A DNA stretch of 64,000 nt from Prescottella agglutinans (GTDB lineage Bacteria > Actinomycetota > Actinomycetes > Mycobacteriales > Mycobacteriaceae), in assembly GCF_004011865.1 (NCBI RefSeq), contig NZ_RKLP01000007.1, positions 186,001 to 250,000 of the forward strand, given 5' to 3'. Shown piece by piece: positions 1-64,000 of the stretch. The notes below the pieces were generated by a model. That model made no database searches, had not been told where the DNA came from, and was given only the letters and a program-made list of their open reading frames with translations. The translations under genes were made by a program, and so were the position numbers. Within the stretch, counting starts at the first letter, position 1; each line of letters begins with the position of its first letter.

Positions 1-329
1 ACGCGCTCGCCGCCACCGACGACCCCGTGGTTCGGCAACGCATCGCCCTCGACTTCTGGGATCTCGTGGTCGACGGCGCCGATTCGATCACGTTCCGCCT
101 CATGTTCAACACGCTGCGCGCCGCGTACGAACCGATGCTCGACGCGCTCGCGGTGGTGATGGCAGCCGAGGTGAACGAGAGCGAGAGCTACCGCGCGATC
201 GCCGACGCGGTCCGACGCCGGGATCCCGAGGGCGCGTTCGCGGCGGCGCACGCCCTGCTCGAACCGGCGACCACACTCCTGGGCGGCGCACTCGCCGCCG
301 CGCGGGACGCGTCCGAGGAGGACACATGA
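1..329 (+). CDS. GntR-family regulator, C-terminal part (left-truncated)
   Basis: The reading frame is open to the left edge, so only the last ~109 residues are present. They are helical and end with an RDPEGAF segment followed by a run of small residues. This resembles the C-terminal ligand-binding FCD domain of FadR/GntR-type regulators, where an 'RDP' turn precedes the last helix. No DNA-binding domain is visible because it lies outside the window. The stop overlaps the start of the next gene by 4 nt (ATGA), so the two are probably co-transcribed and the regulator may act on the hydroxylase gene. A TetR C-terminal domain is the main alternative. Confidence 0.45.
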   Translation, partial: ALAATDDPVVRQRIALDFWDLVVDGADSITFRLMFNTLRAAYEPMLDALAVVMAAEVNESESYRAIADAVRRRDPEGAFAAAHALLEPATTLLGGALAAARDASEEDT

Positions 330-1009
330 CCAGCACCAGTCGGGCTTCGTCGGCGTTCGGCCGCGACGTCACCCTCGGCGGCGCCGCCCGCGAGTTCGTC
401 CGCCATCCGAGTCCGTGGATCATCGGCACGTTGTTGGTGGGTGCCGTTGCAGCCCGCCTCGCGGTCGGCAACTGGACATGGGCGGACGCACTCGTCCCGG
501 CGGTGATGGTCGCGTTCTTCCCGGTGCTCGAGTGGATCATCCACGTCTTCGTCCTGCATTGGCGTCCAAAGCGGGTCGCCGGGGTCACGGTCGATCCCCT
601 GCTCGCGCGCAAACATCGCGCGCACCACGGGGATCCGCGGAACATCCCGCTCGACTTCATTCCCGCGCCCGTGTTCGTGTGGCTGGTACCGCTGCTGCTC
701 GCGATCGCGTCGCTCGGATTTCCGCGCCTCGAGCTCGGGCTGACGTTCCTGATCGTGATCACCGCGCTGGGCCTCGGTTACGAGTGGACGCATTTCCTGA
801 TCCACACCGACTTCAAGCCGAAAACCGCGCTGTACAAGGCGACCTGGCGGCATCATCGAAACCACCACTACCGCAACGAACACTACTGGTTCACGGTCAC
901 GACGTCCGGCACCGCCGACCGCATGTTCGGGACGGAACCCGACCCGGACACCGTCGACAAGTCCCCCACCGCAAAGCGACTGCACGGGCTCGACATCGCC
1001 GGCGCCTAG
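326..1009 (+). CDS. Sterol desaturase / fatty acid hydroxylase family membrane protein
   Basis: A 227-residue integral membrane protein with the histidine clusters of the fatty acid hydroxylase superfamily: HVFVLH, HRAHH, HFLIH and HHRNHH. In the family these bind a non-haem diiron centre that hydroxylates or desaturates a lipid substrate. Hydrophobic stretches lie near residues 31-48, 58-75, 112-130 and 135-155, with the His boxes facing the cytoplasm by family analogy. The start overlaps the preceding regulator (ATGA). The substrate cannot be told from sequence; carotenoids, sterols or fatty acids are all used by relatives. Confidence 0.8.
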   Translation: MTSTSRASSAFGRDVTLGGAAREFVRHPSPWIIGTLLVGAVAARLAVGNWTWADALVPAVMVAFFPVLEWIIHVFVLHWRPKRVAGVTVDPLLARKHRAHHGDPRNIPLDFIPAPVFVWLVPLLLAIASLGFPRLELGLTFLIVITALGLGYEWTHFLIHTDFKPKTALYKATWRHHRNHHYRNEHYWFTVTTSGTADRMFGTEPDPDTVDKSPTAKRLHGLDIAGA

Positions 1010-1307
1010 TACCTGCATCGAACTCTCCGGTACCCGAACGTAAGTCCTCTCGCCGAGGCCGCGGATGCGATCGCGGAGATCTGCGTCCTACAAGGAACGC
1101 CCTGGGTATGATTCGGGCCACGCCGGACCAGCTGGATGTCGACAGCGATGAGCCCCGGTCGGTGTTCGAGGCACCGATCCGCTGCGACAGCACCCCGAAT
1201 ATGTGGTTCCATGCCTTCATGATTGGCGGGCCGGGAATCCCAGTACCCACATCGACATGGTGATCGAATCGAGTTCGATCACCAACGAGTTGAGGAGAAG
1301 GGAAAGG
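1010..1307 (+). promoter_or_regulatory. Upstream region of the diiron oxygenase operon
   Basis: This is 298 nt without a convincing gene. A good -10 hexamer, TATGAT, lies at 1107-1112 and would start a transcript near 1119 with a leader of about 190 nt. A ribosome-binding site (AGGAGAAGGG, about 1292-1302) precedes the ATG at 1308. No riboswitch fold was recognised. Confidence 0.35.
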
Positions 1308-2195
1308 ATGGGAGCTTCCGGAAGCGACGCACTGTTCGACACCCTCTTGGAGTCTGCCCAGCGGCTGTCCTTCGATTCAAGGAATCCGCTGGTCTACCAG
1401 CCCGAACCCGGCGACGACGAACGTCACGGCATGACACCGCAGTGGTCGCCCCTCTTCGGCACCCCGCTGTGGGACAGCATGACCGAGTCCGAGCGCGTCC
1501 GACTCACCAGAAGCGAGGTCGCCAGCTTCCTGGGCATCGGCATCTGGTTGGAAGTGGGTTTGCAGGTCGCGTTGCTGAGGTCGAGCCACAGCGCGAACCC
1601 GGCACGACCGGACGTGAAGTTCCTCTTCAACGAATGCGCGGACGAGAACCTGCACTCGTTGATGTTTGTCAACGCCATCGACAGCATCGGATCACATTTC
1701 TATCCGCGTGACCGCATGCTGGACTTCTTCGGTTGGGTGTTCCGCCACGTCATCTGGGATGAAGTGGCGTACGGAATCGTCCTGGCCGGCGAGGAGATCT
1801 TCGACGTCATGCAACGTGACTGGATGTCCAGCGCCGACGTCGTCGCACCGATTCGCCGTACCGCTTACATCCACGTTGTCGAAGAGTCCAGGCACATGGC
1901 GTATGCGCGTCAGAAGATCCGTGATCGCTTGATCGGACTCTCCCGATTCAGGCGATATGTCAGCACACTGCTCATCGCGGTGGGAACGCACCTCATCGCG
2001 AGGAGCTTGATCAATCGCCGGGTGTACGAGGACCTCGGCATCGACTGGGATGTCGCGAGGTCGAGTATCGATGACAACGAACATCATCGGATGATGTTCC
2101 GGAACGCCGCGCAGCCGTTCATCGCCTTCCTGAGCAAGGAAGGGCTGCTGAATGTCGGTGCTCGATGGGTCTACCGGAAATCGAACCTTCTCTGA
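1308..2195 (+). CDS. AurF-like diiron oxygenase
   Basis: A 295-residue all-helical protein of the p-aminobenzoate N-oxygenase AurF family. Visible iron-ligand motifs are E113xxH116, E162/E163, and H189xxxE193xxH196. The last triad has the same spacing as the H223/E227/H230 ligands of AurF. A DDNEHH motif follows at 255-260. AurF enzymes use a ferritin-like diiron site to oxidise arylamines to nitro compounds; other members have unknown substrates. I chose ATG 1308 because a strong AGGAGAAGGG precedes it; in-frame starts at 1203 and 1257 have none. The gene is followed after 12 nt by a ferredoxin-reductase, which would supply electrons. The substrate is unknown. Confidence 0.8.
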   Translation: MGASGSDALFDTLLESAQRLSFDSRNPLVYQPEPGDDERHGMTPQWSPLFGTPLWDSMTESERVRLTRSEVASFLGIGIWLEVGLQVALLRSSHSANPARPDVKFLFNECADENLHSLMFVNAIDSIGSHFYPRDRMLDFFGWVFRHVIWDEVAYGIVLAGEEIFDVMQRDWMSSADVVAPIRRTAYIHVVEESRHMAYARQKIRDRLIGLSRFRRYVSTLLIAVGTHLIARSLINRRVYEDLGIDWDVARSSIDDNEHHRMMFRNAAQPFIAFLSKEGLLNVGARWVYRKSNLL

Positions 2196-2207
2196 GTAGG
2201 AGTCGTC

Positions 2208-3599
2208 GTGGCCCACGTCATCCTGGGGCATTGCTGCAAGGACGCCTCGTGTGTGCGGGTATGCCCGCAGAACTGCATTCATCCCGCCCCCGGCGAGGAC
2301 GGCTTCGACTCCGCCGAGACGCTCCACATCGACCCCTCCTCGTGTATCGACTGCACCGCATGCGTCGAGGCCTGTCCCGCCTCGGCCATCAAACCCGAGC
2401 ATGCGCTGCTCCCGGCCGAGCGCCGGTACGCCACCCGCAACAGGGAATTCTTCGCGCAGGCGCCCACCGCGCCACGCACCCGACCGCACACCGTCTTCGC
2501 GCTGCCGCTGGCAAGCCCGAGAGACAGACTCGAGGTCGCCATCGTCGGGTCGGGGCCGGCCGCGATGTACACCGTGCGCGAACTTCTGCGGCGATCGACG
2601 TCGATCGGTGTCACCGTCTACGAGCAGTACGACACCATCGGAGGCCTCCTACACCGGGGCGTGTCCCCCGACCATGTCGGCGTGCGCGAGATGATCCGAC
2701 TGTTCGACGTGCCGTTCCGCGACGACCGCGTCACGGTCGTTCCCGGCACAGAAGTCGGCGTGGACATATCGATCGACGAACTCCGGAAGCGATTCGACGC
2801 CGTCGTCATCGCCTCCGGGGCCTCTCAGCCGCGCCGAGTCTGCCCCACCACGGTCGACGGCGTCCACCAGGCCATCGGCATCCTGGTTGCCGAGAACTGC
2901 GGGTCCTCGGGTTCCAACCCGCCCTCGCCCACCGGAGCCACGTGCGTTGTGATCGGCGCGGGAAACGTCGCCTTCGATGTCGTCCGATGGGTAGCGAGGA
3001 CCCGCCACCGTGTCCCCGCGAGCGAACAGGTCACCGAACTGGTGGTCCTGTCGAGGTCGGCTCCGGAGGGCGCCTCGTTCACGGCGTCGGCGTTCTACGA
3101 GCTCGTCGACCTCGAGCACACCGAGGTGCTGATCGACAGCGCCGGGACCGCGCCCGGCGCGGGCGCGGACAGCTCCCTGCTCCGCGAACTGTCGCGCCTG
3201 CCTTCCACCGATGTCCGCGGCGCACATGGCCAGCCGTCCGACCCCCCCGGTCCCCTGCGCATCATCTTGTCGTTCGGACAAGAGGTGGCCGACGTCGCCG
3301 AGACCGACCTCGGCACCGTCGCGGTCACCACGACCGCCGGCCGGACCTTCCACGCGGACTCCGCGATCTGCGCCACCGGCTTCACCACCAAACGGATCGA
3401 CGGCGTCCCGCTCGACCAGCGCGGGGTTGTGCCCAACGACCGAGGACAGGTGATCTCCCCCGAGACGGGCGAACCGGTCGCGGGACTGTACGTCGTCGGC
3501 TGGGCGAAGCGAGGCGCGTCCGGCGGCGTCGGCGACAACCGCACCTGCGCGGCCGAAACCGTGACACAACTGGCCGAGAACCTCCGCTCACGGGTGTGA
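2208..3599 (+). CDS. Ferredoxin-fused NADPH:ferredoxin reductase (FprB type)
   Basis: A 463-residue flavoprotein with an N-terminal ferredoxin domain: CCKDASCVRVCP at residues 9-20 and CIDCTACVEACP at about 45-56, which suggests a 7Fe or 2x[4Fe-4S] module. An FAD-binding motif GSGPAAM (about 114) and an NADP-binding motif GAGNVAF (about 250) follow, as in mycobacterial FprA/FprB and adrenodoxin reductase. It transfers electrons from NADPH to its own clusters and on to a partner oxygenase. The GTG start has GTAGGAG upstream and lies 12 nt after the AurF-like gene, so the pair looks like a self-contained oxygenase with a dedicated redox partner. Confidence 0.85.
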   Translation: MAHVILGHCCKDASCVRVCPQNCIHPAPGEDGFDSAETLHIDPSSCIDCTACVEACPASAIKPEHALLPAERRYATRNREFFAQAPTAPRTRPHTVFALPLASPRDRLEVAIVGSGPAAMYTVRELLRRSTSIGVTVYEQYDTIGGLLHRGVSPDHVGVREMIRLFDVPFRDDRVTVVPGTEVGVDISIDELRKRFDAVVIASGASQPRRVCPTTVDGVHQAIGILVAENCGSSGSNPPSPTGATCVVIGAGNVAFDVVRWVARTRHRVPASEQVTELVVLSRSAPEGASFTASAFYELVDLEHTEVLIDSAGTAPGAGADSSLLRELSRLPSTDVRGAHGQPSDPPGPLRIILSFGQEVADVAETDLGTVAVTTTAGRTFHADSAICATGFTTKRIDGVPLDQRGVVPNDRGQVISPETGEPVAGLYVVGWAKRGASGGVGDNRTCAAETVTQLAENLRSRV

Positions 3600-3643
3600 C
3601 GTCCCGCCCGAGCCAGGAGACGCCTCGACCGGGTGCACGCCGA

Positions 3644-3856
3644 TCAGCCCGCCGCGTCCTCCTGCAGCGTGTACGCGACGAGGGCGTTGGCGTGACCGTG
3701 GCCGAGACCGTGCTCGGTCTTGAGCCAGTTCACCAACTCCATGTGCTTGGTCAGATCCGACGACCGAATCAGGCTCTGCCACTCACTGATCGGCTTGCCG
3801 TACTTCTTCTCGATCGACGGGAAGTAGGACGCTGGACCCTTCACCGGTTCACTCAT
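3644..3856 (-). CDS. DUF4287-domain small protein
   Basis: A 70-residue soluble protein. The segment SYFPSIEKKYGKPISEW and the later KTEHGLGHGHANALV are typical of DUF4287, a short helical domain often found alone or fused to DUF5655 in actinobacteria. Its function is unknown. It sits between the converging reductase gene and the rhomboid-like gene, with 44 nt to the former and 10 nt to the latter, and could be the last gene of the FMO-SDR-rhomboid operon. Confidence 0.75.
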   Translation of the reverse strand: MSEPVKGPASYFPSIEKKYGKPISEWQSLIRSSDLTKHMELVNWLKTEHGLGHGHANALVAYTLQEDAAG

Positions 3857-3866
3857 GGCGGGGACG

Positions 3867-4556
3867 CTACCGGTGAGCTACGACACGTGCACGGATCGAA
3901 CTCGCCCACTCCTCCGGATCCCACGTCTCCGGCCGCGCGCGGGTGAGCGGATAGCAGGCGAAACCGATGAGCGTGGCCGTGAAATGGCCGATGTCGGTGA
4001 AGGTCAGACCACCGAGCAGCGGCAGACTGTAGACCAGCAGGACGCCGATCGCGTACAGGTACCGCCACGGCGGCGCGATCCGATACGTCAGGACCGCCAT
4101 GACACCGGCCAGTGCGTAGCTGACGCCGACATCGAGGGTGTTCACCGCCGACTCGGGCGCCCTGCCGTTCTGGATGGCGAGATACAGCACGCCCTCGCTC
4201 AGATACGTTGCGCCGACGTGTGCCACGACGACCACGGTCAGCCAGCGCCACGTCCCGAGCCACCGCTCGACCGGCACGTGGAAGAGGTTGAACAGCACCA
4301 GGTAGCTCAGCCACGATCCGCCGGCCAGCCAGAACGCACTGCTCACCAGGACCCGGATCGGGTCCTCCCGCAGATGGTGGAGGTTGGTCGAACGATCACC
4401 GAGGACGTCGTTCAACGCCGTCGGCGAGAGTCGGTTCATCACGATGCTCGTCACGAGCAGGATCGCCAGCCACACGAACGTACCCGGCGCGCGCCGGACG
4501 TACGCCCACACCGCCGCCGGAACCCCCGCCGCCCGGAACCGCCTCTCGGCATCCAC
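3867..4556 (-). CDS. Rhomboid-like integral membrane protein
   Basis: A 229-residue protein with about six hydrophobic segments and the general layout of rhomboid-like proteins of actinobacteria. I do not see a clear GxSG catalytic motif, so it may be an inactive member rather than a protease. The reading frame extends further upstream, but that would run into the SDR gene. GTG 4556 is the first plausible start downstream of the SDR stop (4589). It is probably co-transcribed with the SDR and flavin monooxygenase genes. Confidence 0.6.
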   Translation of the reverse strand: MDAERRFRAAGVPAAVWAYVRRAPGTFVWLAILLVTSIVMNRLSPTALNDVLGDRSTNLHHLREDPIRVLVSSAFWLAGGSWLSYLVLFNLFHVPVERWLGTWRWLTVVVVAHVGATYLSEGVLYLAIQNGRAPESAVNTLDVGVSYALAGVMAVLTYRIAPPWRYLYAIGVLLVYSLPLLGGLTFTDIGHFTATLIGFACYPLTRARPETWDPEEWASSIRARVVAHR

Positions 4557-4588
4557 CAGGCCAGTATGACCCCGAACCAGGTGTGTCG

Positions 4589-5398
4589 CTATCGATCCAC
4601 GGCCGGTTCGAGACCGTGACGCTCGCGGTAGCGCTGGCGATTCCGGCCGCCCAGTCGCGCGATCCACGGCAGGGCCCGCAGCGTCAATCCCGGCATCAGC
4701 ATCCCGGTCTTCACCATCCACCCGTCGGATCGCGGCACGTTCGTCTCGACGCGCGGGCGGTCGACGAGCACCGACACCCGGTCGGCTATCCGTTGCGGGG
4801 CGAGTGGCGTGCTCAGGAAGTTCAGAGCCGATCCGCCGTGCGCGGCTTCGTGCTGCAGCATCGGAGTGTCCACCGACCCGGGGTTGACGATGCTCACCCG
4901 CACCCCGGTCTCGCGGGTGCGGGCCGCCAGCGCGAGGAGGAAACCGCGCAGGCCGAACTTCGACGCGCTGTATCCCGGGCTCTCCCCGAGCGGGAGCAAC
5001 CCGCCGATCGACACGATCGCGACGACGTGGCCCCGGGATTTCTGAAGTGCCGGGTACAGCGCGCGGGTCAGATGCACCGGCGCCAGCAGATTCACGCCGA
5101 GTTCGTGGTCCACCTCGGCATCGGTCACCTTCTCGAACGGCGTCGTCACGACCACGCCGGCGACGTGGACGAGCAGATCGCAGTCCGACCCCACCGCCGT
5201 CACCAGTGCCGTGCGTGCCGCGGGATCGGTCACATCACACCGATGCGGGGTGATCCTGGCCGGAGACGTGTCCGCGAGCGCTGCCAGACCCTCACCGTCG
5301 AGATCGACAGCGATGATGTCGTAGCCGCGCGATGCGAGACCGCGGCAGATCGCCGACCCGATCGCCCCGCCCGCGCCCGTGACGACGGCCCGGCTCAC
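4589..5398 (-). CDS. Short-chain dehydrogenase/reductase
   Basis: A 269-residue classical SDR. The cofactor motif TGAGGAIG is at the N-terminus, the active-site tetrad includes the serine of VSIGG and YSASK (Tyr-x3-Lys), and NPGSVDTPM lies after it. It oxidises an alcohol or reduces a carbonyl using NAD(P)H. The GTG start overlaps the stop of the upstream flavin monooxygenase by 4 nt (GTGA), so the two are translationally coupled and probably act on successive intermediates. The pairing recalls the mymA region of M. tuberculosis, but the substrate is not evident. Confidence 0.8.
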   Translation of the reverse strand: MSRAVVTGAGGAIGSAICRGLASRGYDIIAVDLDGEGLAALADTSPARITPHRCDVTDPAARTALVTAVGSDCDLLVHVAGVVVTTPFEKVTDAEVDHELGVNLLAPVHLTRALYPALQKSRGHVVAIVSIGGLLPLGESPGYSASKFGLRGFLLALAARTRETGVRVSIVNPGSVDTPMLQHEAAHGGSALNFLSTPLAPQRIADRVSVLVDRPRVETNVPRSDGWMVKTGMLMPGLTLRALPWIARLGGRNRQRYRERHGLEPAVDR

Positions 5399-6720
5399 GC
5401 CGTGACCCTCATGCGGTCGAACATCCCCGGTTCCAGGGCCGACCAACCGAACTCGTTGCGGACCTGTGCCAGGTAGTCGCGGAATGCGTGGGCGTCGACG
5501 TACGCGCTGTGCCGGTCGGTGCCGATGAACGAGATGCCGCCGCTCAGGTCGGGACGATCGGTGGCCATCTTGCGATCGAACAATGCTGCGCGCGCCGGAT
5601 TGTGTCGCTGATCGTGCAGGTACTGGGCGAGCACATTCGTCACCTGGTCGAACAGGGTGTACGCACTGGAGTTGGTCTCCAGGTAGCCGACGCCGAACAG
5701 GTTCCGCTGCCTCGGGTTGAACGCCGTCAGGTAGAGCCGGGGACGTCCGTGCGCCCAGTCGAAACAGTCGTCCGGCGCGTACGGGATCGCCCAGTCGTAC
5801 CCGGTGGCGTACAGCACCAGGTCGATCTCGCGGCTCGAGCCGTCGGTGAACTCGACCCTCGACCCGGCCAGTCGCGCAACGTCGGAGACGATCGAGACGT
5901 CGCCGTGCTGAAGATGATGGACCAGTTGGCTGTTGAGCAACGGATGCGACTCGAGCAGCTTGTGGTCGGGGCGGGGCAGGCCCAACCGCGTCAGGTCCCC
6001 CTGCAGCAACCGCAGCATCCCCGTCAGGAGCGGACGTTCGACCGCCAGCGGCAGCCTCGGCCCCTTCTCGGCGAACACGTCGGTCGGCGTCCCGAGGATG
6101 TGCTTGGGGATGATGTGGTAGCCGCGCCGCACGCTGACGTACGTCTCGGACGCCGACGCCGCTGCGTCGCAGGCGATGTCCGCACCCGAGTTGCCGAGGC
6201 CGACGATGAGTACACGCTTGCCGCGGAACTCGTCGATCCCGCGGTACGTCACCGCGTGCCGCACCTCACCGTCGAAGTTGCCCGGATGCACCGGGATTCG
6301 CGGCCGCCACGTCACACCGGTCGCGCAGACCACCGCGCGGTAGCCGCGCCGCTCCCCCGTCGACAGCCGTACCGACCAGCCCTCGCCGTCCGGCACGACC
6401 TCGTCGATCGACGTGCCGAACCGGATGGCGTCGTACAGCCCGTAGGCGCGCGCGAAGCTGCGCGTGTAGTCGAGGATCAACCGGTTTCCCGGGTAGTCGG
6501 GAAACGAGTCCGGCATCGGGAAGTCGTGGAACCCGGACATCGTGCGTGACGAGATGAAGTGAGCCGACTCGTACATCGGCGTTCCGGGATTGTCGAGATC
6601 CCAGATTCCCCCGACGTCGCTGTGCCGCTCGTACTGGTCGTACTCGATTCCGAGCCCCCGAAATGCCCGGGCCGCGGACAGTCCAGCCGGCCCGGCCCCC
6701 ACAATGCACACCCGATCCAT
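5395..6720 (-). CDS. Flavin-containing monooxygenase
   Basis: A 441-residue class B flavoprotein monooxygenase. The FAD motif GAGPAG is at residues 8-13, the FMO fingerprint FDGEVRHAVTY (FxGxxxHxxxY) near 150, and the NADPH motif GLGNSGAD near 172. Such enzymes insert oxygen into soft nucleophiles or ketones. ATG 6720 is chosen because the FAD motif must be close to the N-terminus and GGAAGGGG precedes it; the longer frame upstream is not protein-like. It is the first gene of an apparent operon with SDR and rhomboid-like genes. Confidence 0.8.
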   Translation of the reverse strand: MDRVCIVGAGPAGLSAARAFRGLGIEYDQYERHSDVGGIWDLDNPGTPMYESAHFISSRTMSGFHDFPMPDSFPDYPGNRLILDYTRSFARAYGLYDAIRFGTSIDEVVPDGEGWSVRLSTGERRGYRAVVCATGVTWRPRIPVHPGNFDGEVRHAVTYRGIDEFRGKRVLIVGLGNSGADIACDAAASASETYVSVRRGYHIIPKHILGTPTDVFAEKGPRLPLAVERPLLTGMLRLLQGDLTRLGLPRPDHKLLESHPLLNSQLVHHLQHGDVSIVSDVARLAGSRVEFTDGSSREIDLVLYATGYDWAIPYAPDDCFDWAHGRPRLYLTAFNPRQRNLFGVGYLETNSSAYTLFDQVTNVLAQYLHDQRHNPARAALFDRKMATDRPDLSGGISFIGTDRHSAYVDAHAFRDYLAQVRNEFGWSALEPGMFDRMRVTA

Positions 6721-7020
6721 GGGTCGATCCCCTTCCGTCACCGGACATTCAACCCGCCCCCTTCCCTCGATGCGGTGAATTGAGTCGATGGGAGGTGCGT
6801 CCGACGCGTTGCCGAGTGAATGTGAACCGTCGGTAGGGATTCGGGAATTCCATTGGTTCCGTCCAGTACAGACTTCTGCTATCGGAAGGCGGTGCGGCGG
6901 ACATCGACAGAAGTCCGCCGCCGGACTATCGAGTTTCCTTGCAGGACAATGGATCAGCCGGGGTCTGCGCCCGCGATCCCCCGACGTCGCTGGCGTCACG
7001 CCTGGGCGCTGGTCCCCTAC
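6721..7020. other. Intergenic region upstream of the flavin monooxygenase
   Basis: This is 300 nt between the end of the TetR gene and the start of the monooxygenase gene. It should hold the monooxygenase promoter, but no strong -35/-10 pair stands out. The one clear structure is the stem-loop listed separately at 6894-6921. No coding region is supported. Confidence 0.4.
6894..6921 (-). terminator. Perfect 9-bp stem-loop downstream of the TetR gene
   Basis: GCGGCGGAC (6894-6902) is repeated inverted at 6913-6921 with a 10-nt loop. It lies about 100 nt beyond the stop of the TetR gene in its direction of transcription. There is no T-tract, which is common for GC-rich actinobacterial terminators. 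It could instead be an operator for the monooxygenase operon. Confidence 0.4.
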
Positions 7021-7758
7021 TCAGCTCTCCACAGGAAGGCCGGCCGCTACCCCGTCGAGGACGCGTTCGAGTCCGTATCGGAAGCGCTCCCCCGGGGGCA
7101 GGTGCGGTACCCGCGCCTCTCTGATCGTGCGTTCGAACATCGGATACTCCCCCGAGGCGACAACCTCGGCAACATACGGCCCCACGTACCCACTCATCCA
7201 CTGCGCCATGTCCATACCAGTGCGACGAGCCTGCTCGATCCACCCGATCTCTCGATGCACCGCACTGTGGGTGTAGTCGCTCACCATGCCGGCCAATGCT
7301 GCGATCTCGTCGATGTTCAAGCCCAGGCCGTCGAGTGCGGCCAGGGCGAACTCCTGCACGCGCAACGAGTTCGGCCCCAGCGTGGGACGCCTGTTGGCGA
7401 GGGCGATCTGCCAGGGGTGACGCAAACCCACCGCGCGCGTCTGCTCGGCAACGAGCGTCAAATCCCGCCGCCAGTCGCCACTCGGACGCACCGGCAGGGC
7501 GATCTCCCCCACCACCGCGTCGATCATGAGATCCACCAGATCGTCGCGACCGGAGACATACCGGTACAGCGCCATGGCGCCGGTGCCCAGTTCCGAGGCG
7601 ACGCGCCGCATTGTCACGGCGTCCATCCCCTCGTCGTCGGCGACTCCGACGGCGGCCTGCGTGATCTGGGCGCGGCTGTAGCCCGGCCGACGCCCCGGAC
7701 CGGAGCGTTCGCTCGCCTCGGGGCGCAGCCAGATCGTCGTGTCCTCGTGGCGCGGCAT
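7021..7758 (-). CDS. TetR/AcrR-family transcriptional regulator
   Basis: A 245-residue regulator. The N-terminal helix-turn-helix runs from about residue 25 to 72 (SRAQITQAAVGVADDEG, then LYRYVSGRDDLVDLM), followed by a TetR C-terminal ligand domain (TetR_C-like, with TRAVGLRHPW). I prefer ATG 7758 over ATG 7764 because the GAAAGGGG site then has a 6-nt spacer. It is divergent from the SnoaL-like gene, and two palindromic sites lie between them, so it most likely represses both itself and the neighbouring pair. Confidence 0.85.
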   Translation of the reverse strand: MPRHEDTTIWLRPEASERSGPGRRPGYSRAQITQAAVGVADDEGMDAVTMRRVASELGTGAMALYRYVSGRDDLVDLMIDAVVGEIALPVRPSGDWRRDLTLVAEQTRAVGLRHPWQIALANRRPTLGPNSLRVQEFALAALDGLGLNIDEIAALAGMVSDYTHSAVHREIGWIEQARRTGMDMAQWMSGYVGPYVAEVVASGEYPMFERTIREARVPHLPPGERFRYGLERVLDGVAAGLPVES

Positions 7759-7776
7759 GGGCATCCCCTTTCTCGC

Positions 7777-7821
7777 GTACACCGTACTTGAATGCACGAG
7801 AACATTACGAGTACGGTGTAC
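7777..7821. promoter_or_regulatory. Twin TetR operator in divergent promoter region
   Basis: Two 11-bp palindromes of form GTACN3GTAC occur at 7777-7787 and 7811-7821. They are inverted copies of one another: GTACACCGTACT at 7777-7788 pairs with AGTACGGTGTAC at 7810-7821. Their centres are 34 bp apart, close to three helical turns. The position between divergent genes, one of them TetR, makes this the likely operator. Confidence 0.7.
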
Positions 7822-7867
7822 CCAATTAGATCCACCCTCGGTAGTCCACGAAGCGAAGGGATGGAAC

Positions 7868-8290
7868 ATGAATGGTCGACCGATGTTGAGTGACGCCTCG
7901 CGCGACGCTGCGGCGCGTCAGGTGGCAGCCGAATTCGCCGACGGGTTACAGCGGTCCGGCGACGCCGACGAGTACGACGCGGCCTTCGCCGCGGACGTGC
8001 TGTGGGGCAGCCCTTTCGGGGCGAGCGTGGCCGGCTTCGCCGAACTGAACGCGATCCATCACCGCCTGGTCGCCGCCAGTGCCGCTCCCCCGTCGCGATT
8101 CGAGGTGGTCGCCGCCCTGTCACCCGCTCCCGGTGTCGTGGTGACACAGATCCGCAGGCAGGCAACCGATCCCGAAGGGTTCTCCGAGATGGCGATGTAC
8201 GTCCTGGTCGAACGCGACGGCCGGTGGTGGCTGGCGGCGGCCCAGAACACCCCTGTCCACGCCCCTACCCTCTCACCCGAAAGGCGCTGA
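7868..8290 (+). CDS. SnoaL-like / NTF2-fold protein
   Basis: A 140-residue protein of the SgcJ/SnoaL-like NTF2 fold: an N-terminal helix ([14 protein letters not shown]) with [20 protein letters not shown], then beta strands ending in [15 protein letters not shown], a hallmark of this group. Members are small cup-shaped enzymes or binding proteins. ATG 7868 has GAAGGG upstream. It is 5 nt from the deazaflavin oxidoreductase gene and divergent from the TetR gene, so the three form one regulon. Confidence 0.75.
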
Positions 8291-8295
8291 TCACC

Positions 8296-8730
8296 GTGCC
8301 CTTGTCCGGAGAATACGAACGCGGCACCGTCGGCTGGGCCGCCGACCAGGCCGATCGGATCATCGAGTCCGGCGGCACCAAAGGCACGACGATCGTGGGT
8401 AAGCCGGTTGTTCTGCTGACCACCGTCGGCAACAAGTCCGGCAAGCTGCGTCGCACACCGCTGATGCGGGTCGAGCACGACGGCGAATACGCGGTGGTCG
8501 CCTCGTTGGGCGGCGCCCCGACGAACCCGGTCTGGTACCACAACGTCGTCGCCGACCCGCACGTCGAGTTGCAGGACGGCACCGTCACCGGGGACTACAC
8601 CGCCCGTGAAGTCTTCGGTGAGGAGAAGGCACTGTGGTGGGAGCGCGCCGTGGCCGCCTACCCGCCCTACGCCGACTACCAGCGCAAGACCACCCGCGAG
8701 ATCCCGGTGTTCGTCCTGACGCCTCGGTAG
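8296..8730 (+). CDS. F420-dependent (DDN-family) nitroreductase-like oxidoreductase
   Basis: A 144-residue single-domain protein of the deazaflavin-dependent nitroreductase family. The motifs [30 protein letters not shown] and YPPYADYQ are characteristic of Ddn/Rv3547 relatives. The family binds coenzyme F420 in a split-barrel fold and reduces quinones, nitroaromatics or other electrophiles. The GTG start follows the SnoaL-like stop by 5 nt. TetR control with two such enzymes suggests a response to a xenobiotic, though this is inference. Confidence 0.85.
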
Positions 8731-8736
8731 AGCCCG

Positions 8737-9786
8737 TCAGCTCGCGACGGCTCGCAGAACCCGGAGTAGCTGAGTCGCGTACTCCGGCGCGAACCGGTAC
8801 CCGCCGTCGGCGGAGACCAGATTCCCGCGGTCCATCTTCGCGTCCCACCAGTCGCGAAGGAACCCCTCCGCGTACCCGCCCGTGCAGAAGCCGTACGGGT
8901 CCGCGACGAACGAGGTGGTGATCATCAGGGTGTAGCACGGGCGTTCGTAGTCGCCCTGCCCCTCGGCCCGGTTCACGAAGTCCTCGAACGACGCCGCGGT
9001 CGCCAGGTGGGAGTACAGCCAGAACATGGCGTCGTACATCAGCCACGAGTCCCCGTCCGCGTGGAGCGCGAAGAACCCCTTGCTCGTCACGATCCGTTCG
9101 GCGAGCGCGCGGATCTGCGCCTCACCGTCGGGCAGCGCCGAGGCCGCCAGTGCCCGACGGACGATCGGCGAGAAGCTGCCGTGTCGCACCACCTCGAGAT
9201 CCGCCTGCAGCGTCTCCTCGCTGTCGTCGAACTCGTCCTCGCCCACCAGGCCCCGCACGAAGGTCGCGAAGTCCGGGGCGACCACGGTGATGCGGTAGTC
9301 GTCCTCCTGATCGACGTGCACGACCCGCGGCTCGCCTCGCGGACCGCAGTCGCGGTAGTCGAGCATGATCTGCTCGTGCCCCGCGCTGGGGGTGTCCGCG
9401 ATACCGACACCGATGTCCGGGTATCCCCACTCCTCCCGCTTGAACGTCGAGCCGAGTTCCCCACACAGCGACCAGGTCGCGGTGCGGCCGAGGGCGTACA
9501 GCCCGCTGATCTGGATGTGGTCCTCGGCCCAACTCGTCGGCTCGTCCATCGGATGGCACGACCGACCGAGCATGCCGCCGTTGTGCATCCGCGCCAACTC
9601 CACGTAGGAGTCCGGGAGCCGGTACCCGCCCAACTCCTCCTCGATCGACGCGATCAGCTCGTCGCTCGGTGCGGACTCGACATAGTTCGCCCGCGAATAC
9701 TCGCCGTTGTTCCAGAAGCCGTCGAAGTCGACGCCGTCGAAATGGCCCGTGGTCCGCGCTCCGGGCTCGATGTCGTTCGCACTCAA
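8737..9786 (-). CDS. SMI1/KNR4 (SUKH) family protein
   Basis: A 349-residue protein with an N-terminal SUKH domain: FWNNGEYSRANYVESAPSDE is followed by EELGGYRLPDSYVELARMHNGG, the signature region, and later DYRDCGPRGEPRVVHVDQE. The C-terminal ~130 residues resemble no domain I recognise. SUKH proteins commonly serve as immunity proteins against polymorphic toxins but also occur in housekeeping contexts. The start is TTG at 9786, supported by GAAAGG at an 8-nt spacing. TTGA overlaps the cobK stop, so the gene is coupled to the cobalamin operon. No toxin gene is adjacent. Confidence 0.75.
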   Translation of the reverse strand: MSANDIEPGARTTGHFDGVDFDGFWNNGEYSRANYVESAPSDELIASIEEELGGYRLPDSYVELARMHNGGMLGRSCHPMDEPTSWAEDHIQISGLYALGRTATWSLCGELGSTFKREEWGYPDIGVGIADTPSAGHEQIMLDYRDCGPRGEPRVVHVDQEDDYRITVVAPDFATFVRGLVGEDEFDDSEETLQADLEVVRHGSFSPIVRRALAASALPDGEAQIRALAERIVTSKGFFALHADGDSWLMYDAMFWLYSHLATAASFEDFVNRAEGQGDYERPCYTLMITTSFVADPYGFCTGGYAEGFLRDWWDAKMDRGNLVSADGGYRFAPEYATQLLRVLRAVAS

Positions 9787-10544
9787 TCGCGTTGCCTTTC
9801 AGGTGTCGACGGTTGTCCAGTGGCCCACGTGACGGCGGCGTCCGGATCCGACGTGGACGCCACCCTGTCCGGAATCGGTGTCCGGGCCACCATCACCACG
9901 GGCACGCCGAGTTCGCGGGCCGCGGTGAGTTTCGCCGATGTGAGTGCTCCCCCGCTGTTCTTCGTCACAACGACGTCGATCCGGTGCTTCCGCATGAGCG
10001 CGATCTCGTCGTCGACGGTGAACGGTCCACGGGCGAGCAGGACTTCGGAGTCGGACGGTACCGCACCCGGAGGCGGGTCGATGGCGCGGATCAGGAACCG
10101 GCCCGAACACTCGGCGAATGCCTCGACGCCCTGCCTGCCGATCGTGAGGAACACCCGCTCCCCCAACCGCGCAACCACGGCGGCGGCCGACGCGAGATCG
10201 GTAACGACGTGCCAGCAGTCGCCCGGGCCGGCGCTCCATTCGGCACGCCGCAGCACCAACAGCGGAATGCCCGTCCGCTCACTCGCAACCGTCGCGTTCG
10301 CCGTGATCCGGGCGGCGAACGGGTGGGTCGCATCCACGACGGCGTCGATCTCGTTGTCCCGTAACCACTGCTCGAGCCCGTCGGCGCCACCGAAGCCGCC
10401 GATCCGGACCTGCCCGACCGGGAGCACCGGCTCACGCACCCGACCGGCCAGCGACGAGGTCACCTCGATTGCCGGATCCGGGTCCAGGCGCGCGGCGAGC
10501 GTCCGCGCCTCGCGGGTGCCACCGAGGACGAGGACCCTGCGCAC
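9783..10544 (-). CDS. cobK: Precorrin-6A reductase
   Basis: A 253-residue CobK/CbiJ: it begins RRVLVLGGTREARTLAARL and contains DATHPFAARITANA and TIGRQGVEAFAE, all family signatures. It reduces precorrin-6A to precorrin-6B with NADPH in aerobic cobalamin synthesis. GTG 10544 is preferred over the TTG at 10556 because GAGG precedes it at a proper distance. It is the third cobalamin gene of the operon after cobL and cobM, as in M. tuberculosis Rv2070c-Rv2072c. Confidence 0.9.
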   Translation of the reverse strand: MRRVLVLGGTREARTLAARLDPDPAIEVTSSLAGRVREPVLPVGQVRIGGFGGADGLEQWLRDNEIDAVVDATHPFAARITANATVASERTGIPLLVLRRAEWSAGPGDCWHVVTDLASAAAVVARLGERVFLTIGRQGVEAFAECSGRFLIRAIDPPPGAVPSDSEVLLARGPFTVDDEIALMRKHRIDVVVTKNSGGALTSAKLTAARELGVPVVMVARTPIPDRVASTSDPDAAVTWATGQPSTPERQRD

Positions 10545-10552
10545 CGCCGACC

Positions 10553-11302
10553 TCAATGGGTGGTGCGCGACCGCGTGGCCGAATACAGGTAGCTGTCCGG
10601 GAAGCCCTCCGCCGCGAGCACGCGGCCCACGATCACCACGGCGGTCTTGGTGATCCCGGCCGCGTGCACCTGGTCGACCAGGGTCGCCAGCGTGCCGCGC
10701 AGCACCACCTCGTCCGGCCGGCTCGCGAACGCGACCACCGCCGCCGGGCAGTCGGATCCGTAGTTCTCCGAGAGTTCCTCGACGATCTGCTCGATGCGGT
10801 GCGCGCCGAGATGCACCACCATCGTGGCGCCGCTGCGCCCGAGCGAGCGGAGGTCCTCCCCCGGCGGCATGGCGGTCGACAGCGTCGACACCCGGGTCAG
10901 CACGATCGACTGCGACACCCCCGGCACGGTCAGCTCGCGGCCGAGCGCGGCCGCGGCGGCGGTGAACGCCGGAACGCCGGGCACGATGTCGTAGGCGATA
11001 CCGGCCACATCGAGCCGCCGAACCTGCTCGGCCACCGCCGAATAGATCGACGGATCACCCGAATGCAGACGGGCGACGTCGAGGCCGGCCGCATCGAAGG
11101 CGATGATCTGCTCGATGATCTCGTCGAGACTCAGTCGGGCGGTGTCGATCACCTCCGCGTCGTCCGGGCACAGCGTGAGCAGTTCGGCCGGCACGAGGCT
11201 GCCCGCGTACAGGCAGACCGGGCTCTCGGCGATGATGCGCGAGGCCCGCAGGGTGATCAGGTCCGGGGCACCGGGGCCGGCTCCGATGAAATGGACTGTC
11301 AT
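10553..11302 (-). CDS. cobM: Precorrin-4 C11-methyltransferase
   Basis: A 249-residue tetrapyrrole methylase. It begins MTVHFIGAGPGAPDLITLR and has YAGSLVPAELL, HSGDPSIYSA and PGVPAFTAAAAALGRELT, all typical of CobM/CbiF. It transfers a methyl group from S-adenosylmethionine to C11 of precorrin-4. The ATG start overlaps the cobL stop by 4 nt, indicating translational coupling. Confidence 0.95.
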   Translation of the reverse strand: MTVHFIGAGPGAPDLITLRASRIIAESPVCLYAGSLVPAELLTLCPDDAEVIDTARLSLDEIIEQIIAFDAAGLDVARLHSGDPSIYSAVAEQVRRLDVAGIAYDIVPGVPAFTAAAAALGRELTVPGVSQSIVLTRVSTLSTAMPPGEDLRSLGRSGATMVVHLGAHRIEQIVEELSENYGSDCPAAVVAFASRPDEVVLRGTLATLVDQVHAAGITKTAVVIVGRVLAAEGFPDSYLYSATRSRTTH

Positions 11303-12531
11303 AGCGATTCCCTTTCGGTGCTGTGCGGCTTGACGGCCGACCATTGGGCCACCGGCAGCTGCGGTCGCCACGCGGTGAACCCACCGAGCGGCTCGCCGCG
11401 ATAGACCTGGAACTTGCGCAGCTCGCCACCGAGCCGCGAATGCCACTGCAGGACGAGCGACTCCGACTCGGCGGTGACGGCGTTGACGACCATCCGCCCG
11501 CCCGGCCGCAGCCGCTCCCAGCAGGCATCGAGCATGCCGTCCTGTGTCACGCCGCCGCCGACGAAGATCGCATCGGGAACCGACACCTCGTCGGCGAAGG
11601 CGCCCGGCGCGGAACCGAGCACCCGCAACGACGGCACCCCCAGGCGTGCGGCGTTGTCGCCGATCTGCGCGACGCGGCGGTCCTCCCGCTCGAACGCGAC
11701 CGCACGGCACCGCGGATCGGTCCGCATCCACTCGATGCCGATGGTGCCGGAACCACCGCCGACGTCCCACAACAGCTCACCCGGTGCGGGTGCCAGCGCC
11801 GAAAGCGTCAACGCCCGCACCTCGTGCTTGGTCATCTGGCCGTCGCCCTGGAACGCGCTGTCCGGCAGCCCGGGTGTCCGGGTGAGCCGGCGGGCCGTCC
11901 GGTCCGCCCGCAGTTCGAGCGCGATCACGTTGAGCGGATCTCCCGGGTCCCGGTCCCAGATCGCGGCCCGGCCCCGGGCGACGTTCTCCGCGGGGCCACC
12001 CAACTGTTCGAGCACCGTCATCGCGGTCTCGCCGAAACCGCGGTGGCGCAGCAACTCGGCGACCGCGGCCGGGGTGTGCTCGTCGGTACTGAGGACCAGC
12101 AGGCGTTCGCCGTCGATCAGGTGCGCGGCGAGGGTGGCCACCGGGCGCCCCACCAGGCTCACCGTCGGTGTCTCGTGCAGCGCCCACCCGAGGTGCGCGC
12201 AGGCCAGCGACACCGACGACGGGTGTGCGATCACCCGCAACCGTTCCGGACCGAGTACCCGGACGAGCGTGACACCGACGCCGTGGAACATCGGATCGCC
12301 GCTCGCGAGCACGCACACGCGGCGATCGCGGTGCTCCTCGAACAAGGCAGGAAGCGCGGGCACCATCGGCGAGGGCCACGGCACCCGCAGCGCTGGCGAC
12401 TCGGGGATCAGGGACAGCTGGCGGGTCGACCCCATCAGCACCTCCGCATCCCGGATCGCGGCCTGGGCGCGGGGCGAGAGGCCGACCCATCCGTCGGCGC
12501 CGATTCCCACCACGAAGATCTCATCGGTCAC
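11299..12531 (-). CDS. cobL: Precorrin-6Y C5,15-methyltransferase (decarboxylating)
   Basis: A 410-residue fusion of an N-terminal CbiE-type methylase (VVGIGADGWVGL, GSTRQLSLIPES, ASGDPMFHG) and a C-terminal CbiT-type SAM-dependent domain (LLWDVGGGSGTIGIEWMR). It methylates C5 and C15 of precorrin-6B and decarboxylates the acetate side chain. Two GTG starts are possible: 12531 gives the usual short N-terminus, and 12543 would overlap the SDR stop as GTGA and add four residues. The gene is coupled to cobM downstream and an SDR upstream. Confidence 0.93.
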   Translation of the reverse strand: MTDEIFVVGIGADGWVGLSPRAQAAIRDAEVLMGSTRQLSLIPESPALRVPWPSPMVPALPALFEEHRDRRVCVLASGDPMFHGVGVTLVRVLGPERLRVIAHPSSVSLACAHLGWALHETPTVSLVGRPVATLAAHLIDGERLLVLSTDEHTPAAVAELLRHRGFGETAMTVLEQLGGPAENVARGRAAIWDRDPGDPLNVIALELRADRTARRLTRTPGLPDSAFQGDGQMTKHEVRALTLSALAPAPGELLWDVGGGSGTIGIEWMRTDPRCRAVAFEREDRRVAQIGDNAARLGVPSLRVLGSAPGAFADEVSVPDAIFVGGGVTQDGMLDACWERLRPGGRMVVNAVTAESESLVLQWHSRLGGELRKFQVYRGEPLGGFTAWRPQLPVAQWSAVKPHSTERESL

Positions 12532-12539
12532 ACGTTCGA

Positions 12540-13295
12540 TCACCTGGGCAGCCGCCGCCAGACGAACTGCGGCATCAGCCGCATCGCGATGAACACCAGC
12601 CGCAGCATTCCCGGAACGGCCACCTGTTCGCGCCCGCTCCGCAGCCCGTGCGCGACCGCGTCCGCCACCTGCTGGGGCGTGCTGGAGAACGGCGCCGGCT
12701 TCATGCCCTCCGTCATCCGACCGATCACGAATCCCGAGCGCACCAGCAACAAGCGAACCCCGCTGCCGTGCAGGGCGTCGGCCAGGCCGCTCGCGAAGCC
12801 GTCCAGGCCGGCCTTCGCGGAGCCGTACACGTAGTTGGCGCGACGCACCCGGACACCGGCGATGGACGAGAACACCACAATCTGCCCGGCCCCGTGCGCC
12901 CGCATCAGGTTCGCGAGGTGCGTCAGGACGCTGACCTGCGCGACAAAGTCGGTGTGGACCACCGCGAGCGCGTGGCCGGCGTCCTGCTCGGCGAGGGCCT
13001 GATCGCCCAGCACGCCGAACGCCAGCACGGCGACACCGATGGGACCGTGCTGTTCGGCGATCGCCGACAGCACCGCCGGATGATCGGCGACGCGGTCGGC
13101 ATCGAACTCGACGCAATGCACCTCGGTCGCACCGGCGTCGAGCACCATCTGGCACTCCCGTTCCAGCTCACCGCGGCGACGGGCGGCGAGGACGACGACG
13201 CGGCCCGGCGCCAGCCGCCGCGCAACCTCCAAGCCGATCTCGCTGCGACCACCCAGCAACACCACCGATCCAGGGGCGTACTCCGTGTCACTCAT
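12540..13295 (-). CDS. SDR-family oxidoreductase (DprE2-like paralogue, Rv2073c type)
   Basis: A 251-residue SDR with the unusual glycine motif LLGGRSEIGLEVARRL, FGVLGD, RVRRANYVYGSAKAGLDGF and a C-terminus ending FVWRRLPR. These features are shared with DprE2, the epimerase subunit for decaprenyl-phospho-arabinose, and with Rv2073c, which in M. tuberculosis also lies directly upstream of cobL. The true substrate is unknown. The conserved linkage to cobKML is better evidence for the family than for a role in cobalamin synthesis. Confidence 0.8.
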   Translation of the reverse strand: MSDTEYAPGSVVLLGGRSEIGLEVARRLAPGRVVVLAARRRGELERECQMVLDAGATEVHCVEFDADRVADHPAVLSAIAEQHGPIGVAVLAFGVLGDQALAEQDAGHALAVVHTDFVAQVSVLTHLANLMRAHGAGQIVVFSSIAGVRVRRANYVYGSAKAGLDGFASGLADALHGSGVRLLLVRSGFVIGRMTEGMKPAPFSSTPQQVADAVAHGLRSGREQVAVPGMLRLVFIAMRLMPQFVWRRLPR

Positions 13296-13327
13296 GACTC
13301 CAGTGTCCTGGATTCGAGGCGCTCGAG

Positions 13328-13333
13328 TACCGT
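13328..13333 (+). promoter_or_regulatory. -10 element TACCGT, leaderless start
   Basis: TACCGT fits TANNNT and is followed by exactly 6 nt before the ATG at 13340, so transcription should begin at the start codon. Confidence 0.55.
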
Positions 13334-13339
13334 CGGGGC

Positions 13340-13753
13340 ATGCCCCGTATCCCGTCCGATGCCTCCCACCTGACCGCCGAGGCCGCCACTTTCCTCGCCG
13401 AGCGGCACCTGGCGACCCTGACGACGTTGCGCAAGGACGGCACACCGCACGTCGTCGCGGTGGGCTTCACCTGGGACCCGGAGCGCCGAATCGTCCGGAT
13501 CATCACGAACGACGCGTCGCAGAAGGCCCGCAACGCCGATCGCGGTGGGTACGGTGCCGTGAGCCAGGTCGACGGGGGACGCTGGATCACGCTCGAGGGT
13601 CCCGCACGCGTCCTGTCGGACCGCTCCTCGGTGACCGATGCCGAGCAACGCTACGCCGCCCGCTACCGCACCCCGCGGGAGAACCCGACCCGCGTGGTCA
13701 TCGAGATCTCCGTCGAGCGCGTCATGGGGTCGGCGATACTCGTCGATCGGTGA
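13340..13753 (+). CDS. F420-dependent biliverdin reductase (Rv2074-like)
   Basis: A 137-residue split-barrel protein. [54 protein letters not shown] and [15 protein letters not shown] match my memory of Rv2074 almost motif for motif. Rv2074 was shown to reduce biliverdin with F420H2. It is divergent from the cobKML-SDR operon, exactly as in M. tuberculosis. No ribosome-binding site precedes the ATG, in line with the leaderless promoter. Confidence 0.85.
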
Positions 13754-13850
13754 AATCGTCTGATTTACACCGATATTCGGCCGATCCGAGTGTGGATGGG
13801 GAGCCGTCGGCGGCGGTACCGTAGGAGGACGTCGCACCCGAGCGGGGGGG

Positions 13851-14348
13851 ATGGCAATGACACCTCGGCGGACACACCAATCGAAGACGCACCTGGCCAG
13901 TGCACGGCGCATCCGCCGGTGGACGATTCCGGCAGCGCTCGTCACGGCGTTGGCCGTACCCGCGACGGCAGCGGCACTGCCACCGCACCCGTTCGGTCCC
14001 CCGGCGCTGACGATCGGCTGCGCCAACCAGGGCAGCCTGATGTCACTGACCGCGGCCACCGGCCAGTCCGGGCCCGAGCAGACGCCCCCGATCGGGCCTG
14101 GTGAGATCCGGTTCGAGACGTTCCCCGCGGCGCCGCCGATCCCCGCCGCCGGCCAGGTGACCGTCGCATGGATCAACCTCGACACCGGGGCCAGCGGCGT
14201 CACGCCCCTCGACGGCACCTACCCGTACTACTCGAAGACGGTCTACACCGGCCACGGGAACATCCGCGCCACCGTCTTCGGGACGATCGACCTGTGGAGC
14301 CTGCCGCTCTGTCAGTCGAATCCGACATTCGGAAACTTCATCGTCTGA
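13851..14348 (+). CDS. Secreted protein of unknown function
   Basis: A 165-residue precursor. The N-terminus is basic (RRTHQSKTHLASARRIRR), followed by a hydrophobic core WTIPAALVTALAVPAT and a likely cleavage after AAALP or nearby (about residue 42). The mature part has two cysteines (CANQG and PLCQ) that could form a disulphide and an otherwise strand-rich composition (VTVAWINLDTG, TVFGTIDLW). I do not recognise the family; similar small exported proteins are common in mycolic-acid bacteria. The start could be ATG 13851 or, judged by the GGGGGG spacing, ATG 13857. Confidence 0.7.
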   Translation: MAMTPRRTHQSKTHLASARRIRRWTIPAALVTALAVPATAAALPPHPFGPPALTIGCANQGSLMSLTAATGQSGPEQTPPIGPGEIRFETFPAAPPIPAAGQVTVAWINLDTGASGVTPLDGTYPYYSKTVYTGHGNIRATVFGTIDLWSLPLCQSNPTFGNFIV

Positions 14349-14360
14349 CCGGCCGGCGGA

Positions 14361-15521
14361 TCAGCCGGGGAGAACCGTCAGCCCGTGCGGGCGGCGGTTC
14401 ATCGGCTCGCAGCCGTCGGCCGTCACCACCACGATGTCCTCGATCCGGGCGCCCCACCGACCGCGGAAGTAGATGCCCGGTTCGACGCTGAACGCCATGC
14501 CCGGCTCGAGCACCACCGTGTTGCCGGCGACGATGTACGGCTCCTCGTGGACCGACAGCCCGATGCCGTGCCCGGTTCGGTGCACGAACACCTCGGCGAG
14601 ACCCGCGTCGGCGAGCACGTCCCGGGCGGCAGCGTCGACCGATTCCGCGGTGACACCGGGACGCACCGCAGCGACCGCCGCCCGCTGCGCCGCCTCGAGC
14701 ATCCCGATCTGCTCCGCGACGTCCGCCGCGGGCTCGCCGAGGCTGTACGTGCGGGTGGAATCCGAGTTGTAGCCGGGGTCGACCGGACCGCCGATGTCGA
14801 TCACCACGACATCGCCGGATTCGATGACCCGATCGGACACCTCGTGGTGCGGGTCGGCGCCGTGCGGGCCCGATCCGACGATCACGAACGCCGCCTCGGT
14901 GTGGCCCTCCGCCAGGATCGCGTCGGTGATGTCGGCCGCGACTTCGGCCTCCGTGCGACCCGGACGGAGCCATTCGCCCATTCGCGCGTGCACCCGGTCG
15001 ATCGCGGCGCCCGCCCGCCGCAGCGCCTCGATCTCGGCGTCGTCCTTGATCATCCGCAGCTCACGCAGCACACCGGTGGCCAACACGGGCACCGTGCCGA
15101 ACCGTCGCGCCAGCGGAACCAGGTGCAGCGCCGGCATCGCGTCGGTGACCGCGGTGCGCGGGGACTCCGGCAGCAGCGAGGACACCAACTCGTAGGGGTC
15201 GACGCCGTCCACCCAGTCGTGCACCGGCAGGCCGAGGTCGGCGACGGCCGAATCGCCCAGCGACGCAAGCTCGAGCCGCGGCAGCACGACCGACGGCGCA
15301 TTCCCGTCGGACGGCACCACCAGGCACGTCAGACGCTCGAACGAGTCGGCTCGCGACCCGATCAGGTAGCGCAGGTCCGGTCCCGGCGTGATGAGCAGGC
15401 CGTCCAGCCCGGCGCGCTCGGCGAACTGCGCGGCTCTGGCCAGGCGGTCCGCGTAGACGGCGGAGGGGAAACGAGACGACGCCGCGGAGGGTTGGGCGCT
15501 GGGGGCACTCTCGGAACTCAT
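14361..15521 (-). CDS. pepE: Xaa-Pro dipeptidase/aminopeptidase, M24 family
   Basis: A 386-residue 'pita-bread' metallopeptidase. The N-terminal creatinase-like domain (residues ~20-150) precedes the catalytic domain, which shows the metal ligands DIGGPVD (Asp), DSTRTYSLG (Asp), HRTGHGIGLSVHEEP (His) and two late glutamates in EPGMAFSVEPG and GARIEDIVVV. It removes residues N-terminal to proline or cleaves Xaa-Pro dipeptides in the cytoplasm. It corresponds in position to Rv2089c pepE. It converges on the secreted-protein gene with 12 nt between stops. Confidence 0.9.
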   Translation of the reverse strand: MSSESAPSAQPSAASSRFPSAVYADRLARAAQFAERAGLDGLLITPGPDLRYLIGSRADSFERLTCLVVPSDGNAPSVVLPRLELASLGDSAVADLGLPVHDWVDGVDPYELVSSLLPESPRTAVTDAMPALHLVPLARRFGTVPVLATGVLRELRMIKDDAEIEALRRAGAAIDRVHARMGEWLRPGRTEAEVAADITDAILAEGHTEAAFVIVGSGPHGADPHHEVSDRVIESGDVVVIDIGGPVDPGYNSDSTRTYSLGEPAADVAEQIGMLEAAQRAAVAAVRPGVTAESVDAAARDVLADAGLAEVFVHRTGHGIGLSVHEEPYIVAGNTVVLEPGMAFSVEPGIYFRGRWGARIEDIVVVTADGCEPMNRRPHGLTVLPG

Positions 15522-15527
15522 GGAATC

Positions 15528-15533
15528 AGGCTA
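15528..15533 (-). promoter_or_regulatory. -10 element TAGCCT for pepE, leaderless start
   Basis: On the minus strand TAGCCT is followed by 6 nt and then the ATG at 15521. No ribosome-binding site is seen, so the message is probably leaderless. Confidence 0.55.
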
Positions 15534-15659
15534 GGCCGTCCGAGGTTCGGATGCGGCGGGAGCCGCTCACCCACCTTCACGAGAACCCGATCGTGTCGGT
15601 GCCCGTCGCTAGCGTCCCGGCGCGTACACAGAAACAGGTCGGGGACCTCGAGGAGCTGC

Positions 15660-18600
15660 GTGAGCCACAGTAGATCTGCCATTGTCGCCGGTCCGGACGT
15701 CGAGGCGGCATTCGCGCCGGTACCGGCGTGGACGCCCATGACGTTCCCGCGGCGTGGTGGCTTCGACACCGACGTCGCCCCCGTCGATCGGACTGCGGGC
15801 ACGGTCCTCGCCCGAACGATCGAGGCGAACGACGAACTGCTGCAGCACGCCGCGTGGGAGCTGGAGAACGACCCCGACCCCGCCGCGCTCGTCGCCGCCG
15901 CCCGCCGCTACCGCGCCGGCGAGGCGAGTCCCCTCGGGGCCGCGGCGCTGTGCCGGCTCCTCACTCGATTCGGCGAATCGGACCGCGGTGCCGACGTCGT
16001 CGACGGGTGGGTCGCCCGCCACGGTCCAGCGTTCGCGGTCGCGGCCGTGCTGGAGACCACCGACATGCAGTGGGTCCAGCAGCGGGTGCCGGTGCCGGAG
16101 AACGCCACCGGCATGTACATCGAGACCTGGATCGGTGACCGCCCACCTGCGGAGGACTTCCGGTCGCCGCGATTCATGCTCACCGAGCAGCTCAGGCAGA
16201 TCGACGACCCGCATCGACAAGTGTCGTACACCGTCCTGGAACCGATGCTCACCCGGATGCGGGCACTGCTCGCCGCCGCGTCGGACGTCGACTACGCGGC
16301 CGCCCGCGATGCCGCCGCGCCGCTGCGCACCAACACGGTTCGACGTCTCGCCGCAACGTTCCTGTTCCCGACCGAACGCCGGTGGTCCGCGGAGGCGATC
16401 CTGGGCGTCGAGGCGGTGCCGTACCCCTGGCGCACCCACGCCATGGTGTCGTCGAACACGCCCGCGGAACTCGAGCGAGCCCTCAGCGGGGACGGCTGCC
16501 GCAGGTGGCTCGCCGACGAAGCGGTTCTGGCCGCGATCGTCGACGGTGTCGGCGTCGACATCACGTCGGTATTGACCGCCGCCTTCGACACCGAGTTCCC
16601 CTATCGGAGCGCGCAGGACGACGTGCTCCGACTGCGCATCCTGCACGCCCTGGCCTCGATCCCCACCGACGACGCCTTCACCGCCCTGCTCGAGCGAGCG
16701 CACGTGAAGAACGCGGCGTCCGCCGTGCAGCATGCGAGGCGGCACTTTCCGCGGCGCGCGTTCCGGATTCTGGCGCAGTCCGATTCGGAACTGTTCGACC
16801 GCCATGTCCGCGAGTATCCCGATCTGGCCGCCGAATTGGCCGAGACGCTGCCGGCGGCGGCACAGCGCCGGATCGAGCGGCTCACGACGGTGCTGCCCGA
16901 GGCGACCGATCTCCCGGCGCTGCTGGTGCGCCCGCCGTGGTCGAAACGGAAGGCGCCCACGCCGGCGACGGTGATCGACGGACTCGCGGCGCCCGCGATC
17001 CGCCGGATCGATTGGTTGCCCGGCGAACTCGAAGAACTCCGGAACACCCCGCACGGCTACTCGTACACCACGTGGAGCCAGTACCGGAGGTACATCCGCG
17101 AGACGTCCGCCCAGGTCGTCAGCGAATGGGAAGCGTGGGTGATCTTCCTCCTCGCCCCGGACGAGGTTGCCCGGCCGCTGTTGACGGACTGGGCCGGCAC
17201 ATCCGTCAAGGACCCCATGCGGATTGTCGAGCGTTACCAGCTCGATGCCCTGCCGCTGATGCTGAAGTTCGCCCGCGCCCGTCCCGGCGCGGCCGCGCCC
17301 TATCTGCTGCCGTACGTGGATCTCGACGTCGCGCGGCTGCACGCGACGATGCTCGCGACCCGCAAGAACCTCCGAAAGCCGGCCCTGGCGTGGCTTCTCC
17401 GCCACCCCGCCGACGCCGTCACCTTGCTGGTTCCCGACGCGGTCGGACCGGTGGGGGCTCAACGCGATCACGCCACCGCCGCGCTGCGCGCGCTCGCCCG
17501 GGCCACCTCACGCGACACCGTCGTCCGTGGCGCTGTGCAGTTCGGGGACGCTGCCGCGGACACGGTCGGCACTCTCGTCGACCTCGATCCGCTGGAGATG
17601 CTGCCCAAGCGGATCCCCCGCGTGCCGGCGTGGGCGGACGTCGAGTCCCTGCCCCCGATCCTCACCGCGGACCGAGCGGCGGCGCTACCCGCACCCGCTG
17701 TGGGCACGATTCTGACGATGTGTGCCGTCGGCACCGCCGAAGCCCCGTATGCCGCGCTCGACACCGTCACGGCCTTCTGCGACCGCACGTCGCTGGCCGC
17801 CGCGATGTGGGAGCTGTTCGAACGGTGGTGGGGTGTCGGCGCGCCGTCGAAGGACAATTGGGTCGTCCTCGCCCAGGGCTGGCTCGGTGACGACTCGACG
17901 GTAGCCCGATTGGCACCGCTCGTGCGACGCTGGCCGGGCGAGAGCGGTGCGGCGCGAGCACAGCTCGGGCTCGACGCGCTGGCCGCGCACGGCTCGGCCC
18001 GGGCGCTGACCGAACTCGATCGCATCTCGCGGAAGATGAAGTTCAAGTCGCTGAAGAACGGTGCCGCCGAACGTGTCACGGAGGTCGCCGAGCGCCTCGG
18101 ACTCGACCGCGAACAGCTGGCCGACCGCACCGTTCCCGACCTCGATCTGACCCCCGACGGCGCGATGACGTTCGACTACGGGGCGCGGACGTTCACCGTC
18201 GGCTTCACCGAGGCCCTCGTGCCCTTCGTTCTCGACGCGGCCGGTAAGAAGTCGACCGGGCTGCCCCGCGCCACGGAGGCGGACGACGCCGCACTGGTCG
18301 AGGACGCGAAGAAGCGTTTCACGGCCCTCAAGCGGGAGGCGAAGACCGTTGCCGCCGAGCAGATCAAACGATTCAACCGCGCTCTGGTCACCGGACGTCG
18401 GTGGGGCGGGAGTGAATTCACCGAGTACATCCTGGGCCATCCCCTGCTCGTACACCTGGCGCGCCGACTCCTGTGGGCGTCGTTCGACGACCAGTCGCGT
18501 CCCGCCATCGTGTTCCGGGTGACGGAGGACGCCAGCCTGGCCGACCTCAACGGCGACACACTGACGTTGCCGGACGGCTCGATCGGGCTCGTGCACCCCG

Positions 18601-19022
18601 CACACATCCCCGAATCGGTGGCCGCCTGGTCCGAGGTCTTCGCCGAGCACGGGATACTGCAGCCGTTTCCGCAGCTGGGGCGCCCCGTCCACCAGCTGCT
18701 GCCGGGCGACGTCGACGGCAGCGGGCTGTCCCGGTTCACCGGCGTGACCGCGACACCCAGCCAGGCGCTGCGTCTGACCTATCGCGGGTGGGAACCGGTG
18801 TGGGAGAACCCGGCGTCGTGGGGCCAGGGGCTGGTGTACCGACTCGACGACACCGTGTCGGTGCTGCTGGGCCTCGACCCCGGGATGGGCGTCGGCGATC
18901 CGTACAACGGCTACCCCGACCAGACCCTGGTGTCCGTGACCCTGCGCGGGGGCACCCTGGACGACGTCGACCGCGCGACGGTCTCCGAACTGATCGCCGA
19001 CCTGGCCGGGTTCGCGTCGTGA
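15660..19022 (+). CDS. DUF4132-domain protein
   Basis: A 1120-residue soluble protein. The C-terminal ~250 residues carry the DUF4132 signature, including LPDGSIGLVHPAHIPES, FPQLGRPVHQL and LRLTYRGWEPV. The middle is alpha-helical with HEAT-like segments (DVARLHATMLATRKNLRKPA, ALAWLLRHPADAVTLLVPDA). DUF4132 proteins include E. coli MolR-like proteins and remain without a proven activity. The GTG start at 15660 has AGGAG 4 nt upstream; the frame extends far further upstream antisense to pepE but is not coding there. It stands alone between pepE (divergent) and the exonuclease gene. Confidence 0.85.
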   Translation: MSHSRSAIVAGPDVEAAFAPVPAWTPMTFPRRGGFDTDVAPVDRTAGTVLARTIEANDELLQHAAWELENDPDPAALVAAARRYRAGEASPLGAAALCRLLTRFGESDRGADVVDGWVARHGPAFAVAAVLETTDMQWVQQRVPVPENATGMYIETWIGDRPPAEDFRSPRFMLTEQLRQIDDPHRQVSYTVLEPMLTRMRALLAAASDVDYAAARDAAAPLRTNTVRRLAATFLFPTERRWSAEAILGVEAVPYPWRTHAMVSSNTPAELERALSGDGCRRWLADEAVLAAIVDGVGVDITSVLTAAFDTEFPYRSAQDDVLRLRILHALASIPTDDAFTALLERAHVKNAASAVQHARRHFPRRAFRILAQSDSELFDRHVREYPDLAAELAETLPAAAQRRIERLTTVLPEATDLPALLVRPPWSKRKAPTPATVIDGLAAPAIRRIDWLPGELEELRNTPHGYSYTTWSQYRRYIRETSAQVVSEWEAWVIFLLAPDEVARPLLTDWAGTSVKDPMRIVERYQLDALPLMLKFARARPGAAAPYLLPYVDLDVARLHATMLATRKNLRKPALAWLLRHPADAVTLLVPDAVGPVGAQRDHATAALRALARATSRDTVVRGAVQFGDAAADTVGTLVDLDPLEMLPKRIPRVPAWADVESLPPILTADRAAALPAPAVGTILTMCAVGTAEAPYAALDTVTAFCDRTSLAAAMWELFERWWGVGAPSKDNWVVLAQGWLGDDSTVARLAPLVRRWPGESGAARAQLGLDALAAHGSARALTELDRISRKMKFKSLKNGAAERVTEVAERLGLDREQLADRTVPDLDLTPDGAMTFDYGARTFTVGFTEALVPFVLDAAGKKSTGLPRATEADDAALVEDAKKRFTALKREAKTVAAEQIKRFNRALVTGRRWGGSEFTEYILGHPLLVHLARRLLWASFDDQSRPAIVFRVTEDASLADLNGDTLTLPDGSIGLVHPAHIPESVAAWSEVFAEHGILQPFPQLGRPVHQLLPGDVDGSGLSRFTGVTATPSQALRLTYRGWEPVWENPASWGQGLVYRLDDTVSVLLGLDPGMGVGDPYNGYPDQTLVSVTLRGGTLDDVDRATVSELIADLAGFAS

Positions 19023-19063
19023 CCTGCTGGGGTCGGTGACCCGGGTTTGGCAGGATAGGGCGC

Positions 19064-20008
19064 ATGAGTGGACCTTTGTTGCTGTTGGACGGTGCGAGTC
19101 TGTGGTTCCGGGCGTTCTACGCCCTCCCCGAGTCGATGACCGCCCCCGACGGGCGCCCGGTCAACGCGGTGCGCGGGTTCACCGACATGGTGGCCGCGCT
19201 GATCACCCGGACCCAGCCGTCGCGGCTCGCGGTGTGCCTCGACCTGGACTGGCGTCCCCAGTTCCGGGTGGATGCGGTGCCGTCGTACAAGGCCCACCGC
19301 GTCGCCGAGGAATCCGACGGATCAGCCGAGGAGGTGCCCGACACCCTCACCCCGCAGGTCGACATGATCATGGACGTCCTCGGGGCCGCCGGTATCGCGA
19401 CCGCCGGCGCCGAGGGTTTCGAGGCCGACGACGTGCTGGGAACCCTTGCCGCGCAGGAGAAGGCAGACCCGGTCGTGGTGGTCAGTGGCGACCGCGACCT
19501 GCTGCAGGTGGTGTCCGACGACCCGGTTCCCGTGCGCGTCCTGTACGTGGGCCGAGGCCTGGCCAAGGCGGAACTGTTCGGCCCCGACGAGGTCGCCGAG
19601 AAGTACGGTGTACCCGCCGACCGCGCAGGCGACGCGTACGCCGAACTCGCTCTGCTGCGCGGTGATTCGTCCGACGGCCTGCCCGGGGTCAAGGGCGTCG
19701 GCGAGAAGACCGCGTCGACGCTGCTGCTGCGCCACGGCTCGCTCGAAGAACTGCGTGCAGCGGCGCTCGATCCGTCCAGCGACATGGCCAAGGGGGTCCG
19801 GGCGAAACTCGCTGCGGCCGCCGACTACATCGATGCCGCACTGCCCGTCGTGCGGGTCGTGACCGATTCGAACGTGGAACTCTCCCGGTCGGACGTACTG
19901 CCGACGGTGCCCGCCGACCCCGAACGACTCGCAGCAGTCGCCTCGAACCTCGCCGTCGAGCGTTCGGTTGCCCGCCTGGTGGCAGCGATGGCAACCGAAC
20001 GCTCGTGA
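19064..20008 (+). CDS. 5'-3' exonuclease (Rv2090-like)
   Basis: A 314-residue flap/5'-nuclease of the PolA N-terminal type. It begins [18 protein letters not shown] and has the metal-binding acidic motifs [13 protein letters not shown] and [12 protein letters not shown], then the helix-hairpin-helix [16 protein letters not shown]. It lacks a polymerase domain. It would remove flaps or RNA primers during repair and replication in addition to the PolA nuclease. Position and length match Rv2090. A CAGGAT hexamer lies just upstream of the ATG, possibly another leaderless start. Confidence 0.9.
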
Positions 20009-20024
20009 ACGCCTCCGCGGCAGC

Positions 20025-20948
20025 CTAGTTCGGGCGGCTGACCTCGTAGGTGCCGTCGTTGTCGGTGAACGTCACGGTCACCTTCTTGGGGGTGCCGTCG
20101 ACGTTCAGCGAGCACTCGAACGACGACCCCTGCTCGACCTTCTGTCCAGACGGGCAGCTGACGTTGGTGACGGCACGCGCCCCGTACGACTCGGTGACGA
20201 TCTGCTCGACACCCTTCTCCGCGGCATTCTGATCGAGCGTCTTGCTGCCGAGCGACCCCAGCGCGAAAACGACTCCGCCGACGACGATCGTGGCGGCCAC
20301 CGCGATCCCCACCCACATGAGGGCCTTCTTGTTGTCGCCGGCCGGTGCGGTCACCGGGGACATCGCCGGTGCGCCCCACTGGTTCTGCTGCGGCGCGCCG
20401 TACTGCTGCGTCGGGTACCCCTGCTGCGGATAGCCCCCGGCCTGGGGGTACCCACCCTGTGTGCCCCACTGCGGCTGCCCCGGGGCAGGTGCGCCCCACT
20501 GCGGCGCCGAACCCGGCTGCGGCGCACCGGCGGCCTGGGCATTCCACGCCTGCTGAGCGGGCTGGGCCTGCTGGCCCGGCGCCTGCTGGCCCCACTGTTG
20601 TGCCGCAGCACCCCACTGCGCGGCGGGCGTGGACTGGGGCGCTGCCGGTGCACCGGGGTACGGCTGGCCGTACTGGTTGTACTGGCCGGGCACCTGCCCC
20701 TGCTCCGGCGCCGGGTACCCGGCGTTCGCGTACGGGTTGGCCCCGTAAGGATTCGGGTCGTGCGATTCCGGTGCCGCCTGTGCGCTCGGCACTGTCGGCA
20801 TCGCCTGCGTCTGCGGCATCGCCTGCGTGTCCGGCGCCGCCGGTGCCGCCGGTGCTGCCGGTGCTGCCGGTGCAGCCGGATTGTCGGACTGTTCCGGCGA
20901 CGGAGCCCACGCCTGGTTGGCGTCGTTGGGTCCCTGCGGAGCGTTCAT
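20025..20948 (-). CDS. DUF4333 membrane protein with Ala/Pro/Gln-rich N-terminus (Rv2091c-like)
   Basis: A 307-residue protein in three parts: a long disordered N-terminus rich in Ala, Pro, Gln, Gly and Tyr (residues 1-205), one membrane span (ALMWVGIAVAATIVVGGVVF, about 212-231) and an extracytoplasmic DUF4333 domain. That domain has two cysteines (NVSCPSG and FECSLNV) likely to be paired, and ends TYEVSRPN. ATG 20948 is preferred over GTG 20954 because AGGAGG sits 8 nt upstream. Function unknown; the same neighbours occur in M. tuberculosis (Rv2090, helY). Confidence 0.8.
   Translation of the reverse strand: MNAPQGPNDANQAWAPSPEQSDNPAAPAAPAAPAAPAAPDTQAMPQTQAMPTVPSAQAAPESHDPNPYGANPYANAGYPAPEQGQVPGQYNQYGQPYPGAPAAPQSTPAAQWGAAAQQWGQQAPGQQAQPAQQAWNAQAAGAPQPGSAPQWGAPAPGQPQWGTQGGYPQAGGYPQQGYPTQQYGAPQQNQWGAPAMSPVTAPAGDNKKALMWVGIAVAATIVVGGVVFALGSLGSKTLDQNAAEKGVEQIVTESYGARAVTNVSCPSGQKVEQGSSFECSLNVDGTPKKVTVTFTDNDGTYEVSRPN
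20832..20876. repeat. Five tandem 9-nt repeats coding Ala-Ala-Pro
   Basis: Five near-identical copies of CGGTGCCGC/CGGTGCTGC-type nonamers encode consecutive Ala-Ala-Pro units in the N-terminus of the DUF4333 protein. Such runs can expand or contract by slippage. Confidence 0.85.
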
Positions 20949-21093
20949 GAACACTGCCTCCTCGACTGGTGCGCTCTGGTCCCGCCCGCCAAGCCGTCTG
21001 TCAGGCCCACGACCAGTCCCCTCCCTTGTCAGATATCACCGCCACATTACGCATTCGCCCGCTCTCGTCGGTACCCGACGGTCGGGACGAGCG

Positions 21094-23784
21094 TCAGGTC
21101 GCAGCAACCGCGACCACGCCGCGTCGGATCGCCCCGACCGCCCGGGCCGCGGCCTTGGCGACGGCGGGATCCGGCGCGGTCGAATGCACCTGGTCGAGCA
21201 GATCGATCACCTGACGGCACCACCGGACGAAGTCGCCGGCCGACAGTTCCTTGCCGCCGGAGCCCGCAGCGAGCAGCGCGTCCACCAGTGATTCCTCACT
21301 GGCCCACTGGTATACGGCGGTCACGAAGCCGGGATCCGGTTCGCGAGTCAGCGGAAGCTTGTGCCGGATCTCGTCGGAGCGCAGTTCGCCCCACACCCGC
21401 GCCGTGTCCGCCAGGGCGCGACGGATCGGCACCGTCGGACCGCGGTCGGGTGCGTCGGCGTCCTGCCGCGACTCGTATACGACCGAGGAGACGACGGCGG
21501 CGAGTTCCGCCGGCGACAGACCGCTCCACACCCCACGGCGCAGGCATTCGGCGACCAGAAGGTCGCTCTCGCAGTAGATCCGAGCGAGTCGCTGCCCCTC
21601 CTCGGTAGCCTTCGGGTTCTCGTCGGCGGCGATGAAGCCGCGCTCGGTCAGCAGCGCGACGATCCGGTCGAACGTCCGTGCCAGCGAATTCGTGGTCGCG
21701 GCCACCTTCTGCCGCATGGATTCCGTCTCCCGGGCAAGCCTGTTGTACCGCTCGCCGATGCGGCTCAGCTGCTCGCGATCCGGCCGCGAATGGCACGGGT
21801 GTGCGCGCAACTCCTTGCGCAACTCCACCACCTCGTGGTCCTCGCGACCGCCCTTGTCGCGCTTGGTCCTCCGCGGTGGGGTGATGCCGGTGCTACGAAG
21901 GGCCGACGCCAGGTCACGGCGCACCCGCGCCGTGCGGTGATCGACGTGCCTGGGCAGCCGCATCCGCCCCAGCGACCGGGCCGGCACCGGGAAGTCCGCG
22001 GCACTGACCCGGCCCGCCCACTTCTCCTCCGTCAGCACCAGCGGCCGCGGGTCACCGCGGTCCAGGTCGGTCTCCAGGACCACCGCGAGACCCGACCGCT
22101 TGCCCACCGGGATCGCGATGACGTCGCCGCGGCGCAGCGAGTTGAGCGACTCGACCGCGGCACCCCGCCGGTCGGTCCGCTTCTGACGCTCGAGCTGGCG
22201 TTCCCGGCTACGCAACCGTTCGCGGATCTGCACGTACTCGAAGTACTCACCGTCGACACCGCCGAGACGGTCCTGCAGTTCCGCGAGAGCAGCCTCGTTG
22301 CGTTCGATCCCGCGCGTGAGCCCGACGACCGATCGATCCGCCTGGAACTGCGCGAAGGAACGCTCGAGCAGCGCCCGCGACTCCGACGCCCCCATCCGGT
22401 CGATCAGGTTGATCGACATGTTGTACCCGGGTCGGAACGAACTGCGCAGCGGGAACGTGCGGGTCGAGGCGAGTCCCGCGACGTCCGCCGGTTCCACACC
22501 CGGCTGCCACAGCACGACCGCGTGCCCCTCGACGTCGATGCCGCGACGGCCGGCCCGGCCGGTCAACTGGGTGTACTCGCCGGGCGTGAGCTCCGCGTGG
22601 GTGTCCCCGTTGTACTTGACGAGCCGTTCGAGCACGACCGACCGGGCGGGCATGTTGATGCCCAGCGCCAGGGTCTCGGTGGCGAACACGGCACGAACGA
22701 GTCCGTTGACGAACAACTCCTCGACGGTCTCCCGGAAGGCCGGCAACATACCGGCGTGATGCGCGGCGAAGCCCCGCTCGAGCGCCTCACGCCAGCCCCA
22801 GTAGCCGAGAACCTCGAGGTCCGCGCGCGGCAGGTCCCGCGTGTGCCGGTCGACGATCTCGCGGATCTGCGCGGTCTGCTCCGGGGTCGTCAACCGCAGC
22901 TTGGAACGAACGCACTGTGCCAGCGCGGCCTCGCAGCCCGCGCGGCTGAAGATGAAGGTGATCGCCGGCAGCAACCCCTCCTCGTCGAGGCGGGCGATCA
23001 CCTCGGGCCGAGGCAGCGGGCGATGGTCGCTCGAGCGGCCGCGCCCCCGCGGCTCCCACGAGTTCATCCGGTCGAGGGCCAGGCGCTGCTTCACATGACG
23101 CACCAGATCCGGGTCGACGACCATCTCACGGCCACCGGTCGGCGTCGCCTTCGCATCGAACAGGTCGAACAGTCGGCGGCCGACCATGATGTGCTGCCAC
23201 AGCGGGATCGGGCGGGTCTCGTCCACCACGATCGTCGTGTCGCCGCGCACCGTCTCCATCCACGCGCCGAACTCCTCGGCGTTGCTCACGGTCGCGGACA
23301 GGCTGACGAGGCGCACGTCGTCCGGCAAGTGCAGGATGACCTCCTCCCACACGGCACCGCGGAAGCGGTCCGCGAGGAAGTGCACCTCGTCCATCACCAC
23401 GTGCGACAGCCCTCGCAGCGTCGGCGACTCCGCATAGATCATGTTGCGGAGCACCTCGGTCGTCATGACGACGATCGGCGCGTCCGAGTTGATGCTGCTG
23501 TCGCCGGTCAGGAGGCCGACGGCGTCCTTGCCGTGACGCTCGCTGAGTTCGGCGTACTTCTGATTGCTGAGCGCCTTGATCGGCGTCGTGTAGAAGCACT
23601 TGCGCCCCGATTCCAGAGCGAGGTGCACGGCGAACTCACCGACGACGGTCTTCCCGGCGCCGGTGGGCGCGCAGACGAGCACGCCGTGACCGGCCTCGAG
23701 CGCCGCGCACGCCTCGATCTGGAACGGATCGAGCGGGAAGCTCAGCTGTTCCGAGAATGCATCGAGTTGGGTTCTTGGCCTCAC
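21094..23784 (-). CDS. helY: Superfamily II Ski2/Mtr4-like RNA helicase HelY
   Basis: An 896-residue DExH helicase. Walker A APTGAGKT is at residues 39-46, the DEVH box ([13 protein letters not shown]) near 130, SLSATVSN, the motif [15 protein letters not shown] and the motif [24 protein letters not shown]-type domain forms the C-terminus. It unwinds structured RNA or RNA-DNA with ATP. The GTG start overlaps the tatC stop (GTGA), so it is coupled to tatC, as Rv2092c is to Rv2093c. Confidence 0.93.
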
Positions 23785-24749
23785 AACGTGTCCGAGTAGT
23801 CCTGCGCGGAGGTCGCCTTCGGTGCGGCGGATGGCTGCACCGGTGACGTGTCGTCGATCGACGTGGGTGCCGAGATCGAGGAAGCCTCCTCGTCCGACAA
23901 CGCCGCGAGATCCTCCGCTTCACGCCGAGCCTTGCGCCGGTCGTGGACACGGGAGATCTGGATCGACAACTCGAGCAGCACCGTCAGGGCGGCGGCCAGC
24001 GCCAGCATCGTGAAGGGGTCCTGGCCCGGGGTCGCGATGGCCGCGAAGACGAACAGCGCGAAGATCAGCCCGCGACGCCACGCCTTCAGCTTCTCGTACG
24101 ACAGCACGCCGACGACGTTGAGCGCGACGATCAGCAGCGGGATTTCGAAGCTGACGCCGAAGATGATCAGGACGTTGATCACGAAGCCGAAGTACTGCGA
24201 ACCGCTGAGCGCGGTGACCTGGACGTTGTCGCCGATGGACAGGAGGAAGTGCAGTGCCTGAGCCACGACGACGTAGGCGAGGACGGCGCCGAGGATGAAC
24301 AGGGCCGACGCCCCGACGACGAAACCGACCGCGTACTTGCGTTCCTTGGCGTACAGACCCGGCGTGATGAACCGCCACAGCTGGTACAGCCAGACGGGGC
24401 ACGCGAGAACGATGCCGGCGGTCAGCGCGACCTTCAGTCGCAACATGAACTGCTCGAACGGGCCCGTCGCGAGCAGTCGACACATGTCGTCGGGACTGCC
24501 GGCGGGGCTGAAGTCCGCACGACTCGACGCCGGCAGGGAACAATACGGCCCCGTCAAGACATCGCCGAGACTCTTGATGCCGAGGAACGACGTCGAGTAC
24601 CAGACGAAACCGATGAGCGTCGTCACGGCGACCGCCGCGACGGCGATGAGCAGACGATTCCGCAGCTCGTAGAGATGGTCGACGAGCGACATCGTGCCGT
24701 CTGGATTTGTCCTGCGCCTGCTCCGACGCGGGTCGAACGGAATTCGCAC
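23781..24749 (-). CDS. tatC: Sec-independent protein translocase TatC
   Basis: A 322-residue polytopic protein with six hydrophobic segments. It has the N-terminal signature [17 protein letters not shown], the motif [23 protein letters not shown] (shown here in parts) and the [12 protein letters not shown] segment near helix four. TatC is the receptor for twin-arginine signal peptides. A cytoplasmic C-terminal tail of about 70 residues is charged and disordered. The GTG start lies 70 nt after tatA, separated from it by a stem-loop. Confidence 0.95.
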
Positions 24750-24776
24750 TATGGGCCCTAGCCTTGGTCAGCAGTG

Positions 24777-24803
24777 ATCCGGGGTGATGGACTCACCCCG
24801 GAT
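24777..24803 (-). terminator. 11-bp perfect stem-loop between tatA and tatC
   Basis: ATCCGGGGTGA (24777-24787) is inverted exactly at 24793-24803 with a 5-nt loop. It lies 17 nt beyond the tatA stop and 27 nt before the tatC start on the minus strand. It could partly terminate tatA transcripts or protect the 3' end of a tatA message. Confidence 0.6.
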
Positions 24804-24819
24804 GCTCGTGAAACGTGAA

Positions 24820-25092
24820 CTAGGCCGACTTCGGCTCGGTACGGGGCTGCTGCGGGGTCTCCACGACCGTGGCATCGAGCGGCGCGGACGGCAGCTGGGC
24901 GGACGGAGCCGGATCGGACACGGTGCTGGACGACGCGTTGCCGTCGTTCTGCATCTCCTTGACCTCGCTCTTGAAGATCCGCAGGGACCTACCGAGACCA
25001 CGAGCCGCTTCCGGCAGCTTCTTGGAACCGAACAGGATGACGACCACCAGTGCCACGATGGCCCAGTGCCACAGGCTGAAGCCTCCGGTCAT
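24820..25092 (-). CDS. tatA: Sec-independent protein translocase TatA
   Basis: A 90-residue TatA: the N-terminus [20 protein letters not shown] is the single membrane helix, followed by the hinge and amphipathic helix [21 protein letters not shown] and an acidic, Pro/Ser-rich tail. TatA oligomers form the translocation path for folded proteins. The ATG at 25092 has GGAGGT at a 4-nt spacing. It heads the tatA-tatC-helY cluster. Confidence 0.95.
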
Positions 25093-25120
25093 TACTACCT
25101 CCAAATGTCAGACGCCAACG

Positions 25121-25126
25121 ATGCTA
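25121..25126 (-). promoter_or_regulatory. -10 element TAGCAT for tatA
   Basis: TAGCAT on the minus strand would give a start near 25114 and a 22-nt leader carrying the GGAGGT site. No convincing -35 was found. Confidence 0.4.
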
Positions 25127-25332
25127 CCGGACGTGAGTGCGTCGGTCCTGGTGCAAATGTCCTGTTCACCGTGACTTAACAACCAACCGGAGCGGTTTGC
25201 GCACCTACCGGCGACCCGGTTCACGCAACCGCTATCCGAAATTACTCTTCTCGTCGTCTCCACGGGGCCCGTTCGGCCGGATCGACACGACAATTCGGAC
25301 ACACGCGCCCGGCGGGTGAACCGTGCCTGCTC

Positions 25333-26310
25333 TCACGCCCCGAGAGCGTCGTAGGCGTCGAGCGCTGCCCGGGCCCGGTCGCGCACCGCATCGACGAGCT
25401 CCACCGGCCCGAGCACGCGGGCGGCCGGCCCGAAGCCGAGCACGAGGCGAGCCATCCACTCCAGCGAGCCGTAGCGCATCGTCACCTCGATCGACCCGTC
25501 CGACATCGTGCGCACCAGGTCCATCGGATAGTTGTCGACGATCCAGCCGTGCGATCCCGAGATCTGCAGGTGCGCGAGCGGCAACCCGGCGTCCGCGCTG
25601 AACAACTCGAGGTGCTCGTCGGTGCCCAACGCCTGCGCAGGGGGCGCCGACGCCTCCTCGAGTTCCTCGGCCGCGTCGATCCGGTCGAACCGGAAGAGCC
25701 GGACCCCCTCGGCCTGCCGGCACCACGCCTGCAGGTAGGTGTGGTCGTCGACCAGCAGCGAGCGGATCGGATCGACCACCCGCTCGGAGACGGCATCGCG
25801 CGACGCCGAGTAGTACGTCAGGTGTAGGGCACGATCGTGCTGCAACGCCGACCGCACGGTCGCCGCCACCGGATTTTCCGGCGTCGCCGCGCCGGTGCCG
25901 CCCTCGTCCGGGCGGCCCGCGCTCATCTCCCGGGCGGCGGTTCCCGCCGCCGACTCGATCTTCGCGATCGCCCCCTGCGCCGCGGTCGGATCGACCATTC
26001 CAGGCATTTCGGCCAGCGAGCGCAGCGCCACCAGCAGCACCGTCGCCTCCGTCGACGTCAGGCGTAGGGGCCTGTCGATTCCGGCCGAGAAGATCACCGA
26101 GACGGTGTCCTCGTCGAACGACAGGTCGATCAGGTCGCCGGGGCCGTAGCCCGGCAACCCGCACACCCACAACTGGTCCAGGTCCTTCATCAGGTTCGGG
26201 ACGGTGACACCCAACTCACGCGCCGCCTGTTCCTTGCTGATGCCGGGGTTCGCCATGAAGTACGGCACCATGTTCAGCAGCCGCGCCAACCGCGACAGTC
26301 GGACGCTCAT
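25333..26310 (-). CDS. pafC: WYL-domain DNA-damage regulator PafC
   Basis: A 325-residue regulator: an N-terminal winged helix (RLARLLNMVPYFMANPGISK, then EQAARELGVTVPNLMKDLDQL), a WYL domain (ALHLTYYSASRDAVSERVVD, HTYLQAWCRQAEGVRLFRFDRI) and a C-terminal WCX region. With PafB it forms a heterodimer that, in mycobacteria, activates the RecA-independent DNA damage response by binding RNA polymerase at PafBC promoters. The ATG start overlaps the pafB stop (ATGA). Confidence 0.92.
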   Translation of the reverse strand: MSVRLSRLARLLNMVPYFMANPGISKEQAARELGVTVPNLMKDLDQLWVCGLPGYGPGDLIDLSFDEDTVSVIFSAGIDRPLRLTSTEATVLLVALRSLAEMPGMVDPTAAQGAIAKIESAAGTAAREMSAGRPDEGGTGAATPENPVAATVRSALQHDRALHLTYYSASRDAVSERVVDPIRSLLVDDHTYLQAWCRQAEGVRLFRFDRIDAAEELEEASAPPAQALGTDEHLELFSADAGLPLAHLQISGSHGWIVDNYPMDLVRTMSDGSIEVTMRYGSLEWMARLVLGFGPAARVLGPVELVDAVRDRARAALDAYDALGA

Positions 26311-27323
26311 CGTTCTGCCTCCACGCGCTCCCCCGCGACCGCATCCACCGCAGCCGCGAACCGCAACTTCTCCTTGACCATCGAACGCAGCGATTCCGGC
26401 TCCAGCACGAGCGCATCGACGCCGTGGCCCGCGATCAACCGAGCCGTCCAGTCCCACGAACGGACCGGGATCTCGAGCACCGCACCGGGTCGGGAACCCA
26501 GTTCCCGCGTCCCCCGGACGGTTCCGAGTCGACGCAGCTCCGTCGCCCGCCCTTCGGCGACCCACACCACCGCGACACCGGTGACGGACCCGGCACCGGT
26601 GACCGCATCGACGACGGCCCGCAGATCCACGTCCGCGGGCTTGCGCACGACGTTCGCCGGACCGGTCGCCTGCACCGGATCGCCGATTCGCGACAGCCGG
26701 AACGTGCGGGTCGCGTCCCGATCCACGTCGTGTCCGACGAGATACCAGCGGCCGCGCAGCGTCACGACGCCCCACGGCTCGACCGTCCGGGTGACGAACG
26801 GTTCGGTCGGTGCTCCCCGATGCTGGAACGTCACCACACGGCCCGCGTCGATCGCCTCGAGCAACTGCCGCATCGCGGACTCCGAGCCGCGGGTACGGGC
26901 CGGGATCGCCGGCACCGGGACGGCATCGAGATCCGAATCGACCTGCACACCGGCGGCGCGCAGCTTCATCATCGCGCTCTGGGAGGCCGACATCAGTTCG
27001 GGCGATCCCCACAGGCGTACCGCGACGGCGACGGCCGCCGCCTCCGCGGCGTCCAGGTCGACATCGGGCAGCTCGTAGGCGTTCCTGTTGATTCGATACC
27101 CCTCCACGCCCGAGAACCGGCTCGCCTGTCCGGTCTCGAGGGGAATGCCGAGGTCACGCAACTCGTTCTTGTCCCGCTCGAACATTCGGCTGAAGGCCTC
27201 GTGACTCGCGGACTCGTCGTAGCCGGCCACGCTCTCGCGGATCTTCTCCGCGGTCAGGAACTGCCGGGTCGAGAGCAGGCAGATGACAAGGTTCATCAAC
27301 CGCTCGACTTTGGATATCGCCAC
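26307..27323 (-). CDS. pafB: WYL-domain DNA-damage regulator PafB
   Basis: A 338-residue paralogue of PafC. The N-terminal winged helix is SKVERLMNLVICLLSTRQFL with TAEKIRESVAGY, followed by FSRMFERDKNELRDLGIPLE. The WYL domain has RVVTFQHRGAPTEPF and GRWYLVGHDVDRDATRTFRL. GTG 27323 is chosen because the protein family begins just before this HTH and a TAGGCT -10 sits 7 nt upstream. The upstream extension to 27389 has no support. It is separated from pafA by 78 nt and may have its own promoter. Confidence 0.9.
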   Translation of the reverse strand: MAISKVERLMNLVICLLSTRQFLTAEKIRESVAGYDESASHEAFSRMFERDKNELRDLGIPLETGQASRFSGVEGYRINRNAYELPDVDLDAAEAAAVAVAVRLWGSPELMSASQSAMMKLRAAGVQVDSDLDAVPVPAIPARTRGSESAMRQLLEAIDAGRVVTFQHRGAPTEPFVTRTVEPWGVVTLRGRWYLVGHDVDRDATRTFRLSRIGDPVQATGPANVVRKPADVDLRAVVDAVTGAGSVTGVAVVWVAEGRATELRRLGTVRGTRELGSRPGAVLEIPVRSWDWTARLIAGHGVDALVLEPESLRSMVKEKLRFAAAVDAVAGERVEAER

Positions 27324-27330
27324 TCCGCCG

Positions 27331-27336
27331 AGCCTA
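27331..27336 (-). promoter_or_regulatory. -10 element TAGGCT for pafB
   Basis: TAGGCT on the minus strand lies 7 nt before the GTG at 27323, predicting a leaderless or near-leaderless pafBC message independent of pafA. Confidence 0.5.
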
Positions 27337-27401
27337 GCGGCAAGAGAGCGCACCGAGTGGTAGGAAACGGGCGAAATGCCCGGTGGCACCGCCGTGGGCG
27401 G

Positions 27402-28760
27402 TCACATGGACGCGATGAGCCGCTCCACCCGCTCGTCCACCGAACGGAACGGGTCCTTGCACAGCACCGTGCGCTGCGCCTGGTCGTTCAGCTTGAGATG
27501 CACCCAGTCCACCGTGAAGTCGCGACCGGCGTCCTGCGCGGCGGCGATGAAATCGCCACGTAGCTTGGCGCGCGTGGTCTGCGGGGGTGTCTCCACGGCC
27601 GCCTCGATGGTCTCGTCCTCGGTGACCCGCTTGGCCAAGCCCTTGCGCTGCAACAGGTCGAAGACACCGCGGCCGCGCTTGATGTCGTGGTACGCGAGGT
27701 CGAGCTGGGCGATCTTGGGATCGGAGAGTTCCATCCCGTACTTGTCCTGGTAGCGCTGGAACAGCTTGCGCTTGATCACCCAGTCGATCTCGGTGTCGAC
27801 CTTCGCGAAATCCTGGTTCTCGACGGCGTCGAGCGTCCGGCCCCACAGGTCGACCACCTGATCGACCTGCGGGTCGCGCTCACGTGTCCGCAGGTGATCG
27901 ACGGCCCGGGAGTAGTACTCGCGCTGGATGTCGAGCGCGCTGGCCTGCCGCCCGCCGGCCAGCCGGACCGGACGACGCCCCGTCAGGTCGTGGCTCACCT
28001 CGCGGATCGCACGGATCGGGTTGTCGAGCGCGAAGTCGCGGAACGGCACCCCCGCCTCGATCATCTCGAGCACCAGCGCGGCCGTGCCGACCTTGAGCAT
28101 CGTCGTCGTCTCGGACATGTTCGAGTCACCGACGATCACGTGGAGGCGCCGGTACTTCTCGGCGTCGGCGTGCGGCTCGTCACGGGTGTTGATGATCGGA
28201 CGCGACCGGGTGGTCGCGGACGAGACACCCTCCCAGATGTGCTCGGCACGCTGCGACAGGCAGAACGTCGCGGCCTTGGGCGTCTGCAGGATCTTGCCGG
28301 CGCCGCAGATCAACTGCCGCGTCACCAGGAAGGGCAGCAGGACGTCGGAGATTCTCGAGAACTCGCCGGCCCGCACGACGAGGAAGTTCTCGTGGCAGCC
28401 GTACGAATTGCCGGCCGAATCGGTGTTGTTCTTGAACAGGTAGATGTCGCCGCCGATGCCCTCCTCGGCAAGCCGCTGCTCGGCATCGACCAGTAGCTCC
28501 TCGAGCACGCGCTCGCCCGCGCGGTCGTGATTGACGAGCTGCAGCAGGCTGTCGCACTCAGCGGTTGCATACTCCGGATGCGATCCGACGTCGAGGTACA
28601 GGCGCGCGCCGTTACGGAGGAACACGTTGGAACTGCGGCCCCAGGAGACCACCCGCCGGAAGAGGTAGCGGGCAACCTCGTCCGGACTCAGCCGTCGATG
28701 ACCGTGAAAGGTGCAGGTGACACCGAACTCGGTCTCAATTCCCATGATTCGTCGCTGCAC
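27402..28760 (-). CDS. pafA: Pup-protein ligase PafA
   Basis: A 452-residue glutamine-synthetase-fold ligase. It begins [20 protein letters not shown] (Glu of the IETEF motif is a Mg-ATP ligand) and contains [33 protein letters not shown] and [20 protein letters not shown]. It activates the C-terminal glutamate of Pup with ATP and links it to lysines of substrates. Length and motifs agree with Rv2097c throughout. The GTG start is preceded by a TANNNT -10 at leaderless distance. It is divergent from the PAP2-DAGK gene. Confidence 0.97.
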
Positions 28761-28766
28761 ACTTCG

Positions 28767-28772
28767 ACACTA
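28767..28772 (-). promoter_or_regulatory. -10 element TAGTGT for pafA, leaderless start
   Basis: On the minus strand TAGTGT is followed by 6 nt and then GTG 28760. No ribosome-binding site is visible. Confidence 0.55.
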
Positions 28773-28820
28773 CAGCGCCGAACGCGATTGCCTTGCCGTT
28801 CAGGATCAGTCGCGTCGCCC

Positions 28821-28826
28821 TAGGGT
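28821..28826 (+). promoter_or_regulatory. -10 element TAGGGT for the PAP2-DAGK gene, leaderless start
   Basis: TAGGGT is followed by exactly 6 nt before GTG 28833. It is divergent from the pafA promoter 48 nt away. Confidence 0.55.
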
Positions 28827-28832
28827 GGGAAC

Positions 28833-30305
28833 GTGGCCGAAGTGAGATATTTCCCCGAACGTACCGACCGTGTTCTCATGCGCCTGAGCACCGACCTGCC
28901 GCCGTCCCGACTCGACGGCGGACTGCGCGCCCTCAGTACCGCCGCGAACCACAGCGTGCTGTGGATCGCGGTCGCGGGCGGCCTCGGGTTGGCGGGGGGA
29001 CGGGCCCGCCGAGCGGCGGTCCGCGGGGTCCTCTCGGTGGCCGGCGCCAGCGCGCTCACCAATGCCGTCCTCAAGCCGCTGATGCCGCGCCGCCGGCCGC
29101 CCGCAGGTACGCCGGAGTTCGCGTCCAGGCGAGGGCTGCCCGCCCCCGCGTCGTCGTCGTTCCCGTCCGGGCATGCCGCGTCCGCCGCGGCCTTCGCGAC
29201 CGGCGTCGCGCTCGAATTCCCCCTGGCGGGGGCTGTGCTCACCCCGCTGGCGGCCGCGGTCGCCTACTCGCGCGTGCACACCGGCGTGCACTGGCCGTCC
29301 GACATCGCGGTCGGTATGGGCGTCGGCAGTGCCGTCGCACTCGCGACCCGACGGTGGTGGGCGGTCCGGGAGGAGGAACCGGCGACGCTCGGGCCCGACC
29401 GCAATGTGCAGGCGCTGCCCGAGGGCGACGGCATGATCGTGTTCTCCAACCCGGGTTCGGGAACCGACGACGACAGCATCCGGTCCGAACTCGAGGAGGC
29501 GCTGCCGAAGGCCGAGGTCGTGGAATTCGACCCGGACCGCGATTTCGACACCCAACTCGACGAGGTGATCACGACGCGGTCCCCCAAGGCGGTCGGAGTG
29601 TGCGGGGGCGACGGAACGGTCGTCACGGTGGCGTCCGCGGCCGTTCGGCACGACCTGCCGCTGGCTGTCTTCCCCGGCGGAACGCTCAACCACTTCGCCC
29701 GCGACGCCGGTGTCGGCGACATCGCGTCCACTGCGGACGCGATCGCCACGGGCAGCGCCGAACTGGTCGATCTGGGACAGGTGGCAGTGGACGGCGGGAG
29801 CGCGACGGCGTTCGTCAACACCGCCAGCCTGGGCGGCTACCCGGACTCGGTGCGGTTGCGCGAGCGTTGGCAGCCCAGACTCGGCAAATGGCCCGCCGCG
29901 GCGCTCGCCATGGCCCGCGTCCTGGCCCGGGCCGAGCCATTGAACGTGACCATCGACGGGAGGCGGCACTCGATCTGGATGCTGTTCGTGGGGAACGGCC
30001 GCTACTCCCCTGCCGATCAGGTGCCGATGTCCCGACCCGAGATCCACCGCGGCACGCTCGACGTGCGGTACATCCGCGCCGACCGGAAGTTCTCCCGCAC
30101 GCGACTCGTGGCCGCGGCGCTTACCGGAACCCTCCGTTCGTCGGCCACCTACGTGCAGTCGAACACGCCCGCGTCGACCGTGGAGGTCCGGGGCGACGCT
30201 GTCGCGCTGGCGACCGACGGCGAGGTTGTCGCCGACGGCCGCCGGTTCGAGTTCCGGAGCGAACCCCGGAGCGTGGTGCTGTACCGGAAGCTTCCGACCG
30301 ACTAG
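28833..30305 (+). CDS. Fused PAP2 phosphatase / diacylglycerol kinase
   Basis: A 490-residue two-domain protein. The N-terminal part (about 1-185) is a membrane PAP2 phosphatase with [13 protein letters not shown] and [12 protein letters not shown]. The C-terminal part (about 205-490) is a DAGK/YegS-like lipid kinase with [10 protein letters not shown] and [14 protein letters not shown]. One half would remove a lipid phosphate and the other would add one, so either the substrates differ or the two balance each other. The arrangement is known in actinobacteria. Its stop codon shares the palindrome CTAG with the prcA stop on the other strand. Confidence 0.88.
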
Positions 30306-31117
30306 TCGTCGCCGGCAGGAGCCTCCGGCTCCTTGCCCTCGCCGGGCGAGGAGCCGGGGGCAGCGCCCTTCTCGTCCTTGTCGCCGTTCGCGGGCGGGGC
30401 CGCCGGGGTCGGCAGCATCGCTTCGAGCGCGGCGCCGGTGATGCGGCGGAACGCCCGTCGCGGCCGGGACTGGTCGAGCACCGCGACCTCGAGCCCCGAC
30501 ACCCCGAGCGTGCGGCGTTCGGCGTCACCGTTGCCGCCCGGCGTCCCGTCCTGGAGGGCCTTCACCGCGACCGAGACGGCCTCGGCGAGTTCCATCCCGG
30601 GACGGTACGACTCACGCAGCGCCGTCACGATCGGCTCGGTGGTACCGCCCATGACGACGAACTGTTGTTCGTCGACGATCGACCCGTCGTACGTGATCCG
30701 GTACAACTGCGCCTGGGGACCCGACCCGTGCGGGCCGACCTCGGCGACGCAGATCTCCACTTCGTACGGCTTGGGCTGTTCGGTGAAGATCGTGCCGAGG
30801 GTCTGCGCGTAGCCGTTCGCCAGCGAGCGACCGGTCACGTCCCGTCGGTCGTACGAGTACCCGCGCATGTCGGCGTGGACGATCCCCGCCCGGCGCAGGT
30901 TCTCGAACTCGTTGTACTTGCCGACCGCGGCGAACCCGAGCCGGTCGTAGAGTTCGCTCACCTTGTGCAGCGCGGTCGACGGGTTCTCCGCGACGAACAG
31001 GACACCATCGGCGAAGGTGAGCACGATGACGCTGCGCCCGCGCGCAATTCCCTTGCGCGCCAGCTCCGAGCGATCGCGCATGATCTGCTCGGCGGAGGCG
31101 TAGTACGGCAGCGTCAT
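30302..31117 (-). CDS. prcA: 20S proteasome alpha subunit
   Basis: A 271-residue alpha subunit. It begins [20 protein letters not shown], the gate and H0 helix region, and continues [20 protein letters not shown] and [27 protein letters not shown] (in parts). The C-terminal ~45 residues are low-complexity and acidic. Alpha rings cap the beta rings and dock the ATPase. ATG overlaps the prcB stop (ATGA), so the subunits are made in equal numbers. Confidence 0.97.
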
Positions 31118-31998
31118 CGCGGGGTGCGTCCTTCCTCGGTACGCCCGGCCACGACGGCCCGGGACAGTTCGGCGGTCCGTTCCGCGGGCACGTACGCCGC
31201 GCCCGCGGAGGAGATCGTCACCGCGGTCGGGTAGATCGCGCGGACCATGTCCGGCCCGCCCGTCGCGGAGTCGTCGTCGGCGGCGTCGTACAGCGCCTCG
31301 ATCGCCATCCGCAGCGCCGAATCCTCGTCGCCGCCTTCCCGGTACAGCTTCTTGAGCGAGGCCTTCGCGAACAGCGAACCCGATCCGACGGCGTGGTACC
31401 CCGCGCGCTCCTCGTACCGGCCACCCACCACGTCGTACGAGACGATGCGTCCGGCCTTCTCCGGGTCCGCCGCATCGAGGTCGAAGCCGACCAGGAGCGG
31501 CACGACCGCCAGCCCCTGCATCGCGGCGCCCAGGTTGCCCCGCACCATCGACGACAGCCGGTTGGCCTTGCCGTCGAACGTCAACTGGACGCCCTCGATC
31601 TTCTCGTAGTGCTCGAGTTCGACCGCGAACAGACGCACCAGTTCGATCGCCACACCGGCGGTGCCGGCGATACCGGCGGCCGAGTAGTCGTCCGTGACGA
31701 ACACCTTCTCGACGTCGCGGCTGGCGATCAGGTTCCCCATCGTGGCGCGACGGTCACCCGCGAGCACGACGCCACCGGCGAAGGTGAGCGCCACGATCGT
31801 GGTGCCGTGCGGCGCGATGTCCGCGGTGTCACCGTCGGAGCCGGTGCGGCTCATGTCGATTCGATTCCCGGGCAACAGCTCCGGTGCATGGATGCGCAGG
31901 TGTTCGGAGAATGACGAGATGTTCGACCCGTAGGTGAACCCGGTGTTCATACCGAAGCCGTCGGACCCCGACGGCACCCCTGCACGATCCGCCCTCAC
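31114..31998 (-). CDS. prcB: 20S proteasome beta subunit precursor
   Basis: A 294-residue precursor. The mature enzyme begins at Thr66 in [20 protein letters not shown], after autocatalytic removal of the 65-residue propeptide ending in His-Gly. The catalytic partners Asp ([12 protein letters not shown]) and Lys (DVEKVF) are present. A 65-residue propeptide is what I recall for the beta1 subunit of Rhodococcus erythropolis, where it aids assembly. A second start at Met17 would shorten it. The GTG start overlaps the pup stop (GTGA). Confidence 0.97.
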
Positions 31999-32189
31999 TG
32001 GCCGCCCTTCTGGACGTAGGCACGGACGAAGTCCTCGGCGTTCTCCTCGAGCACGTCGTCGATCTCGTCGAGGAGATCGTCGGTGTCCTCCGCCAACTTC
32101 TCGCGACGTTCCTGCCCGGCTGCACCTTCACCGATCGGGGCATCGTCGTCGTCGCCACCACCGGCGCGCTTGGTCTGCTCCTGGGCCAT
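31995..32189 (-). CDS. pup: Prokaryotic ubiquitin-like protein Pup
   Basis: A 64-residue, mostly disordered protein. It begins [12 protein letters not shown], has the helical Mpa-binding stretch [19 protein letters not shown] and ends in KGGQ. The C-terminal Gln must be deamidated by Dop to Glu before PafA can attach it to lysines. The ATG at 32189 gives exactly the standard length; the longer frame adds seven unlikely residues. It heads the pup-prcB-prcA operon with 4-nt overlaps throughout. Confidence 0.97.
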
Positions 32190-32315
32190 GGCCACCGACC
32201 TCCTTCTCACCGCGGACCCGTCGAAGCATGTCCGACGAGTCCTGCTCGGACCCTAACCCTACCGATGGTCGGTGCTCATCGGGCTGCAAGCACGCGACGC
32301 GACTCGCCGGTGTGA

Positions 32316-33815
32316 TCAGTTCGTAAGCTGCTCCACCAGCTCAGCGGCCGTATCCACCGAGTCCAGCAGCTTGCCGACATGGGCGCGGCTGCCGCGCAAC
32401 GGTTCGAGTGTCGGGATCCGCACCAGCGATTCGCCGCCCAGATCGAAGATCACCGAGTCCCAACTCGCGGCCGCGATGTCCGCACCGAACCGGCGCAGGC
32501 ATTCCCCACGGAAGAACGCACGGGTGTCGGTCGGCGGATTGTGCACGGCGTCGAGAACCTGCTGCTCGCTGACCAGACGCTTCATCGATCCCCGCGCCAC
32601 CAGGCGGTTGTAGAGCCCCTTCTCGAGCCGCACATCCGAGTACTGCAGATCGATCATGTGCAGTCGCGGCGCCGACCACGACAGTCCCTCACGGTTCCGG
32701 AAACCTTCGAGCAGACGCAGTTTCGCGGGCCAGTCGAGCAGATGAGCGCACTCCATCGGGTCGCGCTCGAGCAGATCGAGCACCATCGCCCACTTGTCGA
32801 TGATGTCCGCGACACGCGGATCGTCGTTGCCCTCACGGTCGACGAATTTGGCCACTCGATCCAGGTAGATCCGCTGCAGTGCGAGCCCGGTGAGTTCACG
32901 GCCGTCGGCCAACGCGACCGTCGCGCGCAGCGTCGGATCGTGGCTGATGCGGTGCACCGCGGTGACCGGGCGGGCGAGCTGCAGATCCGTCAGATCGACC
33001 CCGGCCTCGATGAGATCGAGCACCAGCGCGGTGGTTCCCACCTTGAGGTACGTCGACATCTCGGCGAGGTTCGCGTCGCCGATGATGACGTGCAGTCGGC
33101 GGTACTTGTCGGCGTCCGCGTGCGGTTCGTCGCGGGTGTTGATGATCCCCCGCTTGAGTGTCGTCTCGAGGCCGACCTCGACCTCGATGTAGTCGGCGCG
33201 CTGGGACAGCTGGAAACCGGCCTCGTCGCCGGACTGCCCGATGCCGACCCGGCCCGAACCACAGATCACCTGCCGCGACGCGAAGAACGGCGACAGTCCG
33301 GTGATCACCGCCGAGAACGGCGTCTCACGGGACATCAGGTAGTTCTCGTGCGTGCCGTACGAGGCGCCCTTGCCGTCGACGTTGTTCTTGTACAACTGCA
33401 GGCGCGGCGCCCCCGGGACGCTGGACGCGTGCCGCGCGGCCGCCTCCATGACGCGTTCTCCGGCCTTGTCCCAGATCACCGCGTCGATCGGATCCGTCAC
33501 CTCCGGCGCCGAGTACTCCGGGTGGGCGTGGTCGACGTACAGCCGAGCCCCGTTGGTGAGGATCATGTTCGCCGCGCCGACCTCGTCGGCGTCGATCACC
33601 GGCGCCGGCCCACCCAGCCGGCCCAGGTCGAATCCGCGGGCGTCGCGCAGCGGCGACTCCACCTCGTAATCCCACCGCGTCCGCCGGGCACGGGGCACGC
33701 CGGCGGCCGCCGCGTACGCGAGGACGGCCTGCGTCGAGGTCAGAATCGGGTTCGCCGAAGGCTCGTTGGGCGACGAGATGCCGTACTCGACCTCGATGCC
33801 GATGATCCGCTGCAT
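32316..33815 (-). CDS. dop: Pup deamidase / depupylase Dop
   Basis: A 499-residue relative of PafA. It begins [14 protein letters not shown] (Mg-ATP-binding glutamate) and has [17 protein letters not shown] with the catalytic aspartate region, plus [16 protein letters not shown] and [20 protein letters not shown]. The insertion around residues 38-80 (the Dop-loop) that distinguishes Dop from PafA is present. It deamidates Pup and removes Pup from tagged proteins. It ends 126 nt before pup and has its own TAGGCT leaderless promoter. Confidence 0.97.
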
Positions 33816-33821
33816 GGCACG

Positions 33822-33827
33822 AGCCTA
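33822..33827 (-). promoter_or_regulatory. -10 element TAGGCT for dop, leaderless start
   Basis: On the minus strand TAGGCT is followed by 6 nt and the ATG at 33815, and no Shine-Dalgarno sequence is present. Confidence 0.6.
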
Positions 33828-33874
33828 GATCGTTCCGCGCCACCGCATCCGCGTGACGGCGGTCGGCGCGGCGT

Positions 33875-34258
33875 TCACGCACCGTCCTGCCGGCACTGGA
33901 GGTACTTGTCGGCGCCGACTCGACGGAGCACCACGGCCACCGGGGCGGGCGCCCACCGGGCGGAGCGATCGGTCTCGAGTTTCGGTTCCACCAGGTGCAC
34001 CGTCCGGCCGCGGACGGTGAGGTCGAACTCTCCCGCCGCGAGCACGTTGCGCACCCAGTCGCTGTCGGCACCGTACGTCGGCGCGAGCCGGTAGCCGTTT
34101 CCCATCCGGAACGCGTTGACCGGCGTCGTGTACGAGCGACCGGACCGGCGGCCCTGGTGATGCACCAGAGCGAACCCCGGGAGGTGCCCGGCGACCAGCA
34201 CCGCGACCCGGTTGAGACCGACCCTGTTGGCCTTGGCGAGTGAACGTGGAAGGGGCAC
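33875..34258 (-). CDS. Deazaflavin (F420)-binding nitroreductase-family protein
   Basis: A 127-residue single-domain protein of the DUF385/Ddn group: GFALVHHQGRRSGRSYTTPV, FRMGNGYRLAPTYGADSDWV and RNVLAAGEFDLTVRGRTV are family signatures. It would bind F420 and reduce small electrophiles. GTG 34258 is chosen because GAGGTGG lies upstream and the frame further back is not protein-like. It is the second Ddn-family gene in the window (the other is at 8296) and stands alone, divergent from the HEAT-MerR operon. Confidence 0.8.
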   Translation of the reverse strand: MPLPRSLAKANRVGLNRVAVLVAGHLPGFALVHHQGRRSGRSYTTPVNAFRMGNGYRLAPTYGADSDWVRNVLAAGEFDLTVRGRTVHLVEPKLETDRSARWAPAPVAVVLRRVGADKYLQCRQDGA

Positions 34259-34321
34259 GATGCCACCACCTCTCGTTCGTGCCAGCGTATCCCCACGCCG
34301 CACCGCCGCCCGAACAACGGC

Positions 34322-34352
34322 TTGACCCTCACACTGTGACAAGGAGTCGAAT
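34322..34352 (+). promoter_or_regulatory. MerR-type promoter with 19-bp spacer and internal dyad
   Basis: TTGACC (34322-34327) and TCGAAT (34347-34352) are 19 bp apart, longer than the normal 17, as at MerR-controlled promoters. The spacer contains the perfect inverted repeat TCACACTGTGA (34329-34339). The operon downstream encodes a MerR protein, so autoregulation by DNA distortion is likely. Confidence 0.6.
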
Positions 34353-34375
34353 CGTCGACGGAGGAGGTGGTTGTC

Positions 34376-35032
34376 GTGAACACAACCAACCACGGTGGGC
34401 CGCACGCCCATCTCGTCGACGCCCTGGCCGCACCCGACCCCTCGAGTCGGCTGCGGGCGGCCCTCTCGGCCGGCACGCACCGCGATGCCGGTCTCGCGGA
34501 CACACTCGTCGGTCGGTGTGCCGTCGAGCCGGACTTCTTCGTCCGCGACATGCTGACCTGGGCGCTGTGCCGCCTGCCGGCCGACGTCACGGTGCCGCGG
34601 CTCGTCCACGAACTGGGGTCCGACCGGGTGCAGGCCCGCAGCCAGGCGCTGCACACCCTGTCCAAGATCGGCGACCGGAGCGCCTGGCCCGCGGTGTCGG
34701 CGCTGCTGCACGACGAGCACGACGACGTCGCGCGCAGCGCCTGGCGGGCGGCCGTGGCACTGGTGCCACCCGGTGGCGAGGGCGGGCTCGCCGCCGACCT
34801 CGCCACGGCGCTGGGGCGGGGCGACCGGGACCTGCAGCTCAGCCTGAGCCGTGCGTTCGTGGAACTCGGCGACGCCGCCCTCCCGGTACTGGGCGACGCC
34901 GTCGCGAGCCCCGATCCGCGCGTGCGCGCCCACGCAGAGGCGACCGAGCGGCTCCACCGCGACCCCGACAGCGGGTTCACCCTCTCGCTCGAGATGGCGA
35001 AGCGCGTCGCGGCGGCCGGGCCGGAAACGTAG
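34376..35032 (+). CDS. HEAT-repeat protein
   Basis: A 218-residue protein built of alpha-helical HEAT/PBS-type repeats: PRLVHELGSDRVQARSQALH, PAVSALLHDEHDDVARSAW and PVLGDAVASPDPRVRAHAEA each fit the two-helix pattern with a conserved Asp-x-x-Val-Arg turn. Such domains bind proteins or bilin-like ligands. The GTG at 34376 is supported by GAGGAGG at 8-nt spacing. It is followed after 13 nt by the MerR-HEAT gene, and the two share repeat type, so they may interact or derive from one another. Confidence 0.75.
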   Translation: MNTTNHGGPHAHLVDALAAPDPSSRLRAALSAGTHRDAGLADTLVGRCAVEPDFFVRDMLTWALCRLPADVTVPRLVHELGSDRVQARSQALHTLSKIGDRSAWPAVSALLHDEHDDVARSAWRAAVALVPPGGEGGLAADLATALGRGDRDLQLSLSRAFVELGDAALPVLGDAVASPDPRVRAHAEATERLHRDPDSGFTLSLEMAKRVAAAGPET

Positions 35033-35045
35033 AAGGAGGAGTCGG

Positions 35046-36071
35046 ATGTTGATCGGTGAGGTCTCGCGGCGTTCGGGTGTCAGCACACGGATGCTGCGCC
35101 ACTACGACTCGCTGGGGCTGGTGCAACCCACGGGGCGCACCTCGGGTGGCTATCGCGAGTACTCCCCCGACGACATCCGACGACTCTTCCACGTCGAGAG
35201 CCTGCGGACCCTCGGGCTGTCGTTGAACGACGCCAAGCGCGCGCTCGACGACCCCGATTTCGCCCCGGCCGATCTGGTGGGCAACCTCATCCGGCACACG
35301 CGCCGGCGGATCGCGGCCGAGGAGGAACTGCTCGCGAAACTCACGCGGGTCGACGCCGCCGCCCCGGCGGAGTGGGACGACGTCCTGCGCATTGTCACCA
35401 TGTTGCGCGCGCTCGAATCGGAGTCCGCGCCCCGACGTCTACGAGCGATCCTGTCCGATCACGGCAAGGGGTCGCTGCCCGTCGAGGCGCTGGTCGAGGC
35501 GGCGCTGTCGGAGGACGACCTCAATGTGGCCGGAGCGCTGCACTGGTCGTTGGCGAGAGCCGGCGGTCGGGGTCTCACGGATCTGGCGGTCGGGCTCGAC
35601 TCCGAGTCCGTCGACGTCCGACGGCGTGCCACCGCCGCGATAGCGGCCGTGCCCACCGCGGAGGCGACGGCGCTGTTGCGGCGAGTCCTGGACGATTCGG
35701 ACGCGACGGTCCGTGAACGTGCGGCTTTCGCGCTCGGCTCGCGGGGAAGCCTCGACGCGATGCCGGTGCTCCTCGAGATGGTGGTCGAGGGCAGGCGCGA
35801 CGTCGAGGCCGCCGAGGTGCTGGGCCTGCTGACGGCGGTCGCGTCCGCCGCCGACGACGTCGTCGGGACCATGCAGGACAGGCTCGACGGCACCGAGGAC
35901 GCGGCCACGCGGTTGCGAATCACGCAGGCGCTCGCGGAGATTCCCGGCTCGGCGGCGCAAGACGCCCTCGCACGACTGACCCACGACGGCGACCGGACGG
36001 TCGCGGCCACGGCGGCCGCGATCGTGAACGTCCGGCACCGCGACCGGAGGCGACGCCGACCGCCGGGCTGA
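35046..36071 (+). CDS. MerR regulator fused to HEAT repeats
   Basis: A 341-residue regulator. Residues 1-70 are a MerR winged helix (MLIGEVSRRSGVSTRMLRHY, GGYREYSPDDIRRL), and 71-120 hold the dimerisation helix. The remaining ~200 residues, where most MerR proteins have a short effector domain, are HEAT repeats (LTDLAVGLDSESVDVRRRAT, LLRRVLDDSDATVRERAAFA). A strong AGAAGGAGGA precedes the ATG. The C-terminal domain probably senses a protein or a bulky ligand; the upstream HEAT protein is the obvious candidate partner. Confidence 0.85.
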   Translation: MLIGEVSRRSGVSTRMLRHYDSLGLVQPTGRTSGGYREYSPDDIRRLFHVESLRTLGLSLNDAKRALDDPDFAPADLVGNLIRHTRRRIAAEEELLAKLTRVDAAAPAEWDDVLRIVTMLRALESESAPRRLRAILSDHGKGSLPVEALVEAALSEDDLNVAGALHWSLARAGGRGLTDLAVGLDSESVDVRRRATAAIAAVPTAEATALLRRVLDDSDATVRERAAFALGSRGSLDAMPVLLEMVVEGRRDVEAAEVLGLLTAVASAADDVVGTMQDRLDGTEDAATRLRITQALAEIPGSAAQDALARLTHDGDRTVAATAAAIVNVRHRDRRRRRPPG

Positions 36072-36090
36072 CCGATGCGACGATGACTCC

Positions 36091-36597
36091 ATGGACGAAG
36101 TGGTCTCGGTCTACGACGAACGCGGCACCGTCATCGGTGCCGCGCCACGCACCCGGGTGTACGCCGAGGGGCTGTGGCACGCGAGCGCCGGCGTCCTGCT
36201 CCGGTCGACCGACGGTAACCGCATCTACGTCCATCGACGCGCCCCCGACAAGGCCGTGTTCGCGAGCATGCACGACTGCCTCGCCGGCGGCGTGGTCGAT
36301 CCCGGCGAGACGCCCGAGGTGACCGCACGCCGCGAACTCGCCGAGGAGTTGGGCGTCACCGGCGTCGAACTCGCGCCCATCGCCCGCGTCTCCTGGGACG
36401 GGACGTGGGAGGGGGCGCCGCTGCGCTGCCATCTGTACGCGTTCGAGGCGCGGTACGACGGACCGGTCCACCACCAGGCCAGCGAGATCACCGACGGCTG
36501 GTGGTGGACCGAACGAGAGCTGCAGAACCACCTGCAGGACCCGGAGTGGCCGTTCGTGCCGGACACCCGGGTCCTGCTGGAGGACTACTTCGACTGA
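36091..36597 (+). CDS. Nudix hydrolase
   Basis: A 168-residue Nudix protein. The Nudix box GVVDPGETPEVTARRELAEE is complete with the REL and EE metal ligands, and GLWHASAGVLLRS and QASEITDGWWWTERE surround it in the pattern of YfcD/IPP-isomerase-like Nudix enzymes. It hydrolyses a nucleoside diphosphate linked to another moiety; the substrate is not predictable. It starts 19 nt after the MerR-HEAT stop and may belong to the same transcript. It converges on mpa. Confidence 0.85.
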   Translation: MDEVVSVYDERGTVIGAAPRTRVYAEGLWHASAGVLLRSTDGNRIYVHRRAPDKAVFASMHDCLAGGVVDPGETPEVTARRELAEELGVTGVELAPIARVSWDGTWEGAPLRCHLYAFEARYDGPVHHQASEITDGWWWTERELQNHLQDPEWPFVPDTRVLLEDYFD

Positions 36598-36615
36598 GCG
36601 GTCGTCACAGGTAGG

Positions 36616-38379
36616 TCAGAGGTACTGGCCCGTGTTGGATTCGGTGTCGATCGCTCGGCTCGCGCTGGCGTTCTTGCCGGTGACCAGCGTGCGGATGTAG
36701 ACGATCCGTTCGCCCTTCTTGCCCGAGATCCGGGCCCAGTCGTCCGGGTTGGTCGTGTTCGGCAGGTCCTCGTTCTCCGAGAACTCGTCGACGATCGAGT
36801 CGAACACGTGCTGGACGCGCAGACCCGGCGAGCCCGTCTCGAGCACCGACTTGATGGCGTACTTCTTGGACCGGTCGACGATGTTCTGGATCATCGCACC
36901 CGAGTTGAAGTCCTTGAAGAACAGGACCTCCTTGTCGCCGTTCGCGTACGTGACCTCGAGGAACCGGTTGTCGTCGCTCTCGGCGTACATCCGGTCGACG
37001 ACCCGCTCGATCATCACCTTCACGCACGCGGCCCGATCGCCGTTGAACTCGGCGAGGTCCTCGGCGTGCAGCGGGAGATGCTCGGTGAGGTACTTCGAGA
37101 AGATGTCCTGCGCGGACTCGGCATCCGGGCGTTCGATCTTGATCTTCACGTCGAGCCGGCCGGGACGCAGGATCGCCGGGTCGATCATGTCCTCACGGTT
37201 CGACGCGCCGATCACGATGACGTTCTCGAGTCCCTCGACGCCGTCGATCTCGCTGAGCAACTGCGGGACGACGGTCGTCTCGACGTCGGACGACACACCC
37301 GATCCGCGGGTGCGGAAGATCGAGTCCATCTCGTCGAAGAACACGATCACCGGTGTGCCCTCGGACGCCTTCTCCCGCGCCCGCTGGAAGATCATCCGGA
37401 TGTGCCGCTCGGTCTCGCCGACGAACTTGTTCAGCAGTTCGGGGCCCTTGATGTTGAGGAAGTAGGACTTGGCCTCCTTGCTGTCCTCGCCCCGGGCCTC
37501 GGCGATCTTCTTGGCGAGGGAGTTCGCGACCGCCTTCGCGATGAGCGTCTTGCCGCAGCCCGGCGGACCGTAGAGCAGCACGCCCTTCGGGGGCCGCAGC
37601 GCGTACTCGTGGAACAGATCCTTGTGCAGGAACGGCAACTCGACCGCGTCCCGGATCTGCTCGATCTGCCGTCCGAGACCGCCGATGTCGTTGTAGCCGA
37701 CGTCGGGAACCTCCTCGAGGACCAGGTCTTCGACCTCGGCCTTGGGGATGCGTTCGAACGCGTAGCCGGCCTTGGTGTCGACCAGGAGCGAATCGCCGGG
37801 CCGCAGCCTGCGCGACGGGGAATCCGGATCCTTGACGCCGTCGTCGGCGGCGATCTCGGCGAGCGGCGCCGCGAGCCACACGACACGTTCCTCGTCCGCG
37901 TGCCCGACGACCAGCGCACGCGCGCCGTCGTCGAGAACCTCACGCAGAGCGCAGATCTCGCCCACGCTCTCGAAGCTCGTCGCCTCGACGATCGTGAGCG
38001 CCTCGTTGAGGCGAACCGTCTGCCCCATGGACAACGATTCGGCCTCGACGTTCGGCGAGCACGTCAGGCGCATCTTGCGGCCGGACGTGAACACGTCGAC
38101 CGTCTGGTCGTCGTGTACGCCCAGGAGCACGCCGTAGCCACTGGGAGGCTGCCCGAGCCGATCGACCTCCTCGCGCAAGGCGATGAGCTGCTGTCGGGCT
38201 TCCTTCAGCGTGTCCATCAGTTTGCCGTTGCGGATGGTGAGTGAGTCCACCCGAGACTCGAGCTCACGCAGCTGTTCCGGCGATTCCGCGAGTTGCCTAC
38301 GGAGTGCCGCTGTCTCCGCCCTCAGTGCGTCGAGTTCGCGCGCCGCCGCAACCGGGTCCGGATTCTCTGTCGGGTTCAT
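36616..38379 (-). CDS. arc: Proteasome-associated AAA ATPase (Mpa/ARC)
   Basis: A 587-residue AAA ATPase. The N-terminal coiled coil (residues ~8-60, [20 protein letters not shown]) binds Pup, two OB domains follow, then Walker A GPPGCGKT (about 270), Walker [13 protein letters not shown] and the arginine-finger region [14 protein letters not shown]. The C-terminus GQYL carries the penultimate tyrosine that docks into the 20S alpha ring. ATG 38379 has GGGAGGAGC upstream. It unfolds pupylated proteins and feeds them to the PrcBA core. Confidence 0.96.
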
Positions 38380-38497
38380 CTGCAGCTCCTCCCAGTCCGA
38401 TCTATCAACGCTACCGGCACGACGGGCAAAGCGGGGTGCGACACGTGTTCGAACAGGTGCCGGTGTCACCCTTCGGTCTCGAAGCCGGCCCCTCCAG

Positions 38498-38516
38498 CCA
38501 TGTTAGCCTTACCTTT
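38498..38516. promoter_or_regulatory. Possible DtxR/IdeR iron box
   Basis: By eye, 13 of 19 positions match the consensus TTAGGTTAGCCTAACCTAA, with the core GTTAGCCT intact. It lies 48 nt upstream of the MTB12-like lipoprotein start and could repress that gene when iron is plentiful. The match is only moderate. Confidence 0.3.
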
Positions 38517-38563
38517 CCTCATGGCCGGTCGAGTCCGATCGACCCCGAACGAAAGGCCTCACT

Positions 38564-39052
38564 GTGATCATCCGTAAGTCCCTCGTCGCCGCCGGTGTGC
38601 TGGTCGCCGCTCTCGGCATGACCGCCTGCAGCTCCGACGACTCGTCCGACCAGGCCGATACGACCTCGGTGACGTCGTCGGCGACGACGAGCGCGACGAC
38701 CTCGGCCGCTGCGGCCGCTGCAGCCCCCTCGGCGGAGGTGCTCCAGGCGCAGCTGACGACCCTCTTCGACCCGGCCGTCCCGGTCGCCGAGAAGACGACG
38801 GTGATCGAGAACGGCGACCAGCGCGCCGCCACGGTCGAGCAGTTCAACGGGGTTCTCGCCGGCTACCCGCTGACCGCGAAGGTCACCGAGGTGAAGACCG
38901 AGAATGGCACCGTCACCGCCGTCACCGAGATCGCGGGCCCGCACGGCGGAGCGCCGGTCCCGGTCACGTTCACTCAGGTGAACGGCAACTGGGTGATCTC
39001 CGACGCCTCGACCTGCGAGATCTTCGGCATGGGCCGTGTGACCTGCTCCTGA
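38564..39052 (+). CDS. MTB12-like lipoprotein
   Basis: A 162-residue precursor. A lipoprotein signal ends in the lipobox LGMTAC (Cys at residue 22). A Ser/Thr/Ala linker (residues 23-55) is followed by a domain beginning EVLQAQLTTLFDPAVPVAEK, which resembles the low-molecular-weight antigen MTB12/CFP-2 of mycobacteria (an NTF2-like fold). It ends with two cysteines, TCEIFGMGRVTCS, that may pair. Role unknown; it would be anchored to the outer face of the membrane. Confidence 0.75.
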   Translation: MIIRKSLVAAGVLVAALGMTACSSDDSSDQADTTSVTSSATTSATTSAAAAAAAPSAEVLQAQLTTLFDPAVPVAEKTTVIENGDQRAATVEQFNGVLAGYPLTAKVTEVKTENGTVTAVTEIAGPHGGAPVPVTFTQVNGNWVISDASTCEIFGMGRVTCS

Positions 39053-39071
39053 CGAACCACCCGCCGCGGCG

Positions 39072-40035
<964 letters not shown>

Positions 40036-40465
40036 CGGCGGCAGTCGAACACGGGACCCGGCGCCGCTGCGCCGGCCCGCACCAATCGAGGCCTCGACAC
40101 CGAACCCCTTGCCGTCCTGCTGATTTCGCGAGAGTCGCAGCGATACCGACCTTCGCCCGGCGCCGGCCGCACCACCTCCGCCACTCGGGCCCCGGGATGG
40201 GGCTTCGCGGCACGCTCGTCCACTCCGACTCGACCAGCGGGCCAAGACGAAACCTGCAGTGGAACAACGCTTTACCGCTCCTTTGATCAGGCCGAATCGA
40301 GTTGCGGTGACTGCGGACCACAGGTAGAACTGTGACCCCCGGCACCACCTGTCAACGGCGTCGCCTACCCATCCCTGGAAGTGGGCGCGTGTCGAAGAAC
40401 CACCGACTTCAGAGTTCTCCACGGAGCACGCCCCGACCCGTCGGGCGGAGAGCGGAAAGGCATTT
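40036..40465. other. Non-coding stretch between broken nuclease gene and wax ester synthase gene
   Basis: About 430 nt with no convincing ORF and a looser base composition than the flanks, especially 40240-40320. It probably contains the decayed start of the nuclease gene and the promoter of the acyltransferase gene. No insertion-sequence ends, integrase or tRNA were recognised. Confidence 0.4.
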
Positions 40466-41896
40466 GTGCTGCTACCGATGTCGCCGGCCGATTCGATGTT
40501 TCTGCTGGGAGAGTCCCGCGAACACCCGATGCATGTCGGCGGGCTCGTGCTGCTCGATCCACACGACGGCGCCGACGCGGCGGACATACGAACGATGCTC
40601 GACCATGCGCTCGCCCGGGACGAGGTGACCCCGCTGCTGCGGAAACGGGCCTCCCGTTCGCTCACCTCACTGGGACAGTGGCGATGGGAGCACGAGAGCA
40701 GCATCGATCTGAAGCATCACGTCCGCCACGCTGCCCTGCCGGCTCCAGGCGGAATGCCGGAGTTGATGGACCTGGTCGCCCGACTGCACGCCGGGCTCCT
40801 CGACCGCCACCGTCCGTTGTGGGAGATGTACCTGATCGAGGGCCTCGCCGACGGCCGCTTCGCGGTCTACACGAAGATTCATCACGCACTCGCCGACGGG
40901 GTATCGGCGATGAGACTACTGCGGAGCGCACTCAGTGAGGACCCGGACGAGCGCTCCATGCCCGCCCCGTGGGAGCCTCTGGGCCGGAGCGTGCCGGAGT
41001 CCGCTGCTCCCGACTCCACCCCTCCCCCTTCTCCCCCTTCGCAAAAGGGGCTTCTCCACCTCCCCGTCACCGCAGTTCGGGCCGCGGCCGACACGATCGG
41101 CGCGGTGAGCAGCGTGATCGGGGAGATCACAGCGGTGGTGCCGGCCCTCGCAGGCGCCCTCGATCGCGCCCGTCACGACCAAGGCGGCGCGCTGTCACTG
41201 TCTGCACCTCGGTCCATGTTCAACGTGCCCATCGGTGGCGCCCGACGATTCGCGGCCCGGAGTTGGCCGCTCGAGCGGCTACGGCTGGTGGCCAAGCGCA
41301 GCGACGCCACTGTCAACGACGTGGTGCTCGCCATGTGCGCGGGCGCACTGCGCGCGTTCATGACTGCGCTCGACGCACTTCCTGAGACCCCCCTGATCGC
41401 CATGGTTCCGGTCTCACTGCGCAACGGGACATCAGAATCGAAGAGCGGCAACAACATCGGAATGCTCTCGTGCAATCTCGGCACCCACCTCGCCGATCCA
41501 GCGGACCGGCTCGAAGTGGTGCGCAGCTCGATGAACGAGGGCAAAGGGTCGATGCGCGCCCTGGGCCGGATCCCGACCCTTGCCGCGAGCGCGTTCGGCG
41601 CAGTCCCCCTGGCGCTGGGAATGTACGGCTTGGCCGGACCGATCCGGCCACCGAACGTGATGATCTCCAACGTGCCGGGACCCGCCGGGCCGCTGTACTG
41701 GAACGGCGCCCGAGTCAGCGCCCTGTACCCGCTCTCACTCCCCGTCGACGGCCAAGCGCTGAACATCACCTGCACGAGCACCGACGACGAGATCGCCTTC
41801 GGTCTCACCGGCTGCCGCCGCGCAGTCCCGGACCTCGATCCCCTGCTCGAGCACCTCGACAACGAACTGACCGCACTCGAGGCCGCTGTCGCCTAG
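40466..41896 (+). CDS. Wax ester synthase / diacylglycerol acyltransferase (WS/DGAT)
   Basis: A 476-residue acyltransferase. PMSPADSMFLLGESREHPMH is the classical N-terminus, the active site HHALADG is at residues 139-145, and NDVVLAMCAGALRAFM, NNIGMLSCNLGTHLADPADR and MISNVPGPAGPLYWNGA are all family landmarks. It makes triacylglycerol or wax esters from acyl-CoA at the membrane. The GTG start has GAAAGG at 6-nt spacing. It lies inside the interrupted RecB-like locus, so it was probably acquired or duplicated into this position. Confidence 0.92.
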   Translation: MLLPMSPADSMFLLGESREHPMHVGGLVLLDPHDGADAADIRTMLDHALARDEVTPLLRKRASRSLTSLGQWRWEHESSIDLKHHVRHAALPAPGGMPELMDLVARLHAGLLDRHRPLWEMYLIEGLADGRFAVYTKIHHALADGVSAMRLLRSALSEDPDERSMPAPWEPLGRSVPESAAPDSTPPPSPPSQKGLLHLPVTAVRAAADTIGAVSSVIGEITAVVPALAGALDRARHDQGGALSLSAPRSMFNVPIGGARRFAARSWPLERLRLVAKRSDATVNDVVLAMCAGALRAFMTALDALPETPLIAMVPVSLRNGTSESKSGNNIGMLSCNLGTHLADPADRLEVVRSSMNEGKGSMRALGRIPTLAASAFGAVPLALGMYGLAGPIRPPNVMISNVPGPAGPLYWNGARVSALYPLSLPVDGQALNITCTSTDDEIAFGLTGCRRAVPDLDPLLEHLDNELTALEAAVA

Positions 41897-41939
41897 ACCA
41901 CTGAGCAAACCAACCCACCGGCGAGAGGACTATCTCCTG

Positions 41940-42086
41940 ATGACTGTCAACGTGGGCGAGCTGGCGATGGTGCTTGTCGGCGGAATCGGCGGCGCCGTGG
42001 CGATCCGGGCGGCCCTCCGCGGTCGACGCCACCGCGGCCGTCGATCGTTCGATCTGGGCGGACGCATCATGCGGTCGCCCGCCTGA
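41940..42086 (+). CDS. Small predicted membrane peptide (48 aa)
   Basis: A short ORF with GAGAGGA upstream of the ATG. It has one hydrophobic stretch (LAMVLVGGIGGAVAI, residues ~8-22) followed by a strongly basic segment (RGRRHRGRRSF) and ends RIMRSPA. It lies 43 nt after the acyltransferase gene and before a strong terminator, so it would be on the same transcript. I recognise no family. The ribosome-binding site and the positive-inside layout support it; its length leaves room for doubt. Confidence 0.4.
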   Translation: MTVNVGELAMVLVGGIGGAVAIRAALRGRRHRGRRSFDLGGRIMRSPA

Positions 42087-42151
42087 ACACGCCAGACGAA
42101 GCAATCGGGCCCGAACCACAATCCTGATCGGCCACCCGGCCCACCGTCGTA

Positions 42152-42174
42152 GGCCGTTGCGACGCGCAACGGCC
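42152..42174 (+). terminator. 10-bp perfect stem-loop after the WS/DGAT operon
   Basis: GGCCGTTGCG (42152-42161) is inverted exactly at 42165-42174 with a 3-nt ACG loop. It follows the 48-aa ORF by 65 nt and is a good intrinsic terminator, though without a T-run. Confidence 0.7.
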
Positions 42175-42316
42175 GCTAATTCAGTGATGTTGCTCCGTCA
42201 CCGCAAGATGCGCACAGACTTGCGCAGCAGACCCACACGCTCGGCGAGGTGCTGACCAGGCACGCACCCTACTGGCGGGCGCCGCCGACCTGCTGCCATG
42301 GGGTCCTGCTCGGTGA

Positions 42317-42322
42317 CAGAAT
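42317..42322 (+). promoter_or_regulatory. -10 element CAGAAT, leaderless start of the PAS-ANTAR gene
   Basis: CAGAAT is followed by 6 nt and GTG 42329. It departs from TANNNT only at the first base. No ribosome-binding site is present. Confidence 0.45.
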
Positions 42323-42328
42323 CGGGTT

Positions 42329-42973
42329 GTGGCGGCCAGTGGCGATGCAGACGAGGTGATCCTGTCGGGCCGGTTGCAGCGGGTCGGCAGCTTCCGGTTC
42401 CTCCTCGACGGGCACCGGTGGGAATGGTCCGACGCGGTGGCGCGCATGCACGGATACGAGCCCGGAGAGGTCACTCCCACGACCGAGCTGCTGCTCGAGC
42501 ACAAGCATCCCGAGGACCGGGACGGAGTGGCCGACACCCTCCAGCGGGTACTCACCGACGGCGAGCCCTTCAGCAGCCGTCACCGCATCATCGACACGAA
42601 GGGCAAGATCCACTTCGTCGTGGTTGTCGGTGATCGCCTCACCGACGAAGACGGCAAGTCGGTCGGAACCACGGGTTTCTACGTCGATGTCACCGGTGAC
42701 CGGAACGCCGACCTGCAGACCTCGATCGACGAGACGCTTCCCGAGATGGTCGAGGCCCGCGCCGCGATCGAACAGGCCAAGGGCGCCCTGATGCTCGCTT
42801 ACGGCATCGGTGCCGACCACGCGTTCGAGGTGCTGAAGTGGTGCTCCCAGGAGTCGAACGTCAAGCTGCGAACGATCGCCGAACACCTCGTCACCTCCCT
42901 TCCCGATGCGATCGATCTCCCCGTGAAGCTCAGAGACCGGCTCGACCACCTCCTGCTCACGACCGGTCGGTGA
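42329..42973 (+). CDS. PAS-ANTAR regulator
   Basis: A 214-residue two-domain protein. A PAS domain of the PAS_3 type occupies residues ~20-130 (WEWSDAVARMHGYEPGE, EHKHPEDRDGVADTL, TGFYVDVTGDR). An ANTAR RNA-binding domain follows (~145-200: ARAAIEQAKGALMLAYGI, AFEVLKWCSQESNVKLRTIA). ANTAR domains bind paired hexaloop stem-loops in nascent RNA and prevent termination; PAS would sense a small molecule or redox state. The acyltransferase operon ends in a terminator just before this gene, but no double-hexaloop motif was recognised there. Confidence 0.88.
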   Translation: MAASGDADEVILSGRLQRVGSFRFLLDGHRWEWSDAVARMHGYEPGEVTPTTELLLEHKHPEDRDGVADTLQRVLTDGEPFSSRHRIIDTKGKIHFVVVVGDRLTDEDGKSVGTTGFYVDVTGDRNADLQTSIDETLPEMVEARAAIEQAKGALMLAYGIGADHAFEVLKWCSQESNVKLRTIAEHLVTSLPDAIDLPVKLRDRLDHLLLTTGR

Positions 42974-43008
42974 CGCGGGACCGGCGAGTGGCCGAGCACC
43001 TCGAGTAG

Positions 43009-43242
43009 CAGAGGACTTCACGCGACCGAGGCGGACGTCACCGGCCGGCCACCGGGCGGGTTCCGGACCGGACCCGCACCCCGAGCGCCGTGGGAGACTT
43101 CCGCCCCGATCCCGGCCGTCGGTGTGATCGGTGCGACCATAGGACACGTTGCCCGGCCTTCGGAGGGACACCGCCGCCGTATCCGGGCCGGCCGGACGTT
43201 CCCGCGGAGGGGAGTTCGGAGTTCGAGGAGATAGTCGAGTGA
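43009..43242 (+). pseudogene. 3' remnant of a RecB-family nuclease gene
   Basis: The frame opens after a stop at 43006 and encodes GDFRPDPGRRCDRCDHRT followed by RCPAFGGTPPPYPG. This is the conserved C-terminus of actinobacterial RecB-like nucleases (Rv2119 type), with the three Fe-S cysteines C-x2-C-x5-C. No start or nuclease core precedes it. The stop overlaps the thioesterase start as GTGA, as expected for an intact operon pair. The body of the gene has been replaced by the WS/DGAT segment. Confidence 0.65.
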
Positions 43243-44048
43243 GCGATCTGGCCTACTACGTACCGCTCGGAAGTGCGGAGGACGGCGTCGAGAGATTCGC
43301 GTCCACGCCGCTGACCGCGAGCACCTGGGCCGACACCATGCAGCACGGGGCGCCGCCGTCGGCGCTGCTGGTCCGCGCGCTCGAGCGCTGCAACGCCCGG
43401 CCCGACGCCCGCCTGACCCGCGTCGTCGTCGAGATCCTCGGGCCCATCCCGATCAGCGACCTCGAGGTGCGCTCGTGGGTCGAGCGACCCGGCCGGCGCG
43501 TCGAGTTGGTCGTCGCCGAACTCTGGGCTGCGGGGCCCGACGGCACGGCGCGCGCGGTCGCGCGCGGCACCGGATGGCGGATGGAGACGGTCGACACCAC
43601 GGCCGTCGTGCACACGGCCGACTCTCCCCTGCGACCGGTTACGGAGGCGCACGAGGTCGAGCTGGGCGGCATCTTCTGGGGCACGGGGTTCGTGAAGACC
43701 CTGGAGTGGCAGTGGCTCGCCGAGATCGGCTGCGAGGGTCCCGGTCAGCTGTGGGCGCGCCCGATTCCCGTTCTGGTGGAAGGCGAGTCGCTGACCCCGA
43801 TCCAGCGACTGTTCACGGTCGCCGACGTGTCCAACGGTGTCGGCGCCAAGATCCACCCCGCGGAGTGGACGTTCCTCAACACCGACCTGACGGTGCACCT
43901 GTTCCGGGTGCCGGAGGGCGAGTGGATCGGACTGTCGTCCGAGACGTCGTACGGGCCCGACGGTGTCGGGATGTGCGCCGGAGTCATCTACGACGAGAAC
44001 GGCGCCGTGGGACGGATCAATCAGACCCTCCAGATCCGCGCGCGCTAG
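43239..44048 (+). CDS. Thioesterase-family protein (acyl-CoA thioesterase-like)
   Basis: A 269-residue double-hotdog protein. The N-terminal hotdog has WADTMQHGAPPSALLVRALE and ARLTRVVVEILGPIPISDLE; the C-terminal half has NTDLTVHLFRVPEGEWIGLS and GPDGVGMCAGVIYDENGAVG. The fold matches TesB-like acyl-CoA thioesterases, which hydrolyse acyl-CoA to fatty acid and CoA. GTG 43239 has GAGGAG at 8-nt spacing and overlaps the stop of the nuclease remnant. Confidence 0.82.
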   Translation: MSDLAYYVPLGSAEDGVERFASTPLTASTWADTMQHGAPPSALLVRALERCNARPDARLTRVVVEILGPIPISDLEVRSWVERPGRRVELVVAELWAAGPDGTARAVARGTGWRMETVDTTAVVHTADSPLRPVTEAHEVELGGIFWGTGFVKTLEWQWLAEIGCEGPGQLWARPIPVLVEGESLTPIQRLFTVADVSNGVGAKIHPAEWTFLNTDLTVHLFRVPEGEWIGLSSETSYGPDGVGMCAGVIYDENGAVGRINQTLQIRAR

Positions 44049-44058
44049 CCACGACGAA

Positions 44059-44099
44059 AGCGAGGGCGGTGGTTCCCGTTTCGGGAGCCACCGCCCTCG
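44059..44099. terminator. Strong bidirectional terminator between thioesterase and hisG
   Basis: GCGAGGGCGGTGG (44059-44071) pairs with CCACCGCCCTCGC (44087-44099), and TCCCG/CGGGA continues the stem inside, leaving a 3-nt loop. With one G-U pair the stem is 19 bp long, the strongest hairpin noticed in the window. It lies between converging genes. Confidence 0.85.
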
Positions 44100-44121
44100 C
44101 TGTTCGAGGCAGGTGAGCGGG

Positions 44122-44973
44122 TCAGAAGGCCCGGCAGGAGCGGATGTCCGACGCCAGGATGGCCTTGGCACCGAGGTCCGCGAGCCGATCCATCACCGCG
44201 TTGTGGCCCTTGCGCGGCACCATCGCGCGCACCGCGACCCAGTTCTCGTCCGCCAGCGGCGAGAGGGTGGGCGATTCGAGTCCCGGCGTGACCTTGACGG
44301 CCTCGTCCAGCACCGACTTCGGGCAGTCGTAGTCGAGCATCAGGTACTGCTGCGCGAACACGACACCCTGCACGCGGGCGATGAGCTGGTTGCGGGTCTT
44401 GTCGCTGCGGTCCGAGCCCTGGCGCTCGATCAGCACGCCCTCGGAGTCGCACAGCGACTCACCGAACGCGACGAGGTTGTGCTGACGCAGCGTGCGCCCG
44501 GAACCGACGACGTCGGCGATGGCGTCGGCGACGCCCAGCTGGATCGAGATCTCCACGGCGCCGTCGAGACGGATGACGGTGGCGTCGAGGCCGCGGGCGG
44601 CGAGGTCGGTGCGCACCAGGTTCGGGTACGACGTCGCGATCCGCAGGCCCGCCAGGTCCTCGACCTTCCAGTCCTTGCCCGCCGGTGCGGCGTAACGGAA
44701 CGTGGAGCCGCCGAAGCCGAGCGCCAGACGCTCGTCGACGGGTGCGCCCGAGTCGAGTGCCAGGTCGCGGCCGGTGATGCCGAGATCCAGCTCACCGGAC
44801 CCCACGTAGATGGCGATGTCCTTGGGGCGCAGGAAGAAGAACTCGACGTTGTTGGTGGGATCGAGGACGGTCAGGTCGCGCGAATCGGTGCGGCGACGGT
44901 AGCCGGCCTCGGACAGGATCTGGCTGGCCGATTCCGAGAGCGATCCCTTGTTGGGTACTGCGACGCGCAGCAT
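44122..44973 (-). CDS. hisG: ATP phosphoribosyltransferase (long form)
   Basis: A 283-residue His[20 protein letters not shown] at the start, [20 protein letters not shown], then [20 protein letters not shown], the phosphoribosyl-binding region. The C-terminal ~75 residues ([20 protein letters not shown]) form the ACT-like domain that binds histidine for feedback inhibition. It condenses ATP with PRPP in the first step of histidine synthesis. It follows hisE after 88 nt. Confidence 0.96.
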
Positions 44974-45061
44974 GGGGTGGTCCTTCCGGGACGATTGGCT
45001 GAGGTTGTTCGACAGGTGTTGTCCGATGACCGGCAGCCGTCAGTGGTGACGACGGGTGCCG

Positions 45062-45325
45062 TCACAGATGTCGGTAGACGTCCTCGAGCTTCAGCCCCTT
45101 GCCCACCATCAGGACCTGGACCCAGTAGAGCAGCTGGGAGATTTCCTCGGCGAGCGCTTCGTCGCTCTCGTGTTCGGCGGCGATCCAGACCTCGCCGGCC
45201 TCCTCGAGCACCTTCTTGCCCTGCGCATGGACACCTGCGTCCAGCGCGGCAACGGTGCCGGATCCCTCGGGGCGGGAGGCGGCGCGCTCGGTCAGCTCGG
45301 CGAACAGGGATTCGAAGGTCTTCAC
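45062..45325 (-). CDS. hisE: Phosphoribosyl-ATP pyrophosphatase
   Basis: An 87-residue MazG-fold enzyme: [20 protein letters not shown], then [20 protein letters not shown] with the EExxE metal-binding glutamates, and [20 protein letters not shown]. It removes pyrophosphate from phosphoribosyl-ATP, the second histidine step. GTG 45325 gives the usual length; the longer frame adds unrelated residues. It is paired with hisG as in M. tuberculosis Rv2121c-Rv2122c. Confidence 0.94.
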
Positions 45326-45364
45326 GGGTATCGATTGTCTCACGCCAGGCTCGACCGCCCGCAC

Positions 45365-46252
45365 TCAGTACTCCAGGACCCGTCGGCTCTCGAATCGCCT
45401 GCTCTCGCCGGTGACCGGATCGTCGAACGCGAGGGTGCGCGCGAGCAGCCGCAGCGGGTCGGTGAAGTCGTCCGGGTCACGGCGCCGGAACCGTGGATAG
45501 AAATTGTCCCCGACGATCGGCGCGCCCAGCGAATTCAGGTGCAGCCGCAGCTGATGGGTCCGGCCGGTCCGCGGGTGCAGGCGGTAGCGGGCGACGGCGC
45601 CGCGGCGCTCGACCATCTCGATGCGCGTCTCCGAATTCGGTTCTCCCGCTTCCTCGTACGCGGTCAGCTCGCCGTGCACCTTGCGGATCCGGCTGCGCAC
45701 CACCCGCGGGAACTCGACGTCGCCGACGTGCGGCGCGATCGCCTCGTACACCTTGCGCACCCGCTGCCGCTCGAACATCTCCTGGTAGGGGCGCCGCAGC
45801 GCGGGATCGGCCGTGCACAGCAGCACGCCGGCGGTCATCCGGTCCAGCCGGTGCACCGGAACCAGATCCGGCAGATCGAGGTCGCGGCGCAGTCGCACGA
45901 CGACGGTCTCGCGGATGTGCGCGCCGCGCGGAATCGTCGACAGGAAGTGCGGCTTGTCCACCACGACGAGGCCGTCGGCGTGGTGCAGGACGTCGATGTC
46001 GAACGGCACCGGCACCTCCGGAGCCGGCTCCCGGTAGAAGTACACGAATCGGGTCGGCTGGTAGCGGGTGTCGCGGTCGACCACCCGGCCGTGCTCGTCG
46101 ACCACCTCCCGCGCGGCGATCCGGCCCGCCCAGTCCTCGTCGGGATGGTGCGACGACAGGTACTCGGCGATCGTGGGAACGGCGACCCCGGCCGGCATGC
46201 GGAGGCGGTCCGGGCCGAGTCCGTCCCGCACCGGCAGCGGCGCGCGCGCCAT
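45365..46252 (-). CDS. RluA-family RNA pseudouridine synthase
   Basis: A 295-residue pseudouridine synthase. The catalytic Asp lies in HRLDRMTAGVLLCT; LVVVDKPHFLSTIPRG and RLHPRTGRTHQLRLHLNSLG are other family motifs. The N-terminal ~90 residues resemble the longer form of actinobacterial RluA proteins rather than an S4 domain. It isomerises a uridine in rRNA or tRNA; the target base cannot be assigned. It lies 39 nt upstream of hisE on the same strand. Confidence 0.9.
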   Translation of the reverse strand: MARAPLPVRDGLGPDRLRMPAGVAVPTIAEYLSSHHPDEDWAGRIAAREVVDEHGRVVDRDTRYQPTRFVYFYREPAPEVPVPFDIDVLHHADGLVVVDKPHFLSTIPRGAHIRETVVVRLRRDLDLPDLVPVHRLDRMTAGVLLCTADPALRRPYQEMFERQRVRKVYEAIAPHVGDVEFPRVVRSRIRKVHGELTAYEEAGEPNSETRIEMVERRGAVARYRLHPRTGRTHQLRLHLNSLGAPIVGDNFYPRFRRRDPDDFTDPLRLLARTLAFDDPVTGESRRFESRRVLEY

Positions 46253-46271
46253 CGTCAGTGCTCCCGCACCC

Positions 46272-47123
46272 TCAGGCGTCCGGGACGCACGACTCGCAGA
46301 CGAGCGTGAGCTCGCGCCCGCCCGCGTCCGGATAGTTGCGGTACCGCGACGTCGGCGCCTGGCACAGCGTGCACCGGCCCAGCGTCACCGCCTTGTCGGT
46401 GAACGCAAGGTTCATCCGCTTGTCGAACACGTACAGCGAGCCGTCCCACAGACCCTCGTCACCGAAAGCCTCTCCGTAGCGGACGATTCCGCCGTCGAGC
46501 TGGTACACCTCGTCGAACCCGCGGTTGCGCATCAGCGCGGACAGCACCTCGCACCGGACGCCGCCGGTGCAGTACGTGACGACGGGCTTGGACTTGAGGT
46601 GGTCGTAGCGGCCGCTGTCGAGTTCGGCGACGAAATCGCGTGTGGTCGCGACGTCGGGCACGACCGCGTCGCGGAAGCGCCCGATCTCGGCCTCGAACTT
46701 GTTACGCCCGTCGAAGAACACGACGTCGCCGCCGCGCTGCGCCATCAGTTCGTGAAGTTCGTTCGGGGACAGGTGGACACCGCCGCCGACGACGCCGCCG
46801 GCATCGACCTTCAACTCGTCCGGGGCGCCGAAGGTGACGATCTCCGGACGCACCTTCACGGACAGGCGCGGGAAGTCGTCACCGGCGCCGTCGGACCACT
46901 TGATGTCGGCGTCCTTGAACGGCGCGTACGACCGGGTGCCGCGCACGTACCGCTTGACGTCGGCGATGTCGCCGCCGACCGTCGCGTTGATGCCGTGCTC
47001 GGAGATCAGGATCCGGCCCGTGAGGTTGTTCGACGCGGCCAGCGTGTGCTGCCACAGCCGGATCGCCTCGGGGTCGGCGAGCGGCGTGAACCGGTAGAAC
47101 AGGACGATCTTCGGGGTCGCCAC
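46272..47123 (-). CDS. trhO: tRNA uridine-34 hydroxylase TrhO (rhodanese-like)
   Basis: A 283-residue UPF0176/TrhO protein. It begins [19 protein letters not shown], then [20 protein letters not shown]. The rhodanese domain has the catalytic Cys in [16 protein letters not shown]-terminal Cys-rich motif ([20 protein letters not shown]) could bind zinc. TrhO introduces oxygen at U34 of tRNA to make ho5U. GTG 47123 has AGGAGGT at 9-nt spacing and overlaps the 3' region of the HAD gene closely. Confidence 0.88.
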
Positions 47124-47125
47124 GA

Positions 47126-47824
47126 TCAGGCCACCTCCTGCCGATGCAGTGCGAACAGATCGGATTCCGTCAGACCCTCGAGCGTCGTACGGAACACCCG
47201 ACTCGCGGACGGCGGTACATCGGTGATCGAAGGGATCACCAGCACGGTGCAGCCCGCGGCATCCGCCGCGGCGGCACCGGTCGGCGAATCCTCCACGGCG
47301 AGACAGTCCGAGGGGTCGACCCCGAGTAGTTGCGCGGCACGCAGGTACGGCGCCGGGTCCGGCTTGCCGGCCGGGACCTCGTCGCCGCACACCGAGTGGT
47401 CGAAGTGCTCGCGCCCGAGCGTGTCGAGCGCGAACTCACACAACTCGCGGTCGGTGTTGGTCACGAGCGCCGAGCCGAGTCCCGCCGACCGCACCGTGCG
47501 CAACGCCTGCTGCGCACCCGGACGCCACGGCAAGCCGGCCGCGAACAGCTCCCCCATCCGGGTGTACAGCCAGTTCTTGGCGTCGGCGAGCGCGGCCGGG
47601 TGCGGGTCGAGGTCGAGCGACGCGAACACGGTCGTGAGCGCGTTGTGGCTGGACGCCCCGATCGTGGCGAGCCGGGTCTCCTCCGACATCGGACCGCCGA
47701 GGTGCAGCGACAGCTCCCGAACACCGACGTCCCACAGGTTCTCGGACTCGAGGAGCGTGCCGTCCATATCCCACAGGACGGCGCGCAGGGCGCCCGTCGA
47801 CGTGGTCCCGGTTCGATCAAACAT
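47126..47824 (-). CDS. HAD-family phosphatase
   Basis: A 232-residue HAD hydrolase with motif [13 protein letters not shown], motif [12 protein letters not shown], the Lys in [11 protein letters not shown] and motif [21 protein letters not shown]. The helical cap (residues ~30-95) makes it a subclass I beta-phosphoglucomutase-like enzyme acting on a small sugar phosphate or nucleotide. The ATG overlaps the metH stop by 8 nt, so it is the second gene of the metH transcript. Confidence 0.88.
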
Positions 47825-50800
47825 TGAAGTACTTGGCCTCCGGGTGGTGCAGCACGAATGCGTCGGTGGACTGCTCGGGGTGCAGCTGCACCTCCTCGGA
47901 CAGCTCGACGCCGATCCGATCGGGCTCGAGCAGCGCGACGAGCTTGCGCCGATCCTCGAGGTCCGGGCAGGCGCCGTAGCCGAACGAGTAACGCGCACCG
48001 CGATATTCGAGCTTGAAGAAGTCCTCCACCTTCGACGGATCCTGCTCGGCGAGGTTGTGGCCGCCGGGCAGCACGAGTTCCTCGCGGACCCGGCGGTGCC
48101 AGTACTCGGCCAGCGCCTCGGTCAACTGGACGCCGATGCCGTGCACCTCGAGGTAGTCGCGGTAGGAGTTCGCCGCGAACAGTTCGTTCGCGAAGTCCGC
48201 GATCGGTTGTCCCATCGTCACGAGGTTCATCGGCAACACGTCGACCTGCCCGTCCTTGCGGGCGTCCTCGCGCGACCGCACGAAGTCGGCGATGCACAGG
48301 AACCGATCGCGCTGCTGACGCGGGAACGTGAACCGGAACCGCTCGGGCGCATCCGGTTCGGGGGACGCGAGCACGATCACGTCGTCGCCCTCCGACACCG
48401 CCGGGAAGTACCCGTAGACGACGGCGGCATGGTGCAGCACGCCCTCGGTGCTGAGGCGATCCAGCCAGTAGCGCAGGCGCGGCCGGCCCTCCGTCTCGAC
48501 CAGTTCCTCGTACGTCGGTCCGTCGCCGGCACGCTGACCGCGCAGCCCCCACTGCCCGAGGAACAGCGCGCGCTCGTCGAGCAACCCCGAGTACTCGGCC
48601 AGGGCGATGCCCTTCACGATCCGGGTGCCCCAGAACGGCGGTGTGGGAACCGCGATGTCGGTCGCCACGTCGGAGCGCTCCGGGACCTCGACCGGCGTCT
48701 CCGCCGCCTTGCGCTTCTCCGCGATCCGCTTCGAGCGCTCGTGCCGCGCCTTGCGCTCGGCCGCCTTCTCGGCGGCCGCCAACGCTTCCGGGCTGTCCGG
48801 GGCCGGGCCCTCACCACGCTTGACGGCCATGATGGTGTCCATCAGGTGCAGTCCCTCGAAGGCGTCACGCGCGTACGACACCTCACCCTGGTAGACCTCG
48901 GACAGGTCGTTCTCGACGTACGAACGCGTCAGGGCCGCGCCGCCGAGGAGGACGGGGAACTGCTCCGCGACACCCTTGGCGTTGAGTTCCTCGAGGTTTT
49001 CCTTCATCACGACCGTCGACTTCACGAGCAGACCCGACATGCCGATGACGTCGGCCCGCTTGTCGAGCGCGACATCGAGGATGGTCGCGATCGGCTGCTT
49101 GATGCCGATGTTGACGACCTCGTAGCCGTTGTTCGACAGGATGATGTCGACGAGGTTCTTGCCGATGTCGTGCACGTCGCCCTTGACGGTCGCGAGCACG
49201 ATCCGGCCCTTGCCCTCGTCGCCGGTGGACTCCATGTGCGGCTCGAGGTACGCCACCGCCGCCTTCATGACCTCCGCAGACTGCAGCACGAACGGCAACT
49301 GCATCTGGCCGGAGCCGAACAGCTCACCGACGGTCTTCATACCCGACAGCAGCGTCTCGTTGATGATCTCGAGCGGCGGACGTTCGAGCATCGCCGCCTC
49401 GAGGTCGGCCTCGAGCCCGTTCCGCTCGCCGTCGACGATGCGGCGCTCGAGCCGCTCGAACAACGGCAGTGCCGCCAGTTCCTCAGCCCGCGACTCGCGG
49501 GCCGAGGCGGCCGAGACGCCCTCGAACAGTTCCATCAGCTTCTGCAGCGGGTCGTAGCCCTCGCGGCGACGGTCGTAGACCAGGTCGAGCGCGGTCTCCC
49601 GCTGCTCGTCCGGAATCCGCGCCATCGGCAGGATCTTCGACGCGTGCACGATCGCGGTGTCCAGGCCCGCCTCGGTGCACTCGTGCAGGAACACCGAGTT
49701 GAGCACCTGCCGGGCGGCCGGATTGAGGCCGAACGAGATGTTCGAGATGCCCAGGGTGAAGTGGACGTCCGGGTAGCGCCGCTTGATCTCGCGGATCGCG
49801 TCGATCGTCTCGATGCCGTCCCGGCGCACCTCCTCCTGACCCGTCGAGATCGGGAACGTGAGCGCGTCGATGATGATGTCGGACTGCGACAGCCCCCACG
49901 TCGTGGTGATGTCCTCGATGAGCCGCGCGGCGATCCGCACCTTGTGCTCGGCGGTGCGGGCCTGGCCCTCCTCGTCGATGGTCAGCGCGACCACGGCGGC
50001 ACCATGTTCCTTGACCAGCTTCATGATTCGCTGGTAGCGGGAGTTCGGGCCGTCGCCGTCCTCGTAGTTCACCGAGTTGACGGCACAGCGGCCGCCGAGG
50101 TGTTCGAGACCCGCGCGCAGCACCTCGGGCTCGGTGGAGTCGAGCATGATCGGCAGCGTCGACGCGGTTGCGAACCGGCTCGCCAGGGCGGCCATGTCCG
50201 CGGCACCGTCACGGCCGACGTAGTCGACGTTGAGGTCCAGCATGTGCGCGCCGTCGCGGGTCTGGTCCTTCGCGATGTCGATGCACTTCTGGTAGTCCTC
50301 GGCGATCATCGCCTCACGGAATGCCTTGGAGCCGTTGGAGTTGGTGCGCTCACCGATCATCAGGATCGACGCGTCCTGGTCGAACGGCACCGCCTGGTAC
50401 AGCGACGACGTGCCGTCCTCGGGCTGCGGGATGCGCTGCGCCTTCTCCACCCGGCGAACCGCCTCGGCGACCTGGCGGATGTGCTCGGGCGTCGTACCGC
50501 AGCAGCCGCCGACGAGCGACAGCCCGAACTCGCTCACGAAGCCCGAGAGCGCGACCGCGAGTTCCTCTGCCGTGAGCGGATACTCGGCGCCGTTCGGACC
50601 CAGTTGGGGCAGACCGGCGTTCGGCATCACCGACACCGGCAGCTTCGAGTGCCGCGACAGGTGCCGCAGGTGCTCGCTCATCTCGTCGGGTCCGGTGGCA
50701 CAGTTCAGGCCGATCATGTCGATCCCGAGCGGCTCGAGCGCCGTCAGCGCCGCACCGATCTCACTGCCGAGCAGCATCGTTCCCGTCGTCTCGACGGTCA

Positions 50801-51386
50801 CGTGCGTGATGATCGGCAGGCGGCGGCCCAGCTTCTCCATCGCGTGCTGGCTGCCGATGATCGCGGCCTTGACCTGGAGCAGGTCCTGGCACGTCTCGAC
50901 GAGGATCGCGTCGGCGCCGCCCTCGATCATGCCGAGCGCCGATTCGGTGTAGGCGTCGCGGAGCACCGCGAACGGCGCGTGGCCGAGTGTGGGCAGCTTG
51001 GTGCCGGGACCCATCGAACCGAGGACGAAGCGCCCCATGCCGTCGCGACCGGGACCCATCTCGTCCGCGACCTCACGGGCGAGGCGGGTGCCGCGCTCGG
51101 AGAGATCGCGGATGCGGTGGGCGATGTCGTAGTCGGCGAGGTTCGGCAGGTTGCAGCCGAACGTGTTGGTTTCGACCGCGTCGGCGCCGGCTTCGAAGTA
51201 CGCGCGGTGGATGTCGCGCAGCACGTCGGGGCGCGTTTCGTTGAGAATCTCGTTGCAGCCCTCGAGCCCGAGGAAATCGTCGAGAGTCAGATCCGCGGCC
51301 TGCAGCATCGTGCCCATGGCGCCGTCGCCGATCACAACGCGCTGAGTGAGCGCATCGAGCAGGGCAGAGTGGAATGGTGCAGACAT
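47817..51386 (-). CDS. metH: Cobalamin-dependent methionine synthase
   Basis: A 1189-residue modular enzyme. The homocysteine domain (1-~320) ends in the zinc-binding GGCCGTTPEH; a pterin domain (MIGERTNSNGSKAFREAMIA, ~350-600) binds methyltetrahydrofolate; a cap (650-730) leads to the B12 domain with the DVHDIGKN motif near 739. The C-terminal activation domain (about 900-1189, VHGIGVQLTEALAEYWHRRV) binds SAM. ATG 51386 matches the family N-terminus. No cobalamin riboswitch fits in the 51-nt gap to the PAC2 gene; a TACTCT -10 lies there instead. Confidence 0.97.
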   Translation of the reverse strand: MSAPFHSALLDALTQRVVIGDGAMGTMLQAADLTLDDFLGLEGCNEILNETRPDVLRDIHRAYFEAGADAVETNTFGCNLPNLADYDIAHRIRDLSERGTRLAREVADEMGPGRDGMGRFVLGSMGPGTKLPTLGHAPFAVLRDAYTESALGMIEGGADAILVETCQDLLQVKAAIIGSQHAMEKLGRRLPIITHVTVETTGTMLLGSEIGAALTALEPLGIDMIGLNCATGPDEMSEHLRHLSRHSKLPVSVMPNAGLPQLGPNGAEYPLTAEELAVALSGFVSEFGLSLVGGCCGTTPEHIRQVAEAVRRVEKAQRIPQPEDGTSSLYQAVPFDQDASILMIGERTNSNGSKAFREAMIAEDYQKCIDIAKDQTRDGAHMLDLNVDYVGRDGAADMAALASRFATASTLPIMLDSTEPEVLRAGLEHLGGRCAVNSVNYEDGDGPNSRYQRIMKLVKEHGAAVVALTIDEEGQARTAEHKVRIAARLIEDITTTWGLSQSDIIIDALTFPISTGQEEVRRDGIETIDAIREIKRRYPDVHFTLGISNISFGLNPAARQVLNSVFLHECTEAGLDTAIVHASKILPMARIPDEQRETALDLVYDRRREGYDPLQKLMELFEGVSAASARESRAEELAALPLFERLERRIVDGERNGLEADLEAAMLERPPLEIINETLLSGMKTVGELFGSGQMQLPFVLQSAEVMKAAVAYLEPHMESTGDEGKGRIVLATVKGDVHDIGKNLVDIILSNNGYEVVNIGIKQPIATILDVALDKRADVIGMSGLLVKSTVVMKENLEELNAKGVAEQFPVLLGGAALTRSYVENDLSEVYQGEVSYARDAFEGLHLMDTIMAVKRGEGPAPDSPEALAAAEKAAERKARHERSKRIAEKRKAAETPVEVPERSDVATDIAVPTPPFWGTRIVKGIALAEYSGLLDERALFLGQWGLRGQRAGDGPTYEELVETEGRPRLRYWLDRLSTEGVLHHAAVVYGYFPAVSEGDDVIVLASPEPDAPERFRFTFPRQQRDRFLCIADFVRSREDARKDGQVDVLPMNLVTMGQPIADFANELFAANSYRDYLEVHGIGVQLTEALAEYWHRRVREELVLPGGHNLAEQDPSKVEDFFKLEYRGARYSFGYGACPDLEDRRKLVALLEPDRIGVELSEEVQLHPEQSTDAFVLHHPEAKYFNV

Positions 51387-51393
51387 GCCGTCC

Positions 51394-51399
51394 AGAGTA
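51394..51399 (-). promoter_or_regulatory. -10 element TACTCT for metH
   Basis: TACTCT on the minus strand is 7 nt upstream of ATG 51386, predicting a leaderless metH message and leaving no space for a riboswitch. Confidence 0.5.
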
Positions 51400-51425
51400 G
51401 TGGGCGGTCCGACGGCGCCTGGTCG

Positions 51426-51431
51426 TAGGCT
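51426..51431 (+). promoter_or_regulatory. -10 element TAGGCT for the PAC2 gene, leaderless start
   Basis: TAGGCT is followed by exactly 6 nt before GTG 51438. It is divergent from the metH -10, 27 nt away. Confidence 0.55.
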
Positions 51432-51437
51432 GGGTAC

Positions 51438-52346
51438 GTGAGTTCCCCCGAGTTCCCCGACACCACCGCATCGGCCGATACCGATGCGGCAGTGCCGACT
51501 CTGCGCGACCCCGTCCTGATCGCAGCCTTCGAAGGCTGGAACGACGCGGGCGACGCCGCGAGCGGTGCTGTCGAGCACCTCGAGCTGACGTGGGACGCCG
51601 AGCCACTCGCGGAACTCGACTCCGAGGACTACTACGACTACCAGGTCAATCGGCCGATGATCCGGCAGGTCGACGGCGTGACCCGCGAGATCGTGTGGCC
51701 CACCACGCAGTTGTCGGTGTGCTCGCCGCCCGGCAGCGACCGCGACGTGCTGCTGCTGCGCGGCATCGAGCCGAACATGCGTTGGCGCAGTTACTGCAAC
51801 GAACTGCTCGAGTTCGTCGAGGAACTCGGCGTCCACACGGTCGTCATCCTCGGGGCCCTGCTGGCCGACACCCCGCACAGCCGCCCGGTCCCCGTCACCG
51901 GGACCGCGTACAGCACCGAAGCGGCCGAACGCTTCAATCTCGAGAAGTCCCGCTACGAGGGGCCGACCGGAATCGCCGGCGTCCTGCAGGACGCCTGCGT
52001 CAAGGCCGGGGTGCCCGCCGTCTCGTTCTGGGCCGCCGTACCGCACTACGTCTCGCAGCCCCCCAACCCCAAGGCGACGGTGGCGCTGCTGCAGCGGGTC
52101 GAGGACGTCCTCGACGTCGAGGTACCGCTCGGTGATCTGCCCGACCAGGCCGAGGACTGGGAGGAGTCGGTGTCCGAGATGACCCGCGACGACGAGGAGA
52201 TCGCGGAGTACGTGCGGACCCTCGAGGAGCGTGGCGACGCCGAGGCCGACATCTCCGACGCGATCTCCAAGATCGACGGCGATGCGCTGGCCGCCGAGTT
52301 CGAGCGGTACCTGCGCCGCCGCGGCCCCGGACGATTCGGGGCGTGA
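51438..52346 (+). CDS. PAC2-family protein (Rv2125-like)
   Basis: A 302-residue protein of the PAC2 (proteasome assembly chaperone 2-like) family: PVLIAAFEGWNDAGDAASGA, WRSYCNELLEFVEELGVHTV and GALLADTPHSRPVPVTGTA are family motifs. The archaeal and eukaryotic relatives help assemble 20S proteasomes; the bacterial role is unproven. It corresponds to Rv2125, at the end of the block containing the proteasome genes. It overlaps the MFS gene by 4 nt (GTGA). Confidence 0.85.
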   Translation: MSSPEFPDTTASADTDAAVPTLRDPVLIAAFEGWNDAGDAASGAVEHLELTWDAEPLAELDSEDYYDYQVNRPMIRQVDGVTREIVWPTTQLSVCSPPGSDRDVLLLRGIEPNMRWRSYCNELLEFVEELGVHTVVILGALLADTPHSRPVPVTGTAYSTEAAERFNLEKSRYEGPTGIAGVLQDACVKAGVPAVSFWAAVPHYVSQPPNPKATVALLQRVEDVLDVEVPLGDLPDQAEDWEESVSEMTRDDEEIAEYVRTLEERGDAEADISDAISKIDGDALAAEFERYLRRRGPGRFGA

Positions 52347-53506
52347 GCGGCGCACAGTCGCCGACCCTCCGCACCCGGATCCAGCTCGCCGCGCTGTATG
52401 CCGGCGGCTTCCTGGGACCGTTCGGCGGTGGCGTCGTCACGTCGATGCTGCCCGAGATCGGTGACGGACTCGGCGTCGACGCGGCCGCCGCGGCGACATC
52501 CCTGACCGCCTATCTGCTGCCGTTCGCGCTGGTCATGCTCGTGTCCGGGACTCTGGGGACGCGTTGGGGCCGGATGCGGACAGTGCGCACCGCGTACGGC
52601 GTGTACCTCGCCGCGTCGGTCGCGTGCTTCGCGGCGCCGACCCTCGAACTGTTCCTGGGCGCCCGAGTGCTGCAGGGGTGCGCGAACGCCTTCACCACTC
52701 CCCTGCTCCTCGCGACCCTGGCCGCGATGACCCCGCCGCAGAAACTCGGCCGCGCGCTCGGCGCCTTCGGTGCACTCCAGGCGGCCGGACAGACGAGCGC
52801 CCCGCTGATCGGCGGGCTCGCCGCCGAGGCGAACTGGCGCCTGGCGTTCCTCGCGATCGCGCTCGTCGCCGGGCTGCTCGGGGCGATCGGGCTACCCGAC
52901 GCCGCCCGCGACATTCCGGTCGACACCGGTGCGCGTCTGCGGGACGCACTGCGTCCCTCGGTGCTCCGCGTGGGTGCCGTCGCGCTGCTCGGCTGGGGTG
53001 CGCTCGGTGGACTCGGGTTCCTTCTGGCCTTCCGCGCCGAGGACGTCTTCGGAATGGACCCGGCCGCCCGCGGGCTGCTCCTGACCGGGTTCGGTGTCGC
53101 CGGCATCCTCGCCGCCCGCCCGGTCGGCACGCTGATCGACCGGATCGGCGCACGCCGCACGGTGATGGTCGGCGCGCTCACCGGCGCGGCGCTGGTGGCG
53201 GTCGTGGGCACGGTCGGCAGCGCCGCCGTCGCCGCGCTCGCCTGGTTCGTCGCGGGCGTGGCGTCGCAGTTCGTGCTCGTCGGCGTCAATGCCGCCGTCC
53301 TCGGCGCCGAGGGCGGCAACCGCGGCGGCGCCGTGTCGGTGGTGCAGTCGCTCCGGTTCTCCGGCGCCGCCCTCGCGCCGCTGGCGCTGACCCCGCTGTA
53401 CGCGGTCCACCCGGACATGAGCTTCCTGCTGCCAGCCCTGCTGCTGGCGGTGCTGCCCCCGATTCTCATGCCCCGCCCCGGTCGCGCGGCGACTCCCGAC
53501 GCCTGA
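52343..53506 (+). CDS. MFS transporter
   Basis: A 387-residue major facilitator with twelve hydrophobic segments. The loop after helix 2 shows GTLGTRWGRMRTVR, the MFS motif A pattern, and LQGCANAFTTPLLLATLAAM lies in helix 4. The N-terminal half contains TSMLPEIGDGLG, typical of drug/proton exporters (DHA1-like). It is translationally coupled to the PAC2 gene. The substrate is unknown. Confidence 0.85.
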   Translation: MSGAQSPTLRTRIQLAALYAGGFLGPFGGGVVTSMLPEIGDGLGVDAAAAATSLTAYLLPFALVMLVSGTLGTRWGRMRTVRTAYGVYLAASVACFAAPTLELFLGARVLQGCANAFTTPLLLATLAAMTPPQKLGRALGAFGALQAAGQTSAPLIGGLAAEANWRLAFLAIALVAGLLGAIGLPDAARDIPVDTGARLRDALRPSVLRVGAVALLGWGALGGLGFLLAFRAEDVFGMDPAARGLLLTGFGVAGILAARPVGTLIDRIGARRTVMVGALTGAALVAVVGTVGSAAVAALAWFVAGVASQFVLVGVNAAVLGAEGGNRGGAVSVVQSLRFSGAALAPLALTPLYAVHPDMSFLLPALLLAVLPPILMPRPGRAATPDA

Positions 53507-53527
53507 CCCTCCCGTTCAGGGGGTCAG
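53503..53527. terminator. Stem-loop spanning both stop codons of MFS and oxidoreductase genes
   Basis: CTGACCCTC pairs with GGGGGTCAG across a 7-nt loop (9 pairs, one G-U). The hairpin overlaps the MFS stop and the stop of the converging oxidoreductase gene, so it can serve both. Confidence 0.6.
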
Positions 53528-54484
53528 GACGAACATGCCGTTCGCGCGCCGCCGCTCGATCCGTTCGTGGGCGCGGGCGGCGTCGTCGAACCCGATCACC
53601 GAGTCGATGATCGGGGCGATACCACCGTCTGCAGAGAGTTCCAGGACCGCGGATCGCGCGGATGCGACTCGCGCGTGCCAGGCGGGGCCGCTGCACCCGG
53701 TGAGGGAGACACCACGCGTGAGCAGGTCCGAGGTGGTGACGGCGGCGGGTGCGCCGCCGAGCATCCCGTAGTAGAGCATTCGTCCGCTCAGCGGTGTCAG
53801 CAGGTCGAGGACGGCGAGTGCCGTGTCACCGCCGATCGACTCGAACGCGACATCGACCGTGCGGCCCTGCAGTGCGTCACGCACGCGTGCGGGCCAGTGC
53901 GCGTCCGTGTGGTCGACGACGATGTCCGCCCCGAATGCGCGGGCACGTTCCGCGCTCGCGGGGTTGCCGGCGGTCGCGACGATCGTGCCCACGCCGCGCG
54001 AGCGGACGAGTTGGGTCAGGTAGCCACCGATGCCGGTGCCCGCAGCCTCGACGAGGACGGTGCTGTCGGCGACCAGGCCGGCGGTCTCGAGCAGTGCCAT
54101 CGCCACGGATCCGCCCATCACGACCGCGGCGGCGTCGATCGAGGACAGCCCGTCGGGTATCGGGACCGCGGATACCGCGGGCGCGCACACCAGCTCGGCG
54201 TGGGCGCCGAATCCGGTACCCGCCACCACGACACGGCTGCCGAGCAGAGCGGTGTCGACCCCCGCGCCGACCTCGGTGACGATGCCCGCGGCCTGTGTGC
54301 CGAACACCGCCGGCAGCGCGGTCGATGCGGGAAACACGCCGGATCTGATCTGCGTCTCGACGAACAGGATCGGCGCCGCCTCGGTGCGGATCAGGACCTC
54401 GCCCTCGGCCGGTGCGGGTTCGGGGACGTCCTGGGTCACGAGCACGTCGGGGCCACCGGTGGCCGTCATCACCACTGCCTTCAT
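53516..54484 (-). CDS. Zinc-independent MDR-family quinone oxidoreductase
   Basis: A 322-residue medium-chain dehydrogenase/reductase: MKAVVMTATGGPDVLVTQDV, FGTQAAGIVTEVGAGVDTAL, then the NADPH-binding VLVEAAGTGIGGYLTQLVRS. The catalytic-zinc Cys/His ligands of alcohol dehydrogenases are missing, as in NADPH:quinone reductases. It probably reduces a quinone or enone with NADPH. It is divergent from a TetR gene, with two operator palindromes between them. Confidence 0.87.
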   Translation of the reverse strand: MKAVVMTATGGPDVLVTQDVPEPAPAEGEVLIRTEAAPILFVETQIRSGVFPASTALPAVFGTQAAGIVTEVGAGVDTALLGSRVVVAGTGFGAHAELVCAPAVSAVPIPDGLSSIDAAAVVMGGSVAMALLETAGLVADSTVLVEAAGTGIGGYLTQLVRSRGVGTIVATAGNPASAERARAFGADIVVDHTDAHWPARVRDALQGRTVDVAFESIGGDTALAVLDLLTPLSGRMLYYGMLGGAPAAVTTSDLLTRGVSLTGCSGPAWHARVASARSAVLELSADGGIAPIIDSVIGFDDAARAHERIERRRANGMFVLTP

Positions 54485-54502
54485 ACGATCACCTTCTAAT
54501 CT

Positions 54503-54550
54503 GACCGTCGGTCCGGTTTTCGGTAGCCCGAACGATATGGACCGTCGGTC
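54503..54550. promoter_or_regulatory. Two identical TetR operator palindromes
   Basis: The 11-bp palindrome GACCGTCGGTC occurs at 54503-54513 and again at 54540-54550 with centres 37 bp apart. They flank the likely promoters of the divergent oxidoreductase and TetR genes. Confidence 0.7.
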
Positions 54551-54578
54551 AAGTTGTCAACGCTTCGATGGAGGTGCC

Positions 54579-55154
54579 GTGTCATCCGGAGGTCAGAAAG
54601 CAGAGCGTGCCGACGCCGCCCGCAACCGGCGCGCGATTCTCGACGCAGCAGCCCAGTTGCTGGCCGAGCACGACCCCAGAGACGTGTCGATGGAGCAGAT
54701 CGCGGCGGTTGCCGGGGTCGGCAAGGGCACGATCTTCCACCGGTTCGGCAGTCGCGCCGGCCTGATGCGCGCGCTGGTCCTCGAACGCGCCCACACCCTG
54801 CGCCAGGCCGTGCTGACCGGCGCGCCACCACTCGGTCCGGGCGCACCGGCAGACGAACGACTCCAGGCCTACTTCGACGCCATGACCGACCTCGTCGTCG
54901 CGAACATCGGCCTGGTCGTGGCGTACGACTCCGCCGCCGACGATCCGCACGCCGACGAGATCCACGACTTCTGGTACCGACACGTCGCAGGACTGCTCTC
55001 CGAGGCCCGACCGGACGTCGATGCCGAACTGCTCGCCCGACTCCTCCTCGGAGCCCTCGGCGCCGATCTCGTGCAGCACCTCATCCAAGCCGGGCAGACC
55101 GCCAGGCTGAAGGTCGGCATTCGGCAACTCGTCGACTCCGTTCTGCACAGATGA
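54579..55154 (+). CDS. TetR-family transcriptional regulator
   Basis: A 191-residue TetR regulator. The helix-turn-helix is at residues ~15-60 (RRAILDAAAQLLAEHDPRDV, EQIAAVAGVGKGTIFHRFGS) and a C-terminal TetR domain ends in GIRQLVDSVLHR. GTG 54579 has GGAGG upstream. It most likely represses the divergent quinone oxidoreductase gene through the two GACCGTCGGTC sites, and itself. A clean terminator follows its stop. Confidence 0.87.
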   Translation: MSSGGQKAERADAARNRRAILDAAAQLLAEHDPRDVSMEQIAAVAGVGKGTIFHRFGSRAGLMRALVLERAHTLRQAVLTGAPPLGPGAPADERLQAYFDAMTDLVVANIGLVVAYDSAADDPHADEIHDFWYRHVAGLLSEARPDVDAELLARLLLGALGADLVQHLIQAGQTARLKVGIRQLVDSVLHR

Positions 55155-55168
55155 ACGTCGATCAGCCA

Positions 55169-55196
55169 GGACGCATGGGGACACTCCCATGCGTCC
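55169..55196 (+). terminator. 11-bp perfect stem-loop after the TetR gene
   Basis: GGACGCATGGG (55169-55179) is inverted exactly at 55186-55196 with a 6-nt loop, starting 15 nt after the stop of the TetR gene. Confidence 0.75.
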
Positions 55197-55299
55197 GTCG
55201 GCGTTCAGCGAGCGCGCAAAGCAGCCCGCCTGTCGCGGAAAGTGGCGTCCACCCGGCGTGGCGCTTCCGGCTTCGTCCGGGCAGATCCAGCACCCCAAT

Positions 55300-55545
55300 A
55301 TGATCAAGTCCGTGAGCGATCAGTCACGTTCCGCTCGAACAGCCGTCACGGTTTGGCTCTACGGCGGACCGCAACATGGCGACTCCAAGGACGTTTCGAT
55401 CCCGCTGCCGCCAACAATCACCACCTCCGCGAACGAGGTCTACGCCAGGGTGGGCCCCGAGCTCGACGAATCCGGCCAACCGCTATCCACCTGGTGCTAT
55501 CGCTGGGAGCCCCACGTCGCGCTCGAAGAGCCGCTCGATCGTTAG
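55300..55545 (+). CDS. Small hypothetical protein
   Basis: An 81-residue protein with no family I can name for sure. It contains VTVWLYGGPQHGDSKDVSIP, a 'YGGP-HG' motif that I associate with short phage- or prophage-encoded proteins, and WCYRWEPHVALEEP near the end. The start may be ATG 55300 or GTG 55312. It lies alone between a terminator and the defence locus, which makes a mobile origin plausible. Coding potential is moderate. Confidence 0.5.
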   Translation: MIKSVSDQSRSARTAVTVWLYGGPQHGDSKDVSIPLPPTITTSANEVYARVGPELDESGQPLSTWCYRWEPHVALEEPLDR

Positions 55546-55844
55546 AGTTCTTCGACGGACACGCGATGCATCCAGGGTTCAACCGCTCGACTCGGAGCAT
55601 CACTCCACTCCCGCGACTCCCGTTGCGACAGAAACCTTCTCCTAGAAGCAGTCGATCCGGTAGCGCATGCGGGACGTGACGCACCACGCCGGTCGACACC
55701 ATCCCCCGTGCGGCAGCGAGACGGCCCGCGGATTCGGGTATTCCTGCGGTTCCGTCTCGAACCGAGTTCTACCACGCGACACGCCCGACACGATTCGGCT
55801 TATCTTCCGTTTCCGTTGCGCACAGAGTGACTACTGTTGCCGAT
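55546..55844. other. Spacer upstream of the defence locus
   Basis: Almost 300 nt without a supported gene and with a visibly lower GC content than its surroundings. It includes the TACTGT -10 of the following gene and another TATCTT at 55801-55806. No attachment site, tRNA or repeat was recognised, but this is the likeliest left boundary of the Wadjet island. Confidence 0.4.
55832..55837 (+). promoter_or_regulatory. -10 element TACTGT upstream of the AbiEi-like gene
   Basis: TACTGT is 7 nt before GTG 55845, the same arrangement as other leaderless genes here. It favours GTG 55845 over the in-frame GTG 55827. Confidence 0.45.
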
Positions 55845-56915
55845 GTGACCACTGCGGACGTTGCACCGAACCCGAGGCCCGAACGGAGCATCGACATCTA
55901 CCGCCGTTCGGTGTCGTGGCTCGAGACCCACCTCCCCCGCGGCTGGACCGTGTCCGCGGATCGGCCCCGCTCCCCCGCGGCGCCCAATCGTCTGCTGATC
56001 ACGGCGCCCGACGGCGACACGGTCTCGTACTCGATCGTCACGTCGAAGGGCGTGCTCAGCGGCGACGTCGCCCGCATCTCCGCCGAATTGTCCGACAGCG
56101 ATCGGGCATTCGTGTGTGCGCACTACCTGTCGGACCCGGTGCGCCGCCAACTCGACGGGCACGGGATCTCGTACGCCGACGCCACCGGCAACGTCAACCT
56201 CGTCGCGGAGCGGCCCGCGATCTGGGTGCGCAACCGCGGCGCGGACGCCGACCCCTGGCGGGGGCCGGGCCGTCCGTCCGGCGTGCTCACCGGCGAACCG
56301 TCCGAACGTGTGGTCCGCGCGCTCGCCGACCACACCGGTGAACTGTCGGTTCCCGAACTGATCAGGCTCTCCGGCGCGTCCACGGGTGCGGCGTACCGGG
56401 TGGTCGAGGTGCTCTTCGAGCGCGAACTGCTCACCCGTCTCCCGCGCGGCCCGATCACCGACGTCCGGTGGCAGCACATGCTGCGGGCGTGGGCGGCCGA
56501 CCGCAAACCCTGTCCGACACGCGGTTTCGCGGCACCCGGCGGTCTCGACGACCTGCGCTCCCGCCTGGCCGCGACCAACGGCGATCTCGGCTACGCCGTC
56601 ACCGGGATCGGCGCCACCGACTACGCCACCCCCACCGTGATCGAGGTGTACGCCGACGACGTCGACGCGTTCGCCGCCGCGCTGGATCTGCGGCCCGTCG
56701 ACGGCGGAGCCGACATCGTCGTGGCCACGCCGTGGTCGGCGGTGGTGTTCGACCGCATGCAGTACCGCGACGGGCTGCGCTGCGTCGCCCCGGCGCACGC
56801 GTACGCGGACCTGGTCGCGGGTCCGTTCCGGCACCCGGACGCCGCCGACTACCTGCTGACGACGCTCAGCGCGGACGAATCCGCGTGGCGCCGGCCCCTG
56901 CGTCGTACGCGGTGA
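55845..56915 (+). CDS. Winged-helix / AbiEi-antitoxin-like protein upstream of jetA
   Basis: A 356-residue soluble protein. The N-terminal half (1-~120) ends with GISYADATGNVNLV, a motif seen in a family of proteins annotated as AbiEi-type antitoxin-like. The middle (about 145-195, ALADHTGELSVPELIRLSGA, then YRVVEVLFERELLTRL) is a winged helix. The C-terminal part (DVDAFAAALDLRPVDGGADI) resembles the nucleotidyltransferase-like tail of such proteins. No AbiEii-type toxin follows; instead jetA begins after 49 nt. It may be the regulator of the Wadjet operon or an extra component. The family call is tentative. Confidence 0.5.
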   Translation: MTTADVAPNPRPERSIDIYRRSVSWLETHLPRGWTVSADRPRSPAAPNRLLITAPDGDTVSYSIVTSKGVLSGDVARISAELSDSDRAFVCAHYLSDPVRRQLDGHGISYADATGNVNLVAERPAIWVRNRGADADPWRGPGRPSGVLTGEPSERVVRALADHTGELSVPELIRLSGASTGAAYRVVEVLFERELLTRLPRGPITDVRWQHMLRAWAADRKPCPTRGFAAPGGLDDLRSRLAATNGDLGYAVTGIGATDYATPTVIEVYADDVDAFAAALDLRPVDGGADIVVATPWSAVVFDRMQYRDGLRCVAPAHAYADLVAGPFRHPDAADYLLTTLSADESAWRRPLRRTR

Positions 56916-56952
56916 CCGACCGGCGTGTTCGCTCGCGGACCGGCCGACGCCC

Positions 56953-56958
56953 TAGGCT
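56953..56958 (+). promoter_or_regulatory. -10 element TAGGCT for jetA, leaderless start
   Basis: TAGGCT is followed by 6 nt and GTG 56965, so jetA should have its own leaderless transcript separate from the gene upstream. This favours GTG 56965 over GTG 56959. Confidence 0.55.
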
Positions 56959-56964
56959 GTGACG

Positions 56965-58476
56965 GTGAGCGATTCAGGTGACCCGGGGACGGTCGCAGAC
57001 GTCGATTTCGCCGCGCGTGAGGACCGGCTGCGGCTGTTCTCCTTCACGACGGCCGAGAAGCGCACCGAGTACCTGTGGGTGCTGCGCGCGTTCGACAACG
57101 CGCGCGCCAATTACGTGGTCCTGTTGCACGCGGGTGAGGTCGCGGACATTCTCGCGCGCACCGCCGGCGACGACCCGTCCGGCGCCCTCACCTCGGCCGA
57201 GATCACCCCGCTGCTGGAGCAGTTGCACACGTGGGGCGTCCTGGAACGCAGCTACGACGGCAGCCGCGCCGCCACGCTCGCCGAGTACCGCAACCGGCAC
57301 TTCGTCTACCAGTTCAGCCAGGCCGGCTACCTGGCGTTCCGGGCCGTCGAGGACCTCCTCGGTGCCCGGCTCGAGGACGCGACCCTCTCCCGGCTCGCGC
57401 TGCCGGACCTGCTCGCCGACCTCGAGGAACTCGCCGAGGCCAACCGTCGCGGCGACGACGACCTGATCTACCGCAAGCTCTCCCGCCTGGATTCCACGCT
57501 CACCGACATGGCCGCCCGCGCGGCGCAGTTCTACCTGATGCTCGGGGACCTGGTGCGCACCACGGAGATCACCCCCGAGGCGTTCCTCGCCCACAAGGAC
57601 GCGCTGCTCAGCCACATGCGGGAGTTCAGCTCGGACCTGGCGCGCTACGCGCCGAAGCTCGCGGCCGCGATCGCACTCGTGGAGTCCACCGGCATCGACG
57701 CCCTGATCGCGCGTGCCGCGGCCAGCGACGAGCGCCTGTTCATGTCCCGCGAGGATCGTGAATCCGACTGGCGGGCACGCTGGTCGGGGCTGGCGCAGTG
57801 GTTCGTGGCGGCCGCGGGCCCGAGCGAGTCCGATCGGCTGCGGGAAGGCACGATGAGCGCGATCGCGGCCGTGCTGTCGCTGCTGCGACGCGTCACCGAG
57901 ACCCGGCGCGGCGGCGTGAGCCGGGAGAGCCAGCTGCGCCACCTCGCCGGCTGGTTCGCCGCGACGCCCACCGAGGACTCGGCGCACGCGCTGTTCCAGC
58001 TGGTGTTCGACCTCGGCCGCCCGCGCCACCTGTCGATGGTCCACCCGGACGCCGACATCATCCCCGACTCGCGGTCGTGGTGGGACGCGACGCCGGTCGA
58101 GATCTCCCGCACGCTCGCCGAGACCGGGCGGGCGGCGACGCCGGGGATGCCGTCGCGCGTGCAGCGCAACGAGGGCAGCATCCGACGGCTCCGGGAGGAA
58201 CAGTTGGCCGGCCAGCGCGCCCGCGCCGTCGCGGCGTCCTCGCTCGCCGCGAAGGGCGCCTACGACCGGGTGCTCGACGCGCAGGAGACCGACGTGCTGC
58301 TGAGCCTGCTCAACGCGGCGCTCACCGCGCGGGTGCCGGTCAGCGGCGAGGTCCCCAGCTCGACGGGCTCGGAGAACGGAGTCCGGCTGACCCTGAGCCC
58401 GCACGCGGAATCCACGGTGGTCCAGACCGCCCGCGGCCGTCTCCACCTCGACGGACTGCAGGTGAGCGTGAAGTGA
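56965..58476 (+). CDS. jetA: Wadjet component JetA (DUF2397 / TIGR02677)
   Basis: A 503-residue helical protein. LRLFSFTTAEKRTEYLWVLR is the recognisable start of the DUF2397 family, followed by LLEQLHTWGVLERSYDG and YQFSQAGYLAFRAVEDLLGA. It plays the kleisin (MukF-like) part of the Wadjet SMC complex, linking the JetC heads and binding JetB. Wadjet complexes extrude DNA loops and lead to cleavage of small circular plasmids by JetD. The gene order A-B-C and the family types correspond to the class I recall as Wadjet type II. It overlaps jetB (GTGA). Confidence 0.85.
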   Translation: MSDSGDPGTVADVDFAAREDRLRLFSFTTAEKRTEYLWVLRAFDNARANYVVLLHAGEVADILARTAGDDPSGALTSAEITPLLEQLHTWGVLERSYDGSRAATLAEYRNRHFVYQFSQAGYLAFRAVEDLLGARLEDATLSRLALPDLLADLEELAEANRRGDDDLIYRKLSRLDSTLTDMAARAAQFYLMLGDLVRTTEITPEAFLAHKDALLSHMREFSSDLARYAPKLAAAIALVESTGIDALIARAAASDERLFMSREDRESDWRARWSGLAQWFVAAAGPSESDRLREGTMSAIAAVLSLLRRVTETRRGGVSRESQLRHLAGWFAATPTEDSAHALFQLVFDLGRPRHLSMVHPDADIIPDSRSWWDATPVEISRTLAETGRAATPGMPSRVQRNEGSIRRLREEQLAGQRARAVAASSLAAKGAYDRVLDAQETDVLLSLLNAALTARVPVSGEVPSSTGSENGVRLTLSPHAESTVVQTARGRLHLDGLQVSVK

Positions 58477-59897
58477 GGGCCCGCACCGTCTCCCCGCTGG
58501 ACCTCGACTCGTACCAGCGGGCCGCCCGCGTCATCCTGTCCAATCACCTTGTGACGCAGACCTACCCGGACCGTCTGGCGCTGCCGCTGCTGCGCCGGTG
58601 GGCCACCGAACTGCGCGACGACCTACTCGAGCTGTTCGGGTACCGCCTCGAGGTGACCGAGACGACGGCACGCCTGTTCACGGTGCCCGACCGGCTCACA
58701 CCGGGCACCCCCGCCCGAACCACCAACGACCGCACCTTCGACCGCCACCGGTACGCCTACCTGGCGCTCGCGCTCGCGGCCCTCGGACGCGCCGGCAACC
58801 AGATCACGCTCTCGGAGTTGGCCGACCACGTCGCCGCCGAGGCCGCGCAGGTCCCCGGGGTGGCGTTGTCGACAGACCGGGCCGCGGACCGTGACGCGTT
58901 CGTCGACGCGGTCGGCTGGCTCGCGGCACGCGGCGCGATCGTCCTCGCCGACGGCGACGCCGGCGGCTGGGCGTCGAATCCCGCTGCGGGCGAGGCGCTC
59001 TACGACATCGACCGCTCCGTGGTCGTCGCCCTGTTCCGGCCGCCGCGGGCGCTGCAGCACCTGACGTCGGTGCGGTCGCTGCTCGCGGGCGAGCAGTCGG
59101 CTCTCGACGAGGACGCGATCGGGTACCGCCCCGCCGATCCGCGGGAGATTTCGCGCCGGATGCGGCGCGCGCTCGTCGAACGTCCCGTCGTGTACGCGGA
59201 CGAGTTCGGCGACGACGAACGACTCCAGTTGGCGCTCCCCCGCACGGCGTCCGACGTCGAGGACCTGACCGGACTGGTGGCCGAGCGCCGCGCCGAGGGC
59301 ATCGCGATGATCGACCCGTCCGGCCGGATGTCGGACGTCCGGTTCCCCAGCACGGGCACCGTCGCCCAGGTGGCGCTGCTGCTGGCCGGCGAGATGGCCG
59401 ACCGAGTCCTCGACCTGGATGCGCCCGAACTCCCCCGGCACCCGCTTCCCGACTCCGGTCAGCACGATCTGATCGCCCACCTGGACGCCGCGATCCCCAG
59501 TGCCGGGATCTTCGAGCACCTCGCCGACGACGCCGGGGACGCCCCCGCCGATCTCTTCACGCCGGTGGACGACCGCCCCGAACCGGCCCGATACGCGCTG
59601 CTCGACGACGTGTGGCTGGCGGCGGCCGTCGACGAACTGGTGCGCCAGTTCGGACGCACGTTCGCCGCGCAGTGGCAGGCCGATCACGACGGCCTGCGGC
59701 GCAGCGCCGTGGCGCTGCTCGCGCGCCTGGACCTCGTCCGGCGCGTCGACGACGGCGTGCTGGTGCTACCGGCCATCGCACGTTTCCGCGGCGTCGTCGT
59801 CAACATCCGCGACCGCACCGCACAGTCCGATCTGTTCCACGAACCGGTTCCCGGCGAACCTTCGAGCACCGACGAACCCACCTCCGTAGAGAAGTAG
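58473..59897 (+). CDS. jetB: Wadjet component JetB (DUF2398 / TIGR02678)
   Basis: A 474-residue protein. The segments YQRAARVILSNHLVTQTYPD, LELFGYRLEVTETTARLFTV, RHRYAYLALALAALGRAGNQ and WLAARGAIVLADGDAGGW are typical of DUF2398. It is the KITE-like (MukE-like) winged-helix subunit that dimerises and binds JetA and DNA. It is somewhat longer than I expect for the family (about 400), mainly in the C-terminal third. The GTG start overlaps the jetA stop; jetC begins 13 nt after its stop. Confidence 0.85.
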   Translation: MRARTVSPLDLDSYQRAARVILSNHLVTQTYPDRLALPLLRRWATELRDDLLELFGYRLEVTETTARLFTVPDRLTPGTPARTTNDRTFDRHRYAYLALALAALGRAGNQITLSELADHVAAEAAQVPGVALSTDRAADRDAFVDAVGWLAARGAIVLADGDAGGWASNPAAGEALYDIDRSVVVALFRPPRALQHLTSVRSLLAGEQSALDEDAIGYRPADPREISRRMRRALVERPVVYADEFGDDERLQLALPRTASDVEDLTGLVAERRAEGIAMIDPSGRMSDVRFPSTGTVAQVALLLAGEMADRVLDLDAPELPRHPLPDSGQHDLIAHLDAAIPSAGIFEHLADDAGDAPADLFTPVDDRPEPARYALLDDVWLAAAVDELVRQFGRTFAAQWQADHDGLRRSAVALLARLDLVRRVDDGVLVLPAIARFRGVVVNIRDRTAQSDLFHEPVPGEPSSTDEPTSVEK

Positions 59898-59910
59898 AGG
59901 CACATTTCGT

Positions 59911-62900
59911 ATGGCACACGCGCGTTTCAAGCCGACCCGCGCCGGGATCGTCAACCTGTGGGACTACCGCGACCAGGAGTTCTCGTTCGCCGACGGCCGC
60001 CTGGTGCTGCGCGGGCCCAACGGTTCGGGCAAGACGAAGGCGCTCGAGGTGCTGTTCCCCTTCGTGTTCGACGGCCGCATCGAGCCGCGCCGCCTCAACC
60101 CGTTCGCGGGCGAGGAACGGACCATGAAGTCGAATCTGCTCTACCGCGGCCAGGATTCGGCCCACTCGTACGTGTGGATGGAGTTCTGCCGCGGACCGCA
60201 GGACGACCCGGAGGCGGTCACCGTCGGCATCGGGATGCGTGCGACCCGCCAGAACGACAAGGTCACCCGGTGGTACTTCGTCGCGGAGGGCCGGGTGGGT
60301 GTCGACTTCTCGCTGCTCGGCGGCGACGACCGGCCACTCACCAAGAAACAGCTCGCCGAGCAGCTCGGCAGTGACGCCATCACCGACCGCCCGGTCGACT
60401 ACCGTGCCGCGATCGACGCCCGGTTGTTCGGACTCGGGGCCGAACGCTACGACCAGCTGATCAACCTGATCCTGACGCTGCGCCGCCCCCAGCTCGCGAA
60501 GAACCTCGACCCGAAGGGCCTGTCGCAGGCGCTCACCGACGGACTTCGCCCGCTCGACGAGCAGCTCGTGCTCGAGGCGGCCCGCTCCTTCAGCGACATG
60601 GAGGAGGTGGGCCGTGCACTCGAGGGGCTGGCGGCCGCCGACCAGGCCGCGCAGAGTTTCGTGACCGTGTACTCGAAGTACCTGGCCCAGCAGGCCCGCA
60701 CGGACGTCGAACAGGTGGCCCGCCGGCTCGAGTCCGTCGACCGGGCCAAGGCAGTGCTCGACGAGGCACTCGCGCGGCAGACGTCCCGCCAGGAGGAGCG
60801 CCTGCTCGCCGAGGAGCGGTTCACCGTCGCCGAGCGCGCGCTCGAGCAGGCCCGCGCCGACCTCGACACCCTGCAGCGCTCCGGCGCGTACGAGGGCAAG
60901 CAGCAGCTCGACGACCTCGCGGCCGCCGTCGAGCAGCTCAAGGTGTCGACCGCGCAGCAGGCCGACAAGGCACGCAAGGCGCAGGCAACGCTCGAGCAGC
61001 GCACCGACGAGGCCGTGCGCGCGACCGACGCGGTGCGCCGGGCGAGCGCGGCCATGGTGCGCGCCGAGGAGGAGCTGGCCGAGTCGGCCGAGCAGGCCGG
61101 GATCGCGTGGACCCCGCTGCCGGAGGGCGCGCGGGCCGACCAGATCACCACCACCGTCCGCGGACACGCCGAGGAACGCGACGGCGACGTGCGCGCCGTG
61201 CGCGCGGCGCTGGCCACGGTCGAGAAGGCCACCACGGAGCGGGACCGCGCCGACCGCGCAGCGGACAAGGGCCGCGAACTGCTCGACGCTGCCCAGGCCG
61301 CGGTCGCCGAGGCCGAGGCCTCCGTGGAACTGGCCCGGGCGGACTGCGCGGCCGCGTTGCGCGGATGGTGGACGGAGCATTCGTCCGAGTACGCCTCGAT
61401 CGGGGTGACCGCCGACCTGTTCGCGGCCCTGGATGCGGCGCTCGCGCAGGCCGGCGAGGACGACTCCCCCAGCCTGACGACCGTGCTCCACGAACAGACC
61501 CAGTCGGCGCTCGACGAGCAACGCGCCCAGCGACGTGACGCGGCGGCCGCGCAGTCCGCGACCGCCGAACGGATCACCGCGCTGCGCGCCGACCGGAAGC
61601 GCGTCGCCGCCGAACACGACGACGCCCCCGCCGGATTCGCGTTCCGCACCGGTGACCGCGCCGACCTCCCCGGCGCTCCGCTGTGGCGTCTGGTGCGGTT
61701 CGCCGACGGTGTCGACCCGGCCGTCGCGGCCGGCGTCGAATCCGCGCTGGCCGCGGCGAACCTCCTCGACGGCTGGGTGTTCGGCGGGGACGGTCCGCTC
61801 CCGGACCTCCCGTCCGAGCAGTTCCTCACGCCGCTGCCCGCGGATCGTCGACCGGACGGTCCGACGCTGGCCGACGTGCTCGAGGTGGAACCCGACGCCG
61901 GCGTGTCCGAGGCGACCGTGCAGGCCGTCCTGGACTCGGTGGCACTCGACCGCACCGGCACGGCCGGGGCCGCCGCCGTCGGGGTCGGGGTGGACGGCCA
62001 CTTCTGGCAGGGCGTCCAGCGCGGCCGCCACGTCAAGGCGGACGCCGAGTACATCGGCACCACCGCGCGCGAGCGGCGCCGCGCCCAACGCCTCGAGGAA
62101 CTCGACGACGAGATCGCGGCCGCGGAGGAAGCCCTGGGTGCCGCCCGCGACGCCGAGGCCGAGACCGCCGCGGTCCTCGAGCGGCTGGCGGGTGCCGGCA
62201 AGGCGCTGCCGCGGACGTCGGGCGTGCTCGCCGCGATCAAGAAGCTCACCGAGTCGGCCGGCGCCCTGCGCACCCGGTCCGAGTCCACGGCCACCGTCGG
62301 CGAGGAACTCGATCAGGCGATCGCCGACCACACCGCCAAGGAGAAGCAGCTGCGCGCGGTCGCCGTGACGCACCGCACGTCCCATCAGGCCCGGGACGTC
62401 GACGCGCTCGCGGCCGCGATCCGGCACTTCGAGAACCAGGGCGAACAGCTGCTCCGCTGCCGCCGTGAGCACGAGAAGGAACTCGAACTGCACCGGGAGG
62501 CCGACGACCGCCTCGAGGAGGCGCGCGGGAACGCCGAGGAGTTCGTCGAGGAGGCCGCGGTCGCCGAGGAGAACTACGCGCAGCAGGTCTCCCGCCTCGA
62601 GACCCTCCGCGAGGCGCTCGGCGCCAGCGCCGAACAGATCGACGCCGAGCTCGAGCAGGCCAGGGCCCGCATCGAGGTGTGCAAGACCGAGCAGCGCGCG
62701 GCCCGCAAGACGTACGACGCCGCGGTCGAGCAGATCGGCAAGGCCGAGGGCGCACACGCCGCCGCCATCGAGACCCTGCGCAGCGCGCTGACCGAAACCC
62801 GTTCGGACGCAGACCGACTCGCACCCTACGCGCGGCGCGACCTGCTGGATCTGCTCGGCGCCCCGACCCAGCACGCGTGGCCGCAGAGTTCCGCGGCGTG

Positions 62901-64000
62901 GCTGAGCCCGGACCAGCTGGTGTACCGGATCGCCACGGAGGGTGATCCCGACGCGCCGATCCTGCCGCCCGAGGTGGAGGCCCTCTACCGGGCGCTGGAC
63001 GCGGCCACCGCGTCGGTAAAGACCAGCGAGAACGCGAAGAAGTCGACCCGCTCGGCGCTCACGGCGGCGCTCCAGGACTTCGACGCCCAGCTGGCCGCGG
63101 CCGGTCAGGACTACCGGCTGCAGTGGGACGCACCGGACGGGCTCACCGTCGTCCGCGTGCAGGACGACCAGGGCTACTCGTCGATCGGCGAGTTCGCGAC
63201 CCGGATCAGCGCGGCGCGCCGAGATCAGGAAGTGCTGCTGACGGATTCGGAGCGGCGCATCCTCGAGGACGCGCTGCTGACCGGTCTCGCGCAGCAGATC
63301 CACGAGCGCACCGCGGACGCGCGCGACCTCATCGCGCAGATGGGTGCCGAGATGCGCGAGCGGCGCATGTCGTCCGGCAGCACGATCGGCGTGCACTGGG
63401 TGCTCGCCGACAACCTCGACGACAGTTCACGAGCCGTGTCGAAGCTGCTCGACCGGGCGACGTCGGCGTTGAGCGCCGACGAATTGGCCACCATCCGAGC
63501 ACATTTCGCGGCGCAGGTACGCATCGCCCGGGCCGCCCACCCCGAGCGGTCGTACCCGGAGATCCTGGCGGCGGCGCTCGACTACCGGCGTTGGCGGGTG
63601 TTCTCGTTCACCCTCATCGGCGGCGACGGCAGCGAGGACCGGCTCACCGTGGCCCGGCACAGCGCACTGTCCGGCGGCGAGCAGTCGGTGTCGCTGCACC
63701 TGCCGCTGTTCGCGGCGGCGCACGTCATGCTGTCGTCCGCCGATCCGCACTCGCCGCGCCTGCTCGGACTCGACGAGGCATTCGCCGGCGTGGACGACAA
63801 CGGCCGTAGCGAACTCCTCGGTCTGAGCGTGCAGTTCGATCTCGATCTGTTCATGACCGGCTACGACCTGTGGATCACGTACGCGGGCGTGCCGGGGTGT
63901 GCCCACTACGACCTCGCGCATTCGACCGCGGAGCAGAGTGTGAGCGCGGCGCTGCTCGTGTGGTCGGGCGGCGGACTGCTCGCGGAGCACGACGGGAGCA
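59911..64000 (+). CDS. jetC: Wadjet SMC-like ATPase JetC (TIGR02680), cut by the right edge
   Basis: The frame is open from ATG 59911 to the end of the window: 1363 codons, close to the full size of the family. Walker A GPNGSGKT is at residues 35-42. Long heptad-rich, Glu/Ala/Arg-rich coiled coils fill about 270-560 and 710-970. A globular hinge-like region near 585-700 begins APLWRLVRFADG. The ABC signature LSGGEQ is at 1253-1258 and Walker B LLGLDEAF around D1288-E1289. It is the MukB-like motor of the complex. A long ORF on the opposite strand here is only a codon-bias shadow. The missing tail should be short, and jetD is expected next. Confidence 0.9.
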   Translation, partial: MAHARFKPTRAGIVNLWDYRDQEFSFADGRLVLRGPNGSGKTKALEVLFPFVFDGRIEPRRLNPFAGEERTMKSNLLYRGQDSAHSYVWMEFCRGPQDDPEAVTVGIGMRATRQNDKVTRWYFVAEGRVGVDFSLLGGDDRPLTKKQLAEQLGSDAITDRPVDYRAAIDARLFGLGAERYDQLINLILTLRRPQLAKNLDPKGLSQALTDGLRPLDEQLVLEAARSFSDMEEVGRALEGLAAADQAAQSFVTVYSKYLAQQARTDVEQVARRLESVDRAKAVLDEALARQTSRQEERLLAEERFTVAERALEQARADLDTLQRSGAYEGKQQLDDLAAAVEQLKVSTAQQADKARKAQATLEQRTDEAVRATDAVRRASAAMVRAEEELAESAEQAGIAWTPLPEGARADQITTTVRGHAEERDGDVRAVRAALATVEKATTERDRADRAADKGRELLDAAQAAVAEAEASVELARADCAAALRGWWTEHSSEYASIGVTADLFAALDAALAQAGEDDSPSLTTVLHEQTQSALDEQRAQRRDAAAAQSATAERITALRADRKRVAAEHDDAPAGFAFRTGDRADLPGAPLWRLVRFADGVDPAVAAGVESALAAANLLDGWVFGGDGPLPDLPSEQFLTPLPADRRPDGPTLADVLEVEPDAGVSEATVQAVLDSVALDRTGTAGAAAVGVGVDGHFWQGVQRGRHVKADAEYIGTTARERRRAQRLEELDDEIAAAEEALGAARDAEAETAAVLERLAGAGKALPRTSGVLAAIKKLTESAGALRTRSESTATVGEELDQAIADHTAKEKQLRAVAVTHRTSHQARDVDALAAAIRHFENQGEQLLRCRREHEKELELHREADDRLEEARGNAEEFVEEAAVAEENYAQQVSRLETLREALGASAEQIDAELEQARARIEVCKTEQRAARKTYDAAVEQIGKAEGAHAAAIETLRSALTETRSDADRLAPYARRDLLDLLGAPTQHAWPQSSAAWLSPDQLVYRIATEGDPDAPILPPEVEALYRALDAATASVKTSENAKKSTRSALTAALQDFDAQLAAAGQDYRLQWDAPDGLTVVRVQDDQGYSSIGEFATRISAARRDQEVLLTDSERRILEDALLTGLAQQIHERTADARDLIAQMGAEMRERRMSSGSTIGVHWVLADNLDDSSRAVSKLLDRATSALSADELATIRAHFAAQVRIARAAHPERSYPEILAAALDYRRWRVFSFTLIGGDGSEDRLTVARHSALSGGEQSVSLHLPLFAAAHVMLSSADPHSPRLLGLDEAFAGVDDNGRSELLGLSVQFDLDLFMTGYDLWITYAGVPGCAHYDLAHSTAEQSVSAALLVWSGGGLLAEHDGS

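Follow-up and report, generated by a model that had tools for sequence, protein, structure and literature searches.

Type II Wadjet systems, among them EptABCD of Mycobacterium smegmatis, are built from JetABCD. MksBEF of Pseudomonas aeruginosa, which is nearer to type I, is a Wadjet-like SMC complex without a nuclease. According to a review, all four subunits are needed for plasmid suppression in Bacillus subtilis, and MksBEF likely arose through the loss of JetD (PMC10586767). For the AbiE type IV toxin-antitoxin systems, represented by AbiEi of Streptococcus agalactiae and by Rv2827c of M. tuberculosis, the operator of AbiEi is described as a pair of 23-bp repeats separated by 3 bp (PMC7319586). 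Regulators that adjoin defense-type operons are also found among the WYL proteins of the BrxR type, and BrxR is given as a repressor in the accessible sections of PMC9122601.

The locus compared here lies at the end of a window of 64,000 nt, the whole stretch of Prescottella agglutinans DNA that was analyzed, which belongs to contig C20 in a genome of 5.4 Mb. The order, families, and ATPase motifs of its jetA-jetB-jetC genes match those of type II Wadjet, but jetD is absent. The three genes are preceded by a gene, here called X, whose nearest named relatives belong to Rhodococcus and Prescottella. The features of the locus are as follows.

55733 to 55765, + strand: distal operator-like site, exact match to TTCGG-N12-TTCCGT-N6-C-N-GA (motif search)
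55794 to 55826, + strand: proximal operator-like site, exact match (motif search); its TTCCGT is the would-be -35 of the X promoter (by eye)
55832 to 55837, + strand: putative -10 TACTGT of a leaderless X promoter, 7 nt before the X GTG (by eye)
55845 to 56915, + strand: X, an orphan AbiEi-type predicted DNA-binding protein of 356 amino acids; start GTG at 55845, stop at 56913 to 56915
56953 to 56958, + strand: putative -10 TAGGCT of a separate leaderless jetA promoter, 6 nt before the jetA start codon (by eye)
56965 to 58476, + strand: jetA (DUF2397), type II, GTG start at 56965 (PADLOC, NCBIfam, Pfam)
58473 to 59897, + strand: jetB (DUF2398), type II, GTG at 58473 overlapping the jetA end (PADLOC, NCBIfam, Pfam)
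59911 to 64000, + strand: jetC (SMC-type ATPase, TIGR02680), type II; its stop lies 83 nt beyond the window, equivalent to 64083

The X stop and the jetA GTG are separated by 49 nt on one strand, and the coordinates confirm the open frame that an earlier note on this DNA had placed there. That note had also predicted a leaderless promoter for X, which the putative TACTGT fits; jetA has a comparable one. Both -10 boxes were read by eye, and the X position carries TACTGT or TATTGT in five of six relatives compared (L006 being the exception), the jetA position TAGGCT or TACGCT in four.

The jetABC genes, which the earlier note had called complete or nearly so, are intact. PADLOC assigned them to JetA2 (E value, 1.2e-185), JetB2 (3.5e-211), and JetC2 (0); TIGR02677, TIGR02678, and TIGR02680 of NCBIfam all scored above cut-off, and JetC contains the Walker A motif GPNGSGKT as well as SGGEQ and DEAFAG. 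The earlier note had spoken of a Wadjet defense operon and proposed looking for jetD (DUF2399) past position 64000. The DNA beyond the window contains no JetD directly after jetC; 332 nt downstream of the jetC stop, a GH19 chitinase-like gene follows on the same strand. In the own genome, no match was obtained with JetD_C (PF09983), the control of which was matched in Corynebacterium glutamicum, or at an E value of ≤1e-5 with TIGR02679, a profile that finds JetD in 39 of 301 genomes of the family. DUF2399 (PF09664), a weak test with a silent control, and the JetD of G110 used as a query at an E value of ≤10, a search run without a control, likewise gave no own-genome match. The locus thus has the type II forms of JetA, JetB, and JetC, whereas the JetD nuclease is absent by profile and sequence searches, so that the name is not supported in its full sense.

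In a first look at the 301 family genomes, in which about six candidates for each of X, JetA, and JetD were scored per genome, JetA was found in 129 genomes and type II JetD in 39, every one of which also had JetA; in the own genus, JetA was present in all 14 genomes and JetD in none. Among the matches listed, JetD lay within 12 kb at 38 of the 150 JetA places. A set of 65 JetC loci, 15 with and 50 without JetD (L024 duplicates L070, and L027 duplicates L115), was then compared for gene order. A tRNA-synt_1e (Pfam) gene, which we take to be mshC, encoding mycothiol ligase, follows in most loci with JetD (12 of 15), on the other strand and 1,234 to 1,300 nt past jetC. Of the 50 loci without JetD, 14 have mshC 20 to 65 nt past jetC, as if jetD alone had been excised; in the other 36, mshC is farther on or outside the stretch examined. 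In the Rhodococcus JetD loci L024/L070 and L069, jetD begins 3 nt after the jetC stop. Mapped onto a JetC tree of 56 rows built with FastTree, the presence of JetD requires six or more changes, every one of them forced by starred branches; long branches meet on this tree, and its changes do not separate gain from loss. JetC and JetD distances correlate at 0.976 (91 nonindependent pairs from 14 loci), and this congruence together with the shared site favors loss over gain.

The three ATPase motifs are kept in 44 of the 50 JetD-less loci, the remainder being four partial stretches (L008, L010, L011, and L040) and two loci of a distant subtype (L078 and L079). For jetA, jetB, and jetC, dN/dS was 0.02 to 0.31 across eight pairs. 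Judged from these sequences, the effector JetD has apparently been lost recurrently while JetC retained its ATPase motifs. A comparison of alignment columns between JetD-bearing and JetD-less JetABC yielded no clear JetD-contact signature, only scattered columns (conserved with JetD, two in JetA, three in JetB, and nine in JetC; the reverse, two in JetC). Compared with MksBEF, the complex here is of type II by PADLOC, and the loss seems to have recurred within one family. We also observed that jetABC(D) adjoins mshC in several genera (L080, L089, L090, L095, L097 to L103, and others), an arrangement that points to an old site passed on vertically and not to a mobile defense island. In L008, from Prescottella defluvii, X, jetB, and jetC are in broken pieces, through either sequencing error or decay.

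The structure model of X (pLDDT, 88) comprises a PD-(D/E)XK-like domain at about residues 14 to 114, a winged helix at 148 to 210, and a C domain at 232 to 351 that is AbiEi/pseudo-nucleotidyltransferase-like. The C domain of the predicted model, which follows the winged helix, aligns with AbiEi, a build resembling that of the AbiE antitoxins, and the DNA-binding character claimed earlier is supported at the level of the predicted fold; the N-terminal domain is an addition relative to AbiE. Sequence profiles were less distinct. Pfam HTH_IclR scored 21.9 bits against a cut-off of 22, MarR_2 was weak, and AbiEi_2, at an E value of ≤1, matched 15 of the 26 members of the family (best, 1.4e-4) and left the X of the window itself unmatched. 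The Pfam matches of X include neither an IclR ligand domain, so that X was not assigned to the IclR family, nor a WYL domain, by which X, although it adjoins a defense-type operon as BrxR does, differs from the BrxR type. PADLOC gave no match to X at an E value of ≤1. A search of solved-structure sequences with the X profile returned weak rows alone, mostly beta-lactamases (best E value, 0.11).

A nucleotidyltransferase lies downstream of the X relative in 20 of 23 distant loci, comprising 7 of 7 from the contig collection and, among the 16 distant copies that come from genomes of the family, 13. This partner belongs to the NTP_transf_8 family, a difference from AbiE, with a weak AbiEii match in one of four. 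No nucleotidyltransferase toxin adjoins X, and none that is convincing was found elsewhere in the own genome, which bears out the earlier description of X as antitoxin-like without a toxin partner; X appears to be a solitary AbiEi-type antitoxin that has kept the fold. The nucleotidyltransferase family profile showed no detectable similarity to that of X and matched nothing among solved structures at an E value of ≤1, and its structure model was poor (pLDDT, 58.6). Relatives of X about 28 to 36% identical to it occur on Rhodococcus and Streptomyces plasmids, three of the four inspected adjoining a nucleotidyltransferase-like gene. In three genomes, G118, G204, and G277 (L053, L054, and L055), an orphan X was found along with a separate, complete antitoxin-nucleotidyltransferase pair. 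Three further X homologues (L058, L061, and L062) have the full palindrome described below and no adjoining nucleotidyltransferase match, and may be other orphans or have a different partner.

The operator-like motif was derived by eye from X loci, so that its occurrence there is partly circular. Each of the 36 distinct training sites contains C.GA, a part not used in selection. In the same 1.635 Mb, the motif outnumbered the reversed motif at 0, 1, 2, and 3 mismatches by 59 to 0, 35 to 0, 42 to 7, and 262 to 83, respectively. In toxin-partnered relatives, the site forms half of a 51-bp palindrome of two facing 23-bp repeats 5 bp apart, which closely resembles the two inverted 23-bp repeats before abiE (PMC7319586); the outer half, which had not been selected, has 0 or 1 mismatches in all 12 sites. 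The full palindrome occurs in 9 and the half-site in 11 of 23 toxin-type loci, three of these with one identical sequence. Among 44 orphan-clade loci (41 distinct), the half-site was found with ≤1 mismatch in 33 and the full palindrome in none. Relative to AbiE, the X operator is cut to one repeat and part of a second, and some copies lie upstream of jetA.

Such a jetA-upstream site, with ≤1 mismatch, is present at 9 of 34 loci (8 of 32 distinct) in genomes with a Rhodococcus-type X, namely, seven opacus-group rows (one duplicated), G175, and G049. At ≤3 mismatches, it is present at none of 31 loci in genomes without a Rhodococcus-type X; among these genomes, G116 carries an X of the toxin type, on a different contig. 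The 12-base spacers of the jetA sites vary while the fixed bases stay. Further opacus-group jetA sites occur in G229, G237, and G265. The X-less opacus-type genomes G194 and G271 lack the site, as does the X-bearing G289 (L021), and it is absent from the loci examined in the own genus, the erythropolis group, and g27. In L010 and L011, of the ruber/aetherivorans type, an exact site (at 14427 and 14470, respectively) lies upstream of the gene preceding jetA (in L011, cluster c29, 14544 to 15581), a possible operon link that was left out of the count.

Across the 301 genomes, the exact motif and X occur together in 57, X alone in 12, the motif alone in 12, and neither in 220 (P = 2.6e-37, uncorrected for kinship). 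The exact site is present in 53 of 58 orthologue-clade genomes and in 4 of 11 genomes with toxin-type X only. In a second count, five X-less genomes with only a coding-frame type of site were dropped, a rule restricted to X-less genomes. The own genome contains six exact 14-base sites, two before X, one at window position 6840, two that are intergenic by rough gene calls, and one in a coding frame; the exact site at C19:303155 lies inside a methyltransferase-like coding frame, and sites of the same pattern recur elsewhere. A wide X regulon was considered and rejected. With ≤2 mismatches, 55 sites were found versus 11 for the control, and only about eight look real by eye, because most lack an AT-rich center; five of the eight are on contig C20. 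The exact site at 6840 to 6872 is on the opposite strand to both flanking genes, by eye a TetR-type gene (7021 to 7869, minus strand) and a flavin-monooxygenase-like gene (minus strand, start near 6720), and may be a further X target. Two operator-like sites 1.5 kb apart (C20:36811 and C20:38341) lie about 205 kb from X.

The co-occurrence check proposed in the earlier note, counted as X within 5 kb of jetA, gave a mixed result, with 13 of 14 genomes in the own genus and 21 of 26 rows in g23 but 2 of 18 rows in g27 and 0 of 1 in g25. In the 14th own-genus genome, X is split over contig ends and adjoins jetA. No X was found at an E value of ≤1e-20 in 69 of the 129 JetA genomes, and JetA is lacking from 9 of the 69 genomes with X. 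Of 50 rows in g1, g23, and g27 with X and JetA on the same contig, 49 have jetA downstream and codirectional; the 50th is G163, with X split across contig ends. The distance is <1 kb in g1 and nine g23 rows, 1.4 to 1.7 kb in 12 g23 rows, and 10.8 kb in one; in g27, it is 4.7 to 40 kb in 10 rows and 146 to 283 kb in 4. This closeness reads as a single ancestral neighborhood stretched by insertions, not as repeated independent association. Among the 38 Rhodococcus-type loci L003 to L040, 16 have no jetABC in the flanks examined, three of these being short contigs. Since X persists far from or without jetABC, it is not an obligatory part of Wadjet, and the idea that it is a standing component is not supported. 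A role as JetD substitute was also rejected, X being present in the JetD-keeping loci L024/L070 and L069. In the opacus group and L027, X and jetA are separated by a gene for a 385-amino-acid protein (cluster c16; L021, at 11257 to 12414, and seven other loci) with no Pfam match at an E value of ≤0.1 that looks actin/Hsp70-like by eye; in L026, it is present without jetABC.

What was computed directly is the gene set, the failure to detect JetD, the relatives that have a toxin partner, the fold predicted for X, and the conservation and placement of the motif. With moderate confidence, we explain them by an AbiE-derived orphan regulator beside a type II Wadjet core that lost JetD. X would have begun as antitoxin/repressor in an AbiE-like pair of type IV, made up of an AbiEi-like protein and an NTP_transf_8 nucleotidyltransferase; the Rhodococcus/Prescottella lineage would then have lost the toxin gene and kept the antitoxin as a stand-alone DNA-binding regulator. 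Very probably X binds the motif; by occupying the 23-bp repeat TTCGG-N12-TTCCGT over the -35 of its own promoter, it probably represses itself, for which the overlap of the proximal site with the putative -35 is well suited, as reported for AbiEi. Where another gene separates X from jetA, X may also act at the site upstream of jetA; for the opacus group, such control of jetABC appears fairly likely. There, the jetA site ends an estimated 60 to 90 nt above the putative leaderless -10 (nearer in G049), a position that would be compatible with activation, with looping, or with regulation of a second start. Where jetA directly follows X, as here, X could affect jetABC through its own promoter; because jetA has a putative promoter of its own, any such influence would be exerted by read-through or from a distance. 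The earlier suggestion that X could repress the operon gains some support from the operator-like motif before X and, in some lineages, before jetA; control of jetABC in the own genome is something we infer, and tentatively. JetABC without JetD would load onto DNA and perform ATP-driven loop extrusion, with no plasmid cutting by the known route, and a likely role would be chromosome or plasmid handling like that of MksBEF; by this family analogy, a nuclease-free function is somewhat likely.

There is a considerable, if lesser, chance that X is a mere neighbor, a lineage-specific orphan antitoxin at the jetABC site without a functional link, the motif being of use to X only and its copies before jetA being by-products of rearrangement. 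The Rhodococcus-type loci without jetABC in their flanks, the distances of up to 283 kb in g27, the putative promoter of jetA itself in the own genus, and an adjacency that amounts to one inherited site all agree with this. Against it stand the fixed bases that persist despite differing 12-base spacers and the lack of any site, at ≤3 mismatches, at the 31 jetA loci of genomes lacking Rhodococcus-type X. X might instead serve chiefly as an anti-addiction antitoxin against incoming NTP_transf_8 toxins, for example, plasmid-borne ones, rather than as a regulator, and the toxin-partnered plasmid relatives and the three genomes with both X and a complete pair would fit such a role; the low identity of the plasmid relatives makes cross-neutralization doubtful, however, and the conserved operator and winged helix indicate DNA binding, so that we consider this unlikely.

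Concerning JetABC itself, a plasmid defense relying on a nuclease whose gene lies elsewhere in the genome would be compatible with purifying selection and retained ATPase motifs, as well as with the description of sensing by JetABC and cutting by JetD as separate tasks (PMC10586767). The searches with JetD profiles and query found no such homologue in the own genome, however, and the genes directly after jetC in JetD-less loci, mshC or others, gave no JetD match; we therefore give this reading little weight. Least probable is that JetABC is a decaying remnant after JetD loss. In its favor, the X-bearing genome G134 has no JetA at an E value of ≤1e-10, but dN/dS is low in eight of eight pairs, and the long frames and three ATPase motifs of the 44 JetD-less loci point the other way.

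That loss of JetD can lead to a chromosome SMC complex is already proposed in print for MksBEF (PMC10586767, in the text available). A search of open-licence papers turned up none describing type II loci of this family that lack JetD or an AbiEi-type orphan beside Wadjet. According to one survey, 73% of Rhodococcus genomes have a Wadjet along with restriction-modification and another system (PMC10482375), a figure to be set against JetD in 0 of the 14 own-genus genomes here; annotation as Wadjet on the strength of JetABC does not necessarily imply plasmid defense. A more speculative and rather unlikely extension is that both systems lost their killing part at one site and that their remnants became wired together, the orphan antitoxin controlling the dosage of a type II Wadjet that has no nuclease and now serves Rhodococcus and its relatives as an accessory condensin of the chromosome. 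X provides a concrete candidate regulator with its putative operator, and the repeated apparent loss of JetD, the constrained JetABC, and the JetD-bearing relatives at the same site form a natural series on a motor without its nuclease.
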